Of a stretch of 64,000 nucleotides of DNA, positions 1-64,000 are shown in pieces. A model generated the notes under the pieces. That model made no database searches. It was not told the origin of the DNA and saw only the letters and a list, made by a program, of their open reading frames with translations. Numbering within the stretch: the stretch's first letter is position 1; each line of letters opens with the position of its first letter. Location of the stretch: contig NW_025946074.1 in the NCBI RefSeq assembly GCF_000764305.2, forward strand, positions 248,001-312,000. Reading direction: 5' to 3'. The position numbers and the translations under genes are program-made. This stretch comes from Hyalella azteca (taxonomy: Eukaryota; Arthropoda; Malacostraca; Amphipoda; Hyalellidae).

Positions 1-2150
1 TCGCACGTATAATCCTCCCTCGTTTGACTCCAGTGAAGATCATCGAAGCGTGTTTTTGAAGTGAAAAGATAGAAGAAAATAAAGACGGTATTTCAGTGAG
101 AGGGAAGTGATCTTTGCAGGAACGAGCGAGCGGTCATTACGCAGATGGGATGAGAAGAAAGCCTTTGTATTGTGAACGTTTCTATAGCAAAGAGGAACAA
201 TGACCTCACGAATTTGAGAGTACAACAGATTGCTTGACTCGAGGCGAGCATGCAAATTATCAAAGATTGCCGCTGAAATCTTGTAGGGTTTTCGAAGAGA
301 AGTGAACAACAAGTGAAAGTTTAGAAGCAAGGGTAAGAGAAATTTTGAATGCATCATTGCTGGAACCCAGATATGTTCGTATTCTATAATGAGATCTGTG
401 AGAAATTTTCTTAGTTACTCATAAGGAAATTCCGCCTTCTTTCAACTTTCCGGGGCATTAACTTCCTGGCATTAAACTCGTAGAATTTTTTGCGCGAGAC
501 GTACTGTAGATGTAATGGCTCTGTGAAGTGTAAAGAACTGCACCAAATCTACCATGGATAAGCCATTCAAAAAGTATGAAATGTTATAGAACAGGGAATA
601 AGTTAGTGATGCTTGGATATAACATCGGTGAATTATCGTGATTGCGGAGGTGAAACGCGCACTCTTTAGGCCTAATCGCGGCCTCGATCAGCCAATGATC
701 GTCGTTATGGAGAGTTGACGTTCTTAGCTGATGATAAAATAGATGCCATGAAACCCTAATACTAAGAAAACTCGAGCAAATGTTTTAGCTATTATCTCTT
801 TTTCTTTGCCATAATAAGTATTTTCGAAATTAAATCGATTGTGCATTTAACTATTCATAAAGGCCTGGGACGTTACGTCGTATCATGGGTGGTGGTCCGA
901 CACTCCCGCACGCGAGCAAACATAGCAGCCGCTGTCAGAGGTGATTACAGTGTATTATTCTGCATATATATGAAAAATATAACTCAGTACTCACTGCAGT
1001 GAGTGACAGAGAGCGCATTTTCTCGTCGACGAAAACGTGAAGTCATGGACAGACGGACATACGGACGGACATGACAAGCACAATAGCGCTTTTTTCCATA
1101 AATTAGAAAATGCGCTAAAAATGATCTCACTAAAAGGAATATTATCAGAGAAAAAGAAAATAATGATATCTTGAATATATTTGATTAAATAGCATGAGAT
1201 TACAAACGACATCACTCTGCTTCTATTATTGATTGGCTCGGCTTACTGAACCTAACGACTCATTTGCCGACAAGTTTTCTTGCATTTCTTCATTGTCATT
1301 ATAAGGAGAAGAAAAAAATTGAGAATGATTTATTGTGAGGTAAGAAACCATGTTAGGAGCGCCAGTAAAACTTTAATTACCAGTATAACTTTAACAAATT
1401 TGATGCTTACCTACATAATACGATGACAATTTTGTTCGAATAGGAAGGGCTAAATTTCATAATTATTGATTAATATTTAGACTGACGTCAATTTTGCCAA
1501 ACGTAGAGCAAGTCTTGGTTTCATTGCAGTATGTATCCGAATTAATCTTTCAATAATCGCTGTGATAGTCACGCTTATGAAGTGAAACTCAGTCAATAAT
1601 GTTTCACTAGTCACTCTTTGTTCTAATCGCAAAGAGACAGGCGTCCAGCGTAAGCGATGCAACTCCAAATATTATAAGGTTAACGACGATCGTTGTAAGT
1701 GGTGGTACCACGATGCCACCATTGAACCTATTTAGCATGAATGAACAACAACAAAATAGTCGTGTACTCTACTTATGTTTGGGCATCGATCTCAATCGAT
1801 GAAATTAATTTACAACTTTTGAGAAATTGACTTTCAACTTTTGAGAAATTAATTTAAAACGTTAAGAAATTAACTTACTACTTTCAAAAAAATTAATCGG
1901 AGAATCCATCCGTTAAAGCCTGCAGATATTAGATTATTTTATGATTATTTCAATCGCAAATAGAGTTTCACGATGTACTGGAAAAATATGAATGTTCGTA
2001 TTCCTGAAGCTATCTTTTTCGTTGCTGCACAAAGGGCGGCAAGTTTCCATCAACATGACGGCAGCTGCAATCAAGTCGCGGCCGCTGCGCTGGTCATTTT
2101 TCCCTCAAGTTTAGCAATGCGCGGCATCACAGAGCACCTGAGACTCTTCC
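1..2150. other. No recognised gene; anonymous A+T-rich DNA
   Basis: Short open frames occur on both strands but none shows family resemblance, a long codon-like stretch or good splice sites. Around 1040-1075 there is a short GGACAGACGGACATACGGACGGACATGAC-like run of GGAC units, which reads CPSVCPSV on the minus strand; it is a simple repeat. I see no exon here, including none for the missing N-terminal half of the downstream decarboxylase. Confidence 0.5.
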
Positions 2151-2154
2151 TCCA

Positions 2155-2331
2155 CACAGGGAAATGTGGAAATTTTGTCCAGATAGCAATGCATTTCCTA
2201 CCTTCGTGTGGTTTATACTGACTTATTTTGGTCCGGCAAAGGAGCGGATCAGTGCTGCGACTCTTTGCTCGTGCTGTGGGTGAAAAAGTGTGTCACTCTT
2301 AGGACAATATGACACATCCATTTTCTGAGTG
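2155..2331 (+). mobile_element. CACTCAG-family MITE, copy 1
   Basis: About 177 bp matching the family consensus deduced from eight copies in this window: a degenerate left end, then the blocks TTTTGTCCAGATAGCAATGCA, TTTGGTCCGGCAAAGGAGCGG, ATCAGTGCTGCGACT and GTGTGTCAC, and a right end TTTTCTGAGTG. There is no coding capacity, so it is a non-autonomous element. Confidence 0.65.
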
Positions 2332-3137
2332 ATACTTCGAATAACCACTGCAGGAGACATCAAAACTTGCTCTGTAATATTTGAATATTCCGCGCACTTG
2401 CGACATGTGAACCTAATGTGAAATCTTGGAATTTATTCTTGTGAGGTCATAAAATTTCTTTCTGCGAATTCATAGAATATTCTGTAACATACACGAGTAA
2501 AGATTTTAATTCCTATTGATGCATGGAATGATACAACCGGTTGAATCTTAGATTCATGGCTTGATTTGCAATGCAGACGAATGGCAAGTAAAGATGTAAT
2601 GTTTGATATATTTAAAGTCACGTACTCCGATAGATAGACTCTAAATACATCACTTGCAAGCAAGTACATGCAAGTATGTACTCGGATGGAAATTTTTTGC
2701 TAGTGGATCTCATGTGAACTAAATTTTATATACTTTCATTTATCATGAGTAGGCTTCATGCACTTTCAAACCGATAAAAATTTGTTCTGAAACTCAATCT
2801 TTGTGCAAGATTTCATGATACACCCGACCTCACATAAATCACTGTTATAATATTATATCCCTCGTCCTCCAATAAGCTTCAAAATAATGCTATTTAACTT
2901 CCACGGTTAAATACAAATTTGACTGCTAAACTGTTTAATTTATATCTAATTTTAAGGAAAAACCTTCGGCGTGCGACCCTCCGAGGGTTCCCCTCTTCTA
3001 TTAGTTGAATTCCTCAATTAATTGGTCGCCTTTAAACTAAGTTTGCGTCAGCGTGACGTCCTGAAAGGCGCCATGGAAGGGCTGGTACGAACCATACATC
3101 ACCAGGCGTCACTCTCACGTTGTGCCGTGACAAATTG

Positions 3138-3765
3138 TCAAGGGTGGGTCACCCTGAAGTCAAATTAAGGGTGAGTCACCCTGCTGAAGGGTGAGTCACC
3201 CTGCAGAAGGGTGAGTCACTCTGCTGAAGGGTGAATCACCCTGCAGAAGGGTGAGTCACTCTGCTGAAGGGTGAATCACCCTGCAGAAGGGTGAGTCACC
3301 CTGCAGAAGAGTGAGTCACCCTGCAGATGGGTGAGTCACCCTGCAGAAGGGTGAGTCACCCTGCAGAAGGGTGAGTCACCCTGCAGAAGAGTGAGTCACA
3401 CTGCAGATGAGTGAGTCACCCTGCAGAAGGGTGAGTCACCCTGCAGATGGGTGAGTCACCCTGCAGAAGGGTGAGTCACCCTGCAGAAGGGCGGGTCACC
3501 CTGCAGATGGGTGAGTCATCCTGCAGATGGGTGAGTCACCCTGCAGAAGAGTGGGTCACCCTGCAGTAGGGTGGGTCACCCTGCAGAAGGGTGAGTCACC
3601 CTGCAGAAGAGTGGGTCACCTTGCAGAAGAGTGGGTCACCCTGCAGTAGGGTGGGTCACCCTGCAGAAGGGTGAGTCACCCTGCAGAAGAGTGGGTCACC
3701 CTGCAGATGGGTGAGTCACCCTGCAGAAGGGTGAGTCACCCTGCAGAATTGTGGGTCACGCAGTC
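3138..3765. repeat. 20-bp minisatellite with AP-1-like palindrome
   Basis: About 30 head-to-tail copies of a 20-bp unit, AGGGTGAGTCACCCTGCAGA. Each intact unit contains the 13-bp perfect palindrome GGGTGAGTCACCC, whose core TGAGTCA is the AP-1/TRE consensus, followed by the palindrome CTGCAG. Some units carry GGGTCA or TGAATCA instead. The array is bounded on both sides by a similar AGTCAAATTAAGG segment. Confidence 0.95.
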
Positions 3766-4061
3766 AAATTAAGGCTGAATTGTCCTTAATTAAAACTTGA
3801 ATCACCCTTAATTAGGTGCAGTGCCCAAGAAAATTTAAATATTTTAGACCGGTTGTAACGTAAGGGCAACAAATCTTAGTCTGTCTAAAGAACTGGGAAC
3901 AGGCTGTCATTTGTGACAACTCTTGTTTGGATAACACTTTTATTTAGCATAATGAATTAAATTTTTTTCGTGCATTTTAAACACATTTTAAAAGCGCCTA
4001 TTCCCATTTCAGACAAAAGTTTTCTGATTTTAAACCATTTTCATAACAACCTTAAAAGTTT

Positions 4062-4240
4062 ATCCTACGTTGTCCTGCAGGAGCAGCCTGTACAATAATC
4101 TTACGTTGTCCTGCAGGAGCAGCCTGTACAACAATCCTACGTTGTCCTGCAGGAACAGCCTGCACAATAATCCTACGTTGTCCTGCAGGAGCAGCCTGTA
4201 CAACAATCCTACGTTGTCCTGCAGGAACAGCCTGCACAAT
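4062..4240. repeat. 36-bp minisatellite, 5 copies
   Basis: Five copies of a 36-bp unit, marked by CCTGCAGG at 4074, 4110, 4146, 4182 and 4218. Each has inverted segments around the CCTGCAGG palindrome. Because 36 is divisible by three, several frames stay open across the array, which explains three overlapping open frames here. I regard these as non-coding. Confidence 0.9.
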
Positions 4241-4410
4241 ATAAGTAGCTTCAGGACTCCTGCCACAGCTGCTATATAACAGCTCGCCTGGTGCAGCTCC
4301 CCTCGCTCCAAACAAGCAGTTTACCATACTTGTGACGGCTGCTGCTGCCTACCCTCAAATCTCTCCCTAATATTCTGCTCCCCTCTAAAACAATCTGTCT
4401 CACACTCAGC

Positions 4411-4540
4411 CACCCCTCTTCCACCTATCCTCCACCCTTGTCCCAATGCTCCTCCACCCCTCTTCCACCTATCTTCCACCCCTGTTCCAACGCTCCTTCA
4501 CCCCTCTTCCACCTGTCATCCAGCCTTCCTTCCCTTCTCA
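4411..4540. repeat. 44-bp pyrimidine-rich tandem repeat, 3 copies
   Basis: CACCCCTCTTCCACCT recurs at 4411, 4455 and 4499, a strict 44-bp period, in a strongly C/T-rich strand that continues to about 4570. Confidence 0.8.
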
Positions 4541-4569
4541 TACTTTTCCTCTTTCCTACTTGCATTGAC

Positions 4570-6350
4570 ATTATTTTCCGTTATGAGGGTTTTTCCAGTT
4601 GATCGGATGTAAAACTTACCAAGAGAACAGAATGTATCTTTCACAGATAACGCTAACAAGGAAATTTTTAAACTGTTATAGAATTCTTAATTTAATAATT
4701 CATTTGTTACTTATGAACACACACATACTCGTATATTTGAAGTAATAAATAAAAATTAGAAAAGTCCAGCAAGATGGGCAAAAAACTTCTTTTATTCATT
4801 ATTGTCAATATAAATATCAGCCAAAATATGAAATATCCGAGATTTAGTTTCCAGAAGTACCTAACATCCAGCATCACTAAAACCATCCAACACATAGACG
4901 AAAAAATCTCGGCAAAATGAACAAAAGTCCCGGGGAAGTTTCTCGCCACGGTTCGCAGGAGATGTCAGCTTAGCCTATACTTAGGAACAGCTGCTTCCTG
5001 GCTTAGCGCGCTTGCAAACACTTCTTATTTTGCTTCCTTCTCGCTGGCCCGAGGAAATAGAAAATGCGCATCGAAAGTCCATAGATTTCCGATAGCCGGC
5101 GCTTCCAATCGTATCGCTCCGTTCGTTGATTTGTATAGTATGTCGTTAAAAGGGTTTTACGTGGATAAAAATCATAAATAAACTGAACGATGCTATTTGA
5201 TTATAATTTAATTTGTAGTAAGCTTAAGAAAAATAGTTTCTTAAGCTTAAATGGATAGGATATGCTTCTGAAATCGTAATTTCAAGGCATTACATCCTTG
5301 ACGTGAATTGATCACGGCGCATCAGAACATTAATGATTACCTGAATGTCGGCACGGAAAAAGTAGTTATTGACTGTCTTTATTCAGGTAAATAAGTGACA
5401 AATTGTAACAATTAATTTGTTAATGATAATAGTTAATTTAAATTAGGGATTTAGAAAATCTATGGCTGGTTATTTGATTCATTCATTTGAATCTTTGGCT
5501 TTCTGCAAGGTTATTTAGCAGCAGTTTAACGTTGTAGTGCCATTATCTGTAAATCGTGCGTCAAAAATTATGCTAGAATGTGTTTTTAGCTTTAAAAATA
5601 AATTTTAATGCAAGCTTTTAATCGTAAAACACACTGAAGGAACTACAGACTTTTTTAACGGAATTACAATTTAAAATTCAATGATAACCTCCTTGCAGGT
5701 GTTGGTCTATTGAAGACAAAAATATAATTGTGGAACTCCGACAAATGCTTTGTCGCAGATGGAAAAATGTCATTATTATTTGAGCAAAGCCACAGGAAGA
5801 GACAAATATCAAAGGTAAGACAGGCCTCTTCATGTCTCCCCTTAAGCTCTTTGTCGCGACCGTCGCACGCCCTGACGAGCTCTGAGCCGCTATTTCCTCC
5901 CTGGGATGAGGTTTTGGGTTCACAGTTCAATGCTGACAGCATCTTCTCCATCAGCTCCTGTAATAAAAATGCTGGAGAAAATATCCACAATTTCTATTAA
6001 CCCATGCGGCATAAATGTAGCTATTCTGGTGCGTGTCTGGAGGTTAAAAGCGGTATTAACTGTGTAATAGCAGCACGTTTTTATGACTCTGTGGCTTAGA
6101 GTCGTAGAAAGATATAGTAGTTCATCGTCGCAGCTATTGATTTTTTTGTGAGTGATGGCATCTTGTTGCAATATTGTTTTTTTTTGCGTGACAGTTGCAA
6201 AACTAACTTGAGGAAAAATTGTATTTGCCGGCAAATCGAAGTCATGTTATGATTCCCGTTTAAAATTTCAGACAAGTATAATTCTTATCACTGCCGACGA
6301 CAAATAAATCACTCAAAACTAAGATTTAAATACAAATTAACACCAACACC
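4570..6350. other. No recognised gene
   Basis: Mostly A+T-rich. A more G+C-rich patch at 5820-5960 is open on both strands for about 80-108 codons, but it matches nothing I know and has no convincing splice pair except a GGTAAGA at about 5813 on the plus strand. I leave it unannotated. Confidence 0.4.
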
Positions 6351-6615
6351 AAGTTGTGGCGGGGTGCAAACACCCCACAATGTTGGTTGCGGCGAAGTTA
6401 TCTCTTAAGAGGTCCTCAGAGTATAAGGAGATATATGAGGGTCCATTGAAAATGAGCCTAAGATAAGGGTTCTATCAGACGGGCTATTACAGGCAGCCCT
6501 CGCCTGCCTCCTCTGGGAATAAAATCGTCTCCCCTGAAGTCAGCCTAGCGTTGAAATATGACAGAGATCCTCTCCCGACGCTCCCGTGGGACTTTTATGG
6601 GTCGTACAGACCCAG
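6350..6615. mobile_element. Possible solo LTR or other G+C-rich element
   Basis: A block of about 260 bp is clearly richer in G+C than its flanks. It opens with a hairpin, TGTGGCGGGGTG-CAAA-CACCCCACA, has a TATAAGGAGATATA segment near 6423 and an AATAAA at about 6520. Promoter-like and polyadenylation-like elements in that order suit an LTR, but I see no target duplication, primer-binding site or internal domain, so the class is uncertain. Confidence 0.3.
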
Positions 6616-7015
6616 TTTATATTGAATAGATATTTCAGCACCCTAGAACGAGTTTATGTTAGATTGATATTAATTATTCCAAAACCAGTTTATATTGAAT
6701 AGATATTTAAGCACCCTATATAGCGAGTTTATGTTAGATTGATATTTAATTATTCCAGAACTAGTTCATATAGAATTGATATTTTATCGCTCCTGAACCA
6801 GTTCACATAGAACAGTTATTTTGTCACGCATGAAGCGTTCAAATAGCATAGACATTTTAGCAACCGTTTAGTTCAAATGGCATAGATATTTTCTAATAGA
6901 TATTCATCATCTTAGAAGTCGTAGAAGTAGTTTATGTTTATAGATATTAAATTACACAGGAATTAGTTTTATAGAATAGATATTTTATCACTCCAGAATT
7001 AGTTTGAATTAAAGA
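6605..7015. repeat. Degenerate ~70-bp tandem repeat
   Basis: The phrase AGTTTATATTGAATAGATATTT and variants recur about six times (near 6615, 6680, 6760, 6840, 6900 and 6965), separated by CACCC/CCAGAA segments. The copies have diverged considerably. Confidence 0.7.
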
Positions 7016-7019
7016 GCGC

Positions 7020-7996
7020 GAATGAATCGATCTTATTTTATTCAGATTAAATTGTTTATTTACCAATATTATATATATACAAGAACTTATAATATTTTTT
7101 TTTAGTAATTAAAGATCTTATTTATTATGAATAAAACTTTTCTTTGAAGATATAAATATAATTGAGGTCACGATATTCACCATCCAAAATTTTCATTCTC
7201 TGCATCATTAATTTTCTCAATATCACCTATTACCCAAGCCGTAAAATTTAAATGTTTCGTTTTCTTCACAAAAATCCTTGTATGTTGGTTATTCGCTGTA
7301 CCGCTAAGTGCATATACCGCTACACCGCAAGGTGCTACCGGCTGCGTAGATAAGCAGGCGGCATTTACGGAAGTTTGGCGCCGCTGTTAACTTCAAAGCG
7401 CTGCGGGATTGCGGCTATCGGAACGCCATCTGTGCTCCAAGCTTTGCACATTACATGAAATTGGCTAGTTACGAAACTGTGCGATGAAGAAAATTCAAAG
7501 AAATGACTTCAAAAGAAGGAAAAAAGATGAAATATGGCAATAATACTAATAATAGAAGTTATAATAATAATTGAAGCATCTTATTCGTTACGAAGGATTT
7601 GAAAAACGCGACTTTTCGTACTTCCTTATTAAAATCGGTTTCTGCGAAACAAACAAAACAATGGGGAAGATTAGTAAAATTAGTATTGCACATGTGGCAA
7701 CTAAGCTAAGTAAAACACTTTATTTCGACTATGAACACATGCATCTTAAAATCGCAGGTAAATATTCAGTGCACGTTGAAATACGTACCAAATATTTCCC
7801 TCAACCAGGTAAGTCGAGAGCCAGCATCGAACTGAATCATAACCGTTAATTAAAATAGACTATAGCTATGCTGCGCATGACACACACGCACCAGGCGGAC
7901 AATATATTTGACGAAGTACCGTAAGAACTTAAAACTTAACAGTAATAATAATAATAAAATAATAATAATAATAAAAATAATAATATTAATAATAAT

Positions 7997-8036
<40 letters not shown>

Positions 8037-9418
8037 GATAAAACTTATACTAAAACTCATTACTAGCAGAAAATTATTACGTGAATACAGTTTAAATAAA
8101 AAACAAACCATCAGATCGCGTGCATCGTAGCATTTGTGTGCCTGGACTTGGTACGCTGCTCCAAGAAAATATGATCGTGACGTTGCCAGCCAAAATTAAA
8201 AAACGAACAGTTCGTTCCGAAAATATAGTGAAAAAAATGTGAAAATGAGAAATATGCGGCAACAGGTATATGATGAGTTAACATCAATTAAATGTTTGAA
8301 TTTCAAATTTACCTTTGAATTTAAAAAAATATTATGCCGAAAATAATCCCAATATTCTATAACAAATTTGGGCTCCAGCTCAATCGTCAGTTCACAAATT
8401 CTATTATGGAATGCCAACAATTAGCCTAGCCGGAATTAAAAAATTAAACAGATGTTAAACGCCAAAAATGTAATGAAACCGACAATTCGAACTAGTCATC
8501 ATAAATTTTGGATCGATCTACTTGCCTGCTTGTTGCCGAGTCAATTATTTTTCAATAAAATTTGACATCTGGTTTATTATCATGTTTTCTCAAACTTATT
8601 GCACTTGTATTGCAAAATTCTCGAACTGATGATAAAGCTAGATTTCGAAACGTTATCTGCACAGATAGAGGGATTTTTCGAGGCTTCTTCTTGCTTTTGG
8701 AATTCCTTTGAAATTTTTTTCTGGTCCTATGAAGGGAAAATAGAGCATTATGTATAAATCACCGTAGTCAAAATCCCAGAAAACGTTGTCAATAAAATTA
8801 GTTTATGTCAAAAATACTTCAATAGGCTGCACAATCTTCATAATTCAATTTATTGGGAATTATGCATATAATCTGAGCGATCATGAGAAGAACACTCGAC
8901 AATAACGTAACCAATTAAATCCTCCAACTTTTGGCTTTTGTTTGAATCTGTTCATTGCCAGGTCCAAGTTCCCCATCAAACAAAGTTATTCTCTACATAA
9001 AAAGTATTTTCGACAAACAATATATTCAATTTTTACCCTCCTACATTTTTTCAGGCTATAAAAACTTCAAGCGAATCAAGAACATAATTGCGCAGCAGTG
9101 ACGTAGAAAGATATTTCAAGTGTGCCTAATCCAGCGACTCTGAATTCCATCAACTCGCATAGCTGGCATTCTTGTACACGGGGAGCAGTCTTACGCAACC
9201 GCTTTCGCCTAATCCAATAACATTCCAAAGGGCTTCGTAATTAAACTTTTTACGGCCTCCCTATGAGTTCTCTCAGTAAAGACCATCTGTCTTGGGCGCA
9301 GCTGGCTAATATTGGCTCGAGTATAAACGGTGTCCTCTTTTAATAAATGCACCGACCCTCGCATCGCTGACAGTCCCTCTCAATAATTGCGATCTGGCTC
9401 CTCTTTGTAACGCCGATG
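7020..9418. other. No recognised gene
   Basis: A+T-rich sequence with a trinucleotide microsatellite inside (listed separately). An open frame of 92 codons at 7571-7849 has no family resemblance. Nothing else is supported. Confidence 0.4.
7940..8037. repeat. (AAT)n microsatellite
   Basis: Nearly uninterrupted ATA/AAT trinucleotide run of about 95 bp with a few interruptions. Confidence 0.95.
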
Positions 9419-9419
9419 G

Positions 9420-9573
9420 TACACTCAGAGAAATGAGTTAGATTGTGTCCGAATAGCGATGCACTTTTTGCTACTGTGTGAGTCATTCTTACCCCCTGCT
9501 ACCCTGTATCAGTGCTACGATCAGCAAGTGTTTCACTATTTCGACCATATGACATGACACATTAAATTCAAGG
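9420..9573 (+). mobile_element. CACTCAG-family MITE, copy 2
   Basis: It starts TA|CACTCAGAGAAATGAG and then follows the family: GATGCACTTTTTGCT, TGTGTGAGTCATTCTTACCCC, TATCAGTGCTACGA, GTTTCACTATTT and CACATTAAATT. The right end is degraded. A TA precedes the left terminus, as expected for a Tc1/mariner-type target. Confidence 0.7.
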
Positions 9574-9974
9574 TGTACCGAGCTGGGAGTGACAAGCTTA
9601 TGTAACGGATGGCGTAACGGGCCATCGCATATAGTGATGATATAACGGAAAATATAATATGTTTATCATCAGAATTGGGAAATAGGTATCGGAGTACGAA
9701 ATGAGTAACAGAGTACGAAAAGGGTCATTGTAGTGGAGACATAACGGACCTATGAAAGGTGCAATAAATTGAATTATTTTAATAGGTGCCACAACCGGCC
9801 CATAAACAGGCTAAAAAGGAGCTCTCAGCATAATCTATTACGTATATACAAAGGACAAATTTCTTACGTCAATAAAGCAGCATCATAAACCAAATAAACG
9901 CTCATAATACATGCGCGAGGGCTTTAAAAGTTATCGTGTATTTATTATGACAAAATTACAAACTTTTAATTGTA

Positions 9975-10916
9975 CAGGATCATCAATATTTAGCGTTACA
10001 TTTTTTCAAAATCAATTGTTGATAATTGTCCTCGACATTTGTCATTTGTTTACACCTTCTCAATAATATTTATCATTATTTATCATTTATCATCTTTATG
10101 GTGCCAAAAAAAAACCAACTGGCTGCTCAAGTTTTTGGCAAACGCCTCCAAAGATCCAATATTCTTCTTTCCCGCATTCATGATAGCACGCTGCCAAACC
10201 TCGTTTTCAGTGATGAGAAGATATTCAATGTTGAACACCACTTCAACTCCCAAAATGATCGAATTTGGTCGAAGAATGGGGACGAAGGATCCCGTGTGGT
10301 GACTAGGAAGCAATGCCCGACCTCAGTGATGGTCTGGGCAGCCGTAACAGAGTCCTCAAGGAGTCCCCTCTTTTTTGTTAACAAAGGGGTGAAATTGAAT
10401 CAGAAAAACTATCGAGATGCCATCCTTGTTGGTGCATTTTTGCCCTCGGCATGAAAGCACTTCAGAAAACGTCGCTGGTCGTTCCAGCAGGACTCTGCAC
10501 CATCCCATGGGGCCAAATCGATTCAGGAGTGGCTGTCCGAGAATGTTCCCCACTTCATTACCAAAGATGAATGGCCCCCATCGTCACCCGATCTGAATAC
10601 TCTGTGGATTTTGGGATCTGGTCATACCTTGAGAGCAAGGTCTCGACCGTTCACCATCACAGTTTGGACGCCCTAAAGGTCAACTGCTGAAGGAGTGGGC
10701 CAAAATCCCGCAGAGTGTCATTCGTGACTCGTGTAAGGTTTTCTCAAAGCGTCTACAACTCGTTATTGATGCAGATGGTAGACATATTGAATGAAATTGT
10801 GGGAATTGTATCTCTGAACCTCTGCCTACATAAATACATTTTCAAACATTCACAATTGTGTTTCATTTCATAGTTCTAACCACTCAAAGTTGTAACGCTA
10901 AATATTGATGACCCTG
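9975..10916 (+). mobile_element. Tc1/mariner (maT-like, DD37D) element, inactive
   Basis: A 942-bp element flanked by TA on both sides (9973-9974 and 10917-10918). The inverted termini begin CAGGATCATC on the left and CAGGGTCATC on the inverted right, identical over 26 bp except for one base. The inside resembles the catalytic half of a transposase: FSDEKIFNVE, SVMVWAAV, a FQQDSAPSH block and a WPPSSPDLN block. The second and third acidic residues are about 37 apart once a small insertion is allowed for, as in the DD37D (maT) group. It lacks the N-terminal DNA-binding half and has in-frame stops and frameshifts. It lies in the intron or intergenic DNA just upstream of the first visible decarboxylase exon. 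Confidence 0.88.
10120..10800 (+). pseudogene. Transposase remnant of the maT-like element
   Basis: The reading frame begins inside the family (a PKKNQLAAQVFGKRL-like segment) and runs through the DDE core to a TGA at about 10452. It resumes after that stop as KHFRKRRWSFQQDSAPSH, then is shifted by two extra bases just before the expected LDFGIWSYLESK block near 10602. Further stops follow. It cannot make an active protein and is a fossil copy. Confidence 0.85.
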
Positions 10917-10972
10917 TAATGTGTGTCGACATTGGATTCCCATTCCTGATCACACATTCTTATAATAATCGA

Positions 10973-11147
10973 GACATCCACGCTTCATGAAACAGCTGTT
11001 GTGTGGGCCGGAATTCAATTTAATATTGATGTGTCTCAGGACATCCACGCTTCATGAACCAGCTGTCATGTGGGCTAGAGTTCAATTTAATATTGATGTG
11101 TTTCAGGACATCCACGCTTCATGAACCAGCTGTCGTGTGGGCTGGAG
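10973..11147 (+). repeat. 67-bp tandem triplication of Gad1 exon 5' edge
   Basis: The units start at 10973, 11040 and 11107. Each contains about 41 bp of exon (GACATCCACGCTTCATGAAC...) and 26 bp of intron ending in GTGTCTCAG or GTGTTTCAG. The third copy is the true exon start. The spacing is not a multiple of three. Confidence 0.95.
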
Positions 11148-11240
11148 GTGATATCGCTGGGCGGAGAATGGCTGACGGCTGCTGCCAACATCAATATGTT
11201 CACCTACGAGATCGCTCCGGTCTTCATTCTCATGGAGCAG
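11107..11240 (+). CDS. Gad1: Gad1 exon ([13 protein letters not shown]...ILMEQ)
   Basis: The acceptor is TTTCAG before 11107 and the donor GTTTGT after 11240. It begins with the last two bases of a Gly codon (G|GA, CAT CCA CGC = G-H-P-R) and ends in phase 0. Two extra copies of the first 41 bp and its acceptor lie immediately upstream. Confidence 0.95.
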
Positions 11241-14200
11241 GTTTGTAATATATATTATTATAATGTAATGTTATTATAATGGCTAGTCATTGTTCGAATT
11301 CACTTACGAGATTACCCCAATTTTTTTCCTTATGCATTGACAATCAATGCTGATTTTGATGATAATTTGTATGATCTCCTGAAACGAGATAGAGATGATT
11401 CCTGAAAACTGAATGTATATATCTATATAAGCATCGTTATTTGGCATGGGTTAATAAAGTAGATTTGATCATCGTCATTTTTAATCACATTAATAAAATT
11501 ACCCTGATCCTGATATGATAATTGTAAGGCTGTTGAACACTTGATTGTAGTTATTACATGATAAACTTGGTTCGTAGCTGTAACATTAGTTTTTCTACTC
11601 ATATCTTTGGTCAGGTAATAGTTCGCTGCATCCTTCTTTCTCCTGTTTAAAAAACTCTTACTTTATAATCCTTCCTTATTTCTATATCAAATAACCTAAC
11701 GCTACCTGACTATGCAGCACATGCGACACATGACCATGCGCATCTTTATCTACCCTCCAGGTGACCATGCGACACATGACCATGCGCATCTTTATCTAAC
11801 CTGCNTCACGTAGCAGTTATTCTCTCGTCTAGTTCAATGTTAGGAGTGTTGTTTTCTCTTATTTTCTGCCTTATTGAAGATTAAGATCTTCAGAGAAACG
11901 TGTCTGGCGAGAATATAATGATGTTAAAAAATATAATCTATCAGATTTTCGTTAATTTTAATCAGGGTAATTTCTGTCTCTTATACACATCTAGATGTGT
12001 ATAAGAGACAGCTTCACTTCATGCTCACTTCCTCCATGTGAGTACGCCATATGCATGTGCACTTCACTTCATGTTCACTTCACTCCATGTGAGTACGCCT
12101 TATGCAAGTTCACTTCACTTCATATAGCGCACAGAAATTCATTTATAAGGCTAGATGTTGTAGTTATTGGTATTGGTAACATATGCTAGATGTTGTAGTT
12201 ATTGGTATTGGTAACATATGCAAATATTGGTAAAATATGCAAACATAAACATTGTTTTAATAAAAAAGTCTTTTATTCATATGGCTAGATGATGCAGTTG
12301 ATCTAATCTACGTTGATAATTATAACATATTCAAATGTTGATAACATATGCAAATATTGGTATCATATGTAAATATTGGTATAATATTCAAATATTGGTA
12401 AAATATGCAAATATAATCATTGTTTCAATAAATAAAACTCGCCACCAGAGCCACTATTCGCTGAAGGGCGCCGCGGCAACCATGGGTCTGGGCACTGACA
12501 ACCTCGTGCTGGTGCCCGTGGACGCTAAGTGCGTCAGGCGTATATTAATTAATTAATGTACAACACATTCTCAGGATTATAACGCATTATCTTGATTATA
12601 ACACATTTTTTTACTCTAACGCATTATCTTGATTATAACGCATTATTTTGACTCTAACACATTATCTTAATTATAACGCATTATCTTGATTATAACACAT
12701 TATCTTGATTGTAACACATTAGTTCGCCGATGATAAATCACTTAAATATTGTCAGATTAGCTCAATTATAAGTTATAATTTAAATTATAACACATTAGAC
12801 TAAAAATAAACATTATATATATCTGTGAGCCCATAACTAGTCTTGGAAAATAAGAAAAGTTATAAATTAAATCTAGATTTTATATAGACGAAATTCAAAT
12901 TATTATGTATTTTTCGTCAAATAAAATATTTTACGATGTCAAGAATTATGAACTAACATAAATCACACCATTGATATGAAGTTTCATCTATTCTACTCTC
13001 TAATTTCCAGAGGTCGAATGATCCCAGCTGAGCTGGATCGTCTCATAGAGGAGCAGAAGGCGAAGGGCAACACACCCTTCTTCGTGTGCGCCACGGCGGG
13101 CACTACCGTCATGGGGGCGTTCGACCCTCTGCACGCCGTCGCCGACGTCTGCGATAAACACAAGCTTTGGTTCCATGTCGATGTGAGTGCAGGAATAAAC
13201 TGGCTTCAGTTGATAAAGGGAGACAAAAATTTGAGAAATTAATTTAACCTAGGTAATTAAAAGTTAAGAGGCTGACAGACAGCTTAGTATCTTAAATAAG
13301 TTTGTTTTTACTTTTCTTTTATTGCACCGGAATCAACTTTTGCAAACAAAATTAATTGCATTTGTGAATGTTGTTAACTCCAATTTTACTTCATTCAAAC
13401 ATATGACATCAACACAAATGATTGCATGCCGAAAGAAAGTCTACGGATTTCACTCCGAATGTTTAACTTACTTTCTGACGCCGATAACAAAAAGTATGCC
13501 GTTCAGCCATTTAATATGCATTAGAATAAAATTTTTATCAAGAAAAAGTTTTAAAAGTAAGAAAAACATTTTAGTTTTAAATGCTAAGTTGTAATCGATT
13601 TTAACCAGGCGGCATGGGGCGGCGGGGTGCTACTGAGCAAGAGCACGCGACACAAGATGGCGGGCGTAGAGCGCTCTCAGAGCATCACTTGGAACCCGCA
13701 TAAGCTGATGGGGGTCCTGCTGCAGTGCTCCACTGTGCACTTCCAGGAGGATGTTAGTACATTGTGCATAATTTTATTAGATTTATACATCTTTAGGGTG
13801 TTTTTTATAGTGCACTTCCAGGAGGATGTTAGTACATTGTGCATGACTTTATTATTTTTTATAAATCATTAGGGTGTTTTTTTAATGCCCATCCAGGAAG
13901 ATGTTAGTACATTGTGCATAATTTTATTAGATTTATACATCTTTAGGGTGTTTTTTATAGTGCACTTCCAGGAAGATGTTAGTATATTGTGCATGACTTT
14001 ATTATTTTTTATAAATCATTAGGGTGTTTTTTTAAAATGCCCTTCCAGGAAGATGTTAGTACATTGTGCATGATCTTATTAGTTTTATTCATTTTTAGGG
14101 TGTTTTTTTAAAGTGTACTTCTAGGAGGATGTTAGTATATTGTGTATGATTTATTAGTTTTTTAAATCATTTGGGTGTTTTTTAAAGTGCACTTCCAGGA

Positions 14201-15810
14201 AGATGTTAGTATATTGTGCATAATTTTATTATATATTTCATACATTTTTATGGTGTTTTTTTACAGTGTACTTCCAGGAAGATGTCAGTACATTGTGCAT
14301 GATTTTATTATTTTTATATATCTTTATGGTGTTTTTTACAGTGTTCTTTCAGGAAGGTGTCGTACATTGTGCATAATTTTATTATTTTTTATACATTTTT
14401 GAAGCGTTCTAATAACAGCTCATTTAGCTTGTTTAGCGTTGCACTTCAACAGTATTACAAATAAAGTAGGAAGATCACAAGCAGGGCTTCGTATTAAATT
14501 ACTTTTCATGAATATTAGATTCTAAATTAATAATCAACAACTAATTATAAATCAACAATATCGGTATATTGCCAATTAAAACGGTAATAATATTTGTTTG
14601 TTATATTTTCCAGGGTTTGCTGATATCATGCAACTCAATGTGCGCAGACTACCTCTTCCAGCAAGACAAACCTTACGACGTAACTTACGACACGGGTGAT
14701 AAGGTCATCCAATGTGGCCGTCATAATGACATCTTCAAGTTCTGGTTGCTCTGGAGGTCTAAGGTTAATAATAATATTCATGTTAAACTTACGCTTCCTG
14801 CGTGTACAACTTAGAGTAAATTGTCTTAAATTTATATGATATTAACTTTTCAAATCAAGGCTTTCTAAGTGTATAACTTTCGCTTATGTTAATTATGACT
14901 TTTACAATATTACATTTTCTTTTGCAATATTATATTTTATTTTGCAATATTACTCGTACATTTTCTTTCGCAATTTTACATATTCTCTTACAATATTACA
15001 TTTTCTTTTGCAATGTTGAATTTTCTTTCGCAATATTGCATTTTCTTTCGCAATATTACATTTAATTCATTTTAATAACGTCAGGGTGACTCTGGGTTCG
15101 AGAAGCACATCGACCACTTGTTCGAGATGACCGCGTATCTCGTGGAGAAGCTGAAGGCCCATAGCGATAAGTTTGAGCTGCTCAACGACGAGCCTGAGTG
15201 TACGAACGTCTGCTTCTGGTATGTGCCGTTCCGACTGCGGACCATGAAGGCGGGGCCTGAGCGCCACAAGCTGCTGGGAGAGGTGAGCAAGTGGATAACC
15301 GCGTCGAAATGTCCTGTCATTTGAATAAATTTAAGAGCTAACCGCTCAGCTTTGAAAGTTATCAAAATGAGCGCTTATTGAATGGTGTGAAGTTTAGAAA
15401 TAGATGTAAATGGTCTCTTAGCTCTAAAATAGTAATTCAATGAATTCAATGGCATTCTTGAGAGAATTCATTAAAATTGGTAAATTAATTAGTGCTCTAA
15501 TGCTTTAGGTTGATAACCCACTAAAACTGTAGAAAAGCATTGACAACTATAACCACACAAAATTATTGGGAACAATGTTATCTAAACATTATGTATTAAA
15601 CCTATACTTTTAATAACTAACCCATCCCTCCCGCAGGTCCAGCCCATCCTGAAGGGTCGTATGATGACCGCAGGATCGCTGATGATCGGCTATCAGCCCC
15701 TGGATGATCACCCGAACTTCTTCCGCAACATCATCTCGTCGCAAGCCGTTTGTCGTGACGATATCGACTTCATGATCGAGGAGCTCGATCGTCTTGGGTA
15801 CGATTTGTAA
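11107..15810 (+). CDS. Gad1: Glutamate decarboxylase (GABA synthesis), partial, 7 exons
   Basis: Pyridoxal-phosphate enzyme that converts L-glutamate to GABA and CO2, in arthropods mainly in inhibitory neurons. Exons: 11107-11240, 12449-12528, 13011-13182, 13609-13752, 14614-14763, 15085-15282 and 15637-15810. Junction phases agree throughout, except between exons 1 and 2. Visible family blocks are [16 protein letters not shown] and [46 protein letters not shown] (formed across an exon junction), TWNPHK with the PLP-binding lysine, [35 protein letters not shown] and the C-terminus RLGYDL. The N-terminal ~140 residues lie outside what I can find. About 60-65 residues between FILMEQ and SHYSLK (the GD..APGGS-type block) are absent, beside an adapter scar. 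The start codon is not visible. Identification is very secure; completeness is not. Confidence 0.96.
11196..11340 (+). repeat. Diverged copy of Gad1 exon 3' edge
   Basis: The exon segment GTTCACCTACGAGATCGCTC (from about 11196) has a diverged counterpart at about 11297 (AATTCACTTACGAGATTACC), roughly 100 bp downstream and inside the intron. Confidence 0.65.
11700..11805. repeat. ~50-bp direct duplication ending at an undetermined base
   Basis: CATGCGACACATGACCATGCGCATCTTTATCTA occurs at about 11719 and again at about 11765. The assembly has a single N at 11805, just after the second copy. Confidence 0.8.
11974..12011. other. Nextera/Tn5 mosaic-end dimer (sequencing adapter scar)
   Basis: CTGTCTCTTATACACATCT followed directly by its reverse complement, giving a perfect 38-bp palindrome. 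This is the Tn5 mosaic-end pair that forms the circularisation junction in Nextera mate-pair libraries, not genomic DNA. A frame read across it starts MCIRDS, a signature often seen in adapter-contaminated predictions. The two flanks may not be adjacent in the real genome. Confidence 0.97.
12013..12125. repeat. ~54-bp direct repeat, about 2 copies
   Basis: CACTTCACTTCATGTTCACTTC and CCATGTGAGTACGCC recur twice right after the adapter scar. Confidence 0.8.
12150..12440. repeat. Intron repeats (TATTGGTAACATATGCAAA family)
   Basis: A 37-bp segment around GCTAGATGTTGTAGTTATTGG is duplicated at 12151 and 12186. The phrase AATATTGGTAAAATATGCAAA then recurs around 12220 and 12390, with a CATTGTTTCAATAAA tail that lies next to the acceptor of the 12449 exon. 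Confidence 0.85.
12449..12528 (+). CDS. Gad1: Gad1 exon ([18 protein letters not shown])
   Basis: The acceptor is CACCAG before 12449. It ends in GAC GCT AA with donor GTGCGT, and the split codon AA|A (Lys) is completed at 13011, giving VDAKGRMIP. The preceding coding exon is missing from the window. Confidence 0.92.
12555..12725. repeat. ~20-bp intron minisatellite
   Basis: About eight copies of CATTATCTTGATTATAACA/G begin some 30 bp after the donor of the 12449-12528 exon. Confidence 0.9.
13011..13182 (+). CDS. Gad1: Gad1 exon (GRMIPAELD...WFHVD)
   Basis: Acceptor TTTCCAG, donor GTGAGT. It carries [19 protein letters not shown] and ends on the Asp of the HVDAAWGGG motif, which contacts the PLP ring nitrogen in this fold-type I family. 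Confidence 0.97.
13609..13752 (+). CDS. Gad1: Gad1 exon with PLP lysine (TWNPHK)
   Basis: Acceptor AACCAG, donor GTTAGT, 48 codons in phase 0. It encodes [28 protein letters not shown] and [10 protein letters not shown]. The NPHK lysine is the family's Schiff-base residue. The donor region is tandemly amplified downstream. Confidence 0.97.
13735..14400 (+). repeat. ~75-bp array, 9 copies, amplified from Gad1 donor region
   Basis: Copies begin near 13737, 13811, 13887, 13962, 14038, 14113, 14188, 14266 and 14340. Each has a T-run, a CTTCCAG-like acceptor, the six bases GAGGAT or GAAGAT, and GTTAGT or GTCAGT. The first copy is the real exon end (...FQED) and donor. Later copies have diverged. 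Confidence 0.95.
14614..14763 (+). CDS. Gad1: Gad1 exon (GLLISCNSM...LLWRSK)
   Basis: Acceptor TTTTCCAG, donor GTTAAT, exactly 50 codons. It encodes [20 protein letters not shown], one of the most conserved stretches of animal decarboxylases. Confidence 0.97.
14890..15065. repeat. ~24-bp intron minisatellite
   Basis: About eight copies of TTACATTTTCTTTCGCAATA, ending about 20 bp before the acceptor of the 15085 exon; it supplies a long pyrimidine-rich tract. Confidence 0.9.
15085..15282 (+). CDS. Gad1: Gad1 exon ([10 protein letters not shown]...HKLLGE)
   Basis: Acceptor ACGTCAG, donor GTGAGC, 66 codons. It includes [14 protein letters not shown] of the C-terminal domain. Confidence 0.96.
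15637..15810 (+). CDS. Gad1: Gad1 terminal exon ([10 protein letters not shown]...RLGYDL stop)
   Basis: Acceptor CCCGCAG; 57 codons plus TAA at 15808-15810. It contains [17 protein letters not shown] and [13 protein letters not shown]. Its last ~70 bp, including the stop, recur three more times downstream. Confidence 0.97.
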   Translation, partial: VQPILKGRMMTAGSLMIGYQPLDDHPNFFRNIISSQAVCRDDIDFMIEELDRLGYDL

Positions 15811-16068
15811 ACATCAAGCCGGTGCAAGCCGTTTGTCGTGACGATATCGACTTCATGATCGAGGAACTCGATCGTCTTGGGTACGATTTGTAAACATCAA
15901 GCCGGTGCAAGCCGTTTGTCGTGACGATATCGACTTCGTGATAGAGGAACTCGATCGTCTTGGGTACGATTTGTAAACATCAAGCCTGTGCAAGCCGTTT
16001 GTCGTGACGATATCGACTTCGTGATCGAGTAGCTTGATCGTCATGGAAAAGATATGTAAACATCAAAC
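15741..16068 (+). repeat. 83-bp tandem repeat of the Gad1 3' end including stop
   Basis: Units start at 15741, 15824, 15907 and 15990. The first is the coding end ([19 protein letters not shown]..., stop). The next two are nearly identical and the fourth has diverged. Copies two to four lie in the presumed 3' UTR and each retains the stop region. Confidence 0.96.
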
Positions 16069-16268
16069 ATGGTATCGTCATATCGTCGCCCCCACCAGCG
16101 GAATTGAATGTTCTAACGCTCTGATAAGAAAGGAATAGTTGAATTGAATTCGCATTATTCACCCAAAATCAAATGAATTGTAAATGGTTTGACATTCCGT
16201 GGATTGATTGCTGCATCCATAAAAGTTAATGACCATTGATTTGACCTTAAAATTGCGACTAAATTATG

Positions 16269-16336
16269 AATAAATTGTATTCATAAAAAAGAACTAGCTT
16301 GTGATGATTAGATACTGGTTATAAAAATCAATAAAA
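16269..16336 (+). terminator. Candidate Gad1 polyadenylation signals
   Basis: AATAAA at about 16269 and another near 16330 are the first canonical signals I find after the stop repeats, about 460-520 nt past the true stop codon. Position alone supports this. Confidence 0.35.
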
Positions 16337-16339
16337 TCG

Positions 16340-18638
16340 AAAATTGTACCCATCAGTTCAAGTTAATTTTTGGAGAAACAAAAAAATAAATGGCAGTCAC
16401 AATTAGTTTAAAAAGTACCCTAAGGAATTATGAAAATACTCAGTATAATATAAATAGCTAAATAAAGAAAAGACGATTACGTGATCTAAATAAACATTGT
16501 GACATCAAACGCAGTCTAAAGGTTGTCAAAGATCCAGAAGTTGAACTTAGATGAAAGTTCTGTTCCAAGTTGCGAGGCTAACATGAAACGGCGAACAAGA
16601 TTTGCAGGGCACCGCCATAGGTATAGCACTAGAGTGTTCACTTTAATATAGAACTGTTGTCTTTGTTCTAAATACTACGTCAGAATTAGAGGAAAGAATT
16701 AAAAAATATTATTTATGCCTTTTCAAGAGGTTAATTACTTGTCCTTTACAGATTGTGATATTATGACATTGTTGAGTTTGCAATGTTTTTAAATCTTGTT
16801 CTATACTGCATAAATGTAGTGTGGCATGATATGAGGAGATATTTAGAGTAAAAAACCGTCGTGTAAGTAGATTGTATCCGCGTAGTAAACGCTTATTACC
16901 ATCGTTGGGATTAAAATGTTTCTTCTGCTGCAATTCATAAGAGAAATCTATATTTGCAGAGACTATTTTTGCTTAAACTTTCTTTATTAATTACTAAAGT
17001 TATAATTCAGATTAATATTTCGTTAATACTATAACTGTAAAGAATATTAGCGCCGTGGATTTGGAGAACTAGAGAGCTTGATTGGGGTATCTTAAATATA
17101 GGCTATAAATGCTTGCACTCAAAACCAATAACATCATTGTATTAAAATTACAATATACACAAATCATTCAGCTGCAAGGGATTAGAATTCTTGCCAAAAA
17201 TATTCTCTATAATAATGCTTGCATTGAGATAAAATGAAATCAATAGAGCCAATTGATAATTGAAATTTCAGTACATAAGTGAGTGAACGCTCCAATTACT
17301 CCCTGTACAGTATGCTTGATTATGTCTGCATGCCGTTGGCGATTGTATTGAAGATATGATACTGATTTCATTTAAAATCAGCGATATTGATTATATCGCG
17401 CATTTATACATATACATATATAATGAGCGATAAATAATCTATATAAATCTATGTAGATTATCTTTCGATATTTGAATTATAATATAATAATTCGAATCTA
17501 TTATTAAAGTGAAATGAAATTCACATCACTGAACTTTATTTATATAAATGACAGAATGATTACCGCAGAGATTCTCAAGAGGCCTGCTTGTAACGAAACT
17601 TCTGGCAAATTTACCATGTGTTAACTGAAGAAAAATCAGCTGGGTCCAGGTTTCTATGATTACAGTTCTTAAGAATACGATACATTTGAAGCGGCTATAA
17701 GATTTTGTGTAATTTACATGTAACAGTTCGTTACATATAACGAACGGTTGGGCAACTGTTCGTAACTAACGTTTGGTTCGTTATGCATGGTATTCGTTGT
17801 GATGCTACCACCTATATGGATGGAAATGATACGTTCAGAAAATTTTTATTTTATTTGAGGTATTTCTATAGGCTACGTGAAAAATACGCGTAATTGATCA
17901 AGCCTAGTGCTTTGTAGAGCAATATTTGTTATCTTTTCATTATCATCATATAATATTTGTGTATGATGATAATGAATTCAGCATGTATTCTATCAGTGTT
18001 ATTGTTAGAATTCTGTAATGCTAAAATAATTCTAATACTAAAATTATCTAGAAATTTATGAATTTCTAAATTATCCTAAAAAATTTTATTTGTCGAACTT
18101 TCGGCCGTGCGTCACAGCAGCGGGCGGGCGCGGGGCTCGTCGCACTAACTGAGCTATTTTCATTTGCTGAATGAAAGTTTACTGAAATATGTCTACTGAA
18201 ATACAAACTGAAATTCAATTATACAGTATATAAATATATAAATTTATACATATATGTATATGAAGTATATGAACGCAATTTTTAGCAGTTTGGTGTTCTT
18301 TCATGCTCTGGAAGACATAAGTTTCATGAAATTTTAATGAAATTGTGCATTAATTTTTGCATTAATGTAGAGAGGGAAAAACATTTTTAAGAGATGAAAG
18401 CAAACTTAGTGTCAACAAATATGTATTGTAATCTCACAGGCATGATAAATTTTTCCGAATTTGAAAAGAGCTCAGTTAATTAATGGAGGCGCTGTTTCAA
18501 AATTATTTTACTTTAAAAAATTAATGATTAAAAAGTTTGAATGATAATCTAATTTAATGACACATTTCGATATAAATAATTATCTGAGTTGCCAAAAACT
18601 TCGTCGTGTTAAAGACACAAACTGAAACCTACCAAGCA
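16340..18638. other. No recognised gene
   Basis: A+T-rich. Around 17725-17790 there are short inverted GTTCGT/ACGAAC runs. A small G+C-rich patch at 18105-18150 stands out but has no reading frame or family resemblance. Confidence 0.4.
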
Positions 18639-18740
18639 ACACTCTGAGAAATAAGTGAGTTTTTGTCCAATTACGATGTACGTTTTGCTTTTTTGTGGGT
18701 CATCCTGACCCATTTGGCTAGACAAAAAATTATTCACAAT
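18639..18740 (+). mobile_element. CACTCAG-family MITE, copy 3 (left part only)
   Basis: ACACTCTGAGAAATAAGTGAG, then TTTTGTCCAATTACGATGTACG, TGTGGGTCATCCTGACCCATTTGGC. The match to the family stops there, so the right half is missing. Confidence 0.65.
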
Positions 18741-19514
18741 TTGAACAATTTGATCTATTCATTTATTTGAGTTTAGTACCTTCGAAATTCAGCTGCGTAT
18801 TCAAAACCTGCTCTTTTATGCAATATTTCAATAAACCCTTATTTATTTTGCTTACAAAATTAACATCCTCTAAAAAGTTCTCTCGCTTGCATTCCGTATT
18901 GTTTCTATATGCTCGAGTTTTTCAAAAGTTTTTAATTTAGATTATTTCTTAAAGAAAAGTATTATTTATCTTTTAGAATTTTTTCAAATTTTCTTCGTAA
19001 TTTTCTTGTTATTGCACTTGCTTCATTGAAGACAAATTGTTAAACTAACATGGATGAAAATATATTTTTTCGTTTGATTTATTCCTGATAAATATTGGAA
19101 ATTTCAACGGAAAATGTGAACGCTATTTTTTAAAACGGAAAATTAGGAACTATTTTCCCTTACGGATTATTTATCCTCTCATTGAAAACTAAATAATGTC
19201 ATAGAACTTAGTTTATACATTATTCAATTAATAACGGCAAATTTGTTTAGAGCAGAAGGCATTCGCTGTTGTTTTTTGATGGCGTAAGAAATAAGATATT
19301 CAAAACACATACAAATATAAGAATTATATGATCTCAAGCAAACAAATCTTACTTAATTGTGAGTATTTGAACTTACGAGTAATAATTAATTGTATTGTAT
19401 TTCTCGAGTATTGACATCATCAATACTTATTAAAACTCAATAATTTTTCGTCTTACCCGTGAACTCATCAGTGTGATGTGTGTTTCCGATATCTTATTAT
19501 ATTGCATAGTTTAT

Positions 19515-20325
19515 TATTGCACTGCACATTATATAAAGAAATGAACTCGGTTGGACCCAAATATTGCTTTGGAGAAAACTGGCTTCTTTCTAAACTGCAC
19601 TTTCTCGTACATTGTATACATGCATAGTTTGTATAGACTGCCTTGTACTTGTATGATCCTTGAATTGTATTTGCACTTTTCACAGTAGAATGTTCTATTG
19701 TTCTTAAACGATGCACCTCGTCCATGTTGATTGTTCTTCGAGCACATAGGTTTAAATATTGTATTGTTCTACTCCTCACAGTTGAAGCACTTAACGTAGT
19801 TGTTCTTTGTAATTGCACCTGTACCACTGATCTGTCGTATTTGTTATTTTAAGTTTAATTGAACTTTGTGTTTACATAATATATATAATACTTTACACTC
19901 TCACCGTGTTGTGCACTACACTGTCGAGACCTATGCTTTCCTCAGTGTAGTTTGATTCGATGCTTTTGCACAGTTTCAAGTAAAGAAATCTGCACTAATT
20001 TTAAGGAAGGCACTGCATGAAACTCGCACCTTAAATTCTTGTTAGAAAATGCACCTTTTATTATACTCGCACATTTTGGTCTACGGACTTTGCACTGTTA
20101 GTTTCAATGTTTAATATGAATTATTATGCACTGCAGTACGTGTTGCTTTGCACTGCTGGTTTCAACTGTTCATCGTTCTCCTTGCACTTCTATAGCCCTA
20201 GCTATTCATTATTAAGTAGCATTAACTTGAAGCACGCTGGATAATGCAATATTATGCTCTCCACAACTAGCAGTAATAATCCTAATATCGCACTTTTTCA
20301 ATTATGCAGCCTTGTGCACAATGGC
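19515..20325 (+). repeat. GCAC-dense region, probably an eroded minisatellite
   Basis: GCAC, mostly as TGCACT or TGCACC, occurs about 23 times in roughly 800 bp of the plus strand. TTGTTCT also recurs between 19690 and 19810. Spacing is irregular, around 20-60 bp. In such A+T-rich DNA only one or two would be expected. Open frames on the minus strand here look incidental. Confidence 0.6.
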
Positions 20326-20329
20326 TGAT

Positions 20330-20955
20330 CTGCTGTTGCAGTTTTACACTTCATGTTACACTCGCTATTTACTATACAGATTTGTATAGCTATAATTGGC
20401 ATATAAACTAAACAATTAAATAATATACATAAGCAAAGCTTTGAATTATTGCATCCATTCGTGTAAAGGAATTTAAAAATCAAAAATACTGAACAGTTAA
20501 AAATTTCAACAAGTTTCAATACAATTTGATTGAGTTTCTCGATTTATATTTAAACAAATCGACTCGGAATTTATGTATAATTTAAAGCTATTAAGGCAGC
20601 AATTTGGCTTCGTATCTAAATTGCTGCAAGTTTTCTCGCCTGTTAGCGTTAACATCGAATTTGCCCAGCTTGTAGCAGCAGCTACAATTATTCGCGCTGA
20701 TATGTTAAATAAACTCAATATTATTTTTAAACAAATTTACTTATTATATTTTTTCATTAAAATATTCGCAAAGTATCTACTTATGGCTCAAAACGTCTCG
20801 GATTCTTTTCTATGCATTGTACGTCGGTGCGCGGTACTGCCGAACATTTGTCTATCGACCTACATGCGGAATATATAGTCCCTGTGGCCAATGAATTTAT
20901 AAACTGTGCAAACAGTCATGTATTGACAAGATGGCTATAAATATTATAGTATTGA
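20330..20955. other. No recognised gene
   Basis: Short open frames on both strands (20506-20718 minus; 20573-20878 plus) overlap each other as mirror shadows, without family resemblance. Confidence 0.4.
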
Positions 20956-21014
20956 ATGGAACGACACACGATAGATAGTAACTATTACCACTTCTGGAAT
21001 AGCAAAGACATCGT

Positions 21015-21420
21015 GCTTTGTCGCTTAGCTCTTCTTGACGGTGTAGGCCTCGGCCTTCATCGCTTAGGTCTTCTTGACGCTGTAGGTCTCGGCCTTCATC
21101 GCTTAGCTCTTCTTGTCGGTGTAGGTCACGGCCTTCATCGCTTAGCTCTTCTTGACGCTGTAGGTCTCGGCCTTCTTCGCTTAGCTCTTCTTGACGCTGT
21201 AGGTTTCGGCCTTCATCGCTTAGCTCTTCTTGACGCTGTAGGTTTCGGCCTTCATCGCTTAGCTCTTCTTGTCGGTGTAGGTCACGGCCTTCATCGCTTA
21301 GCTCTTCTTGACGCTGTAGGCCTCGGCCTTCATCGCTTAGCTCTTCTTGACGCTGTAGGTCTCGGCCTTCATCGCTTAGCTCTTCTTGGCGGTGAAGGTC
21401 TCGGCCTTCATTGCTTCTGC
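21015..21420. repeat. 39-bp minisatellite, ~10 copies, open frame
   Basis: Unit CTTAGCTCTTCTTGACGCTGTAGGTCTCGGCCTTCATCG. The 39-bp length keeps one frame open, reading repeats of LALLDAVGLGLHR within a 186-codon frame (20956-21516). Substitutions among copies (D/V/G, L/F/H) are modest. There is no signal peptide or flanking domain, so I treat it as a non-coding array, but it could belong to an exon. Confidence 0.85.
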
Positions 21421-21519
21421 TTTCTTTCGTGCTTGCTTATCCAGAGACATCGTTCAGAAGTCAGGAAATTCCATTTCAATTCAGATCAAACATTTTTTTA
21501 TGAACTTTGTTTTTAAATT

Positions 21520-24500
21520 GATGAATTTGGAGCTACGATTAAAAAGTTTGACATTTAAGTAAGCAAAATTCTATTAAATTTCAAGTTTATTTAAAGGATT
21601 TAAGCTCCAGCTTTAAATTGAGATAAAATTCCCATCTGTGGTCGTAGCTTGGTCGCAGTAAAGGAATTTTTCGTTTCTAGGCCTCTTCTGAAGTTCAAAT
21701 CATGTCCTAATATTTGTTGAATAATAGTATAGATGCCTTGTATGTGATCAGTTTTGACCTGTGCTCAATTTTAGGCGTCCATTGCATACTTTGAAAACTT
21801 TCAGTAGTTCCTATTAAGAATTTATTCTGTAAAACAATCCAACTTTGCAGCTGTCCTAAGAACACTCCCGAAGTGTGGCAAAAAAAAATTAATATATTTT
21901 GCCGCAAGTGCTTCCACAAAGATCGTTATCCCCATGTCCACAATAAGATGGTTTTAACTTACTAAATTTTTGTGTTTGGCTAAAATTATTAACTGCATAA
22001 TCTTAAACATTTCATTTTATTATTTGTTAATCTAATGTAACATAAATTTCATTTATCTGATACCTGATTAAATCCTGAACGGCGTCTCTGCAACCTCCAA
22101 CCTGCATATCGTTAGCGTAAACGAGGCTCGTGTTGTGTAATCACTTCACCGACTGACCGGGAAAACCGTGGCCAGCTTCGTGGGATTTGAGACAAGATTT
22201 GGCTGAAGAGAAGACAGTTCTTCTCTAGAACTTTGTCTCGAATGTGACGAGCTTTGTCATGGGTTTTCTCAGTGTTACAGGACCTTTCCTTATTGGTAAT
22301 TATTGGCGGATTATGTGTGGCCAACTCGTACGATTGGATCTTGTGATAATTAACTTTGACAACGGTCAACCGGAGTTTATTTGCAGGTTGATCACCAGAA
22401 TTAATTTTGTTCATTTTCGAAAAAGAATGAACTCTTCTTAAAAACAATAGACATTGCTAAGAAATTGAACGTTGAACGTTGTTTTGTTGTAAAGAATGAA
22501 CGTTGCTTAAACCCAACGAACGTAACTTTTAGGTTAACGAACGTTGCTTAAAAAACGAACATTCAATAACTTAAACCACGAACATTGCGTTAAAAAAGTC
22601 GGCCATGTACAATCCGCTTACGATTGAGGACTGGTCTTTGATAGCCTCTTATTTAGTTAGCTTGTTCCAGCCTGTAAAAATTATATTTACATCGAACTTG
22701 CGTTCTCAAATGAAAATACCAACTGAGTTTTTAACGGCCAATGGTTGACATTTCGATGGCTTAAAAAAAAACAGTTGAAATTTTCAATAGGGATATCTTG
22801 TTCATGATGTAGATAATAAGATTCATATCATTTAATTGAAAATTAGTGCGTTAACATTATTAAATACGTTTTTCCGGCTTCATCCTACAAAAAAATTTTT
22901 GATGTGAGTCACGCATCACTTGACCTAACATCAGTCGGGAAGTGTGTTCAGTAATGTTAAGGCACTATGTCTGTTGCATATCATTTAACATATCATGTTG
23001 TCTGGTCTTTGCTTAACTGCTGCTGTATTTGCTCCTTGTAGCTATTGCTGTCATTAGGATATGTGTTCGCTAAGTAAAGCTTTTTCAAAGTTATTTTCTC
23101 GCCACAAAAGATCTATAAACTCGCCGAATGATCATAACAATCGTTCGCAGATTTCAAGCATGTTTATCTACGCCTTTTTTCAGTCATTTCATGTGGTTGA
23201 AACACAAGGCTGCCTCATCCCATCTGGTGTGGAAGCCTGCTGTTACGTGGAGACTTGACTTTATAGTGAATGTGCCAAAATTACGATTTTAAATTCAGAC
23301 GAAACATAAAAGGGTTTTGTAATAAAACTTTTACCAGGAGTGATACGAGTAAATTCATGGACCGCAAGAAGCTTTTTATTTGAGAAAATTGTGCCAAATA
23401 ATTGTTTTAATGGCTCATTGACTAAAAAATTATTCAAATAAATAAGAAAATTGTTGATCTGAAATTTTCGAGTAGCTAAAATATGGAAAATACTCTCTTT
23501 AAATCAAGGTTCATTGTTAGTGATCAAAGTTGGTTTTCAAAAACGGCTTGATCGTTGGAAGGTCATTTGGCAGCCAAGTTGCGTAGTTTCAAATTATTGT
23601 TGATATAAAAAATTACTTTTGAAATGTACTCTTAATACTTTGAATTTTTGGTATCTATGAATCTGAAATAATTATGACTTTGCCATGTTGCCACGATGCA
23701 GAACTACCCAGTTAAAAATCAAGGCCTGATCTGTGGTCGTCAGGCAACCAATGATTTGTCTTTGATTTTAATTCGGGTCAGTAGTTGCTGGTCGGCTAAA
23801 AATCGTGTACACGCAATAAATCGTATAAACAAACTATGTGTAAAATATTACGGCATCCAGACTAAGCTCAGGAGAAACCTTCCAGAGAATCTGGGTCAAG
23901 ATTTAGGGTAATTTAGTTGAGATTTAAGTTATTCGAACTGAGATTTATGGTAAGGCAGTTTGCGGTTAACATATAGCGTCAGTAAAACCTGTACAAATAA
24001 ATTTTGTAACAGTATTGAATTGCTAGATTAATTTTACAAAATTTATTGACAAAAAAATCATTATTACAGGTTGTTTGCAAATGTTTACCGATTTAATTTT
24101 CATTTGGCTTCCGAAGAAATGCACGAATAAAATTTTCGAATAAAAATATTTGGTTGATAAGAGTTTTTATAGAGAAGGGGACTGATGGCTCTGAATGAAG
24201 CGTTTTCTGACCATTTCTGGACACGCTTCACTGTCTTATTTTATATTTCCGGCCTCTGTTGTGAGAGAATACCACAATAAACATAACATACATAAAACAA
24301 TAAAACATTTATGATGAATTCTACATGAGATTAAACATGTATAATCAAAAATTTGAAATATTTTATGTGTAAAGTCATTTCAGTTTAACAAAATATGGGC
24401 AATATCGTTCAATCGGCTTTCAGTAATTTAACAGAAAACTAAAGTTCTCAGCCATCAGTCCTTAATACTAGATATGTCTAGTTGTTCTTGCTGTGTCTCT

Positions 24501-25375
24501 TAGAATTAATTCTCTTAAAATTAAGCAGTGTTCGTCATAAGAATGATTTTCAAATCATTTATGAAATGAAGTCATCAACCTTGAAAAAACTTTCTGTATG
24601 TAAGGCTCTGTCAACTATTCCGAAACAATGTTTTCAGGGCATATGCCATTATTTTTATCGAATGTGTAATAATTTAATGAATAATTTTTTGTTAACAAAT
24701 TTGGTCATTATTTTCACTGAATTAGATTACCTGATATTCTAGATATAAAAATAACACCAACGTGTTTGGTATTTATATTGAAATTAATTCTGATAAAATT
24801 TTTGTGATTTGCGTCGCATTCCAATTCAAAAACAACCTTTGCCTAAAAGGCATCAAAATTCTTCTGTAAAATATATTTTTATATATCTCGGTCTTAAAAA
24901 ATGTAAGTTGCTAAGTTTATTCGTGATAATATATGTACCGTATGATTAGAGACAGCACCTGTAGCATGTAAGGAACGGGCGGCAGGAGCAAACTATTCTG
25001 AACCTCAGTATATTCACAGCAACTACTTGAACATATTTAATACTCATTCTTTTCACCTCATCAATATAGTCCAATGTTTTCAACTTTAACTTGCCATGAA
25101 CTCGATTACTAAAATCTACACTACTAAATGTTTCGCAATTTCAAATATTTCAATAATAACGGGCCTTCCACATTCCTTGTAGATGTAATACTTAATAGCT
25201 AAATTTCTAAATTCTTTATAAACTGGCTTCACCAAACTTTTAACGAACTTATACATTTAATTCAAAGTAGATTTATATCGTCTGGCTGGCAGGAAAAACT
25301 AATCTACTATCTCCCGGTCATGAACACATAAGATAACATTCTTATATCCAATTTGAGCCCCACCTCGGAAGATAA
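21520..25375. other. No recognised gene
   Basis: Mostly A+T-rich. 22465-22595 has an irregular repeat of GAACGTTG/AACGAACGTTGCTTAAA. Open frames of 65-111 codons at 22112-22447 on the two strands mirror each other. No exon could be supported. Confidence 0.4.
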
Positions 25376-25384
25376 GTCGGTTCT

Positions 25385-25535
25385 GAAAATCGGTTCTAAA
25401 AAGCGATTCTACAAGCGATTTTGAAAAGCGGTTCTGTAAAGCGGTTCTGAAAAGCGGTTCTAAAAAGCGGTTCTAAAAAGAGGTTCTAAAATGTGGTTCA
25501 GAAAAGCGGTTCTGATAAGCAGTTCTGAGAGCGTT
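25385..25535. repeat. ~17-bp minisatellite (AAGCGGTTCTGAA)
   Basis: About nine copies of AAAAGCGGTTCT(A/G)AA with small length changes, ending just before a more G+C-rich segment. Confidence 0.85.
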
Positions 25536-25718
25536 GCTCCTGCCTCCCCGCGAACGGATTTTGCCAGAGGCAACAAAATCTAGCAAGTCTTCCATAGCGC
25601 TAAGTGCACCGTTGATAATAAGCTAGATTTAAGATTAATAATATTCAAGTGAAGAATAATAATCTAGCTTTAAGACTTAAAATATTGAAGCAAGGACCAG
25701 GCATCGCGATGGGTACAT

Positions 25719-25891
25719 TACCTCTTAGAAAAATTAATGGATCACGTTGTCAAAATTGTGACACTGTCTTAACGACGCATGTTGGTAGCACTGATACCCC
25801 GTCTTACCGGACCAATTTATGTCACAGTGACCCACACGCGAGCGAAAAGTGCATCGGTATATCTATAAAATATCACGCATTTGTCTCAGTG
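25719..25891 (-). mobile_element. CACTCAG-family MITE, copy 4
   Basis: Read on the minus strand from 25891: CACTGAGACAAATG, ACCGATGCACTTTTCGCT, TGTGGGTCACTGTGACA, AATTGGTCCGGTAAGACGG, TATCAGTGCTACC, AGTGTCACAATTTTGACAAC and a right end ATTAATTTTTCTAAGAGG. Both ends are recognisable. The 88-codon frame overlapping it is incidental. Confidence 0.75.
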
Positions 25892-25899
25892 CTATTGGG

Positions 25900-28800
25900 A
25901 GGATTTTTTCACTAGCTATTTATAAGAAAAATTTTGTATTCCATTTTGTGAATGACGGAATAATTCATACTTATATTCTGTCCATATTTTTGGTTTCTGT
26001 TTGTATTTTCAGACAAATTTCGTACAAATGGCAGTTTTGTAAGATAATTGATATTCTTAAGGAAAACCAATATTTTCTCGTCATCGTCTAATGATTTAAC
26101 ATGATTTTCTTTTATACATGATTTTAATATTTATTTAACATCTGATAACATGATCATCTTTTCATTGACATAAATAATATAAAATAACAACATTGTTAAA
26201 TTCGTTGCACGTGTCAGATCGAGCAATTCTACTACTTCTGGATTGCAGCAGTTGACCAGAACTGCCGAATAATTTTTTTTGACATTTTTCCTTATAAAAA
26301 GAAATATATCGCTTATCAAACAATATTTTGTGTAGGTTCTAGTAGAATAAACTTTCTGCAATACTATATATTGAAATACGCATTTGGACGATAAGTTCAG
26401 AATCAACTTATCAACATTTTTAGGGACTGAATCAAGCTCTCTAGGAATCCTTATCTTCTAAATGCTTCCATAATTTTCCTTTGCAACTTCTCAGCCGTGC
26501 CAAACTTGTTTATATTGATCATATTAAATATTATATACTATAAAATTTTGGCTAGTTAGGCCATTTATTTTACGACCATGTTTATATTGAAAATTTTTCA
26601 CTACTCGGGGGCATTTACTGAGAAGAAGAGCAAACTAACCCAATGACCCCATGGCGACCACAGCCTCAGACCATGCAGCACTCGTTACTGTAGCACACTT
26701 TTTATTTCGCTTTTGAGGCATAAATTTCATGGGTGAGGCCTTTTAGGCGATACAAAAAATTATTTTGAAGGCGTCAAGTTTTTTAACCAGGAGCAAGAGA
26801 CGAAGAAATTATTTTTAATGAGAGTCATGACGTGGACATTTTTTAGTGAGGCCTTGTCGGAGAGGAGAAAACTGTTTATTATGTAAGGTAAAATGTCAAG
26901 TTATTTAATGAGAAGCAAGTCACGCAAAATTATTTCTAATGAGAAATAGGTCTTGAATTTTTTATTGTAGGCCGAATGTTAAATTATAAGAGGTATGGCA
27001 TTGAAATTTCTTTTAAATGAAAGGCATGACATCGAAGTTGTTTTTTATGTGAGAGACGACGGTGAAATTTTTATAATACAACCAAAAATTGCCAGACTAT
27101 AATAAAATTTTGAATTTTTGGTGAAGTCATTAAATTATTTTACAAATATTTTCAGGTATATGTATAGGAACCGTGCTGCAAGTTGTAATTTTCGTTAAAA
27201 TTTTTCATGCAATTTCAATTCACATTTCAACGTAAGAAATTGTCCAGCTTGCAATAATGTTAAAACAGTGTTAAGGTAATTGTTAAATTGCATTCTTACG
27301 CTTGATGTGTCGGTTTGTTTTGTGCTCTAAAACATTAGAAAATTTAGAAGAAAAACGTGCATTACAGTTCATCTTCTGCAAGGCTTACTCACTAACCCAA
27401 GCCCAGGCTCGCATGCTGGCGTAGCAGGGATACGGTTCATGCAAGACCTTGTGAAATTACACCCTCAAAATGACGAATTTATTTCTAAACTGATATATTA
27501 ATTTTTAGTCAGCCTGTGACTTTACTGGTATTTCCGCTAAATTTTGATGCACTCTCAAGTCAATTATATACCTACCCTAACACCAGTGATGTAGGCTAAA
27601 AGATAATTCCAAAATTGCTGATAAAGGTAGCAGGAGAAATACTTATTCTTTTATTAGCTTGAACAACAACATTTACAGTATATCTTATCCTCTCAATTTA
27701 TGGTAAATTAATGAGAATGTTCAGCTCTGTTTGAAACAAACTTGATAGAAAAAATTTTGTCGTTGGCAACGAGACTGAGGTAGTTTGTACTGAGGAGGTG
27801 CTAGAGCGTACATGTGTAACAAATGTAGTACTTGTGTCAGTATCGTTAATCGCCCCCTAGTGCAGCTGTCAGTAGAAACTAGATGTGTATCATAATCATA
27901 TAATTGTGCATGTACAATTGTACAGCAGACTGGTTATTGTATGTTTACCTGGAACACGTTCGGTTTATTTTGTTTATACCTCTGATCACGTAAATTCTTT
28001 TCTCGGCTGTTTTATTCGCTGAAAAAAAGTAAATTTAAGCGCAAAGATAAGTTTTGCAAACTTAAGTTCACAACGGGAATCAAATAATATGATGTTGCCA
28101 GGGTAACTTTATGTCTTTAGCATGTCCGTTCTTGTTCGTTCTTTGGTCGTGAAATGTTGTGTGTTTTGAACGCGTGTGTTTCTTGTAAAGTATAACGTTA
28201 AAAAACTCCGTTATTGATATATAAAAAATGATGGACTGTGCTTTTACTTCCGTATTCTGTCGTGTACGTTCGGAAATAATTGGTCTAAAGTCATGATCGT
28301 GCGAACATCGAAATACTGTTTGTATTGACCCCTTAGAAATATATTTTTATTATAATTGTTTATAATATCATATTCCATGATAATTGCAATTATTTTCTCG
28401 GTCTAAAAAGTTGTTTGCATGAGTACGAACGTAACGTTATGTACCGAAGGAATAAAGTAGATATGAAAATAATGCAATTAGTTAAATTTGGTTTTCCGTA
28501 GTCTAAACTTGTAACATTGAATTGATTTTGAAATTTTGAATCTAAATGTCAGGCTATAGCGAACAGTTCAGGGCAGCCGTGATCTCAGGGGCAATGAGGA
28601 AAAGCGAAACTAAAAATCAAAATTTCCTTTACAATTTAAATTGATCAATTAAAAAATTTCTGGATACAAATTGGGTTATGAGTTCAGCTTAATAAAAGCA
28701 AATTGGCCACTATTCTACTCCATTTTCTACGATCCTCAGAAATTTCTTGGTAGAAATAGCGGATATTGCGATGAGATCGTACATGATTTAAAAACCAATT

Positions 28801-29600
28801 AAAGTGCCGAAATTTTGACTGTTTTCAATTAATTTTCTATAGTATATCGATTTCTCTGATATGGATTGAACTCAATATTGTTTATAAAAGTTATGGAAGT
28901 TATTTGTTTTGTTTGAGAAAAATTTCACCCCGATCAGACCAGACGTCGCGTTAACTATTGTTCCGTAGATGAAATAAAAATGTTTAAACGCGTTGGTTGT
29001 CATTACCCTTTGATCAAAGAATTTGGAAGATACGAGTTTTAGTTTAATTATGGTTTATTGTTAACTGCATATATAGGAAGCCCGGAAGACTATATTTCAT
29101 AATATTTTTTATTTTTACAGTATCTAATGAAAAATAATTTCACTTCTAAATCTTTTCACAACAACAAACACAGCATTTTTAATAAATTTATTTATTTCAT
29201 TGAGAGTAATATTAAAACAATTTATTTGTCAGTAATGATATTAATTCATTCTTATAATGCACCTGAAGTTAATATTTTGCCTACGATGATTGTTTTGCTT
29301 ACGAATTTCACGATTGTCCTCCAAGACATAACATATGGAACTTTTTACTGCTTAAAGCGTACTTAAAACTTTTTTCTACGGTACTTGAAAACTTTTGATG
29401 TCATCTACTGAAATAAATAACTTAATAAGTATTTAGTAATTTCATTGATTTAATTTACTCTGGTGACATGAAATTTACCAAATATCAAACCTCTGTAGAA
29501 TTGACGGTTAGTGAAAGCATTCACAGTAAAACTATAAAATGTATTTAAGAGAGAAAAAATTTATTTAGTAAGTTTATTCGCAGGATGAAAATAATTGTTT
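25900..29600. other. No recognised gene
   Basis: A+T-rich, with a degenerate repeat at 26700-27065 (listed separately). Open frames are short and unconvincing. Confidence 0.4.
26700..27065. repeat. Degenerate ~60-bp tandem repeat
   Basis: The phrases AAATTATTTTTAATGAGAG, CATGACGT(G/C)GA and GTGAGGCC recur about six times with substantial divergence. Confidence 0.6.
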
Positions 29601-29617
29601 CTATTTCCTTGTTCAAG

Positions 29618-29853
29618 GTCGCCACATGGCTGGGATATGCAGCCACATGGCTGGGGCATGCGGCCACATGGCTGGGGCATGCAGCCACATGGCTGGGATA
29701 TGCAGCCATATGGCTGGAGTATGCGGCCACATGGCTGGGATATGCAGCCACATGGCTGACGTGTGCAGCCACATGGCTGAGGTATGCGGCCAAATGGCTG
29801 AGGTATGCGGTCACATGGCTGAGTTATGCGGTCACATGGCTGAGGTATGCGAC
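29618..29853. repeat. 21-bp minisatellite, ~11 copies
   Basis: Unit GCCACATGGCTGGGATATGCA. As 21 is divisible by three, four long frames on both strands stay open (for example repeats of HMAGICS or TWLGYAA). A frame continues to 30061 through unrelated sequence, but I see no sign of a real protein. Confidence 0.92.
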
Positions 29854-30064
29854 CCATCATGCCCTGGAAGTGGAGCGATCGACGCGGCGCGTTAGCACCT
29901 GCTGGGCTGCACGCATTCCTCTGTCAGTGCCACTCATGGAGGCAAGGTGGGAGGTCGTGCGCCGCTCCTCAAATAAGTGGCTAGGTCAACAGCTTCGTTT
30001 CATAGCAACCAAAGAAAACTCAATTCAAAGCCACCAGTGCAATACATTGTGTTCAAGGTGAATG

Positions 30065-31148
30065 ATACTCGTGCCTTTTATTCCTGTGAATTTTTACAAT
30101 GTGTCTGAATTTTGCTCAATTTGAGGTAAGTGTTTTGTGTAGAGATAAAAAAGCAAGTTCTAATTTGTGGCTGTATTGTTCGTTGCCTGGACATTCACGC
30201 AATCATGTTAACCCCAAAGAAATAAAAATCATCTATTCATAAGCTTTCATGGTGCTTAGGGAATTGTTATGGAAGTGGAAATTGTTAGGTTGATTCATCC
30301 ATGTCAAAGTGAGTTTTCAAACTGTGCATATGAAGTGAATGGCTTAAAGGTAAATTGTGTTTAAAGACGAATTTCCACGAATATTTCCTTGGGAAAATAA
30401 ATAATAAAAAATAAGTTATTTTTAAACGAAAGGTGTCCATGTATTTATATCTACTCCAAAATCTGGGAGTCGCATGAAAAGTCTGCGGAATTAGCGCCCA
30501 AAATTTAATTATATTTTCTAGAAGCTGACACAATTGAAAGAATTTTTCAAAATTTATTATGGGAGTTAAGTGTATTTTCTGTTCAATAATTGTTTATATT
30601 ATTAGAATATATATTATTCTGTTCTGTATTCGTAAAAATGAATGAATCATAACTACAAAAGTGCGAATACTGGCCAATCTATAATAAATTTAAATAGAGA
30701 CTAAAAGTTCTACAATAAAGGAAAAATTTTCTGAAATACTTTTGAGTACTTATATCTTATGTAGACATTCGCCCACACATTGAGACTGAGTGTCAAAAAC
30801 ATTACGTGAATTGGAGGATTAAGATTTTGATTTATTTATTAATTTGTTTGTATTTAAATTGGGTCTAGAATGAAACTGGAAAAAAACTAATGCATCCAAA
30901 ACATCAAATGAATCAATTATATCGTAATTAAGCCTGAATGAAAGTGCGATAGACGATAATTTGAAGGCAGCAGGTAAGGTTGCTATTATTATTGATGAAT
31001 AATAATAATAGTGAACATGCATAGGTAATTCATTCGACAAATGTTAAACGTACTAAAAAATGAATAAGGTCATTTATTATTTGAATGTGAACGCGATGAC
31101 GAACATTACATAACATGAGAGCAGCGAAACATGAATACTTCAAGCCAA
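30065..31148. other. No recognised gene
   Basis: A+T-rich with small open frames only. Nothing supported. Confidence 0.4.
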
Positions 31149-31310
31149 TATCAGAAAAATAAGTGAGATATTGTGAAAATAATGATGCATTATTGAGCTT
31201 GTGCGGGTATCATGATCAATTTGGTCCAGCAAAAAGGCGGATCACAGCTAACTGCAACAAGTATGCCATTATTTGGAACATATGAACCATTAATTTTAAT
31301 GTGTGCAGGA
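31149..31310 (+). mobile_element. CACTCAG-family MITE, copy 5
   Basis: TATCAGAAAAATAAGTGAGAT, ATAATGATGCATTATTGAGC, TGTGCGGGTATCATGA, CAATTTGGTCCAGCAAAAAG, GCGGATCACAGCTAAC, then ATTTGGAACATATGAACCAT and TAATTTTAATGTGTG, in consensus order. Both termini are eroded. Confidence 0.65.
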
Positions 31311-31434
31311 AATACTGGCCTGAAATATGGTCTCTTGGCCAAACATATATTTCAACGCAAGCTGTTCGTTATGATGACATGTGCCATAAATGAATGTGAA
31401 GTCATACATAATCCATGCAGTCAAGTACTGCTGC

Positions 31435-31550
31435 AGCAACCTGACCATTCTGTTATTCACTGGTGAACCAACCTGACCATTCAGTTATTCACTGGTGAAC
31501 CAACCTGACCATTCAGTTATTCACTGGTGAACCAGTCTGACCATTACCAC
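31435..31550. repeat. 32-bp tandem repeat with near-palindrome
   Basis: Three to four copies of a unit containing CAACCTGACCATTCAGTTAT and TTCACTGGTGAAC; TTCACTGGTGAA is a near-perfect palindrome. Confidence 0.9.
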
Positions 31551-31984
31551 ATTCAGAAGAGAAGCCGTATATTAAACTCACCACGGTACGTTTAATGGTT
31601 TGGGTGAGCATTCAAATAAGGAAATTTAACTTCAATCAATCAAAAAACAAATTAAAACAAAATATTGCAAACTAGAATGATTTCAACTAAAGAAATTTAA
31701 TTATCACATTAAATAACTGTGATTGAACTTTAATAGTACTCAAAAAGGAGGCTACTTGACCTATAATTAAATCTTCTGACAATTATAAGCATAAAAAGAT
31801 CAAGGCACTCACAAATCATACTTACTGAACATTGATGCTAAAATTTTAGTATTCAAGTTCCAGACTCTATTATCGGCAACCCGCAAATACTCCCTAATTG
31901 TTTAAAGGGCGGGAAAGTCCAATTATCCAACACGCACTGGACCGCCTGTTGATACATTCAGAGTTGATCCATTCCGGTTTTTAA

Positions 31985-32225
31985 CCCTCTACCGCCGATG
32001 TTCACTCTCCGGGAACATAACTTTAACTTAAATTATACGTAAACTATTGAGTGCAGCAACCTGAGGAGGTTTGTACGCAACAGAGAACATTTTGAAGTTG
32101 TCGTACGTGGCAACCATCAGTGCAACCATCAGTGCAAGTTATTTTGCGCTCACTAGAACGTATCCTTTTTGGGAAGTAGGCGCGTGACAATATTGCTCCG
32201 GTTAGTTGTGTCAGGCGGTAGAGGG
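31985..32225. mobile_element. piggyBac-type MITE, 241 bp
   Basis: Perfect inverted ends CCCTCTACCGCC (31985-31996) and GGCGGTAGAGGG (32214-32225), flanked on both sides by TTAA (31981-31984, 32226-32229). A TTAA target duplication with CCC-starting termini is diagnostic of the piggyBac superfamily. The inside has no coding capacity worth the name, so it is a non-autonomous copy. Confidence 0.88.
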
Positions 32226-32431
32226 TTAAATCCATTGAGTAGAAATCCGATCCACCCGCTAGGAGACCAGTGGCTTGTTGGACAACCATGGTTATAAATC
32301 AGTGGCATAATCTTTATTTTTTATATCATCGTTGTTCTCTAAATAACACTTTAGTAATGAACTGATGATTAAACAAAAATGGTGAGTTATTTTACGTTAC
32401 CTTGTCGTAATTTTATTCTCATAGAGCCTTA

Positions 32432-32625
32432 TTTCCACCAAGAGCACGTCACATGACGTGTAACAGCCTAATTTCCACCTAGAGCACGTCACATGACGTA
32501 TAACAGCTTAATTTCCACCAAGAGCACGTCACATGACGTATAACAGCCTAATTTCCACCTAGAGCACGTCACATGACGTGTAACAGCTTAATTTCCACCA
32601 AAAGCACGTCACAGATGACACGTAA
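32432..32625. repeat. 40-bp array with paired TGACGT half-sites, 5 copies
   Basis: AGCACGTCACATGACGT recurs at 32443, 32483, 32523, 32563 and 32603 (strict 40 bp). Each of the first four contains ACGTCA-CA-TGACGT, an inverted pair of CRE-type half-sites; the fifth is modified to ACGTCACAGATGACACG. Confidence 0.93.
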
Positions 32626-32899
32626 CAATCAATATAAGATCAATGGGCAGTTGCACGTTCATGTGAAATGTACTGCAGTTGTTCCGTTATGTAGGTTACG
32701 TTGACCCACTTGTTAAGCTGTCGTGACCAGACCTCGCTGACACACTTGCTTCGCTCACAAGGCCTTGGCACAATCAATGTCGAGGACTCCAAGCTTGAAA
32801 TAATCTCTGTTTGACGTGGCCTGGCAGCTGTACTTAACTTTTTACAGCCTTTTATTCCTTTATTGCCTTTGCGGTGAACTGCAGCAGAATTGTGGAATT

Positions 32900-33089
32900 A
32901 CTATCCACACTTATAAAAATTGTAATATTGTCCAAATTAGGACACACTTTCTTACACAATGTACGGGCAGAGAACAACCATGCAGCAAAGATATGCGTAA
33001 CTTCCGAGCCAAACTAATGCAGGATGACCCACGTGAAAGCAAAAGATGCATCGTTATTTGTACAAAGTCTAACATATTTGTCTCAGTGT
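32900..33089 (-). mobile_element. CACTCAG-family MITE, copy 6
   Basis: Minus strand from 33089: ACACTGAGACAAATATG, AACGATGCATCTTTTGCT, CGTGGGTCATCCTGCA, TAGTTTGGCTCGG and TAAGAAAGTGTGTCC, TAATTTGGACAATATTACAA. The central part is the closest match to copy 3. Confidence 0.7.
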
Positions 33090-33099
33090 CCTGGCATGT

Positions 33100-33935
33100 C
33101 CTATTTCTTTATTCTTAAATAATTGAGCTATGCGATGTTGAGAGGGTTAATCATGATTAATTTTATCGTATATGAAGAATTATGTGACTATAATTTAGTT
33201 TATTAATAAAATATAAATTTAGTTCTGAATTTTTCCAGGCAGGAAACAACTTCGGCCTTGCAAGCCATTGACCTTAATTATTAACATAATTTCAACCCAA
33301 ATTTTAGCACCTATAAATTTAATATTCGTGAACTTAAAATTACTAAAATTGAGGAAACGTTGTTTATGAATCATGCATGCAAATATCCTTGCAAACGTTG
33401 TGATTAATTCAATTGATGGTAAAGGCCGAGCGTTGTTCATTTAGGTCAGCCTTAAACAAAGGCTGAAGATTGCAGCTGACCTCGCAAGAAATGTAGCCTT
33501 GATTCATCGATCAGCAGATTTAGCTTTTAATCAGCGAAGGACCACTTTAATTTTAGTAATCATTAAACTAACTTGAAAATTAGAATTAAATTCAAAACAT
33601 GAATTATTTTTAGGTGCATACCGCCTTGATTGAGCTTATAGTTTAAATATCATCGTATGCAATTACTTCTCGTTTATATTTCTGTTGCCTTCACAGACTT
33701 ATAGTTTCAAGTTTTCTGTACGAAGTTTAATATTATTTATTGCAAATCACCTGCTTTATATCACCTGCAAATCACTTGCTTTATATGCTACGCAAAACTA
33801 TGCCGAATAATCCAACACATGCATTTCATCGTTAGTGAAGTTCACTAATTTGTAATTTGTTAACGTATTGCACAAATCATCATTCGTTCACAATGCCATC
33901 ATTACAAAGAAAAATTTTTAAGTATTAGGTATCCG
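33100..33935. other. No recognised gene
   Basis: A+T-rich DNA; nothing supported. Confidence 0.4.
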
Positions 33936-33941
33936 TATCTT

Positions 33942-34035
33942 GAAGGTATCCGTATCCGTGAGGTATCCGTATCCGTAAGGTATCCGTATCCGTAAGGTAT
34001 CCGTATCCGTAAGGTATCCGCATTCGTATCTTGAA
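33942..34035. repeat. 17-bp minisatellite (GGTATCCGTATCCGTAA)
   Basis: About five copies at a strict 17-bp period (for example GG at 33962, 33979 and 33996), with diverged copies at the edges. Confidence 0.92.
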
Positions 34036-34574
34036 GGGATCGAATGGTTTTGTTTAACAAAGGCCAAACGCACCATGGATTTCCAATAGCCATCAGCCGC
34101 GGTTGCCTGGTTACTGCTTCAGTCAACTGCCTGGCAACCATCAGTCGTATTTAGGCACACAGTTGAACATAAGATGCGTTGAAAACAAAATAACAAACTG
34201 AAAGATTCGTTTTTTAATGATAAAGTTTCCGAGTCTCTAATGAATTGTTCTGATCTTCGTCCTGTTGTCTTTGTTATGCGAAGAAACTAGCGAACATTTG
34301 CAAGACGATTTGCTAAACCTTTGGCTCTCATTTGATTGTATGGTAATTAGCTGACATGGAATTTTATTCTCATTTGACGAGTGGGGACATTTATAATTAA
34401 AAAGACTACTAATTAATAACTAATATGCCATTTTATAATAATTGTAGATAATGACAAAAAATCTGATAGAACTAATAATAACCGATAGTGTTGCTAATTT
34501 AATTCAAGGAATTGAATATGTACAGATAATTAATCATTGCGGATTAAAACGGGACAAACGTTTTTTAGAGAATG

Positions 34575-34675
34575 ATCCACCTAAATATCATCTACCTGAA
34601 CAACATTCACCTAAACATCATCCACCTAAATATCGTCTACGTAAATATCGTCCACGTAAATATCTTATGAAATAT
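34575..34675. repeat. ~15-bp degenerate repeat (CCACCTAAATATCGT)
   Basis: CACCTAAATATCATC, CACCTAAACATCATC, CTACGTAAATATCGTC and similar units. A 127-codon frame (34451-34834) crosses it, but its flanks look like intron. Confidence 0.75.
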
Positions 34676-34916
34676 CTAGCAAATATTACTGAAAGAATGA
34701 GTATCCTCTTTGCTGTTTCACCGACGCTCTTTCATGCTATGGTTAAACTAACTACTAATAATTTATCTTTTCCTTTCTTTCCCCCAGGTGATATATTAGT
34801 TTATTATCATTTTAAAAATTACTTCATAGAGTAGACAACCTGTTGCAAGGTCATTTCTTAATTTTTATCATTTCATAGGAATTATTTTTTATTTACACAT
34901 CATTGTCTGAATGAAG

Positions 34917-35724
34917 AATATAATGGACCTCAAAAAGCGCTCAAGTTTGACATGAAACCAATATTACGGACGTTAACGACGATCGCAGAATCTTGTACGC
35001 ATGCGCAGCCAGGTCCCGACAACGATATCTTATGGCGGCGACGTTTCGCCAACGACCCTGACATGATGCACGAGCTTCACCGATACAGAAGACTCATGCT
35101 GCTCACCATATTACCCACCATCGCTACTGATACTGAAGATAACAATTCATTCCACCCGCACGCTCACCTGCATCCATACAGAGGCAGAGCCACACCCACT
35201 CCACCCATAGAACATAAAAATTCACCGACTCAACACAAGTCCCGGAAAGAAGTCACTTACGGGGACGGTTCCAAAGACTATCTTCCTTCGGACATCCGAG
35301 GGATAGTGGAGAAGTCCATCGTTGATTCTGAAGACAACGAAGCTATGCATAACTATTCATTCTTCGCGGCTACTGAAGGTTCTTCGGAACTTCTCTCGAA
35401 ATCTGTCGGGAATTTGGGCAGCGGGGGATTGGCTGCCTCGAACGCCAGAAAAAAAATTAAATCCGCGAGCTCGGAAGGTCGATTACCAACACCCGGGGCA
35501 GGGGTTGTACCCCATATGGATCGAAACCCCAACAGAGGGACGAACAAATCCAACAGACGTGTTAGTGTAGTACCGTTGAATGGAGATTCATCAGGAAACG
35601 TGAACTGTTTAACGGAGTCAGATACAGCAGAACTAGATTTGTTGACTCTTGCCGAACTCTACCTTGAGAGCCGACATCGAGTCTTCGGAGAAGAATGGAA
35701 CCAGAGGCAAAGTTCACAGGCAAG
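34917..35724 (+). CDS. Unknown gene, first visible exon
   Basis: Donor AAG|GTTAGT after 35724 leaves two bases (AG), completed by G at 36419 to give Arg. The left limit is uncertain: the frame is open back to 34862, and I chose the AG at 34915-34916. If translation began here the Met at 34952 would be used. Confidence 0.7.
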
Positions 35725-38700
35725 GTTAGTTTTAAATTTATGCATTCAAAAATTCTTTTTGTCAGCCTCAAAGACGATTAATCTTCAACTTTTAAACATT
35801 CATTTACAAAAACCTAGCATTACATATTTATGAGTATAATATGATATAGCTGAGGCTCTCATCATTAAGCATGTCTTCAGCTAAAAATTTACAAACTTCA
35901 GGATTTGTAAGGACGTTGTAACTGCTCTGGTAACTTTGATTTTTAAACTGTATCCAAAATACCCTATGTTAGTATTAGATGGCAGAATTTTCCTGTTTAT
36001 TCGCGTATGATTAATGACCGCAGAATGCATGAATGAATCCTTATGTTTGTATGTTGTCATGTAAAAATGTTGCTTGGAAACGTTGTCATTTCAAAATTCT
36101 AAATTCAAGTGTTGCAAAATTCTTCCTCTACTTGATAACGAATGTAGTTACATTCGAAACGGTATAAATATAATAAAATTCCCCGTATAGACCTTATATA
36201 TGAATTTTCAAGTCCTATCAAAAGCCTAATTCGCCGAATAGATAAAAACTACAAGAAAATACTCAATAAGAAAAACTCTCTGGTGTCAATGTAACCTGCA
36301 TTAAAGAAAAAAACAACTTCTGCCGAACTACACTAGTGAATGTGTATTGTATATACTGCAGCTGCAACAATGATCACAATTTTTATCGCAGTTTATCCTT
36401 TGAGTTGTGACATTGCAGGGCGAGTGGCAGCTTGATAACATCAGGAGGGCTTGGTGGCACAGGCATCACGCAAAGACCTCATCGTCTCACGCCGATGGTC
36501 AAAGAACCCGCGCTGCACGCTCCAGTCCTGCCTAAAATTTCTCATACGAAACCTGCTGCGCTCGTTACTGGAGGACTACACTTGTCTGTCAACTATACGA
36601 ACAACTTGGATATTGGTAAGGCAATTTTTGCGTAATATCCAGCGTGATAAATGTATAATTAAGAAGAATTTAAATACGGTCATGTTCAGTTAACTTATGT
36701 TGAGAGTAATAATTCTGGTCAGTTCGAAACACTAATTACCCAGTTAATTTATCATGTTTAATCTTACTTTTTGCCTGAAAACGCAAAATTGGTTCATGAC
36801 TGAAAGAAATGGTCGTTTCGGGTTAAATTCAGTTGAAAAATATTTTGCACTTGTAAAATTCTGTTTCTTACTAGACCAACTGCTGCAGTACCTCCAGGAA
36901 ATCTTTTGACATCTGCGATATGGAAACATTATGCAAAATCAACCATCTTAAAATTATTAATATTGCATTCGCGTCATCGAGCATATAGTACACCTACAAT
37001 CGAAACTTTAGCGTTCAAAAGTTGAAGAAATAACACTTCACTAGAGTGATTGAAATATCCTTCAATCTCTATCATTGTTAAAAAATTGCCGAAAAACGGT
37101 CTTTCGGCATTTCAAGGAACGGCCGGCACGTAAAAAAACAACGTGTCACAACAACGTGTACTTTTTCCCAATTTAACACTAGAAATCCATACAAAATTAA
37201 ATTTATATCTAAATTTTACTTTTAATTTCGCTAGGTGGCTGGTTACTAGGACGCCAGTCAGACCGTTTTTCCACGGTTATTTCGAACAGTGCACGTGAAA
37301 CAATTTTCACGGTTATTTTGAGCAGTGCATGTGGAACAATTTTCACGGTTATTTTGAACAGTGTATGTGAAACAATTCAATGAACAAGGGAAGTGTTCGT
37401 GCCGACACCAGTCTGCCCTCGGGACATCGATCCCTCACACGTGCAATTAAGCGGAGCTTGAGCCAAACTTGCGTGCGATCTAAGCTTAGATTTCTGTGCC
37501 TCACTCTTTATCAATATAGTATTAAATCGGATCAGAAATTATCTGAAACATCGAAATAAATGATGATAATGCAGTGTTAAAAAAATGTTCGTTGTTAACT
37601 TTAAATTAGAGAGTATTTCAATTATCGATTTTTTACGCATCTTAGAATGCATGGTGTAAAAATATAGTCTTTTTGACACCTATCAAAGAATTTCACGTAA
37701 ATAATTATCAGATTAATAGTTATTATCATAATTAAATTCCCTGAATTTTTATAATTTCCTAGTAATTGTCCAAGCATAAACGGGCATGTGATTAAACACA
37801 TCCGTGCACGGTCTTTAGGAATAATGTCCCTTACAGCATTCCTTCGCTAGATTGCGCTTCGCCAAACGCGGCTCCACTTCAGCCATAAACATTCTTAAGA
37901 ATATTCATTAATCGATGAGATTCATTAATTTATGAACTTTTAATGAAGAAAATCATTCGCGGATTTTCGCTGGTTTGCGGGTTACTGAAAAAGTTGAGCA
38001 GCAAATTTTAAAAGCCAGCTGTTCCCGATCTGCAGCAATAGTGTAGAAAAGGTTCAAAAATACTTAATACAATGAAAATAATTAATATATAAATGCCTAA
38101 ATAATTACTCTCAGTCTATCAATTCCTTATCGTGGATTTCACCCATCGAGACCGAGGTCTTCGCATTTCCCTCGACAGAACAAATCCCTCAATTGTCAAC
38201 AGAAGCACTGAAACGTTCATGTCTCCCTCAGCAGGCTCAACAGAACAAATCCCTCATGTATCAACAGAAGCACTGAAATGTTCATGTCTCCCTCAGCAAA
38301 CTCAACAGAACAAATTCCTCATGTATCAACAGAAGCATCCATGATCCTGAGGGACCGGGCGAAGGCGCTGAAGCCCCGCATCCGCAGATTGAATTCCCTG
38401 GACGACCTGACGAGCGCCGGGGGCGGCGACCCTGGGGACCCCGAGGGCTCCCTCTACAGGCCCAGCAGCGCCCCGGACCTCGCCAACAAACAGCAAACAG
38501 TAATATATTTTAAAACGAACATTCTCAGTTGTAGGAATCAAAATTGTGAATGACCAAAAATTTCGTTACTAATTCATTCTGATTTGAAACGAAATAATGA
38601 CAGTTAATTCACGTTGAATATGGGTTTTACAGGAATACCATGAAAGCCGCTAAAAGAAGGGATTAATATAGTATATGAATATTCTCATACTGAAGAATTA

Positions 38701-39528
38701 CACGATATATGAGAAAAAATAGACTTTTGCGTATCATACCTCATAAAGTACCTCAATACTTTTATTATCTTTATAAGCTCTTACCTTATTTATCGTTAAC
38801 ATTTCTTCGGTCTCCAGGCAACTGATCCAGAAGGCGATACGGACCAGAGCTCAGACATGGACGTCACTCCTGCGAGGGCAAACACTCCGACTTCTGCACC
38901 GAAAAGCTCGGACCAAAATCGTCCTCCTCTGATCGGAGCATCGCTTGCCACGTCACTGGCCAGACTCAATTCTTCTCGACCAAACACAATGGATTCTGGC
39001 AGAGTTAAGATCATGAGCCCAGCACGCAATAGGATCACGGAGCCTAAAGATACACTCCTGTTGAACCATCGTTCACTACCGTCAAGTTTCAAGAAGAAAT
39101 CTGTTAAAGTAGATGCGAAACAATTCACAGATTTGGACATATTACGGGAGGCGCAAGCAGCTGCAAAGGCCACGACGTTCGTGAAGCAAGGTAGTTATCC
39201 TATAGGAGCTAAAACCGTGCAGGGTTCAGGCGCCAGCAGCAGTTCACTTGCCACAAGGAAGCCTGTTGCTCCAATAGGAGTCGAGTCCAGCACCTACAAA
39301 GAGTCAGGTCGAAGACAGTCGACTACTTCTGACGCGGTACAGCTATTAAAAGGAAAAGATATTCCTAGTGTCTTCTCAAGCATCAATAGCAGACCATTAC
39401 ATCACTCGCTGCCATCCAGGCTTTCGACGCCTCTCGCTCCGCCGCCCACGGCGCTGGCCGAGCACGGTCGGAAAAACAGCAGAGTTACCCTTACTCCTCT
39501 CGACCAAAGGAAAATTTCAGCGCCGTAG
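34917..39528 (+). CDS. Unrecognised Ser/Pro-rich protein, C-terminal part, 4 exons
   Basis: Four exons with matching phases: 34917-35724, 36419-36615, 38333-38499 and 38818-39528, ending in TAG. They give roughly 628 residues. I do not recognise the family. The start of the first exon reads EYNGPQKALKFDMKPILRTL and RFANDPDMMHELHRYRRLML, which looks like a folded helical segment. The rest is hydrophilic and low-complexity, rich in Ser, Pro, Arg and Lys, with basic-serine segments such as KKIKSASSEGRLP and RIRRLNSLDDL that look like kinase sites. There is no signal peptide or membrane segment. The frame is open upstream of the first Met and there is a possible AG acceptor at 34915-34916, so the first exon is probably internal and the gene begins upstream. 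An AATAAA lies 180 nt after the stop. Confidence 0.8.
36419..36615 (+). CDS. Unknown gene, second visible exon
   Basis: Acceptor CATTGCAG, donor G|GTAAGG. It reads ASGSLITSGGLGGTGITQRP and ends VNYTNNLDI with one base left over (phase 1). Confidence 0.78.
37262..37375. repeat. ~43-bp repeat, 3 copies
   Basis: TTCACGGTTATTTTGAACAG followed by TGCATGTGAAACAAT recurs three times within an intron. Confidence 0.88.
38176..38335. repeat. 65-bp repeat abutting an exon acceptor, 3 copies
   Basis: CAGAACAAAT recurs at 38176, 38241 and 38306. The unit includes CCCTCAGCA and TCAACAGAAGCA. In the last copy the AACAG|AAGCA is the true acceptor of the 38333 exon. Confidence 0.92.
38333..38499 (+). CDS. 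Unknown gene, third visible exon
   Basis: Acceptor ATCAACAG before 38333; the G from the previous exon plus AA gives Glu, then ASMILRDRAKALKPRIRRLN and SAPDLANKQQT. Donor GTAATA. Tandem repeats run up to its acceptor. Confidence 0.75.
38818..39528 (+). CDS. Unknown gene, terminal exon
   Basis: Acceptor GTCTCCAG, phase 0, 236 codons and a TAG stop. The sequence is Ser/Thr/Pro-rich and probably disordered, with a short charged segment KVDAKQFTDLDILREAQAAA that may be helical. It ends DQRKISAP. Confidence 0.82.
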   Translation, partial: ATDPEGDTDQSSDMDVTPARANTPTSAPKSSDQNRPPLIGASLATSLARLNSSRPNTMDSGRVKIMSPARNRITEPKDTLLLNHRSLPSSFKKKSVKVDAKQFTDLDILREAQAAAKATTFVKQGSYPIGAKTVQGSGASSSSLATRKPVAPIGVESSTYKESGRRQSTTSDAVQLLKGKDIPSVFSSINSRPLHHSLPSRLSTPLAPPPTALAEHGRKNSRVTLTPLDQRKISAP

Positions 39529-39706
39529 CTATGAGATAAAAAACTACAAATAGTCAAGAGCTACTCTTTATTGCCATAAGAAGTTTTGCCGTAGCATTTC
39601 TTATTTCAGTTCAAGGAAGCATTTGAATTTACCTAATAATTGCTAATGTATATTCAAAAAAATTATATCATGGGAAAAATGACCTATTATATTATTATAT
39701 TAGTAC

Positions 39707-39712
39707 AATAAA
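39707..39712 (+). terminator. Candidate polyadenylation signal
   Basis: AATAAA 179 nt after the TAG of the unknown gene, followed within 15 nt by a T/G-rich stretch (GTCTTTCTGGTT). Confidence 0.55.
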
Positions 39713-39719
39713 ACGCTGT

Positions 39720-42000
39720 CTTTCTGGTTAATAAGTGTGAATTCCTGGATAAATTGATTTTGATGCATATATTGCACATCTTTTAGTGAAAACGTACACC
39801 TGCGCAAGTATTAGAAACTGATAAACTATGCATAAGGAAACCCCATGGGTTAATGCTTCTAGATATGCGATACGTTATTTACTGGACGATGAATGAGGGT
39901 CAACTACGCGTGTGTGAAAATATAATATAATAAATTCAATTTAGTTTTGTATTACGGCATTTTTTTAATTTCCATAACGACTAAACACTTTAATGTTGCA
40001 AAGTAACACACAAATAATTTGTTCGGCAACTATAAACAATGAATGGGTCCAACGCAAATGTGATACGTAGATCATAAGTATGTGTCGACATTCTTATGAG
40101 ATTGTTTTCTACAATTTGTCTTGTATAAACCATTACAATTACGTCTGAAATAGCAATAAGTGCAGAGAATATTACAAAATTTCATGTAGAGGTTATGCAC
40201 TTAGATTCATCTATAGATACAACATATTAACACACCTGTTTCCTGTATTATTCGCTCATATATATTCATTATAATGCTTTAGCTAGGCCATGCACCTAAG
40301 TTGTAAATAATATTTTAATTCCTTACCGTAATTGCCTTAATATAAATGACAAATGCTGATTGATTTTTTCAGTGACGCGCTAAGGTCCTGTCCAACATAT
40401 TTATGTAATTTACGCAATGTGTCGGCCCGATTTACACCCAATTAATGTATTATTTGACTTAGCGTGTTGCTGGTTATTACGTAACTCATTCTGTTCCCAA
40501 AATACCTTTTAAATTTCACGTTTCAAATCATACGGAATTCAGTTCCTTCATATTATATAATATTCTTATTATTTAATCAAGCGCACATATAAAGTCGCGA
40601 GTTTCAGGAACCATAGTAAGGGCTCGGAGTCTCAAATCGTAAAAAATTGTCATTTTCAACAACTTCGGAGAAGCACGTGGTTTTGAAAGAACTATGTTTA
40701 CCGTCATCAACATTGCACGATTATGTCAATAAATATTAAGAGTAAAGTAATGAGTAATGCAAAATTTGGTTCCGATAGTCAGGAAACTAAGGATGAAATC
40801 AAAATTAAAACGTTTCCTGGAATGGATGGAGCAAACGTTTCGAAACTCTCCAAAGGAATATCTTTTCGAAAATTATCCTCGTATACATGAAAATATATCA
40901 TTATTTTTGTTAAGTTGAAAAAACAATAATACAAACATTGATACTCATACTCAGCCTTCTCCGCCGTAGATCAAATCGCTGAATATGAATCTCAGACACA
41001 GGAGCAGCCGGTGACACCACGGCAACTCTATAAAGCACATAAAAATAACTATTCAAGCTACCCTGTAAGAAAAAAATGTCGATATTTACATTTAGCATCA
41101 ATCTATTATGAGGAATTTCGATGAAAGTTTTAAAATCGAAGAAAATATGATAAATAATTTTGGTTATTATCGATATCCACGAAACATTTAATTCGGGCGT
41201 CCTTCCCCGCCGCCATTCATCAGAACTTACCAACTTAGTAAAAATAAAGTTCCATTAGTTATGCTCTATTTCATGTGAACTTTTTTATGAATCGAATTGA
41301 CCTGTTTTGTGTGTCTTCGATTAGAGACTGGAGTGACATTTTGTGCAAAGATGAACATTTATGACAAGGAAAGAGCCTCTATTTACTCTACGACGAACCA
41401 TATGGTCCGATCTGAGAGCCTTCTTATAGCTGTTCATAAATTAAGAGCAAGTTAATTTCCTGTTTGTTTTTTAATTTAAAGCGCTTTCAGATTAACTGTA
41501 AGAGTGTTTCTTTTTTTAACATAATAAAAGAAAATTAAAAATGTATAGTAAATTTTATTTTATCCTGTAATTCTTGTCAAATTCCATCCCGCATCCAAAC
41601 ATTGCTTATTCATAAAAAAGTATAAATATTTTCTCCATCGATTTTCACCACGTGGTAACATTATATCTTCATTTTGCTCTTCATATGTAAATGTAATATG
41701 TAAATGTAAATATTATTCGAAAATTTGAATTATTAAATTCGGGAAGCACTTAAAAAATTCGCGCACTTATACCGTTTAAAAATGTGAAGTTTTTCTTCAA
41801 TAATGCGGCAATCACTTCAGTCATTCATTAAATCATACCATGTAAGGATAGAGAAAGTTCCAGAAGTTCAGCGGTATTTTATGTAAACTATACAAGCTAG
41901 TGACTGTAGCACATTATTAGGTAATGTGAAGCTCAAGGAAATGTTACAAGTAACAATATTGTAATTGAAACAAGGCATCAGCTAGTGAGCATTGACTGCT
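39720..42000. other. Intergenic, no recognised gene
   Basis: This separates two convergent genes. A 107-codon minus-strand frame at 40910-41233 includes a more G+C-rich part, but I do not recognise it. Confidence 0.45.
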
Positions 42001-42002
42001 TA

Positions 42003-42202
42003 ACACTCAAATTAATCAATGGGCTATGTTGTCCAAATTGTGACGTACTTTCTTATACACAGCGCATGCAGAGTGCAGACGTAGCACTGATATACGCCCT
42101 TCTGCCGGGCAAAACTGGGTCCTGATGGGGACAAAACATTGCAAACATAGGATAAAAATTGCATTGTTTTTTGGACAAAATATCCCTTCTTTTTCTGAGT
42201 GT
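42003..42202 (-). mobile_element. CACTCAG-family MITE, copy 7 (both ends intact)
   Basis: The best full-length copy, 200 bp. The plus-strand left end is ACACTCAAATTAATCAATGG and the right end is CTTTTTCTGAGTGT, followed by AC. Read on the minus strand: ATTTTGTCCAAAAAACAATG, TTTTGTCCCCATCAGGACCC, CGTATATCAGTGCTACGTC, GAAAGTACGTCACAATTTGG. Confidence 0.8.
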
Positions 42203-42209
42203 ACGTTGT

Positions 42210-43850
42210 CCATTGGACATAACGGCTTGATCGGTGACTGTGAACGCTAATAATTTGAAGGAAAATCAAGTCAATTATATAAAAAATATAAAAAGTTACC
42301 TGGCGTTTCAAAACTTCGATCATTTATAATTGGTTATAAATGGAAATGATGGGTATCAATATTATTCAATATTGTTAACCTTGCTCATTCTCTTTATATA
42401 CCTTAAGTCGTTCTCACGAAGTAATTGATGAAAAGTATCTCAATTTTTTACTAATTACAAATTAACAAAGAATGACAATCAAGTTCATTTATTTCAACTT
42501 TAGTTTATTTTTAAATTATCTGCTTTTATCTAGTCTTTACTTTTAATATAACTTAAAAGGCCGTGTATATCATTCCGTCGGTGAAGAGCCAAAATTAATT
42601 CAGAAATAGACACTTCCTTTAATGTGAATGTTATGAAGTTATTTTCTAATTACTATCTTACTTATCAATCATACATATCTGTCCTTCAGACGACAAAAAA
42701 AGAAGATACAAATTAGTTGATCATTTCTTCAGTTGCGTACTTTAAAAATGCAAAAATTACATCCTTAGTAGAAGCTCTAGAGGATTAATTTGCTTCTCCA
42801 AAATGGAATGAATCAAATAATGGCCTCAACCTAAAACATCATTACTTTTTCCTGAAAATTTTTAATCATAAATATTGGCTAATTGTTTCATTGCTCGTAG
42901 CCACGTGTAATAAAAACACCGCATGTTGAAGATACTGTCCCATTAGAAAATTTTCTGCATAGCGCCACCTTTATAGCTGAAAATACTCATATTATTAGAC
43001 AACTTATGAATAAAAAAATGATCTTATTAATCTGCGCTTTAATGAATAATGAAAAATTATGTCATTAATTAGCTGCTAGAGCCCATTTCTGTAGCAACAA
43101 AAAAGCTCAATCGCTGCTAAAAAAGCTAAGGTGAATGCATATTACACGAGCAGGGTTATAACGCCAGCATAAGCCAAATAATAATTATATCAAACCAAGT
43201 TTAATCTAACCATTGAAATTAGGAATAAATATTCTATTTGATAGCGATATCTTCCAATATAGAAGTTCCTACACCCTGTTTACAGCCTAGAAAAAGGATT
43301 TCGGTCTTCAGGTGAGTTTGTGAAGCACAAATTTTAATAAAATTGCCAGTGACTTTATTTGTGGCATTTAAGTGATAATCGCGTTTCGTCGATAATGTAT
43401 CCAATTATTTCACTAGTACAACTACAATAATTTTAATAACTCTTTCTCATTAGAAAATTGCAAACCGTACATTGACGGATATGATTTTCTCTTATCTTTA
43501 AAATAATATTGTCCAGAAAACATTTCACAATACTAAAGTGCGTTCAGTTTTTCAATCCAGTAAAAAAAGACACCAATGAGATATTAAGTTTAATTTAAAA
43601 CCTTAGCTTTAATATTTTATCCGGATTTTTCTCAATGAAATCGTTCATTTTTTCTGTGTATAGAAAATTTCTAATAATAAAATAATCTGGTTGCCACTGA
43701 ATTCTTTTACACAATTTACCCCGCACATTTTCTATTCAGTTCCCTTCTAGTCGTAAAATCATATTGGCCTTCCAACCCGAGTTCAACCAATTGCTACGGT
43801 ATTGTATTTCTCTATATTGTAATCTTCTGTTGACGAACCCATTCTGCGAT
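42210..43850. other. Intergenic, no recognised gene
   Basis: A+T-rich; no supported feature. Confidence 0.45.
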
Positions 43851-43856
43851 TCGTCT

Positions 43857-43862
43857 TTTATT
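43857..43862 (-). terminator. Candidate NANS polyadenylation signal
   Basis: AATAAA on the minus strand, about 49 nt beyond the NANS stop codon. Confidence 0.5.
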
Positions 43863-43910
43863 GTAATCAATATGTCCGTCTTTGTTAGTTTTGCTACAAC
43901 TTCTTTCTCC

Positions 43911-44096
43911 TCAAGAAATATCTTCTTCCAAGATGGAGCCGTCAATAGGAACATCTTTGTTCAGCTTTCTACCGACGAAGGAATAGAACATCATGCCTGA
44001 TGCCCCTGGAGGCTCTGCCACCTTCACGACCATGTCTTCCTCCGTCAGGATGTGTCCACTGGGGAGGTCCCGAGCTGCAACCACTGATTTGCCGAG
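43911..44096 (-). CDS. NANS: NANS coding exon 7 (SAF domain)
   Basis: Acceptor TTACAG; 61 codons and a TGA stop. It encodes the SAF domain LGKSVVAARDLPSGHILTEE to GSILEEDIS. Confidence 0.96.
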   Translation of the reverse strand, partial: LGKSVVAARDLPSGHILTEEDMVVKVAEPPGASGMMFYSFVGRKLNKDVPIDGSILEEDIS

Positions 44097-47000
44097 CTGT
44101 AAGGAACGCGTCATAAAATGCAGTCGACATGACTATTGGTCAAATAAAAGGACTGCCAACAAATATAAACCTTCTAAATGCAGACTCAACATTTTTTTAC
44201 ATTCCACAGAATAGTATTTTTCTATTTTCATGCCTAGTTTGGTATATAAGTCAGGTAAATGATAAATTTTCTCATTTTTCTGTATATTGCGAAAAAAATC
44301 ACGTTGATAATCAATTTTTTAACCTGAACCCATTGTCTACTAAAATATGGCAACCCTAGAATTTATTATCCTAGTTTTAATATAATCTAGTATTTCAGGT
44401 AACCTTACCTTCCTGTGACAGGCTTCCTCCGAGGGCTGCAAGGCCTTGAGGGGTGATCCGAGGGCAGCCTCGACACACCGCACTGCCTGCACCAGCTCCC
44501 TCAGCTGCGAGGGCTCCAGCGAACAGCGGTGGTCACTGCCCTGCTGGTCCTTGCTCAGCGTTACGTGACGCTCTAGAACCTAGAAAATATTACAATATTT
44601 TCGAACATTTTTCCAAAAAGTTAATTTTGAACCTATAGACACTCTCACACCATTTATAATCCTTGCTCAGCATCACGTGATGTGCTAGAACCTATATAGA
44701 AAATATTATACTATTTACTAATATTTCCCCCAAAAGTTAATCCTGAACCTATAGAACATGTCACATTATTGTATAATCCTTGCTCAGCGTCACGCGACAT
44801 ACGAGAATTAGAAAGTGTCTCACGGCTCTCTATTATTTCCGCCAGACATTACTGCAGAAATTAAAAATATTACTTTACTTTATAATATTTGCTTAGCGTC
44901 TCGTGATGCTCTATAACCTAGAAAATATTACGCTGTTTTATAATATTTTTAAAAACTTTTTTTCCAGAACCTAAAGCAAATGACATAATTTTATAATGCT
45001 TGCTCAGCGCCATGTGTCGCTCAAGAACCCAAAACATATCACTCTATTTTGTAATATATTATTATTGTAAACAAATAATAACGTTATTTAAGAAATTTGC
45101 GTCACAAAAAGACACAGATTTAGCGTAACTACACGCCTAATTGAACCAAGAAAATGTGTCAGTTAAGTTGACAAAATCCATGAAAATAAAGTCAACTTCG
45201 ATAATTATAATGTTTAATGGGGTAATTGTGAGGTAATTGGGGTAATTCATGAGAGTTTAGAGTATGAATGTGGGTGAGCGTTACTTATCGTTCCTTAGAT
45301 TAATAAAACCTCATAATCTTTTACGTTACCTCATCTGCTATTATACTTAGGATATAATTGTGCGATTCCAACACTAAATACGTTACTAAATATGCATTAT
45401 TATATTATTATCACATCCAATAGAACCGCAAAACTGCTCGAGCACTGAGTTAATGCATCAAATTCATTACGAAACTCGTCATTCGATGTTTGAACTGTAC
45501 ACATTACTTTATACAATTTAAGAATTATCCACCATTACACAATTTAATATTACATTGCATTACAATAATATTTAATATTACATTACAATTTATTGCAAAT
45601 ATTAAATAAAAATAACTAATAATTATATAGTATCTGTCAGGTACCCTGGCTCCTCTCGCGGCCGCGGCGACGCTGATGTATATGCCCTCCTCATGGCCGG
45701 AGTAGCCGATATGAGCCCGAGGAAATACCTGCCAAATGACATTTTTTTAAAGTTAAACCCGTTTCAAAACTATTTATCTTTGATCACAATCGCAATTAAA
45801 GACACTTCGTTAAAGTAAAACTTTACTCTCAATTTAGAATAAAAAAAATAAACATAAAATTTGCCATGTGGATGATAAAACCCGAGTTATTAGAAACAAT
45901 GCAGTTTTAACGGCAGAAAATATTTGAACACCGAATAATCCCAAATGAATAAGTCTCTAAAGTATTAACAGTAATTTAGAAGTAAGCAACATTAGTCATT
46001 CTTATATCACTTGGGTTTGAAATTTTGTTATATTTGAGATTCAACAAATTAGAGTGAACAGCCAACTTTAACTAGAAATTCTCAAATTCAAAATGCATTG
46101 ACAATACAAAATATCATGATGCTATGTCAAGTGATTGTTATCATTGATGCTAAGCAATGTTCAATGTTAAAGACAATAATTGATACATTGCACGAAACTG
46201 TGCTTAAAGACTAAATCTTGCCCGTAATTAGGTAAAGAATAAATGCATAATATCAATAAAAAATGTGTTTCTCGCAGGCATTAAACCGAAGAAAACATAA
46301 GAATTAATAAAAAAAAGAAGTTTATCCACGTTAGCACAAAACATTGAACTCATAAATAAAACACGGCTTAATCACAATAATGAAAAGATATGAATTTGCG
46401 AGAATCTGAATTTCGAAAAAAAAACGAGTAAAAAGTTTTACCGAACGAAATATATATTTTTGTGGTAGGAATAAGAAGCACTAATTACCTGGGCGTAGGT
46501 ATCAAGTACTCTGAGGTGCGCATGGTGCGCAGGAGTGGGGTACGATGAGGTACACTGCAAGAGTACCAGAGCTGTACCAGGCGATATGTCGGTCAGGTCC
46601 TGATATACCGTGCGTACCCAGTCAAAGTCACTCATGCCTGTAATCATAATTCTAGTTTTAGATAAAATGCTATATACTAGGATTTTTATATATTTTTATT
46701 TGTTTTCTATTTTAATGTATTTTTATTTTTGTTTATTTTATCTCCACCTCATAAACAATTTATATTTACAAACGATCATTGATTTCAAATTCGTATCTCA
46801 TTGAATACTCATGGTTGCGTGCGAATGAATTTCATCAAATGAATAAGAAAAAATAAGTGATCAGAGCTCGGGTATCATTTTCACCTTAGAATATCCTGAA
46901 GCAACGTTCGAATAACTAATGTTTATAGTTTTAAACACAGCACAATATTGAAAATTATCTGCGGGAGCAAGAAATATATAAAGATGATTTTATTTAATAT

Positions 47001-48427
47001 ATATAAAGCATCTTGTTTTCGGAAAAAATTATATTATTCTCAATCGATGAACTGGAATGTGAAAAATCCACGGATAATGTACCCAGGATTTAACTATCTT
47101 CTTGACCAACAAAAAAACGTAGCCTCGATCAAAAAGGACTTATACCCCATTATAACAGTTCATTCCCTAAATAAACAGCAATATTAATTGAGGCGTGATT
47201 ACTAACCGGTTGAAATGACGAGCGGCCGTCTCGTTGCTGCGGCTCTCCTGATCAACGGAAGGTTACACACGTCCCCGGACCCGATCTTAATGAAAGGCAC
47301 GTTCACTGCATCCAGGAAGTCCAATGAAGGCTAAAAAAATCAAAGATAATATAGGGAATGAAGGTAACAATGATGATCTGAATAATGAAGACGAAATTAT
47401 TGCCTATAATATAGCTTTGATGTGAGCGAGGGTTAATTACATCGGAAGCTACACGAGATGGAGTGGAACAGAAATAATGGTTGGCAATTCAGCAGTTTCA
47501 AACATAATTAACTTCTTCTTGGTGATCATACATGAAATTTTGAAATGTGATTAGTTTACTTTAAAAATCAAATTGCACAGTCGTGAGACTGATATTTACT
47601 TCAGGAGACGTCAAAGTCTCTGCTCAGTAGATAAACTATACGGAATTTAATTTAATGTGAAAAACTACGATAAAATTTAATAGAAAATTAAATAAAAATT
47701 CAATCGATGATACTCAAAATAATTAAATGAAAAAAAACAGACATATTCACACGATCTCAGTATCAATGTCGATATTGAAATATGAATTAACAATTGACGT
47801 ACCGCATCCATGGCAGACGCAGTGAGAGGCATGTTAATTGACGTCGCATAGTCTTGTATTTCTCTGAACTGCTGCTCGGAGAGCTCGAGTTTCTGCTTAT
47901 GTTCTCCGTAAGTTGGGCCGAGAGCGTGTGGACCTTCGTATGGCCGGTCCAGAGCTGCCTGGGTGAACTTCGATGACAAGCAAGATTTTTGTAGCTTTAC
48001 ACAGTCCGCCCCACTTTCCTGTTAGAGATATCAGAGACGTAACAACATCCAATTTATTTATTTATTTATCTGATGAACTTTCAATAATTCAATTTAATTA
48101 ACGAGGATCATCGCAATACATTTTTTGCAAATGACAGCACAATAATTTCACACAGCGATCCAGTGAGCAGCATTAAACTGATCAGAATATAATGAATACA
48201 TTATAAATGTAAAAAAAACAGTGTTCAATTACAACGATTAATGAAATTCCATAGCAATTTATTTGTAAAAATTGTCATCTCAGAGCATTTATGAGCACCT
48301 TGGCCTTTCTGACGAGAGTCTTAGCTGTCTCCACACAGCCCTGATGATTCTGTCCGATTTCTGCGATGATGAAGCAAGGCTGTCCTTCTCCGATATACCT
48401 TCCGGGCACCAACTCTAGTGGCTCCAT
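43911..48427 (-). CDS. NANS: N-acetylneuraminate-9-phosphate (sialic acid) synthase
   Basis: It condenses phosphoenolpyruvate with N-acetylmannosamine-6-phosphate to give sialic acid 9-phosphate in the cytosol. Seven coding exons in minus-strand order: 48427-48299, 48018-47803, 47330-47207, 46637-46489, 45728-45645, 44579-44409 and 44096-43911. All splice phases agree and the product is about 352 residues, close to the ~359 of the human enzyme. It begins MEPLELVPGRYIGEGQPCFI and has the NeuB-type motifs FIIAEIGQNHQG, SGADCVKLQKS, VPFIKIGSGD, LLQCTSSYPTP, IGYSGHEEG and LERHVTLSKDQQGSDH; the two His in GHE and ERH match the metal ligands known for NeuB. A C-terminal SAF (antifreeze-like) domain follows: LGKSVVAARDLPSGHILTEE. 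No residue or motif appears lost. The 5' UTR begins beyond an intron. Confidence 0.97.
44409..44579 (-). CDS. NANS: NANS coding exon 6
   Basis: Acceptor TTTCTAG, donor GTAAGG, 57 codons starting VLERHVTLSKDQQGSDHRCS. Its acceptor edge is repeated upstream in the intron. Confidence 0.97.
44545..45050 (-). repeat. Tandem copies of NANS exon 6 acceptor edge, 5 copies
   Basis: CTTGCTCAGCGTTACGTGAC (plus strand) and variants occur at about 44550, 44661, 44779, 44890 and 44997, each followed by a TAGAACCTAGAAAATATTA-like segment. The first is the real exon start and acceptor; the others are intronic and diverged. Period 106-118 bp. Confidence 0.93.
45645..45728 (-). CDS. NANS: NANS coding exon 5
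   Basis: Acceptor TTGGCAG, donor GTACCT, exactly 28 codons: VFPRAHIGYSGHEEGIYISV and AAAARGAR. It contains one metal-ligand His. Confidence 0.95.
46489..46637 (-). CDS. NANS: NANS coding exon 4
   Basis: Acceptor ATTACAG, donor GTAATT. It encodes GMSDFDWVRTVYQDL, LVLLQCTSSYPTP and LRVLDTYAQ. Confidence 0.97.
47207..47330 (-). CDS. NANS: NANS coding exon 3
   Basis: Acceptor TTTTTTAG, donor G|GTTAGT. It encodes PSLDFLDAVNVPFIKIGSGD and RRPLVISTG. Confidence 0.97.
47803..48018 (-). CDS. NANS: NANS coding exon 2
   Basis: Acceptor TAACAG, donor GTACGT, 72 codons, phase 0. ESGADCVKLQKS and LTASAMDA are the diagnostic parts. Confidence 0.97.
48299..48427 (-). CDS. NANS: NANS coding exon 1
   Basis: ATG at 48427, 43 codons to KAK with donor GTGCTC. 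The exon extends 5' as UTR to about 48443, preceded by an acceptor TTCCAG, so at least one upstream non-coding exon is expected. Confidence 0.95.
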
Positions 48428-48710
48428 ATTGCTATGGTCACACCTGGAATTATTGTGAAGAATAATATTCAATATCACTGGTTCCCTCAAAAATATACCT
48501 TCGCTACTTCAACTCCAGTGGCTCAATATTGCTATGGTTGCACCTGGAATTATTTTGAAGAATAATGTTTCATTAATTCTATATCAATAACACTCTAGAC
48601 GGTAGACTTCACAGACACCAACTCTAATGGCCCAGGCTCCTTAATGATATGGTCACTCCTGGAGTTATTGAGACGTATAATATTTAATTATTTCAACATT
48701 ATTGTGACGC
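48405..48710 (-). repeat. Tandem copies of NANS exon 1 5' edge, 3 copies
   Basis: CACCAACTCTAGTGGCTCCA, then TATTGCTATGGTCACACCTGG (plus strand) recurs at about 48410, 48510 and 48622, with a GGAATTATTGTGAAGAATAAT tail. The first is the real start-codon exon edge. In the second the start-codon position reads CAATAT with no ATG at the same place. Confidence 0.9.
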
Positions 48711-48714
48711 ATAA

Positions 48715-49755
48715 TATTTAATTATTGTTTTAACTTTAATTTAATTTTAAATTCTAAATTGAGTACCTCAGCGGGACTAAATCTTTCGACAAATTCATAA
48801 CGCGGCCACTGCTAAAAATTAACGATTATTTTTGCTAACCTACTACGAAATATGGTGTGTGAGTTCTTACCAACTTTGAGTTCGTTTGAATAATTCAGAA
48901 GAGTCGGCAATTCTTTTTGTTTTATTGGGAGCAGTTTAAAGGTAGGTCAAAGAGGTAAAAATTGTCTTGTTTTGACGTTATTTTTACGACGACGATAAAT
49001 TATTTTTATGACGACGATTATCAAATTCAATAAATGCTACCTTGTACCAAGACTGTTTTCCATCACCGCTCTTGCACTTGACTGGGCTCGGTTTGCTTAC
49101 TTTGTCTCGGCAGTTTTCACACAGAAACTTTTTCACTTTATAATTAACAGAGTTATTATTTATCTCGTGCAATATTTTCCACGTTCAGAACCACGTCGCT
49201 AAAATACCGAAGTATCATGACATTAGCAGCGGCGTTAGCAAATGAGAAATTTCAGTAAGTGAAATTCAACACCAGAGGAATCCTGCGAGGCACTGCGTCT
49301 GGCGAGGGGATCCTACTCTAAATGACTGATGGTGTGTTTACATCCTAGTGCGCATGTCAAAGCCGGTGTGTCAAAACACAATAAAACTTCATCCATCTCA
49401 ATTTCAGTGTAAAGGTTACACTGGAAACTCGATACGAATGGTAAATTAATCATTTCATAAAATTAGAATCATTTTATTTCATGCTTAATTATTTATAAGA
49501 AAGTTTTGACAAATCTATCTGAGCTCTGAGGTGATGTTGTCTGCAAGGCTTGAGCTGCTGCCGATCGTTACACGGCTGTTAGTTCGCAACTCGGCCGCAG
49601 TTCAGCCACTGGCGCTGCTCTCGCCAGAGCTCGCCTGTTTCTGAGTCATGTTCATACAGTCTTTGCGCGCAGACTCTGGTTTCTGTCAGAGTTTTCACTG
49701 ATTATATCGATCAAAGATGAAATAAAGTACGAAAACAGTGACGCAAAATAAAGAC
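48715..49755. other. Region upstream of NANS, no exon identified
   Basis: It probably contains the NANS 5' non-coding exon and promoter. The segment 49500-49640 is more G+C-rich than its surroundings (with GAGCTC, CGGCCG and similar), and is the best promoter candidate, but nothing decides this. Confidence 0.3.
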
Positions 49756-49759
49756 CGTT

Positions 49760-49885
49760 AAGAAGGCATTGCAATGGAGCACCGGTTTTTAATTTTAATA
49801 TTTGAGCGTTCATATCATCGCACGTATACGATGCACCTGCTTTGAAACTCGAAATTCTGTAAATCATCCGCCCATCGTTCACTAA
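49760..49885 (-). repeat. Dispersed ~115-bp repeat, copy A
   Basis: AATGGAGCACCGGTTTTTAA and CGCACGTATACGATGCACCT match 52000-52110 with only a few differences over about 115 bp. The minus strand reads RISSFKAGASYTCD.MNAQI in both copies. Confidence 0.9.
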
Positions 49886-49889
49886 TTCG

Positions 49890-51120
49890 TAATGAGTGAT
49901 TAATATACGAAAATTTCTGAATTGTGAGTGATGCGTTGAATAAAAGTTTATGGATTATGTTTATATTAAATGTCGCTCAAACATCGTGTTTGTATGTGCA
50001 GTGACCAGCTAGCCAACACCCACTTGACATACAATACGATGACGTATTTAATATGATCACTGCAGTAATAACGAAGTTTTAAGCAGTTCATGCAAATTAT
50101 ATAACTCCATACTGAACCTCACGAAACCTATATTTTATATATTTTTATATATAAATATTTATATATTTTAAATTTTCTCCACGAGAAGCCTAAATTTTAC
50201 CGTGATGAAAAATTTCGTTTCCCGTGAGTGTGAAATTTAAGTAAAATTGAATGGATTTTGTATTCAAAATTTCATCTGAAATCTAGTGTGTTGAAACAGT
50301 TAACAGGGGACTAAAATTCAACATCTTCAATTAAAAAACTCTAAAACTTTTCGCATATTTATGTATAATGTTTAAATCCACGTATTGCTCTTGCAGGTCA
50401 GTTTTCTTGTTATTAATTTCCAGAAAGTCAGTAAACTAAAGTGCCGGACTGATAATTTTAAGCAGATTTAAAGCTCAGCTCTTCGTTCGCCTTTAACCAC
50501 TTCAAGAAAAAGGTAAGTCGCCTGTCTACTTACGAACTACTTTTAAAATTAATTTGTCGATAGCTTTTAATTTTATTTACATTATTTTATTTTATATGAG
50601 TCAATAAAATATCTACCTTAATTAGATATTTCTCAACCATATAAATTTAAAAGGCGCGATGCTCACGTGGTTCGAACTCTATAAGGAATTCATGGTAGAA
50701 CCTAACGATTTCTCTTACCTAGGTTAAAAGATAAATCCTACACTTTGAGTATCGTGTTAGAAGCGAAACATGTTTACTTCGTGCGCACTTCGTCGATATT
50801 TATTTTATAATTTTAGCCTCAATATTTCATTTACTGAGGCTAAAAGTCACAATTGCTATTAAAAATACACTCAGATTATCTTTTATCTACATCCTCATTT
50901 AAAATCGGCCTTTACATTCTGTACACCAGCATTTTTATACACCATCATTATATTAATACCATAATTTCATCTAAACCTTTAATTTTGATCGTAATTTTAT
51001 ATATAATTTCATTTCAACTTGATACTCAGCGATCTATAATTAAACATTGTTAGCAATCCCGTGATGCTTCAGCTCTTTTAAAATATCTCTGAGTCATTAA
51101 TTAAAGGTACACTAGATTAT
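49890..51120. other. No recognised gene
   Basis: A+T-rich. A GGTTCGAACTC at about 50668 resembles a Pol III B box but has no matching A box. Confidence 0.4.
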
Positions 51121-51539
51121 ACGCATCGTTACCTGGGTAACTCAAGCTGATACCCAGGCTTACCCGTAGTTAAGGGCAACATGGGGCAGCGTGCCCCCCC
51201 CCTTTTTTTAAACTACATTTTTGATGAAGTTTTAATTGATACGAGCTGCTTCTTTGTTTTGTTTAAAGGTACAACTAATGAGGAATGTATGATGTGAATT
51301 AGACGCCTATAGAGTTATTCACTTTTTAATGAAACACTATTTTGTAAAAAGTGTCAAAATGGGCCCAGTGCCCCACCCCGGGGGCAATGGAACCCTAGGC
51401 TTGGGGCAAAGCGCCCACCCCTGGTCCCTTTACCACAATTGCATATTTTTCGTTTAAAAATGATAAAACAACACTATAGAGTTAAAAATAAGATAAATGT
51501 AATAAAAAAAAGACATTTATTCATTTATTAACAACTCAA

Positions 51540-51730
51540 AAAATCATATCCTTAGTTTGAAAAAAATATACTCTTGGCTTAAAAAATCTATCACTGACGT
51601 GAAGAAAAATATTTCATTGACATAAAAATATACATATATCCTTGACATGAAAAATATATCCTTGCGATAAAAAATTCGTCCTTGACATGAAAAAATGTAT
51701 CCATGACTAGAAAAAATATATTTAGTTGGT
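51540..51730. repeat. ~30-bp repeat inside the transposon
   Basis: ATATCCTTGACATGAAAAA and variants recur six to seven times. Confidence 0.85.
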
Positions 51731-51999
51731 CAGAAAAAAATTCGTTCCAGTTTCGTCCATAATCCAGATATTATGTGCAGAGAATTCGCACCTAATCGTG
51801 ATTTCAGCCAACACCATAAAAAGTCATCAACTTTTGGCTCATTGGTGTTGACTGAAATCAACTTTTGGCAAGGCAAGAGTCAATATCTCGATGAGGGGGT
51901 CATAAATACGCATAATTAGAAACTAAACCTGCTGCCTTGAGGCGGCAAATCAAAAACTCATGCAATATGAAATGTAATTTGTAATTCAAAAAGCTAGTC

Positions 52000-52112
52000 A
52001 ATGGAGCACCGGTTTTTAATTTTACTATTTGAGCGTTCATAGCATCGCACGTATACGATGCACCTGCTTTGAAACTCGAAATTCTGTAAATCAGCCGCCC
52101 ATCGATCATTAG
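52000..52112 (-). repeat. Dispersed ~115-bp repeat, copy B (inside transposon)
   Basis: Close copy of 49760-49885. Being inside the 1.4-kb element suggests that copy A is either a fragment of a related element or the source of captured DNA. Confidence 0.9.
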
Positions 52113-52594
52113 ATTTGTCCATATAGATCATTAGATTTGTCGTTGAGACAAATCTAATGATCTATATACACAAGACTTCACCATGGGCGCTTTGCCCCGT
52201 GACAGGCGTGGGCCCGTTGCCCCACTAGGTATCATTTCAATTTATATCGGGTCAAAATTTTATATTAAAAGCTAATACTCTAAACTTGATCTCAAAATTA
52301 TTCCTATAAATATTAATTTTAAAATATAATTCACAGTACTTTCAAAAGCTTCATCTACAGTAACCAAAAACAGTTTTATTTAGCAGCAAAAAAATTTTCA
52401 TCTAGGCTAAAACAGTAATTCACAAATAGCTTAATACCGCAAACACTTAGCAAAACGTTAATCCGTACACTTCATCCCAGTGAAACTGTCGACCGGCGGT
52501 AGAGAACACGGACCAATATCTGCCATACTTAGCGAGAAACCCGCTATGGGCCCATGACCCGCAGTGCATGGCTCGCTGCCCCATGTTACCCTAC

Positions 52595-52745
52595 TTACTC
52601 GCATACTGAAAGTTACCAAGATTAACTCGAGCTGATACTCGGAGTTACCTTAAAGTTACTCAAGCTGATGCTCAGAAATGCTAAGAGTTATTCAAGCTGA
52701 AAACCGGAAATATTCGTCGTTACTCGCGCTGATACAAAGCGTTAC
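52595..52745. repeat. Tandem array split by the transposon (right side)
   Basis: GTTACTCAAGCTGATACTCGG-like units recur five times here and also occur on the left flank at 51130-51172 (GTAACTCAAGCTGATACCCAG). The transposon therefore landed within an existing array. Confidence 0.8.
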
Positions 52746-52759
52746 TTACCCATAGCCGC

Positions 52760-55700
52760 GCGATTGCTCCTAATTATATTTCCTGTCCTAATACAATAAT
52801 ATAATCATATTGAATCATATTATTATTATTGAATCATATTTCCATGTCGTAATGCAATTAATGATACGTAATATTTCCTTGGACAGTTCCTTAAAAAAAT
52901 TATTTGTCCACCAATTTCTCAAAGATTGGATAAACATCCTAGTCATCGGATGAAAAGTTTGCAGATACGCGAAGTTTACCCGCTGAGTCTCGAGGAGTGT
53001 TACATTTTAGAGTGCAGATGGAATATAGCAGAAGCCTTTTATAATTCGTAGGGTAGGTTGTGAAGCAGGTAAGGCATTTCATTGAATATCGATAGTCATT
53101 CTCTTTTTGGACCCAATTAAAAAAATTCACACTTCATGCAAACACTGATCGTGAGAACCTATGAACAAATAAATCCATATTAAACGAGATATTTTTTCTT
53201 GTTGTGAGTGTAAATTTTGTTTAAAGGAGTATAGAGAATCTCTCATTTTATAAGATAAAAAAGGAGATCTAAATTATGCTACTTTAATAATTTATTTAGC
53301 AACTGTTGAACATTATGTATTTTCTAAATTTTCTAAAATAACATAGTTGTGGGCTCATATGTTTTTTTATATTCTATTAGAAAGTTTTTGTATGGTACAC
53401 TGATATATTTTATTTTCACAATGTTCCACAATGTCGTTGATAACTTGATGGATGGATTTTAGGATTTTATCTGCCTCTAAACTTTCTCTTCCTTCTCATA
53501 ATTCTCACACATTGATTTTATTTGCAATTCTAAACAATTTTCTTCGAATTAAGAAAACCCAAAACGTGTCCGGCTGTCCTAAAATTATTATGACCAGCGA
53601 ACTCATGTTGAATGTTTACTGATATATAGAAATATTTTAATTTCTGCGTCGAATATACTTTAGATATATGAGAAAAATATTACGTTTCAGAAGACAACTC
53701 GCATTCATTCAGAGTAGTTACGTGTGTACATTTTAAATTTATTATGGGATATTGCCGAGGCCTTATATAATTTAATAGTTCTTTAATGATCAAATGTAAC
53801 GCTGAACATTGCGACGTGATTGGGTGTGAGAGCAATTCCAAGTCTCCAAGATACTCGGTTCCACCTCTGTTGATTCGAATATAAAGATTTTGGAATCGCT
53901 GCATATTTATAAACTGAGACCTTGTCTTATTAATGCGTATAGTTCTAAGCCACTTTAAATTCTGAATCATCAGGGTTTTTTGTTCAGTTGCCGTTTTCTT
54001 GTTACTTAGATTTTAATTTTTTTTTTACTTATATTTTCACTGGACGACTGCTTTTATGTTCATAGAATTTTTTGAACTAATGATGGAGCCGCTTGGGGCA
54101 GGTCTGTGAGTTGTTTTCAATGGAGTATTGAATATACTTTCCCCTTACTTCTAAATTCTTGGTGAACTTCCGAAGCAAACTACCGACTAGAGTATTCATT
54201 ATAAACAAAATGATGATGGAATTATCAACCCTTAAGTTAACTTTTTAGAAAGAGAACACCCATTTAATAGCCTTATGACTGCATAGTTCATCATTTTCGA
54301 TTTATTGTGCATGGTCAGAAATAAATTTCATGCAAATTAGTAATAACTACAATTACATATATATTATATTCGGAGCACTTTCGTTCAAGGTTGTGGGGAA
54401 GTGATTTAAAAGTGAAGAAAGAAAGCGATTTATTCTCGATAAATCATGTACTTGATGCTTATTTATATGAACATTTATAAAACTGTTGGAAAAGTATCAC
54501 ATCATAATTTGCCAGTACGTCTTCCACAAAAATCTTGCATTCTACATTTTCTAAATTTGCATTTTAGAGAAACACGAAAATCAAAACAATCTTTACACTA
54601 ATGAAAAGTAATGTAATTCATTCATTAGTTGAGTAATATACGTATCGTGATATATATTGGGATATTTCAACATGTTTCCGAGCCAATCAAGTTTCAACCT
54701 TATTTTTCTAAACATAAGTAGACATTTTACTCAATTCTGAATAAAATACGTGTTCGCAACTTATGATTGTAGGTTACGTGTTAGCAAATTATCCTAGAAG
54801 TGTTCGCAACTTATCCCTTATCCACGTATCCTAGAAGGATACGTGTTCGCGACTTATGTTGATGGCTGCGATGGTGAGAGTTTATTCATTATTTATGTCC
54901 CTTACCTTCAGCAGCTGTGCATCCATAAAAAAATCAAGAGTTAGGTAAAGTCGGCATGTTTTCCTTCAAGTGAAAGCTCATCATAATTATGGCAGACCGT
55001 ATCGTTCGACTCCCTTGCATCGCTGGAATGCCGCCTTGCAACGTCAATATAACAGCCAATTTCTATCTATCATTGTCCAAAACCGAAGTGGCATTGCTGA
55101 CTTAGATCCGTCTCAGGTTCTGAGCCGGTCCAGTTGCGTACCATGACGGACATGGGGAACTGATAGTTCCAGTCGCAGCTACTGTTGGTGCCTTGAGGGC
55201 GCGAAGTGCAGAGTACTTCTCTGCCTTGCTTTTACTTTGCTGTGGTTCGTCGGCTCGTAGTAAGTGAGATTCCATAAAAATTTGTGATGAACGTTGCATT
55301 TTCATGCCGTTACTTCTCATCAGCGTTTCTCCGTAAACAGTATTCTGTTGCGAATCAGGCACTCGTCGACAATAATTAGAAGTCATTTAATGTGATGTTG
55401 ACTTCACTTCAACATCCTGCTTTATCATAATTACTGGAAGGTCTCGACAGGGCAGGCTACCGCAAGTCTTGCAATTACCGAGCACAAAAATAGAACGAGT
55501 TAGTCGCTCTCTGGAGTCTGAGGTGGGAGGATGTGCGCGTTGCAGCTCCGTAAGCGCTGCTACCTCGTGCGAGGAATCTGTGTGCTAAGCAATGACTTGA
55601 TTAATTAATTAACTGGGGAATTACTTTCTCTCATGCAAATCTCCGGCAGTCTACAAGTGTTTTGGCTTAAATTATCTTATTTAAATTTATTCCATTTATA

Positions 55701-56520
55701 TTAATTTCATCCATGTTTAAAATTCATATCGCTACATAAATAAGTTAAAGTACGTACATATACTTATCCCTCCGCAACCGGGGCTATGTGGGTTCTAGTC
55801 AAAAAATGTACCTATATAAACGACACAAAGACGCTGTTAATACTAATGCCATTCAAGCAGCAATTTGTGGACAGACTACACAGTTTCTATACCAAATTTT
55901 CTACTGAAATGAAAACGTTGAGTATATTGAAAGTTTGCAACCAATTATAATGTAAATTAATGGTGCAATATTCTTAGTAATCGTACTTTATTCACAGTCT
56001 ATGTATTTATTTTGTATTGATTTTCAGTACCATTTAAATACACACATATCGTAAAACTGTCGGTAAAATTTGACAATGTTAAATTTAATTCTGCTATTGA
56101 GATATCATTTGTGTAAACAATTTGCAGTCAAATTACTACACTCAACTACTTCGAATTACTTCACACTTTAGCAACCTAAAAATTTGGCAATGAAAAGTCC
56201 ACTAGACAAATTGAATAAAGTGATATTTTCTTGACAATTGTTGGCCTCGATTATGTTGGATTAACTTCATGCATTTTTAAGAAAAAAAGTACGTACAAAA
56301 TTATCATTTGATGTTGCTTGATTCCATGGAAATGTCTGATATTTTCGCAGCAAGTGATGTCGTCTGAGCGTTAATTATTTTAATTAGTTAAGTTCAGCTT
56401 CTATGTAAAAGTTAACTTTCTTTTAGCCTCCTCCTTCTCGTCAGACAGCCCAGCTACATTCCACCTTCGTAGACGCGTAAGCCAAGAAACACGAGACATG
56501 TTTAATGTGCAGCGTAGAAT
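52760..56520. other. No recognised gene; two weak minus-strand frames
   Basis: Minus-strand frames at 53680-53970 (LKWLRTIRINKT, YIRPRQYPIINLKC) and 52939-53130 (YKRLLLYSICTLKC) have Leu/Ile spacing somewhat like leucine-rich repeats and could be a decayed gene of that type; I cannot support it. The region 55100-55600 is more G+C-rich, without identifiable product. Confidence 0.3.
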
Positions 56521-56529
56521 TTATGTGGC

Positions 56530-56752
56530 TTGATTATAATAATAACAATAATAGCGGTGTCAGCATTTTTTTTATTAAGCCGTAGACATATCGCTTATTC
56601 TTAACATCGCAGAACATTAACAGCTTGTTGCGGTCTCGAACACGAAACTCACTCGCCGATTTGACCAGAAACTGGCGCGCAGAGCTAGGATCGAACCCGC
56701 ACCTCTCTGTAACAATTCTGATTCCACTAACCACTGGGCTACCCTGCCCAGA
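56530..56752 (-). mobile_element. tRNA-derived SINE
   Basis: Minus-strand head GGGCAGGGTAGCCCAGTGGT contains an exact Pol III A box (TAGCCCAGTGG, 56741-56731). The B box GGGTTCGATCC lies at 56698-56688, about 32 bp on, as in a tRNA gene. A non-tRNA body follows and it ends in an A-rich tail with short ATT/TTA repeats. The head cannot fold as a good tRNA through the 3' arm, so it is a SINE, not a tRNA gene. Confidence 0.82.
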
Positions 56753-57579
56753 CGTTTGAAAGCACACAGGAAAGCGAAGGATTGATAATACGTAAAAGAA
56801 ATATGTTCGTAGAAATGACGCACTAATACGTGAAGCGTACCATGGCCTTGTGCCAATAATCGTCATGAATCTGCCAAGAATGTGCGGCCAAAAATAAGAT
56901 TGTCTTCGGCAGCCAATATGCAGCCAGTGCACGTGACTGTCGCTGCATTCTTGACACTTGAGAAATACTTGACTTAATATCACGCGGTTGCCCCCAAGAA
57001 TGTTGCTTGTATATAAAATTTTTTCGTTGTGACTATAAGCAATATTCAAATTAATATTTGAAATTAATGTTCATGTGTAATTCGATTTCCAGGAAATTTC
57101 GCTGATGATTTCAATTAACCCGAAAGAACCGTAGCAGTTGGCTACCAAAATTAAAACTCGCACGTCAAAATTAAGGACTGTTTTCTATCTTCAAATTTGT
57201 TTTACAATAAACCACAATGTCTACTTTTTTCGATAAATCTTGTCATTATCATACAATTAGGCGCTCTCATTCAAGAGGTGCATGGAGAGACAGATTTCGA
57301 GACTATTTATTAATTATCAAATACTAATTTGATAAAAATATATTTTTATTTAGTTCATATCAGCAACTAGTTGATGGTAAAACAGTGTATTAGAGGATCA
57401 TAACTTGATTAGATAAGTAAGCTACGTGTTAAAAGTGTCACTCCGATTCGACCGCTCGTCTCTAGCCTGCAGCGTTGATAACGGATATTGTGGTCATGTA
57501 CATAGGCTATAACGCTAGTCTAATAATACCGGCAATCCTAACTTTCGCAAACGTAACTTTCGCACACCTTGTGTAAAGT

Positions 57580-57860
57580 TCGCTGTAATCTAGCGATCGT
57601 ACCATTGTACCATTGCATTAGTGTAACGTTTATATTAGTATAACATTTGCATTAGAGTGACTTGCGTATTAGTGAAACGTTAGCACTAGTGTAATGTTTA
57701 TATTAGTATAACATTTGCATTAGAGTGACTTTCGTATTAGTGAAACGTTTGCACTAGTGTAACGCTTGCGCTAGATTGAAGTTTGCACTAGTGTAACGTT
57801 TGCGCTAGATTGAAGTTTGCACTAGTGTAACGTTTGCACTGGCCTGATGTTCGCACTAGT
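57580..57860. repeat. ~30-bp degenerate repeat upstream of the 57.9-kb gene
   Basis: TAGTGTAACGTTTGCACTAG and TAGATTGAAGTTTGCAC units recur about nine times, ending roughly 115 bp before the start codon, so they lie in the promoter or 5' UTR. Confidence 0.88.
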
Positions 57861-57977
57861 CGAATGTTTCATTAGTGAGACAAGTTGATACGATAATTAA
57901 ATTAAATTTTTAGAGTATTGTGCTCATTTTGACGAATTGCACTCATGTTCCGAACTTTTCCCTTCAGTGAATTTAAA

Positions 57978-59063
57978 ATGGGTAAAAGCAAACGTAAACG
58001 CAGTGGTAGTGTCACGAAAAACAGTGGTACATCAGCACACCAGCAAGGTAATAAGAATGACGGTAAACCCGTGAAAAATCCACACAACAACAGACGGAAA
58101 AGCAGCACGACGAAACCTTGCCAAAACAAACAAGAACAAAATATAACAAATGGACCAAGTCTCGATGAAACTAAACCTGAGCATCAACAATCTCAAGATG
58201 GTCGTGATGATCAAGTGAATATTCAAAATTCTGATTCCATGAATGATTTTCAACATTCATGTATAGTCGACTACTCTGTAGCAAAGGAAGAATTATCAAG
58301 CCATTGCTCCGGGGAGAACCCGCATGAGGGATTAGAGGAAAATCATGCGCGAGTGCCTGAAAAGAAGGAGCTTAGGCAACGAGAAGTAGAAAATAAACTG
58401 TGCCCAAGAAATCCCGACGAATCGGTGCTTAACAATTGTAAACCAATTAAAAAAGAAGAATTGGAGCACAACGAAGGACCTGTGAATGTAGACTTTGTTC
58501 TCGAAAACGATGGTCTCAAAAAAGAACTGTCTCCAGTAGAAACGCGTCATCACGTGGCCGTTGCAACATCTAATTCGATAACTTTGGATGCGATAAATTT
58601 CAAGAATACTTGTGACGTTCAGGACAAAAATAAAAATTCATTTGACTTCGACGCAGCGATTCATATTTCAAATGACGCCTCAAGTAACGACATTACCGCA
58701 CCACATACAAGCATTACAGATGAAAAACTGGACCCTAATGAAGATGTTAATGAGTCTAGACCAACATTAAGTGAAAATTCAAATAATTTAGAATCAGCAT
58801 TTTTGCGTAACGTTTCTGAATCCTCCGACGATGTTTTTGACGAGCCCAGCGTTACTGATAACGAACTGCAATCATGTGTAGGCAGTTCCGAATCTGCGAT
58901 CCAAGGAATGAGCAATGGTAATGGGGCGAGCGCATTGGACTATAACGCTAACATCGCATTATACAACTCATGTAATGGGTTGAATTCCAGGTCTGGTGAT
59001 GAATACTCGGATTCTGAAGAAACACATCCAAGCGTTGAAAAGATACCTACAGAAACTTCTCAG
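57978..59063 (+). CDS. Unrecognised basic/acidic low-complexity protein, first exon
   Basis: A single open exon of 362 codons ending in phase 0 at TCTCAG|GTAAGC, so the gene continues in exons I cannot identify. I prefer the Met at 57978 (AAAATGG, a good initiation context) over the one 11 codons upstream at 57945. The N-terminus MGKSKRKRSGSVTKNSG is strongly basic and resembles a nuclear or nucleolar localisation signal. About 60 more basic, Asn/Gln/Ser-rich residues follow, then a long acidic Ser/Asn/Glu/Asp-rich stretch (for example SESSDDVFDEPSVTDNELQS). There is no signal peptide, membrane segment or Cys pattern, and it is probably disordered. I do not recognise the family. The length, context and donor make it a real coding exon. 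Confidence 0.8.
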
Positions 59064-59067
59064 GTAA

Positions 59068-59176
59068 GCTGGAAATAAAATAAATCGTGTTAACTACTAA
59101 CGAAATGGAAATAAAATAAATCGTACTAATTACTAATGAAATGAAAATAAAATAAATCGTACTAACTAGTAACGAA
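59068..59176. repeat. ~39-bp repeat directly after a splice donor, 3 copies
   Basis: GGAAATAAAATAAATCGTGT with ACTACTAACGAAAT recurs three times, starting five bases after the donor of the 57.9-kb gene. Confidence 0.92.
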
Positions 59177-59179
59177 GGT

Positions 59180-60150
59180 TCATTTTTTGCTATAAACTGA
59201 TCTTGATTTTAATTCTTTTGGTAACTTTTTAATGTCGGAAATTTGCGAAAACCTCGACAAAATTTACCGCTACAAGATTCCTTGTACAGTTACAGAAGGA
59301 ACGCTACACGGTCGTGTAGATCTTACTAATTGCTATTTATAGTTATTACTACAGCTTTGACGTGTGACTTCTTCGTTTCGAAAACGATTTTTTTCTAAAT
59401 TATCCCTGGCGCGTCTGAGGGCACTTCCCCTCACTAATGGTTTTCCCTTTCAGCGTTCGACGAGGGAGACGCCCTCTTTCCTTAATTGTTCAAGTGAGGG
59501 TCATAGAGACTTACCCTCTGCCGGTATGCTCTAACAGAGTATATTTTGTGAGTTCAAATATTTCGTTTGAAAAGAATCCCGTGAAATGTTGTTATTTCTA
59601 GCGCTAATGTCTTGAAGCAGTGGTTTTTCGGTCAGTAATTAGTATTAATTCAGTCAGTGGTTTCAGTCAGGAAGAATTTACTTGCCTTGCGACGAATGCT
59701 TAAAAATCATTATATGTATCTAAATATATAACAAACAATTTATCAGTTAATGAGAAACACTCGAAACATCTTACCATTGAATATTACCGATTTGCCTTTC
59801 ATCCAATTAAAATAATTAGATTTCATTCACTATCATCAATGACGATTGAGAAAACTTATATCAATAGTCTGCTTGAATTGCAAGAAAACGTTTCTTTTGC
59901 CAGCCTCATCATTATTTAAAAAATAAGTCATCAGTTCTTTATAATTTCTCCACATTTTTGGTTGGATGATGGAGCTGATCTCTGACGCATTTTGATGATG
60001 ATATCTATTTTAAATTAATTTTAATTTTTCAGTTCTGTTAAATCTTGCTAATTAAATTACAATTGTATCGATATTATCTTGAAAAAATTCATTCGGATGC
60101 TTAGAATTAACGTTTAAATTGTGCCAGACTTTGGTCGCTGCTGCAGCCGA
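59180..60150. other. Intron or intergenic DNA, no recognised gene
   Basis: A+T-rich; a G+C-richer patch at 59405-59530 with GAGGGCAC/CCCTC runs and no exon I can define. Confidence 0.4.
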
Positions 60151-60267
60151 ACACTCAGAAAAACTAATGGGTCATATTTTACATAGTAGTGACACACCTC
60201 CTAAAGGCAGCACAGGAACAAACATGCATCGTGTTTTGGCCAGTGCGTCATTTATGTCTCTGAGTGT
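60151..60267 (-). mobile_element. CACTCAG-family MITE, copy 8 (short, both ends)
   Basis: 117 bp bounded by ACACTCAGAAAAACTAATGG and TTTATGTCTCTGAGTGT. A TA follows the right terminus. The internal blocks on the minus strand (ACACGATGCATGTTTGTTCC, GGTGTGTCACTAC, GACCCATTAGTTTTTCTGAG) place it in the family; the centre is deleted. Confidence 0.8.
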
Positions 60268-60269
60268 AC

Positions 60270-62360
60270 GTATGCACCAGCCGAGCCCTGTAGTCGCCCC
60301 CTGTGGCACTTCCTGTTTCTTATCAGACTTCCTCCGCCGTGCGTGTTCATCTCCACGTTTGCTTTTAAAGGGAACAATTCCCACAGTGTGGATTCCATAA
60401 AAAATGTTCCCAAAACTCACTTCATAATACATTTATACATTAGCCATTTCGCCGTGCTAATTGAGCCAATCAAAATCCAAATTGAAGAGTTGATGAAGGC
60501 ATTTTACTTATGGGTCAGAGCATTTAATGAAATTTTTTACAGCAGTAGAGAAAAAAATTCGTACATTTGCCGGCATACAAATCTTATGGGTTACTACTTT
60601 CTCATGTATGCAAACAAACATTAGGAAAATTGAAAATATATTTCAACATCAGACGCGACTGCATCCTGACATGCGCCCCAGCACTGAAATGTTTTTGATT
60701 CTCTTAGAGAATTTCTCTATTTATTTCGATGATTTGAACGCAAATAAAACGGCTTAACCCTTCTAGTTTTTTATCACGAATTTGCTTGTTGAAAAAATCA
60801 CGCACACAATTATAGCTGATCAGATCCTCGCCGACATGACACTATAAGTTCCAGCGATAATCAAATGCTATTTATTATATTTACAATGTGCAAGATGCAC
60901 TCTTTCCTATCAATTACGACGACAAAGCTCAGTTCACGTGCCACCGTTTTTGCGATACTGTTAAATGTCAAGAATGCATGCATGTCTGCAATGGCTATGA
61001 AACGAAGCTAGCATGAATTGAGGAGGAATCATTGGTGTAGAAGATATATTTCAAATTCCTCGTTCAAATTGTCATTATTTATTTTCCAGCCACGACCAAA
61101 GGTGAACATGTTTCATTTTATTCTCATTCTTCTCCTTTCATTTTCCTAGTGAATTAATAAATGCATCATATCATTATCTCAACTCCACACCACATACATC
61201 CGTCATAATTGACTCAAGTAATCAGTAAGTAATCAAGTAGCCTGATCGCTTCTTGAAAATTCGTCACTGTTTTCTGTAAACAGTAATAAATCTTTCCCGG
61301 TCGTCAATTATGCAATGAAAGAAGAACAATTAGGTACGTTATCATGAAGATATTGTGTCAATATAAGTTCGAGAATGCAAGTCTGGGCTGCTTACGTCGA
61401 CTTACTTTCTACATATTTTACTTAATATCGACGATGAAATTACTTAAATAATTTTCAATAACATTTACGTCCACACGGGAAACCGCGTACAGATTGAATG
61501 CTGCGTTAAGTTGGTGTGTGGTATTCAGATTTATTTCGAAATAACTGTTAAATAACGCTGCGCGTGGATGATTTATGTTATAACTCCTAATGTAATACGT
61601 CAACTAACGCATTACAACAATAGAAATTAATTTTTCACAAAGTATTAAAGTAATTCAATCCTACTTTAAATTTCAACACCTTACTGAATAAACTTTCACT
61701 GAATTTGTCCAACGTAAAGATATTCGATGATTTCGCCTCCTTTCTAAAGCATTCTTATTCAAGGCCAAGCCGGCAGGTTTACGTAGCCAGTCTTACCGCA
61801 TAATAAATAAGAAGTTGTATAGCAGAAATAGAGGCAAGACCAGTCCTATAAACAAGAAGTCGTATAGCAGAAATACAGGCAAGGCCAGTCTTTAAATCAG
61901 GCCCCGCCAGCTGTAGCCATCGGCTCGACATTCCGTGCGCGCCACAGCATCAGCAACCAACCTCGCCTTGATGGCCTTTCTGTGAAGGCATTCTGGTATG
62001 CCAAGGCGCTGACCAACGTGCCTTTTCTTGAATATTTCCTTATCTATAAACTTAATTATAATAGTAATATTTTGTTCTTGTAATATCGGGTAAATAAATT
62101 ATATTATTGGTCCTGTTTGTCTGCACTGTTGGTTCCGCGACTGAAAAACTTTTCAATTAAATCAATATTAATTAAGACAAGAATATACGAAGTTGGACTT
62201 TTGATTATGATTTTTAATTTATTATATATTTTTATTTCATCATATAAAAAGTAGCATCATTCTACTCGGAATTGTTTTCATAGATGGAAGCATTTGCCTG
62301 ATATTTACCTCCCGCCGTGTTCATGTAATGCTGCTCTTATTTTTTATATAGTGTCTGGTG
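60270..62360. other. No recognised gene
   Basis: A+T-rich, with a two-copy ~54-bp repeat at 61800-61900 (TAGCAGAAATA(G/C)AGGCAAG) and a G+C-richer stretch at 61900-62030. No exon supported. Confidence 0.4.
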
Positions 62361-62362
62361 AG

Positions 62363-62895
62363 GTATGACGATGTCTAATTTGATGTAGCGTCTTGTATAC
62401 TCCTACGATGTCTAATTTGATGTAACGTCTTGTATACTCTTACGATGTCTAATTTGATGTAACGTCTTGTATACTCCTACGATGTCTAATTTGATGTAAC
62501 GCCTTGTATACTCTTACGATGTCTAATTTGATGTAACGTCTTGTATACTCTTACGATGTCTAATTTGATGTAACGTCTTGTATACTCTTACGATGTCTAA
62601 TTTTATGTAACGTCTTGTATACTCCTACGATGTCTAATTTAATGTAGCGTCGTGTATACTCCTAAACGAAAACCTACAAGTGTAAGGCCTACGTGTCTAA
62701 TTTGATGTAGCGTCTTGTATACTCCTACGATGTCTAATTTTATGTAGCGTCTTGTATACTCTTACGATGTCTAATTTTATGTAGCGTCTTGTGTACTCTT
62801 ACGATGTCTAATTTTATGTAACGTCTTGTATGCTCTTACAATGTCTAATTTTATGTAGCGTCATGTGTAACATTACGATGTCCGAGTTTATGTTC
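62363..62895. repeat. 37-bp minisatellite, ~14 copies
   Basis: Unit ACGATGTCTAATTTGATGTAACGTCTTGTATACTCTT. One irregular insertion near 62665-62690 breaks the register and the last copies are diverged. Confidence 0.95.
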
Positions 62896-62899
62896 GGTC

Positions 62900-63580
62900 T
62901 TGTGAACCATGATGATGTCATTGAAACTGCAAGGCTTCTTAAATCCATTCATCGATCGCTGACACAGTTACTCCTCAGCTGCACTCATGTCCGCGTTATC
63001 ATCTGGCACTGCATCAACCAAATTAGCAAAAATTCTTTAAATTTATCTTAGTTAATGATAATATAGGTTTAGCTGGAGCCATGGAACTGCATCCCGAATT
63101 GTTTAACGAGTTACTGTTACTAACGAACATACATTAAATTTCCGTACTTATTCGTAAACGCACGTGAATCAAGCAAGTTTTTTCCCTCCCTTGCTTGTAT
63201 TAATATAAGATATTTCCATTTGTTCTTAGTATTATGGAACTTTGCTTTAATTTGAATGATTGAACGATTTATTTTTAATGATTGTGTGGGGATTTGACCT
63301 GGCATGTAATTGTCAGACTCCTACGAGGCAGACAGTGTTCCGGCTTAAATCCGCAATTTAATTTGTCCAAGTCCAAGCGGTATCTCACTATTGCCATCTG
63401 TATGAAAGTGTGCCCAGGTCCCATCGATGCTTCCATCTGTTAATACTTGTGCCCAGGCCTAGCGCTGTTTTACTATGACCATCTTGGTAAAATCGTGCCC
63501 AAGTCATAGAAGCCCCAAACCAAAGAACCGTAGTCAGGTTGTCGACCTTGCGCTCCTGACCACTGTTTTCTAAGACTTAC
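62900..63580. other. No recognised gene
   Basis: Two diverged copies of GTGCCCAGGTCC/GTGCCCAGGCCT occur around 63411 and 63450. Nothing else supported. Confidence 0.4.
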
Positions 63581-63582
63581 AC

Positions 63583-63912
63583 AAACAGAGGCAGACCTAA
63601 CGAACCGTAACACGGCTGAGCGGCAGACCTAACGAACCGTACCACGGCTGAGCTGCAAACCTAACAAACCGTACCACGGCTGAGTGGCAGACGTAAATAG
63701 CCGTAACACGGCTGAGCGGCAGACCTAAATAGCCGTACCATGGCTGAGCGGCAGACCTAAATAGCCGTACCATGGCTGAGCGGCAGACCTAAATAGCCGT
63801 ACCATGGCTGAGCGGCAGATCTAAATAGCCGTACCATGGCTGAGCGGCAGACGTAAATAGCCGTATCACGGCTGAGCGGCAGACCTAACGAACCGTACCA
63901 CGACTGAGCGAC
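63583..63912. repeat. 32-bp minisatellite, ~10 copies
   Basis: GCTGAG recurs at 63615, 63647, 63679 and 63711 onward; unit GGCTGAGCGGCAGACCTAAATAGCCGTACCAT. The last copy is diverged, near the end of the window. Confidence 0.95.
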
Positions 63913-64000
63913 CAAGCGTGGCCTTGTAAACGATTGCTGGCTTCGCAGTCATCGCGCAAACTAGTTTGGGTAATACACTCTCTAGACAAATATTTAGTGC

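What the first reader, a model, noticed from the sequence alone, without database searches (positions are those of the whole stretch)
10973..16068. Tandem repeats that grow out of exon edges: one gene, several splice sites or stop duplicated
In this decarboxylase gene an acceptor is triplicated (67-bp unit), a donor is present in nine copies (~75 bp) and the end of the coding sequence with its stop is present four times (83 bp); a diverged copy of another exon end lies near 11297. Two other genes in the window show the same thing (NANS, and the gene at 34.9-39.5 kb). The units differ in length and sequence, so this is not one satellite spreading. It looks like a recurrent process that makes local tandem copies starting at exon borders, or like selection or a repair process retaining them. 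I know of no named system of this kind. Copy divergence argues against an assembly error.
Basis: partly seen in the sequence, partly recalled or inferred. Interest (0 to 1): 0.88.

Follow-up and report, generated by a model that had tools for sequence, protein, structure and literature searches.

The report
Splice sites copied in tandem arrays
In the amphipod crustacean Hyalella azteca many exon ends, with their splice site or stop codon, are repeated several times in a row beside the working copy; this matches a little-known structure called a "mirage", described before in lancelets, and could be a raw material for new introns.

Summary
Confirmed, and wider than reported. The window is from Hyalella azteca. 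In glutamate decarboxylase (GAD) an acceptor (67 bp, 2.6 copies), a donor (75 bp, 8.8) and the stop (83 bp, 3.9) are tandemly repeated; NANS and the 34.9-39.5 kb gene show the same. I found further cases in GAD, NANS, neighbouring TBK1 and 52 kinase-exon loci. There is a name: "mirages", tandem duplications of exon-intron boundaries in amphioxus (PMC3087553, PMC3902484); my searches showed none reported in crustaceans. Is the edge special? By coverage, no: edges lie in arrays as often as introns (13 of 64 vs 20.4%; 12 of 82 vs 14.1%). By where arrays start, probably: inner ends are 2.9-6.6 times denser 7-60 nt inside exons than in nearby intron, and a birth simulation expects 3.8-4.7 of 82 hits against 12 (9 without doubtful rows). 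The exon part is 13-85 nt whatever the unit length. The assembly has its own defects: 5,585 uncut Nextera junctions, one replacing part of GAD. None of 28 edge arrays contains an adapter; one lies beside one.

The parts
10973..11147 (+). 67-bp array, 2.6 copies: last 26 nt of intron + first 41 nt of GAD exon E1; the working acceptor is the third copy (11106|11107)
   Evidence: copies at -67 (39/40 identical around the junction) and -134 (29/40; lacks the intron part)
11107..11240 (+). GAD exon E1 (GHPRFMNQ...FILMEQ)
   Evidence: 87% identity to Penaeus GAD P0004
11297..11334 (+). possible diverged copy of the end of E1 ([12 protein letters not shown])
   Evidence: 75% over 12 aa, E 0.22; weak
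11974..12011 (.). Nextera mate-pair junction (two 19-nt mosaic ends head to head), an assembly artefact; most of the GAD stretch that Penaeus has between E1 and E2 is missing here
12012..12123 (+). 51-bp array, 2.2 copies, holding the end of the missing exon (MFTSLH) and its donor gtgagt
   Evidence: GADEMd; which copy is the working one is unknown because of the junction
12451..12528 (+). GAD exon E2
13011..13182 (+). GAD exon E3
13609..13752 (+). GAD exon E4
13735..14400 (+). 75-bp array, 8.8 copies: last 18 nt of E4 + donor + about 57 nt of intron
   Evidence: seven further copies listed, 0.76-0.86 ungapped identity to the exon copy
14614..14763 (+). GAD exon E5
15085..15282 (+). GAD exon E6
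15637..15810 (+). GAD exon E7 with stop
15741..16066 (+). 83-bp array, 3.9 copies: end of the coding sequence, stop codon and start of the 3' UTR
   Evidence: identities 1.00, 0.98, 0.64 going outwards
38171..38337 (+). 65-bp array, 2.6 copies, over the acceptor (about 38297|38298) of an exon of an unidentified gene
   Evidence: exon assigned by eye
44409..44581 (-). NANS exon 6 (VLERHVTLSKDQ...)
44548..45050 (-). NANS exon-6 acceptor with four further copies upstream (-112, -229, -338, -449), unevenly diverged
   Evidence: 24, 19, 34 and 29 of 40 identical around the junction
48302..48442 (-). NANS first coding exon (ATG at 48427)
48443..48660 (-). one clear (-100, 0.92) and one diverged (-215, 0.78) copy of the acceptor and start of that exon; not in the TRF list

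Best explanation
These are 'mirage'-type minisatellites. A short local tandem duplication (periods 22-338 bp measured here, the longest being multiples of a shorter unit) arises across an exon edge. It does no harm, because one copy of the splice site, or of the stop, stays joined to the exon body and keeps working while the extra copies fall into intron or 3' UTR (inferred). Duplications inside exons are purged (shown in so far as only one exon-internal array was seen among 66). Arrays then lengthen and shorten by unequal exchange or slippage and decay from the outer end (inferred; outermost copies are the most degraded in some arrays, not in others). On top of a very high genome-wide rate of tandem duplication, the edges themselves are hit about 2-6 times more often than the nearby intron (shown on a small sample). 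The DNA-level cause is not known. A fragile zone where GC-rich exon meets AT-rich intron, with flap or nick repair making the first copy, is my guess.
For: Structure: 13 of 64 mapped edges in five genes, and 12 of 82 resolved edges from 52 kinase-exon loci, lie in a local repeat at >=30/40 identity. Searches show copies in register, with exon end plus splice site. In 146 flanks, with exons read up to 250 nt deep where they are that long, 28 arrays span an edge, 37 are intronic and 1 is exon-internal. Excess at edges: inner ends at -60..-7 are 3.36/kb (26) against 0.97/kb (13) at +20..+140 (P 1.4e-4). A birth simulation matched to intron coverage expects 3.8-4.7 hits of 82 (maximum 7-8 in 25 runs) against 12 seen. 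Exon part 13-85 nt (median 34, 23 arrays), not growing with unit length (Spearman of exon part/unit against unit -0.82). Splicing: the NCBI GAD protein joins E0-E1 and E4-E5 at the exon-proximal copies and ends at the first stop. Literature: amphioxus mirages have the same architecture at 5' and 3' edges, with units of 10-72 and 150-160 bp, and are reported not to interfere with regular splicing.
Against: Plain coverage gives no edge excess over intron (13 of 64 = 20.3% vs 20.4%; 12 of 82 = 14.6% vs 14.1%). Without three doubtful rows the kinase hits are 9, about twice the simulated mean rather than three times. Kinase loci alone, minus doubtful rows, are thin: 8 against 4 inner ends, P 0.026. 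22 of 104 kinase edges could not be placed and were dropped. Some kinase loci are not independent (several from one gene; L070/L075 are 89.6% identical over 383 bp). One assembly with known misjoins; no reads, no second species and no RNA were seen.
Confidence: 0.72

Rival explanations
1. No edge preference: the genome is crowded with minisatellites, arrays fall anywhere in non-coding DNA, and those that include an exon edge catch the eye.
For: Edges are in arrays as often as intron positions; local repeats cover 11.6% and TRF 14% of 264 kb. With doubtful rows dropped the kinase sample shows 9 hits against 3.8-4.7 expected, a modest gap.
Against: An edge can be in an array only if the duplicated unit itself spans it, so the fair expectation is lower than coverage; array starts are denser at edges in each of the ten subsets tested.
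Confidence: 0.2
2. Assembly artefact: misjoins or gap filling copied exon ends.
For: 5,585 full Nextera junctions remain in the assembly; one replaces part of GAD and one, a base off the exact sequence, creates a false second copy of TBK1 exon 4.
Against: Of 28 edge-spanning arrays (read to 400 bp into the intron) none contains an adapter, 1 (GAD, 12012) has one within 200 bp, and 1 contains an N. Copies are diverged and numerous (24 listed, at the cap of the list, for TBK1 e4 donor). The false exon copy looks different: one copy, cut at the adapter.
Confidence: 0.05
3. Selection keeps the copies because they do something, such as decoy splice sites or tuning of splicing.
For: Arrays sit at splice sites, donors and acceptors alike (12 donor/stop, 11 acceptor after dropping doubtful rows).
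Against: Units, copy numbers and genes are unrelated; outer copies decay in some arrays; a stop codon is affected too; amphioxus mirages are reported not to interfere with splicing.
Confidence: 0.05
4. A mobile element or introner that inserts at exon edges.
For: None found beyond position.
Against: Units shown are made of their own exon and intron and share no sequence by eye.
Confidence: 0.01

Closest known systems
'Mirages': minisatellite-like tandem duplications of exon-intron boundaries in amphioxus (Adh3, globins BflGb6 and BflGb9, troponin C; likened to them, PGBD5)
   Same: Tandem units spanning an exon-intron boundary, at 5' and 3' edges, variable unit length, working copy next to the exon, many extra copies with intact AG/GT, cluster-end units left out of homogenization (PMC3087553: abstract passage and section 16 read; PMC3902484: one passage read)
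   Different: Amphipod crustacean instead of lancelet; seen at 12 of 82 edges in a sample of kinase exons rather than in a few genes; also over a stop codon; array starts counted against intron background, of which I saw nothing in the passages read
[quoted passage not shown] potato RdRp case, PMC4974935, passages read)
   Same: Duplication crossing an intron-exon boundary and carrying the acceptor
   Different: There the copy became a new intron/exon; here no new intron is shown
Ordinary intronic minisatellites
   Same: Tandem units of tens of bp, varied copy number
   Different: These start inside exons and carry a splice site or stop

Membership tests
Mirage (amphioxus) | Tandem repeat unit spans an exon-intron boundary | tested here: met
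Mirage (amphioxus) | Both 5' and 3' exon boundaries can be affected | tested here: met
   12 donor/stop and 11 acceptor after dropping doubtful rows
Mirage (amphioxus) | Unit length varies from gene to gene (10-160 bp reported) | tested here: met
   periods 22-338 bp (the longest are multiples of a shorter unit)
Mirage (amphioxus) | Regular splicing is not disturbed | tested here: inconclusive
   NCBI GAD protein uses the exon-proximal copies; it is a model and carries one bogus stretch elsewhere; no RNA seen
Mirage (amphioxus) | Copy number differs between haplotypes, somatic instability | not testable with these tools
   one assembly only
Mirage (amphioxus) | Cluster-end units escape homogenization | tested here: inconclusive
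   outermost copies degraded in GAD E1a, GAD stop, TBK1 e6a and GAD E0a; flat in GAD E4d and, over the 24 copies listed, TBK1 e4d; uneven in NANS e6
Intron gain by tandem duplication | A new intron absent from relatives | not tested
   no related genome held
Introner elements | Many introns share one sequence family | tested here: not met
   units differ between edges, by inspection; no formal all-against-all comparison was run

The most novel reading that the evidence does not exclude
Exon edges are themselves hot spots for tandem duplication in this lineage, with one breakpoint 13-85 nt inside the exon whatever the unit length, so that introns grow outward from their splice sites at roughly one edge in seven to nine. 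A process thought peculiar to cephalochordates is then general or has arisen twice, and it supplies spare splice sites from which new introns or exons can form.
Probability: 0.4. Interest if true: 0.78.

Novelty: new member of a known kind. Interest (0 to 1): 0.6.

Why it matters
Mirages are reported from a handful of amphioxus genes, with mechanism 'unclear' and a proposed role in intron gain. A crustacean in which a sizeable share of exon edges carry them, from near-identical to well diverged, makes three open questions testable: how they form, whether they feed intron gain, and how a spliceosome picks the right one of two dozen or more near-identical splice sites. The leftover Nextera junctions matter separately: one put a wrong stretch into a public protein record, and there are 5,585.

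Tried and rejected
Simple placement test (coverage of edges vs introns): no excess; reported, but judged the wrong null because an edge can be covered only if the unit spans it. A general 'youngest copy next to the exon' rule: rejected; GAD E4d and TBK1 e4d are flat. Exon-depth limit first seen with 80 nt of exon was a truncation risk; repeated with up to 250 nt. First birth simulation used TRF units (median 27 bp) and gave 1.8-2.7% expected at coverages of 5-12%; replaced by one using the local-repeat segments, whose settings above the observed coverage gave 6.0-9.0 of 82. Counting TBK1 exon 4 as duplicated: rejected, Nextera artefact. The ORF/codon scan for further genes in the flanks gave TACC (no edge array at 5 edges) and others not mapped; NANS was entered in a wrong frame in the training (though left out of the counts in 78), so those scans are only a guide. 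Doubtful rows set aside: L036acc, L050don, L069acc, L073acc, TBK1e7a. 22 of 104 kinase edges had no acceptable splice site and were dropped. The 10 inner ends at -7..+20 (2.54/kb) were counted in neither class.
Full report
WHAT THE WINDOW IS. The gene at 10.9-16.1 kb is glutamate decarboxylase (GAD): joined exons match human GAD1 in the PDB at E 1.7e-143, and the best database hit is 'glutamate decarboxylase [Hyalella azteca]', 100% identical, on a 717,163-base contig, the length of this window's contig. The species is inferred from that. The assembly held as G000 has 518,993,365 bases in 4,890 contigs.

THE OBSERVATION. Tandem Repeats Finder and exon mapping confirm the three GAD arrays: the E1 acceptor (67 bp, 2.6 copies), the E4 donor (75 bp, 8.8 copies) and the stop (83 bp, 3.9 copies). 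NANS (Pfam NeuB and SAF) has its exon-6 acceptor copied upstream over about 450 bp, and the gene at 34.9-39.5 kb has an acceptor in a 65-bp array. One TBK1 exon has arrays at both edges. The suggested copy at 11297 is weak.

UNBIASED SAMPLE. A Pfam kinase search of the whole genome listed 138 matches from 127 scored candidates of 624. I fetched 52 short stop-free ones with 400 bp on each side, chosen by eye in table order before reading them. Of 104 edges, 82 had an acceptable splice site. 12 of the 82 (14.6%; 5 of 36 donors, 7 of 46 acceptors) lie in a local repeat of at least 30/40 identity; intron positions at least 100 bp away do so in 14.1% of 19,804. Three of the 12 I count as doubtful. 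In the five mapped genes (GAD, NANS, the 34.9-39.5 kb gene, TBK1, TACC) the figures are 13 of 64 edges and 20.4% of intron positions more than 150 bp from an edge. So by plain coverage edges are not special. Splice-site positions that I entered by hand may be off by 1-3 nt.

WHY COVERAGE IS NOT THE RIGHT NULL. A splice site can belong to an array only if the duplicated unit itself crossed it, whereas an intron base can be covered by any of the copies. A simulation of uniformly placed births, with unit and copy numbers taken from 201 non-edge arrays of the contig, one conserved exon copy and intron coverage of 0.138, expects 3.8-4.7 hits of 82 (maximum 7-8 in 25 runs), against 12 seen, or 9 without the doubtful ones. 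A direct count of where arrays start gives, over 146 flanks, 26 inner ends at 7-60 nt inside the exon (3.36/kb) against 13 at 20-140 nt into the intron (0.97/kb; ratio 3.5, P 1.4e-4). Kinase loci alone, minus doubtful rows: 8 against 4 (P 0.026). The excess is therefore likely but rests on small numbers, and some loci are related (for example L070 and L075).

A FINGERPRINT. With exons read up to 250 nt deep, edge-spanning arrays reach 13 to 85 nt into the exon (median 34 in 23 arrays after dropping doubtful rows), whether the measured period is 22 or 338 bp. Short units are mostly exon, long ones mostly intron. If the breakpoint were uniform over the unit, all 11 units of 90 bp or more staying at or under 65 nt would have probability about 5e-4; I chose the cut-off after seeing the data, and at least two of the 11 periods are multiples of a shorter unit, so the true figure is larger. 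Selection against long decoy exons could set the upper limit; it would not explain the excess. Only 1 array of 66 was exon-internal.

HOW IT MOST LIKELY WORKS. Shown: in the cases examined the extra copies lie outside the exon body, the copy joined to the exon is intact, and the NCBI GAD protein follows the exon-proximal edges at E0-E1 and E4-E5 and the first stop. Inferred: such duplications are tolerated because a working edge remains; arrays then change length by unequal exchange or slippage. Not known: what makes the first copy and why edges are hit more often.

WHAT IS KNOWN. Amphioxus Adh3, globin and troponin C genes carry 'mirages', minisatellite-like tandem duplications of exon-intron boundaries, and PGBD5 has similar repeats. 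They occur at either exon edge, with units of 10-72 bp (Adh3) and 150-160 bp (globins), vary in copy number between haplotypes, and are reported not to interfere with splicing. Their origin is called unclear and a role in intron gain is proposed (PMC3087553, abstract passage and section 16 read; PMC3902484, one passage read). A potato gene gained an intron by a duplication crossing an intron-exon boundary (PMC4974935, passages read). The structure here meets the three mirage features that I could test fully; three others were inconclusive or not testable. I did not find it reported in crustaceans; the searches were made, seen as capped listings, in an open-licence library that lacks most subscription journals, so this is weak evidence of absence.

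ASSEMBLY DEFECTS. The window carries a full Nextera mate-pair junction at 11974-12011 (meaning recalled). Most of the 61-residue stretch that Penaeus GAD has between E1 and E2 found no match within the 264 kb searched, and the NCBI GAD protein contains instead residues read from beside the adapter. The genome holds 5,585 exact copies of the 38-nt junction. One false exon copy in TBK1 comes from such a junction, there one base off. Of 28 edge-spanning arrays none holds an adapter, one has one within 200 bp and one contains an N (arrays read to 400 bp, and kinase loci end there), so the arrays are not explained by this. Reads were not available to prove it.

Noticed in passing
window 11974-12011; whole assembly: A 38-nt Nextera mate-pair junction left in the sequence; 5,585 exact copies in the 519-Mb assembly, about one per 93 kb, each a likely misjoin.
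   Followed up: yes
window 12000-12090; protein P0001: The public Hyalella GAD protein carries a stretch (TASLHAHF...FTSLHS) that appears to be read from the adapter end and the array beside it, and lacks about 55 residues conserved in Penaeus (P0004).
   Followed up: partly
L020 about 9902-9965 (minus-strand reading), contig about 167.9 kb: A second TBK1 exon-4 copy that runs into a Nextera junction (one base off) followed by a piece of TBK1 exon 2 and an N: an assembly chimera, not a duplication.
   Followed up: yes
C4426 148001-412000: TRF arrays cover 14% of 264 kb (322 rows, many overlapping); about seven local-repeat segments per 10 kb.
   Followed up: yes
window 3167-3759: 20-bp array (29.6 copies) deep in the long GAD intron between E0 and E1 whose unit holds GGTGAGT and CCCTGCAG, so it looks like splice signals.
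   Followed up: no
window 10100-10790: Looks like a broken Tc1/mariner-type transposase just upstream of the GAD acceptor array (by eye, not searched).
   Followed up: no
window 57933-59075: Open frame of 381 codons, serine- and asparagine-rich by eye, gene not identified.
   Followed up: no
L070 and L075: Near-identical kinase exons (89.6% over 383 bp) on two contigs, both with an edge array: a recent paralogue pair or unmerged haplotypes.
   Followed up: partly
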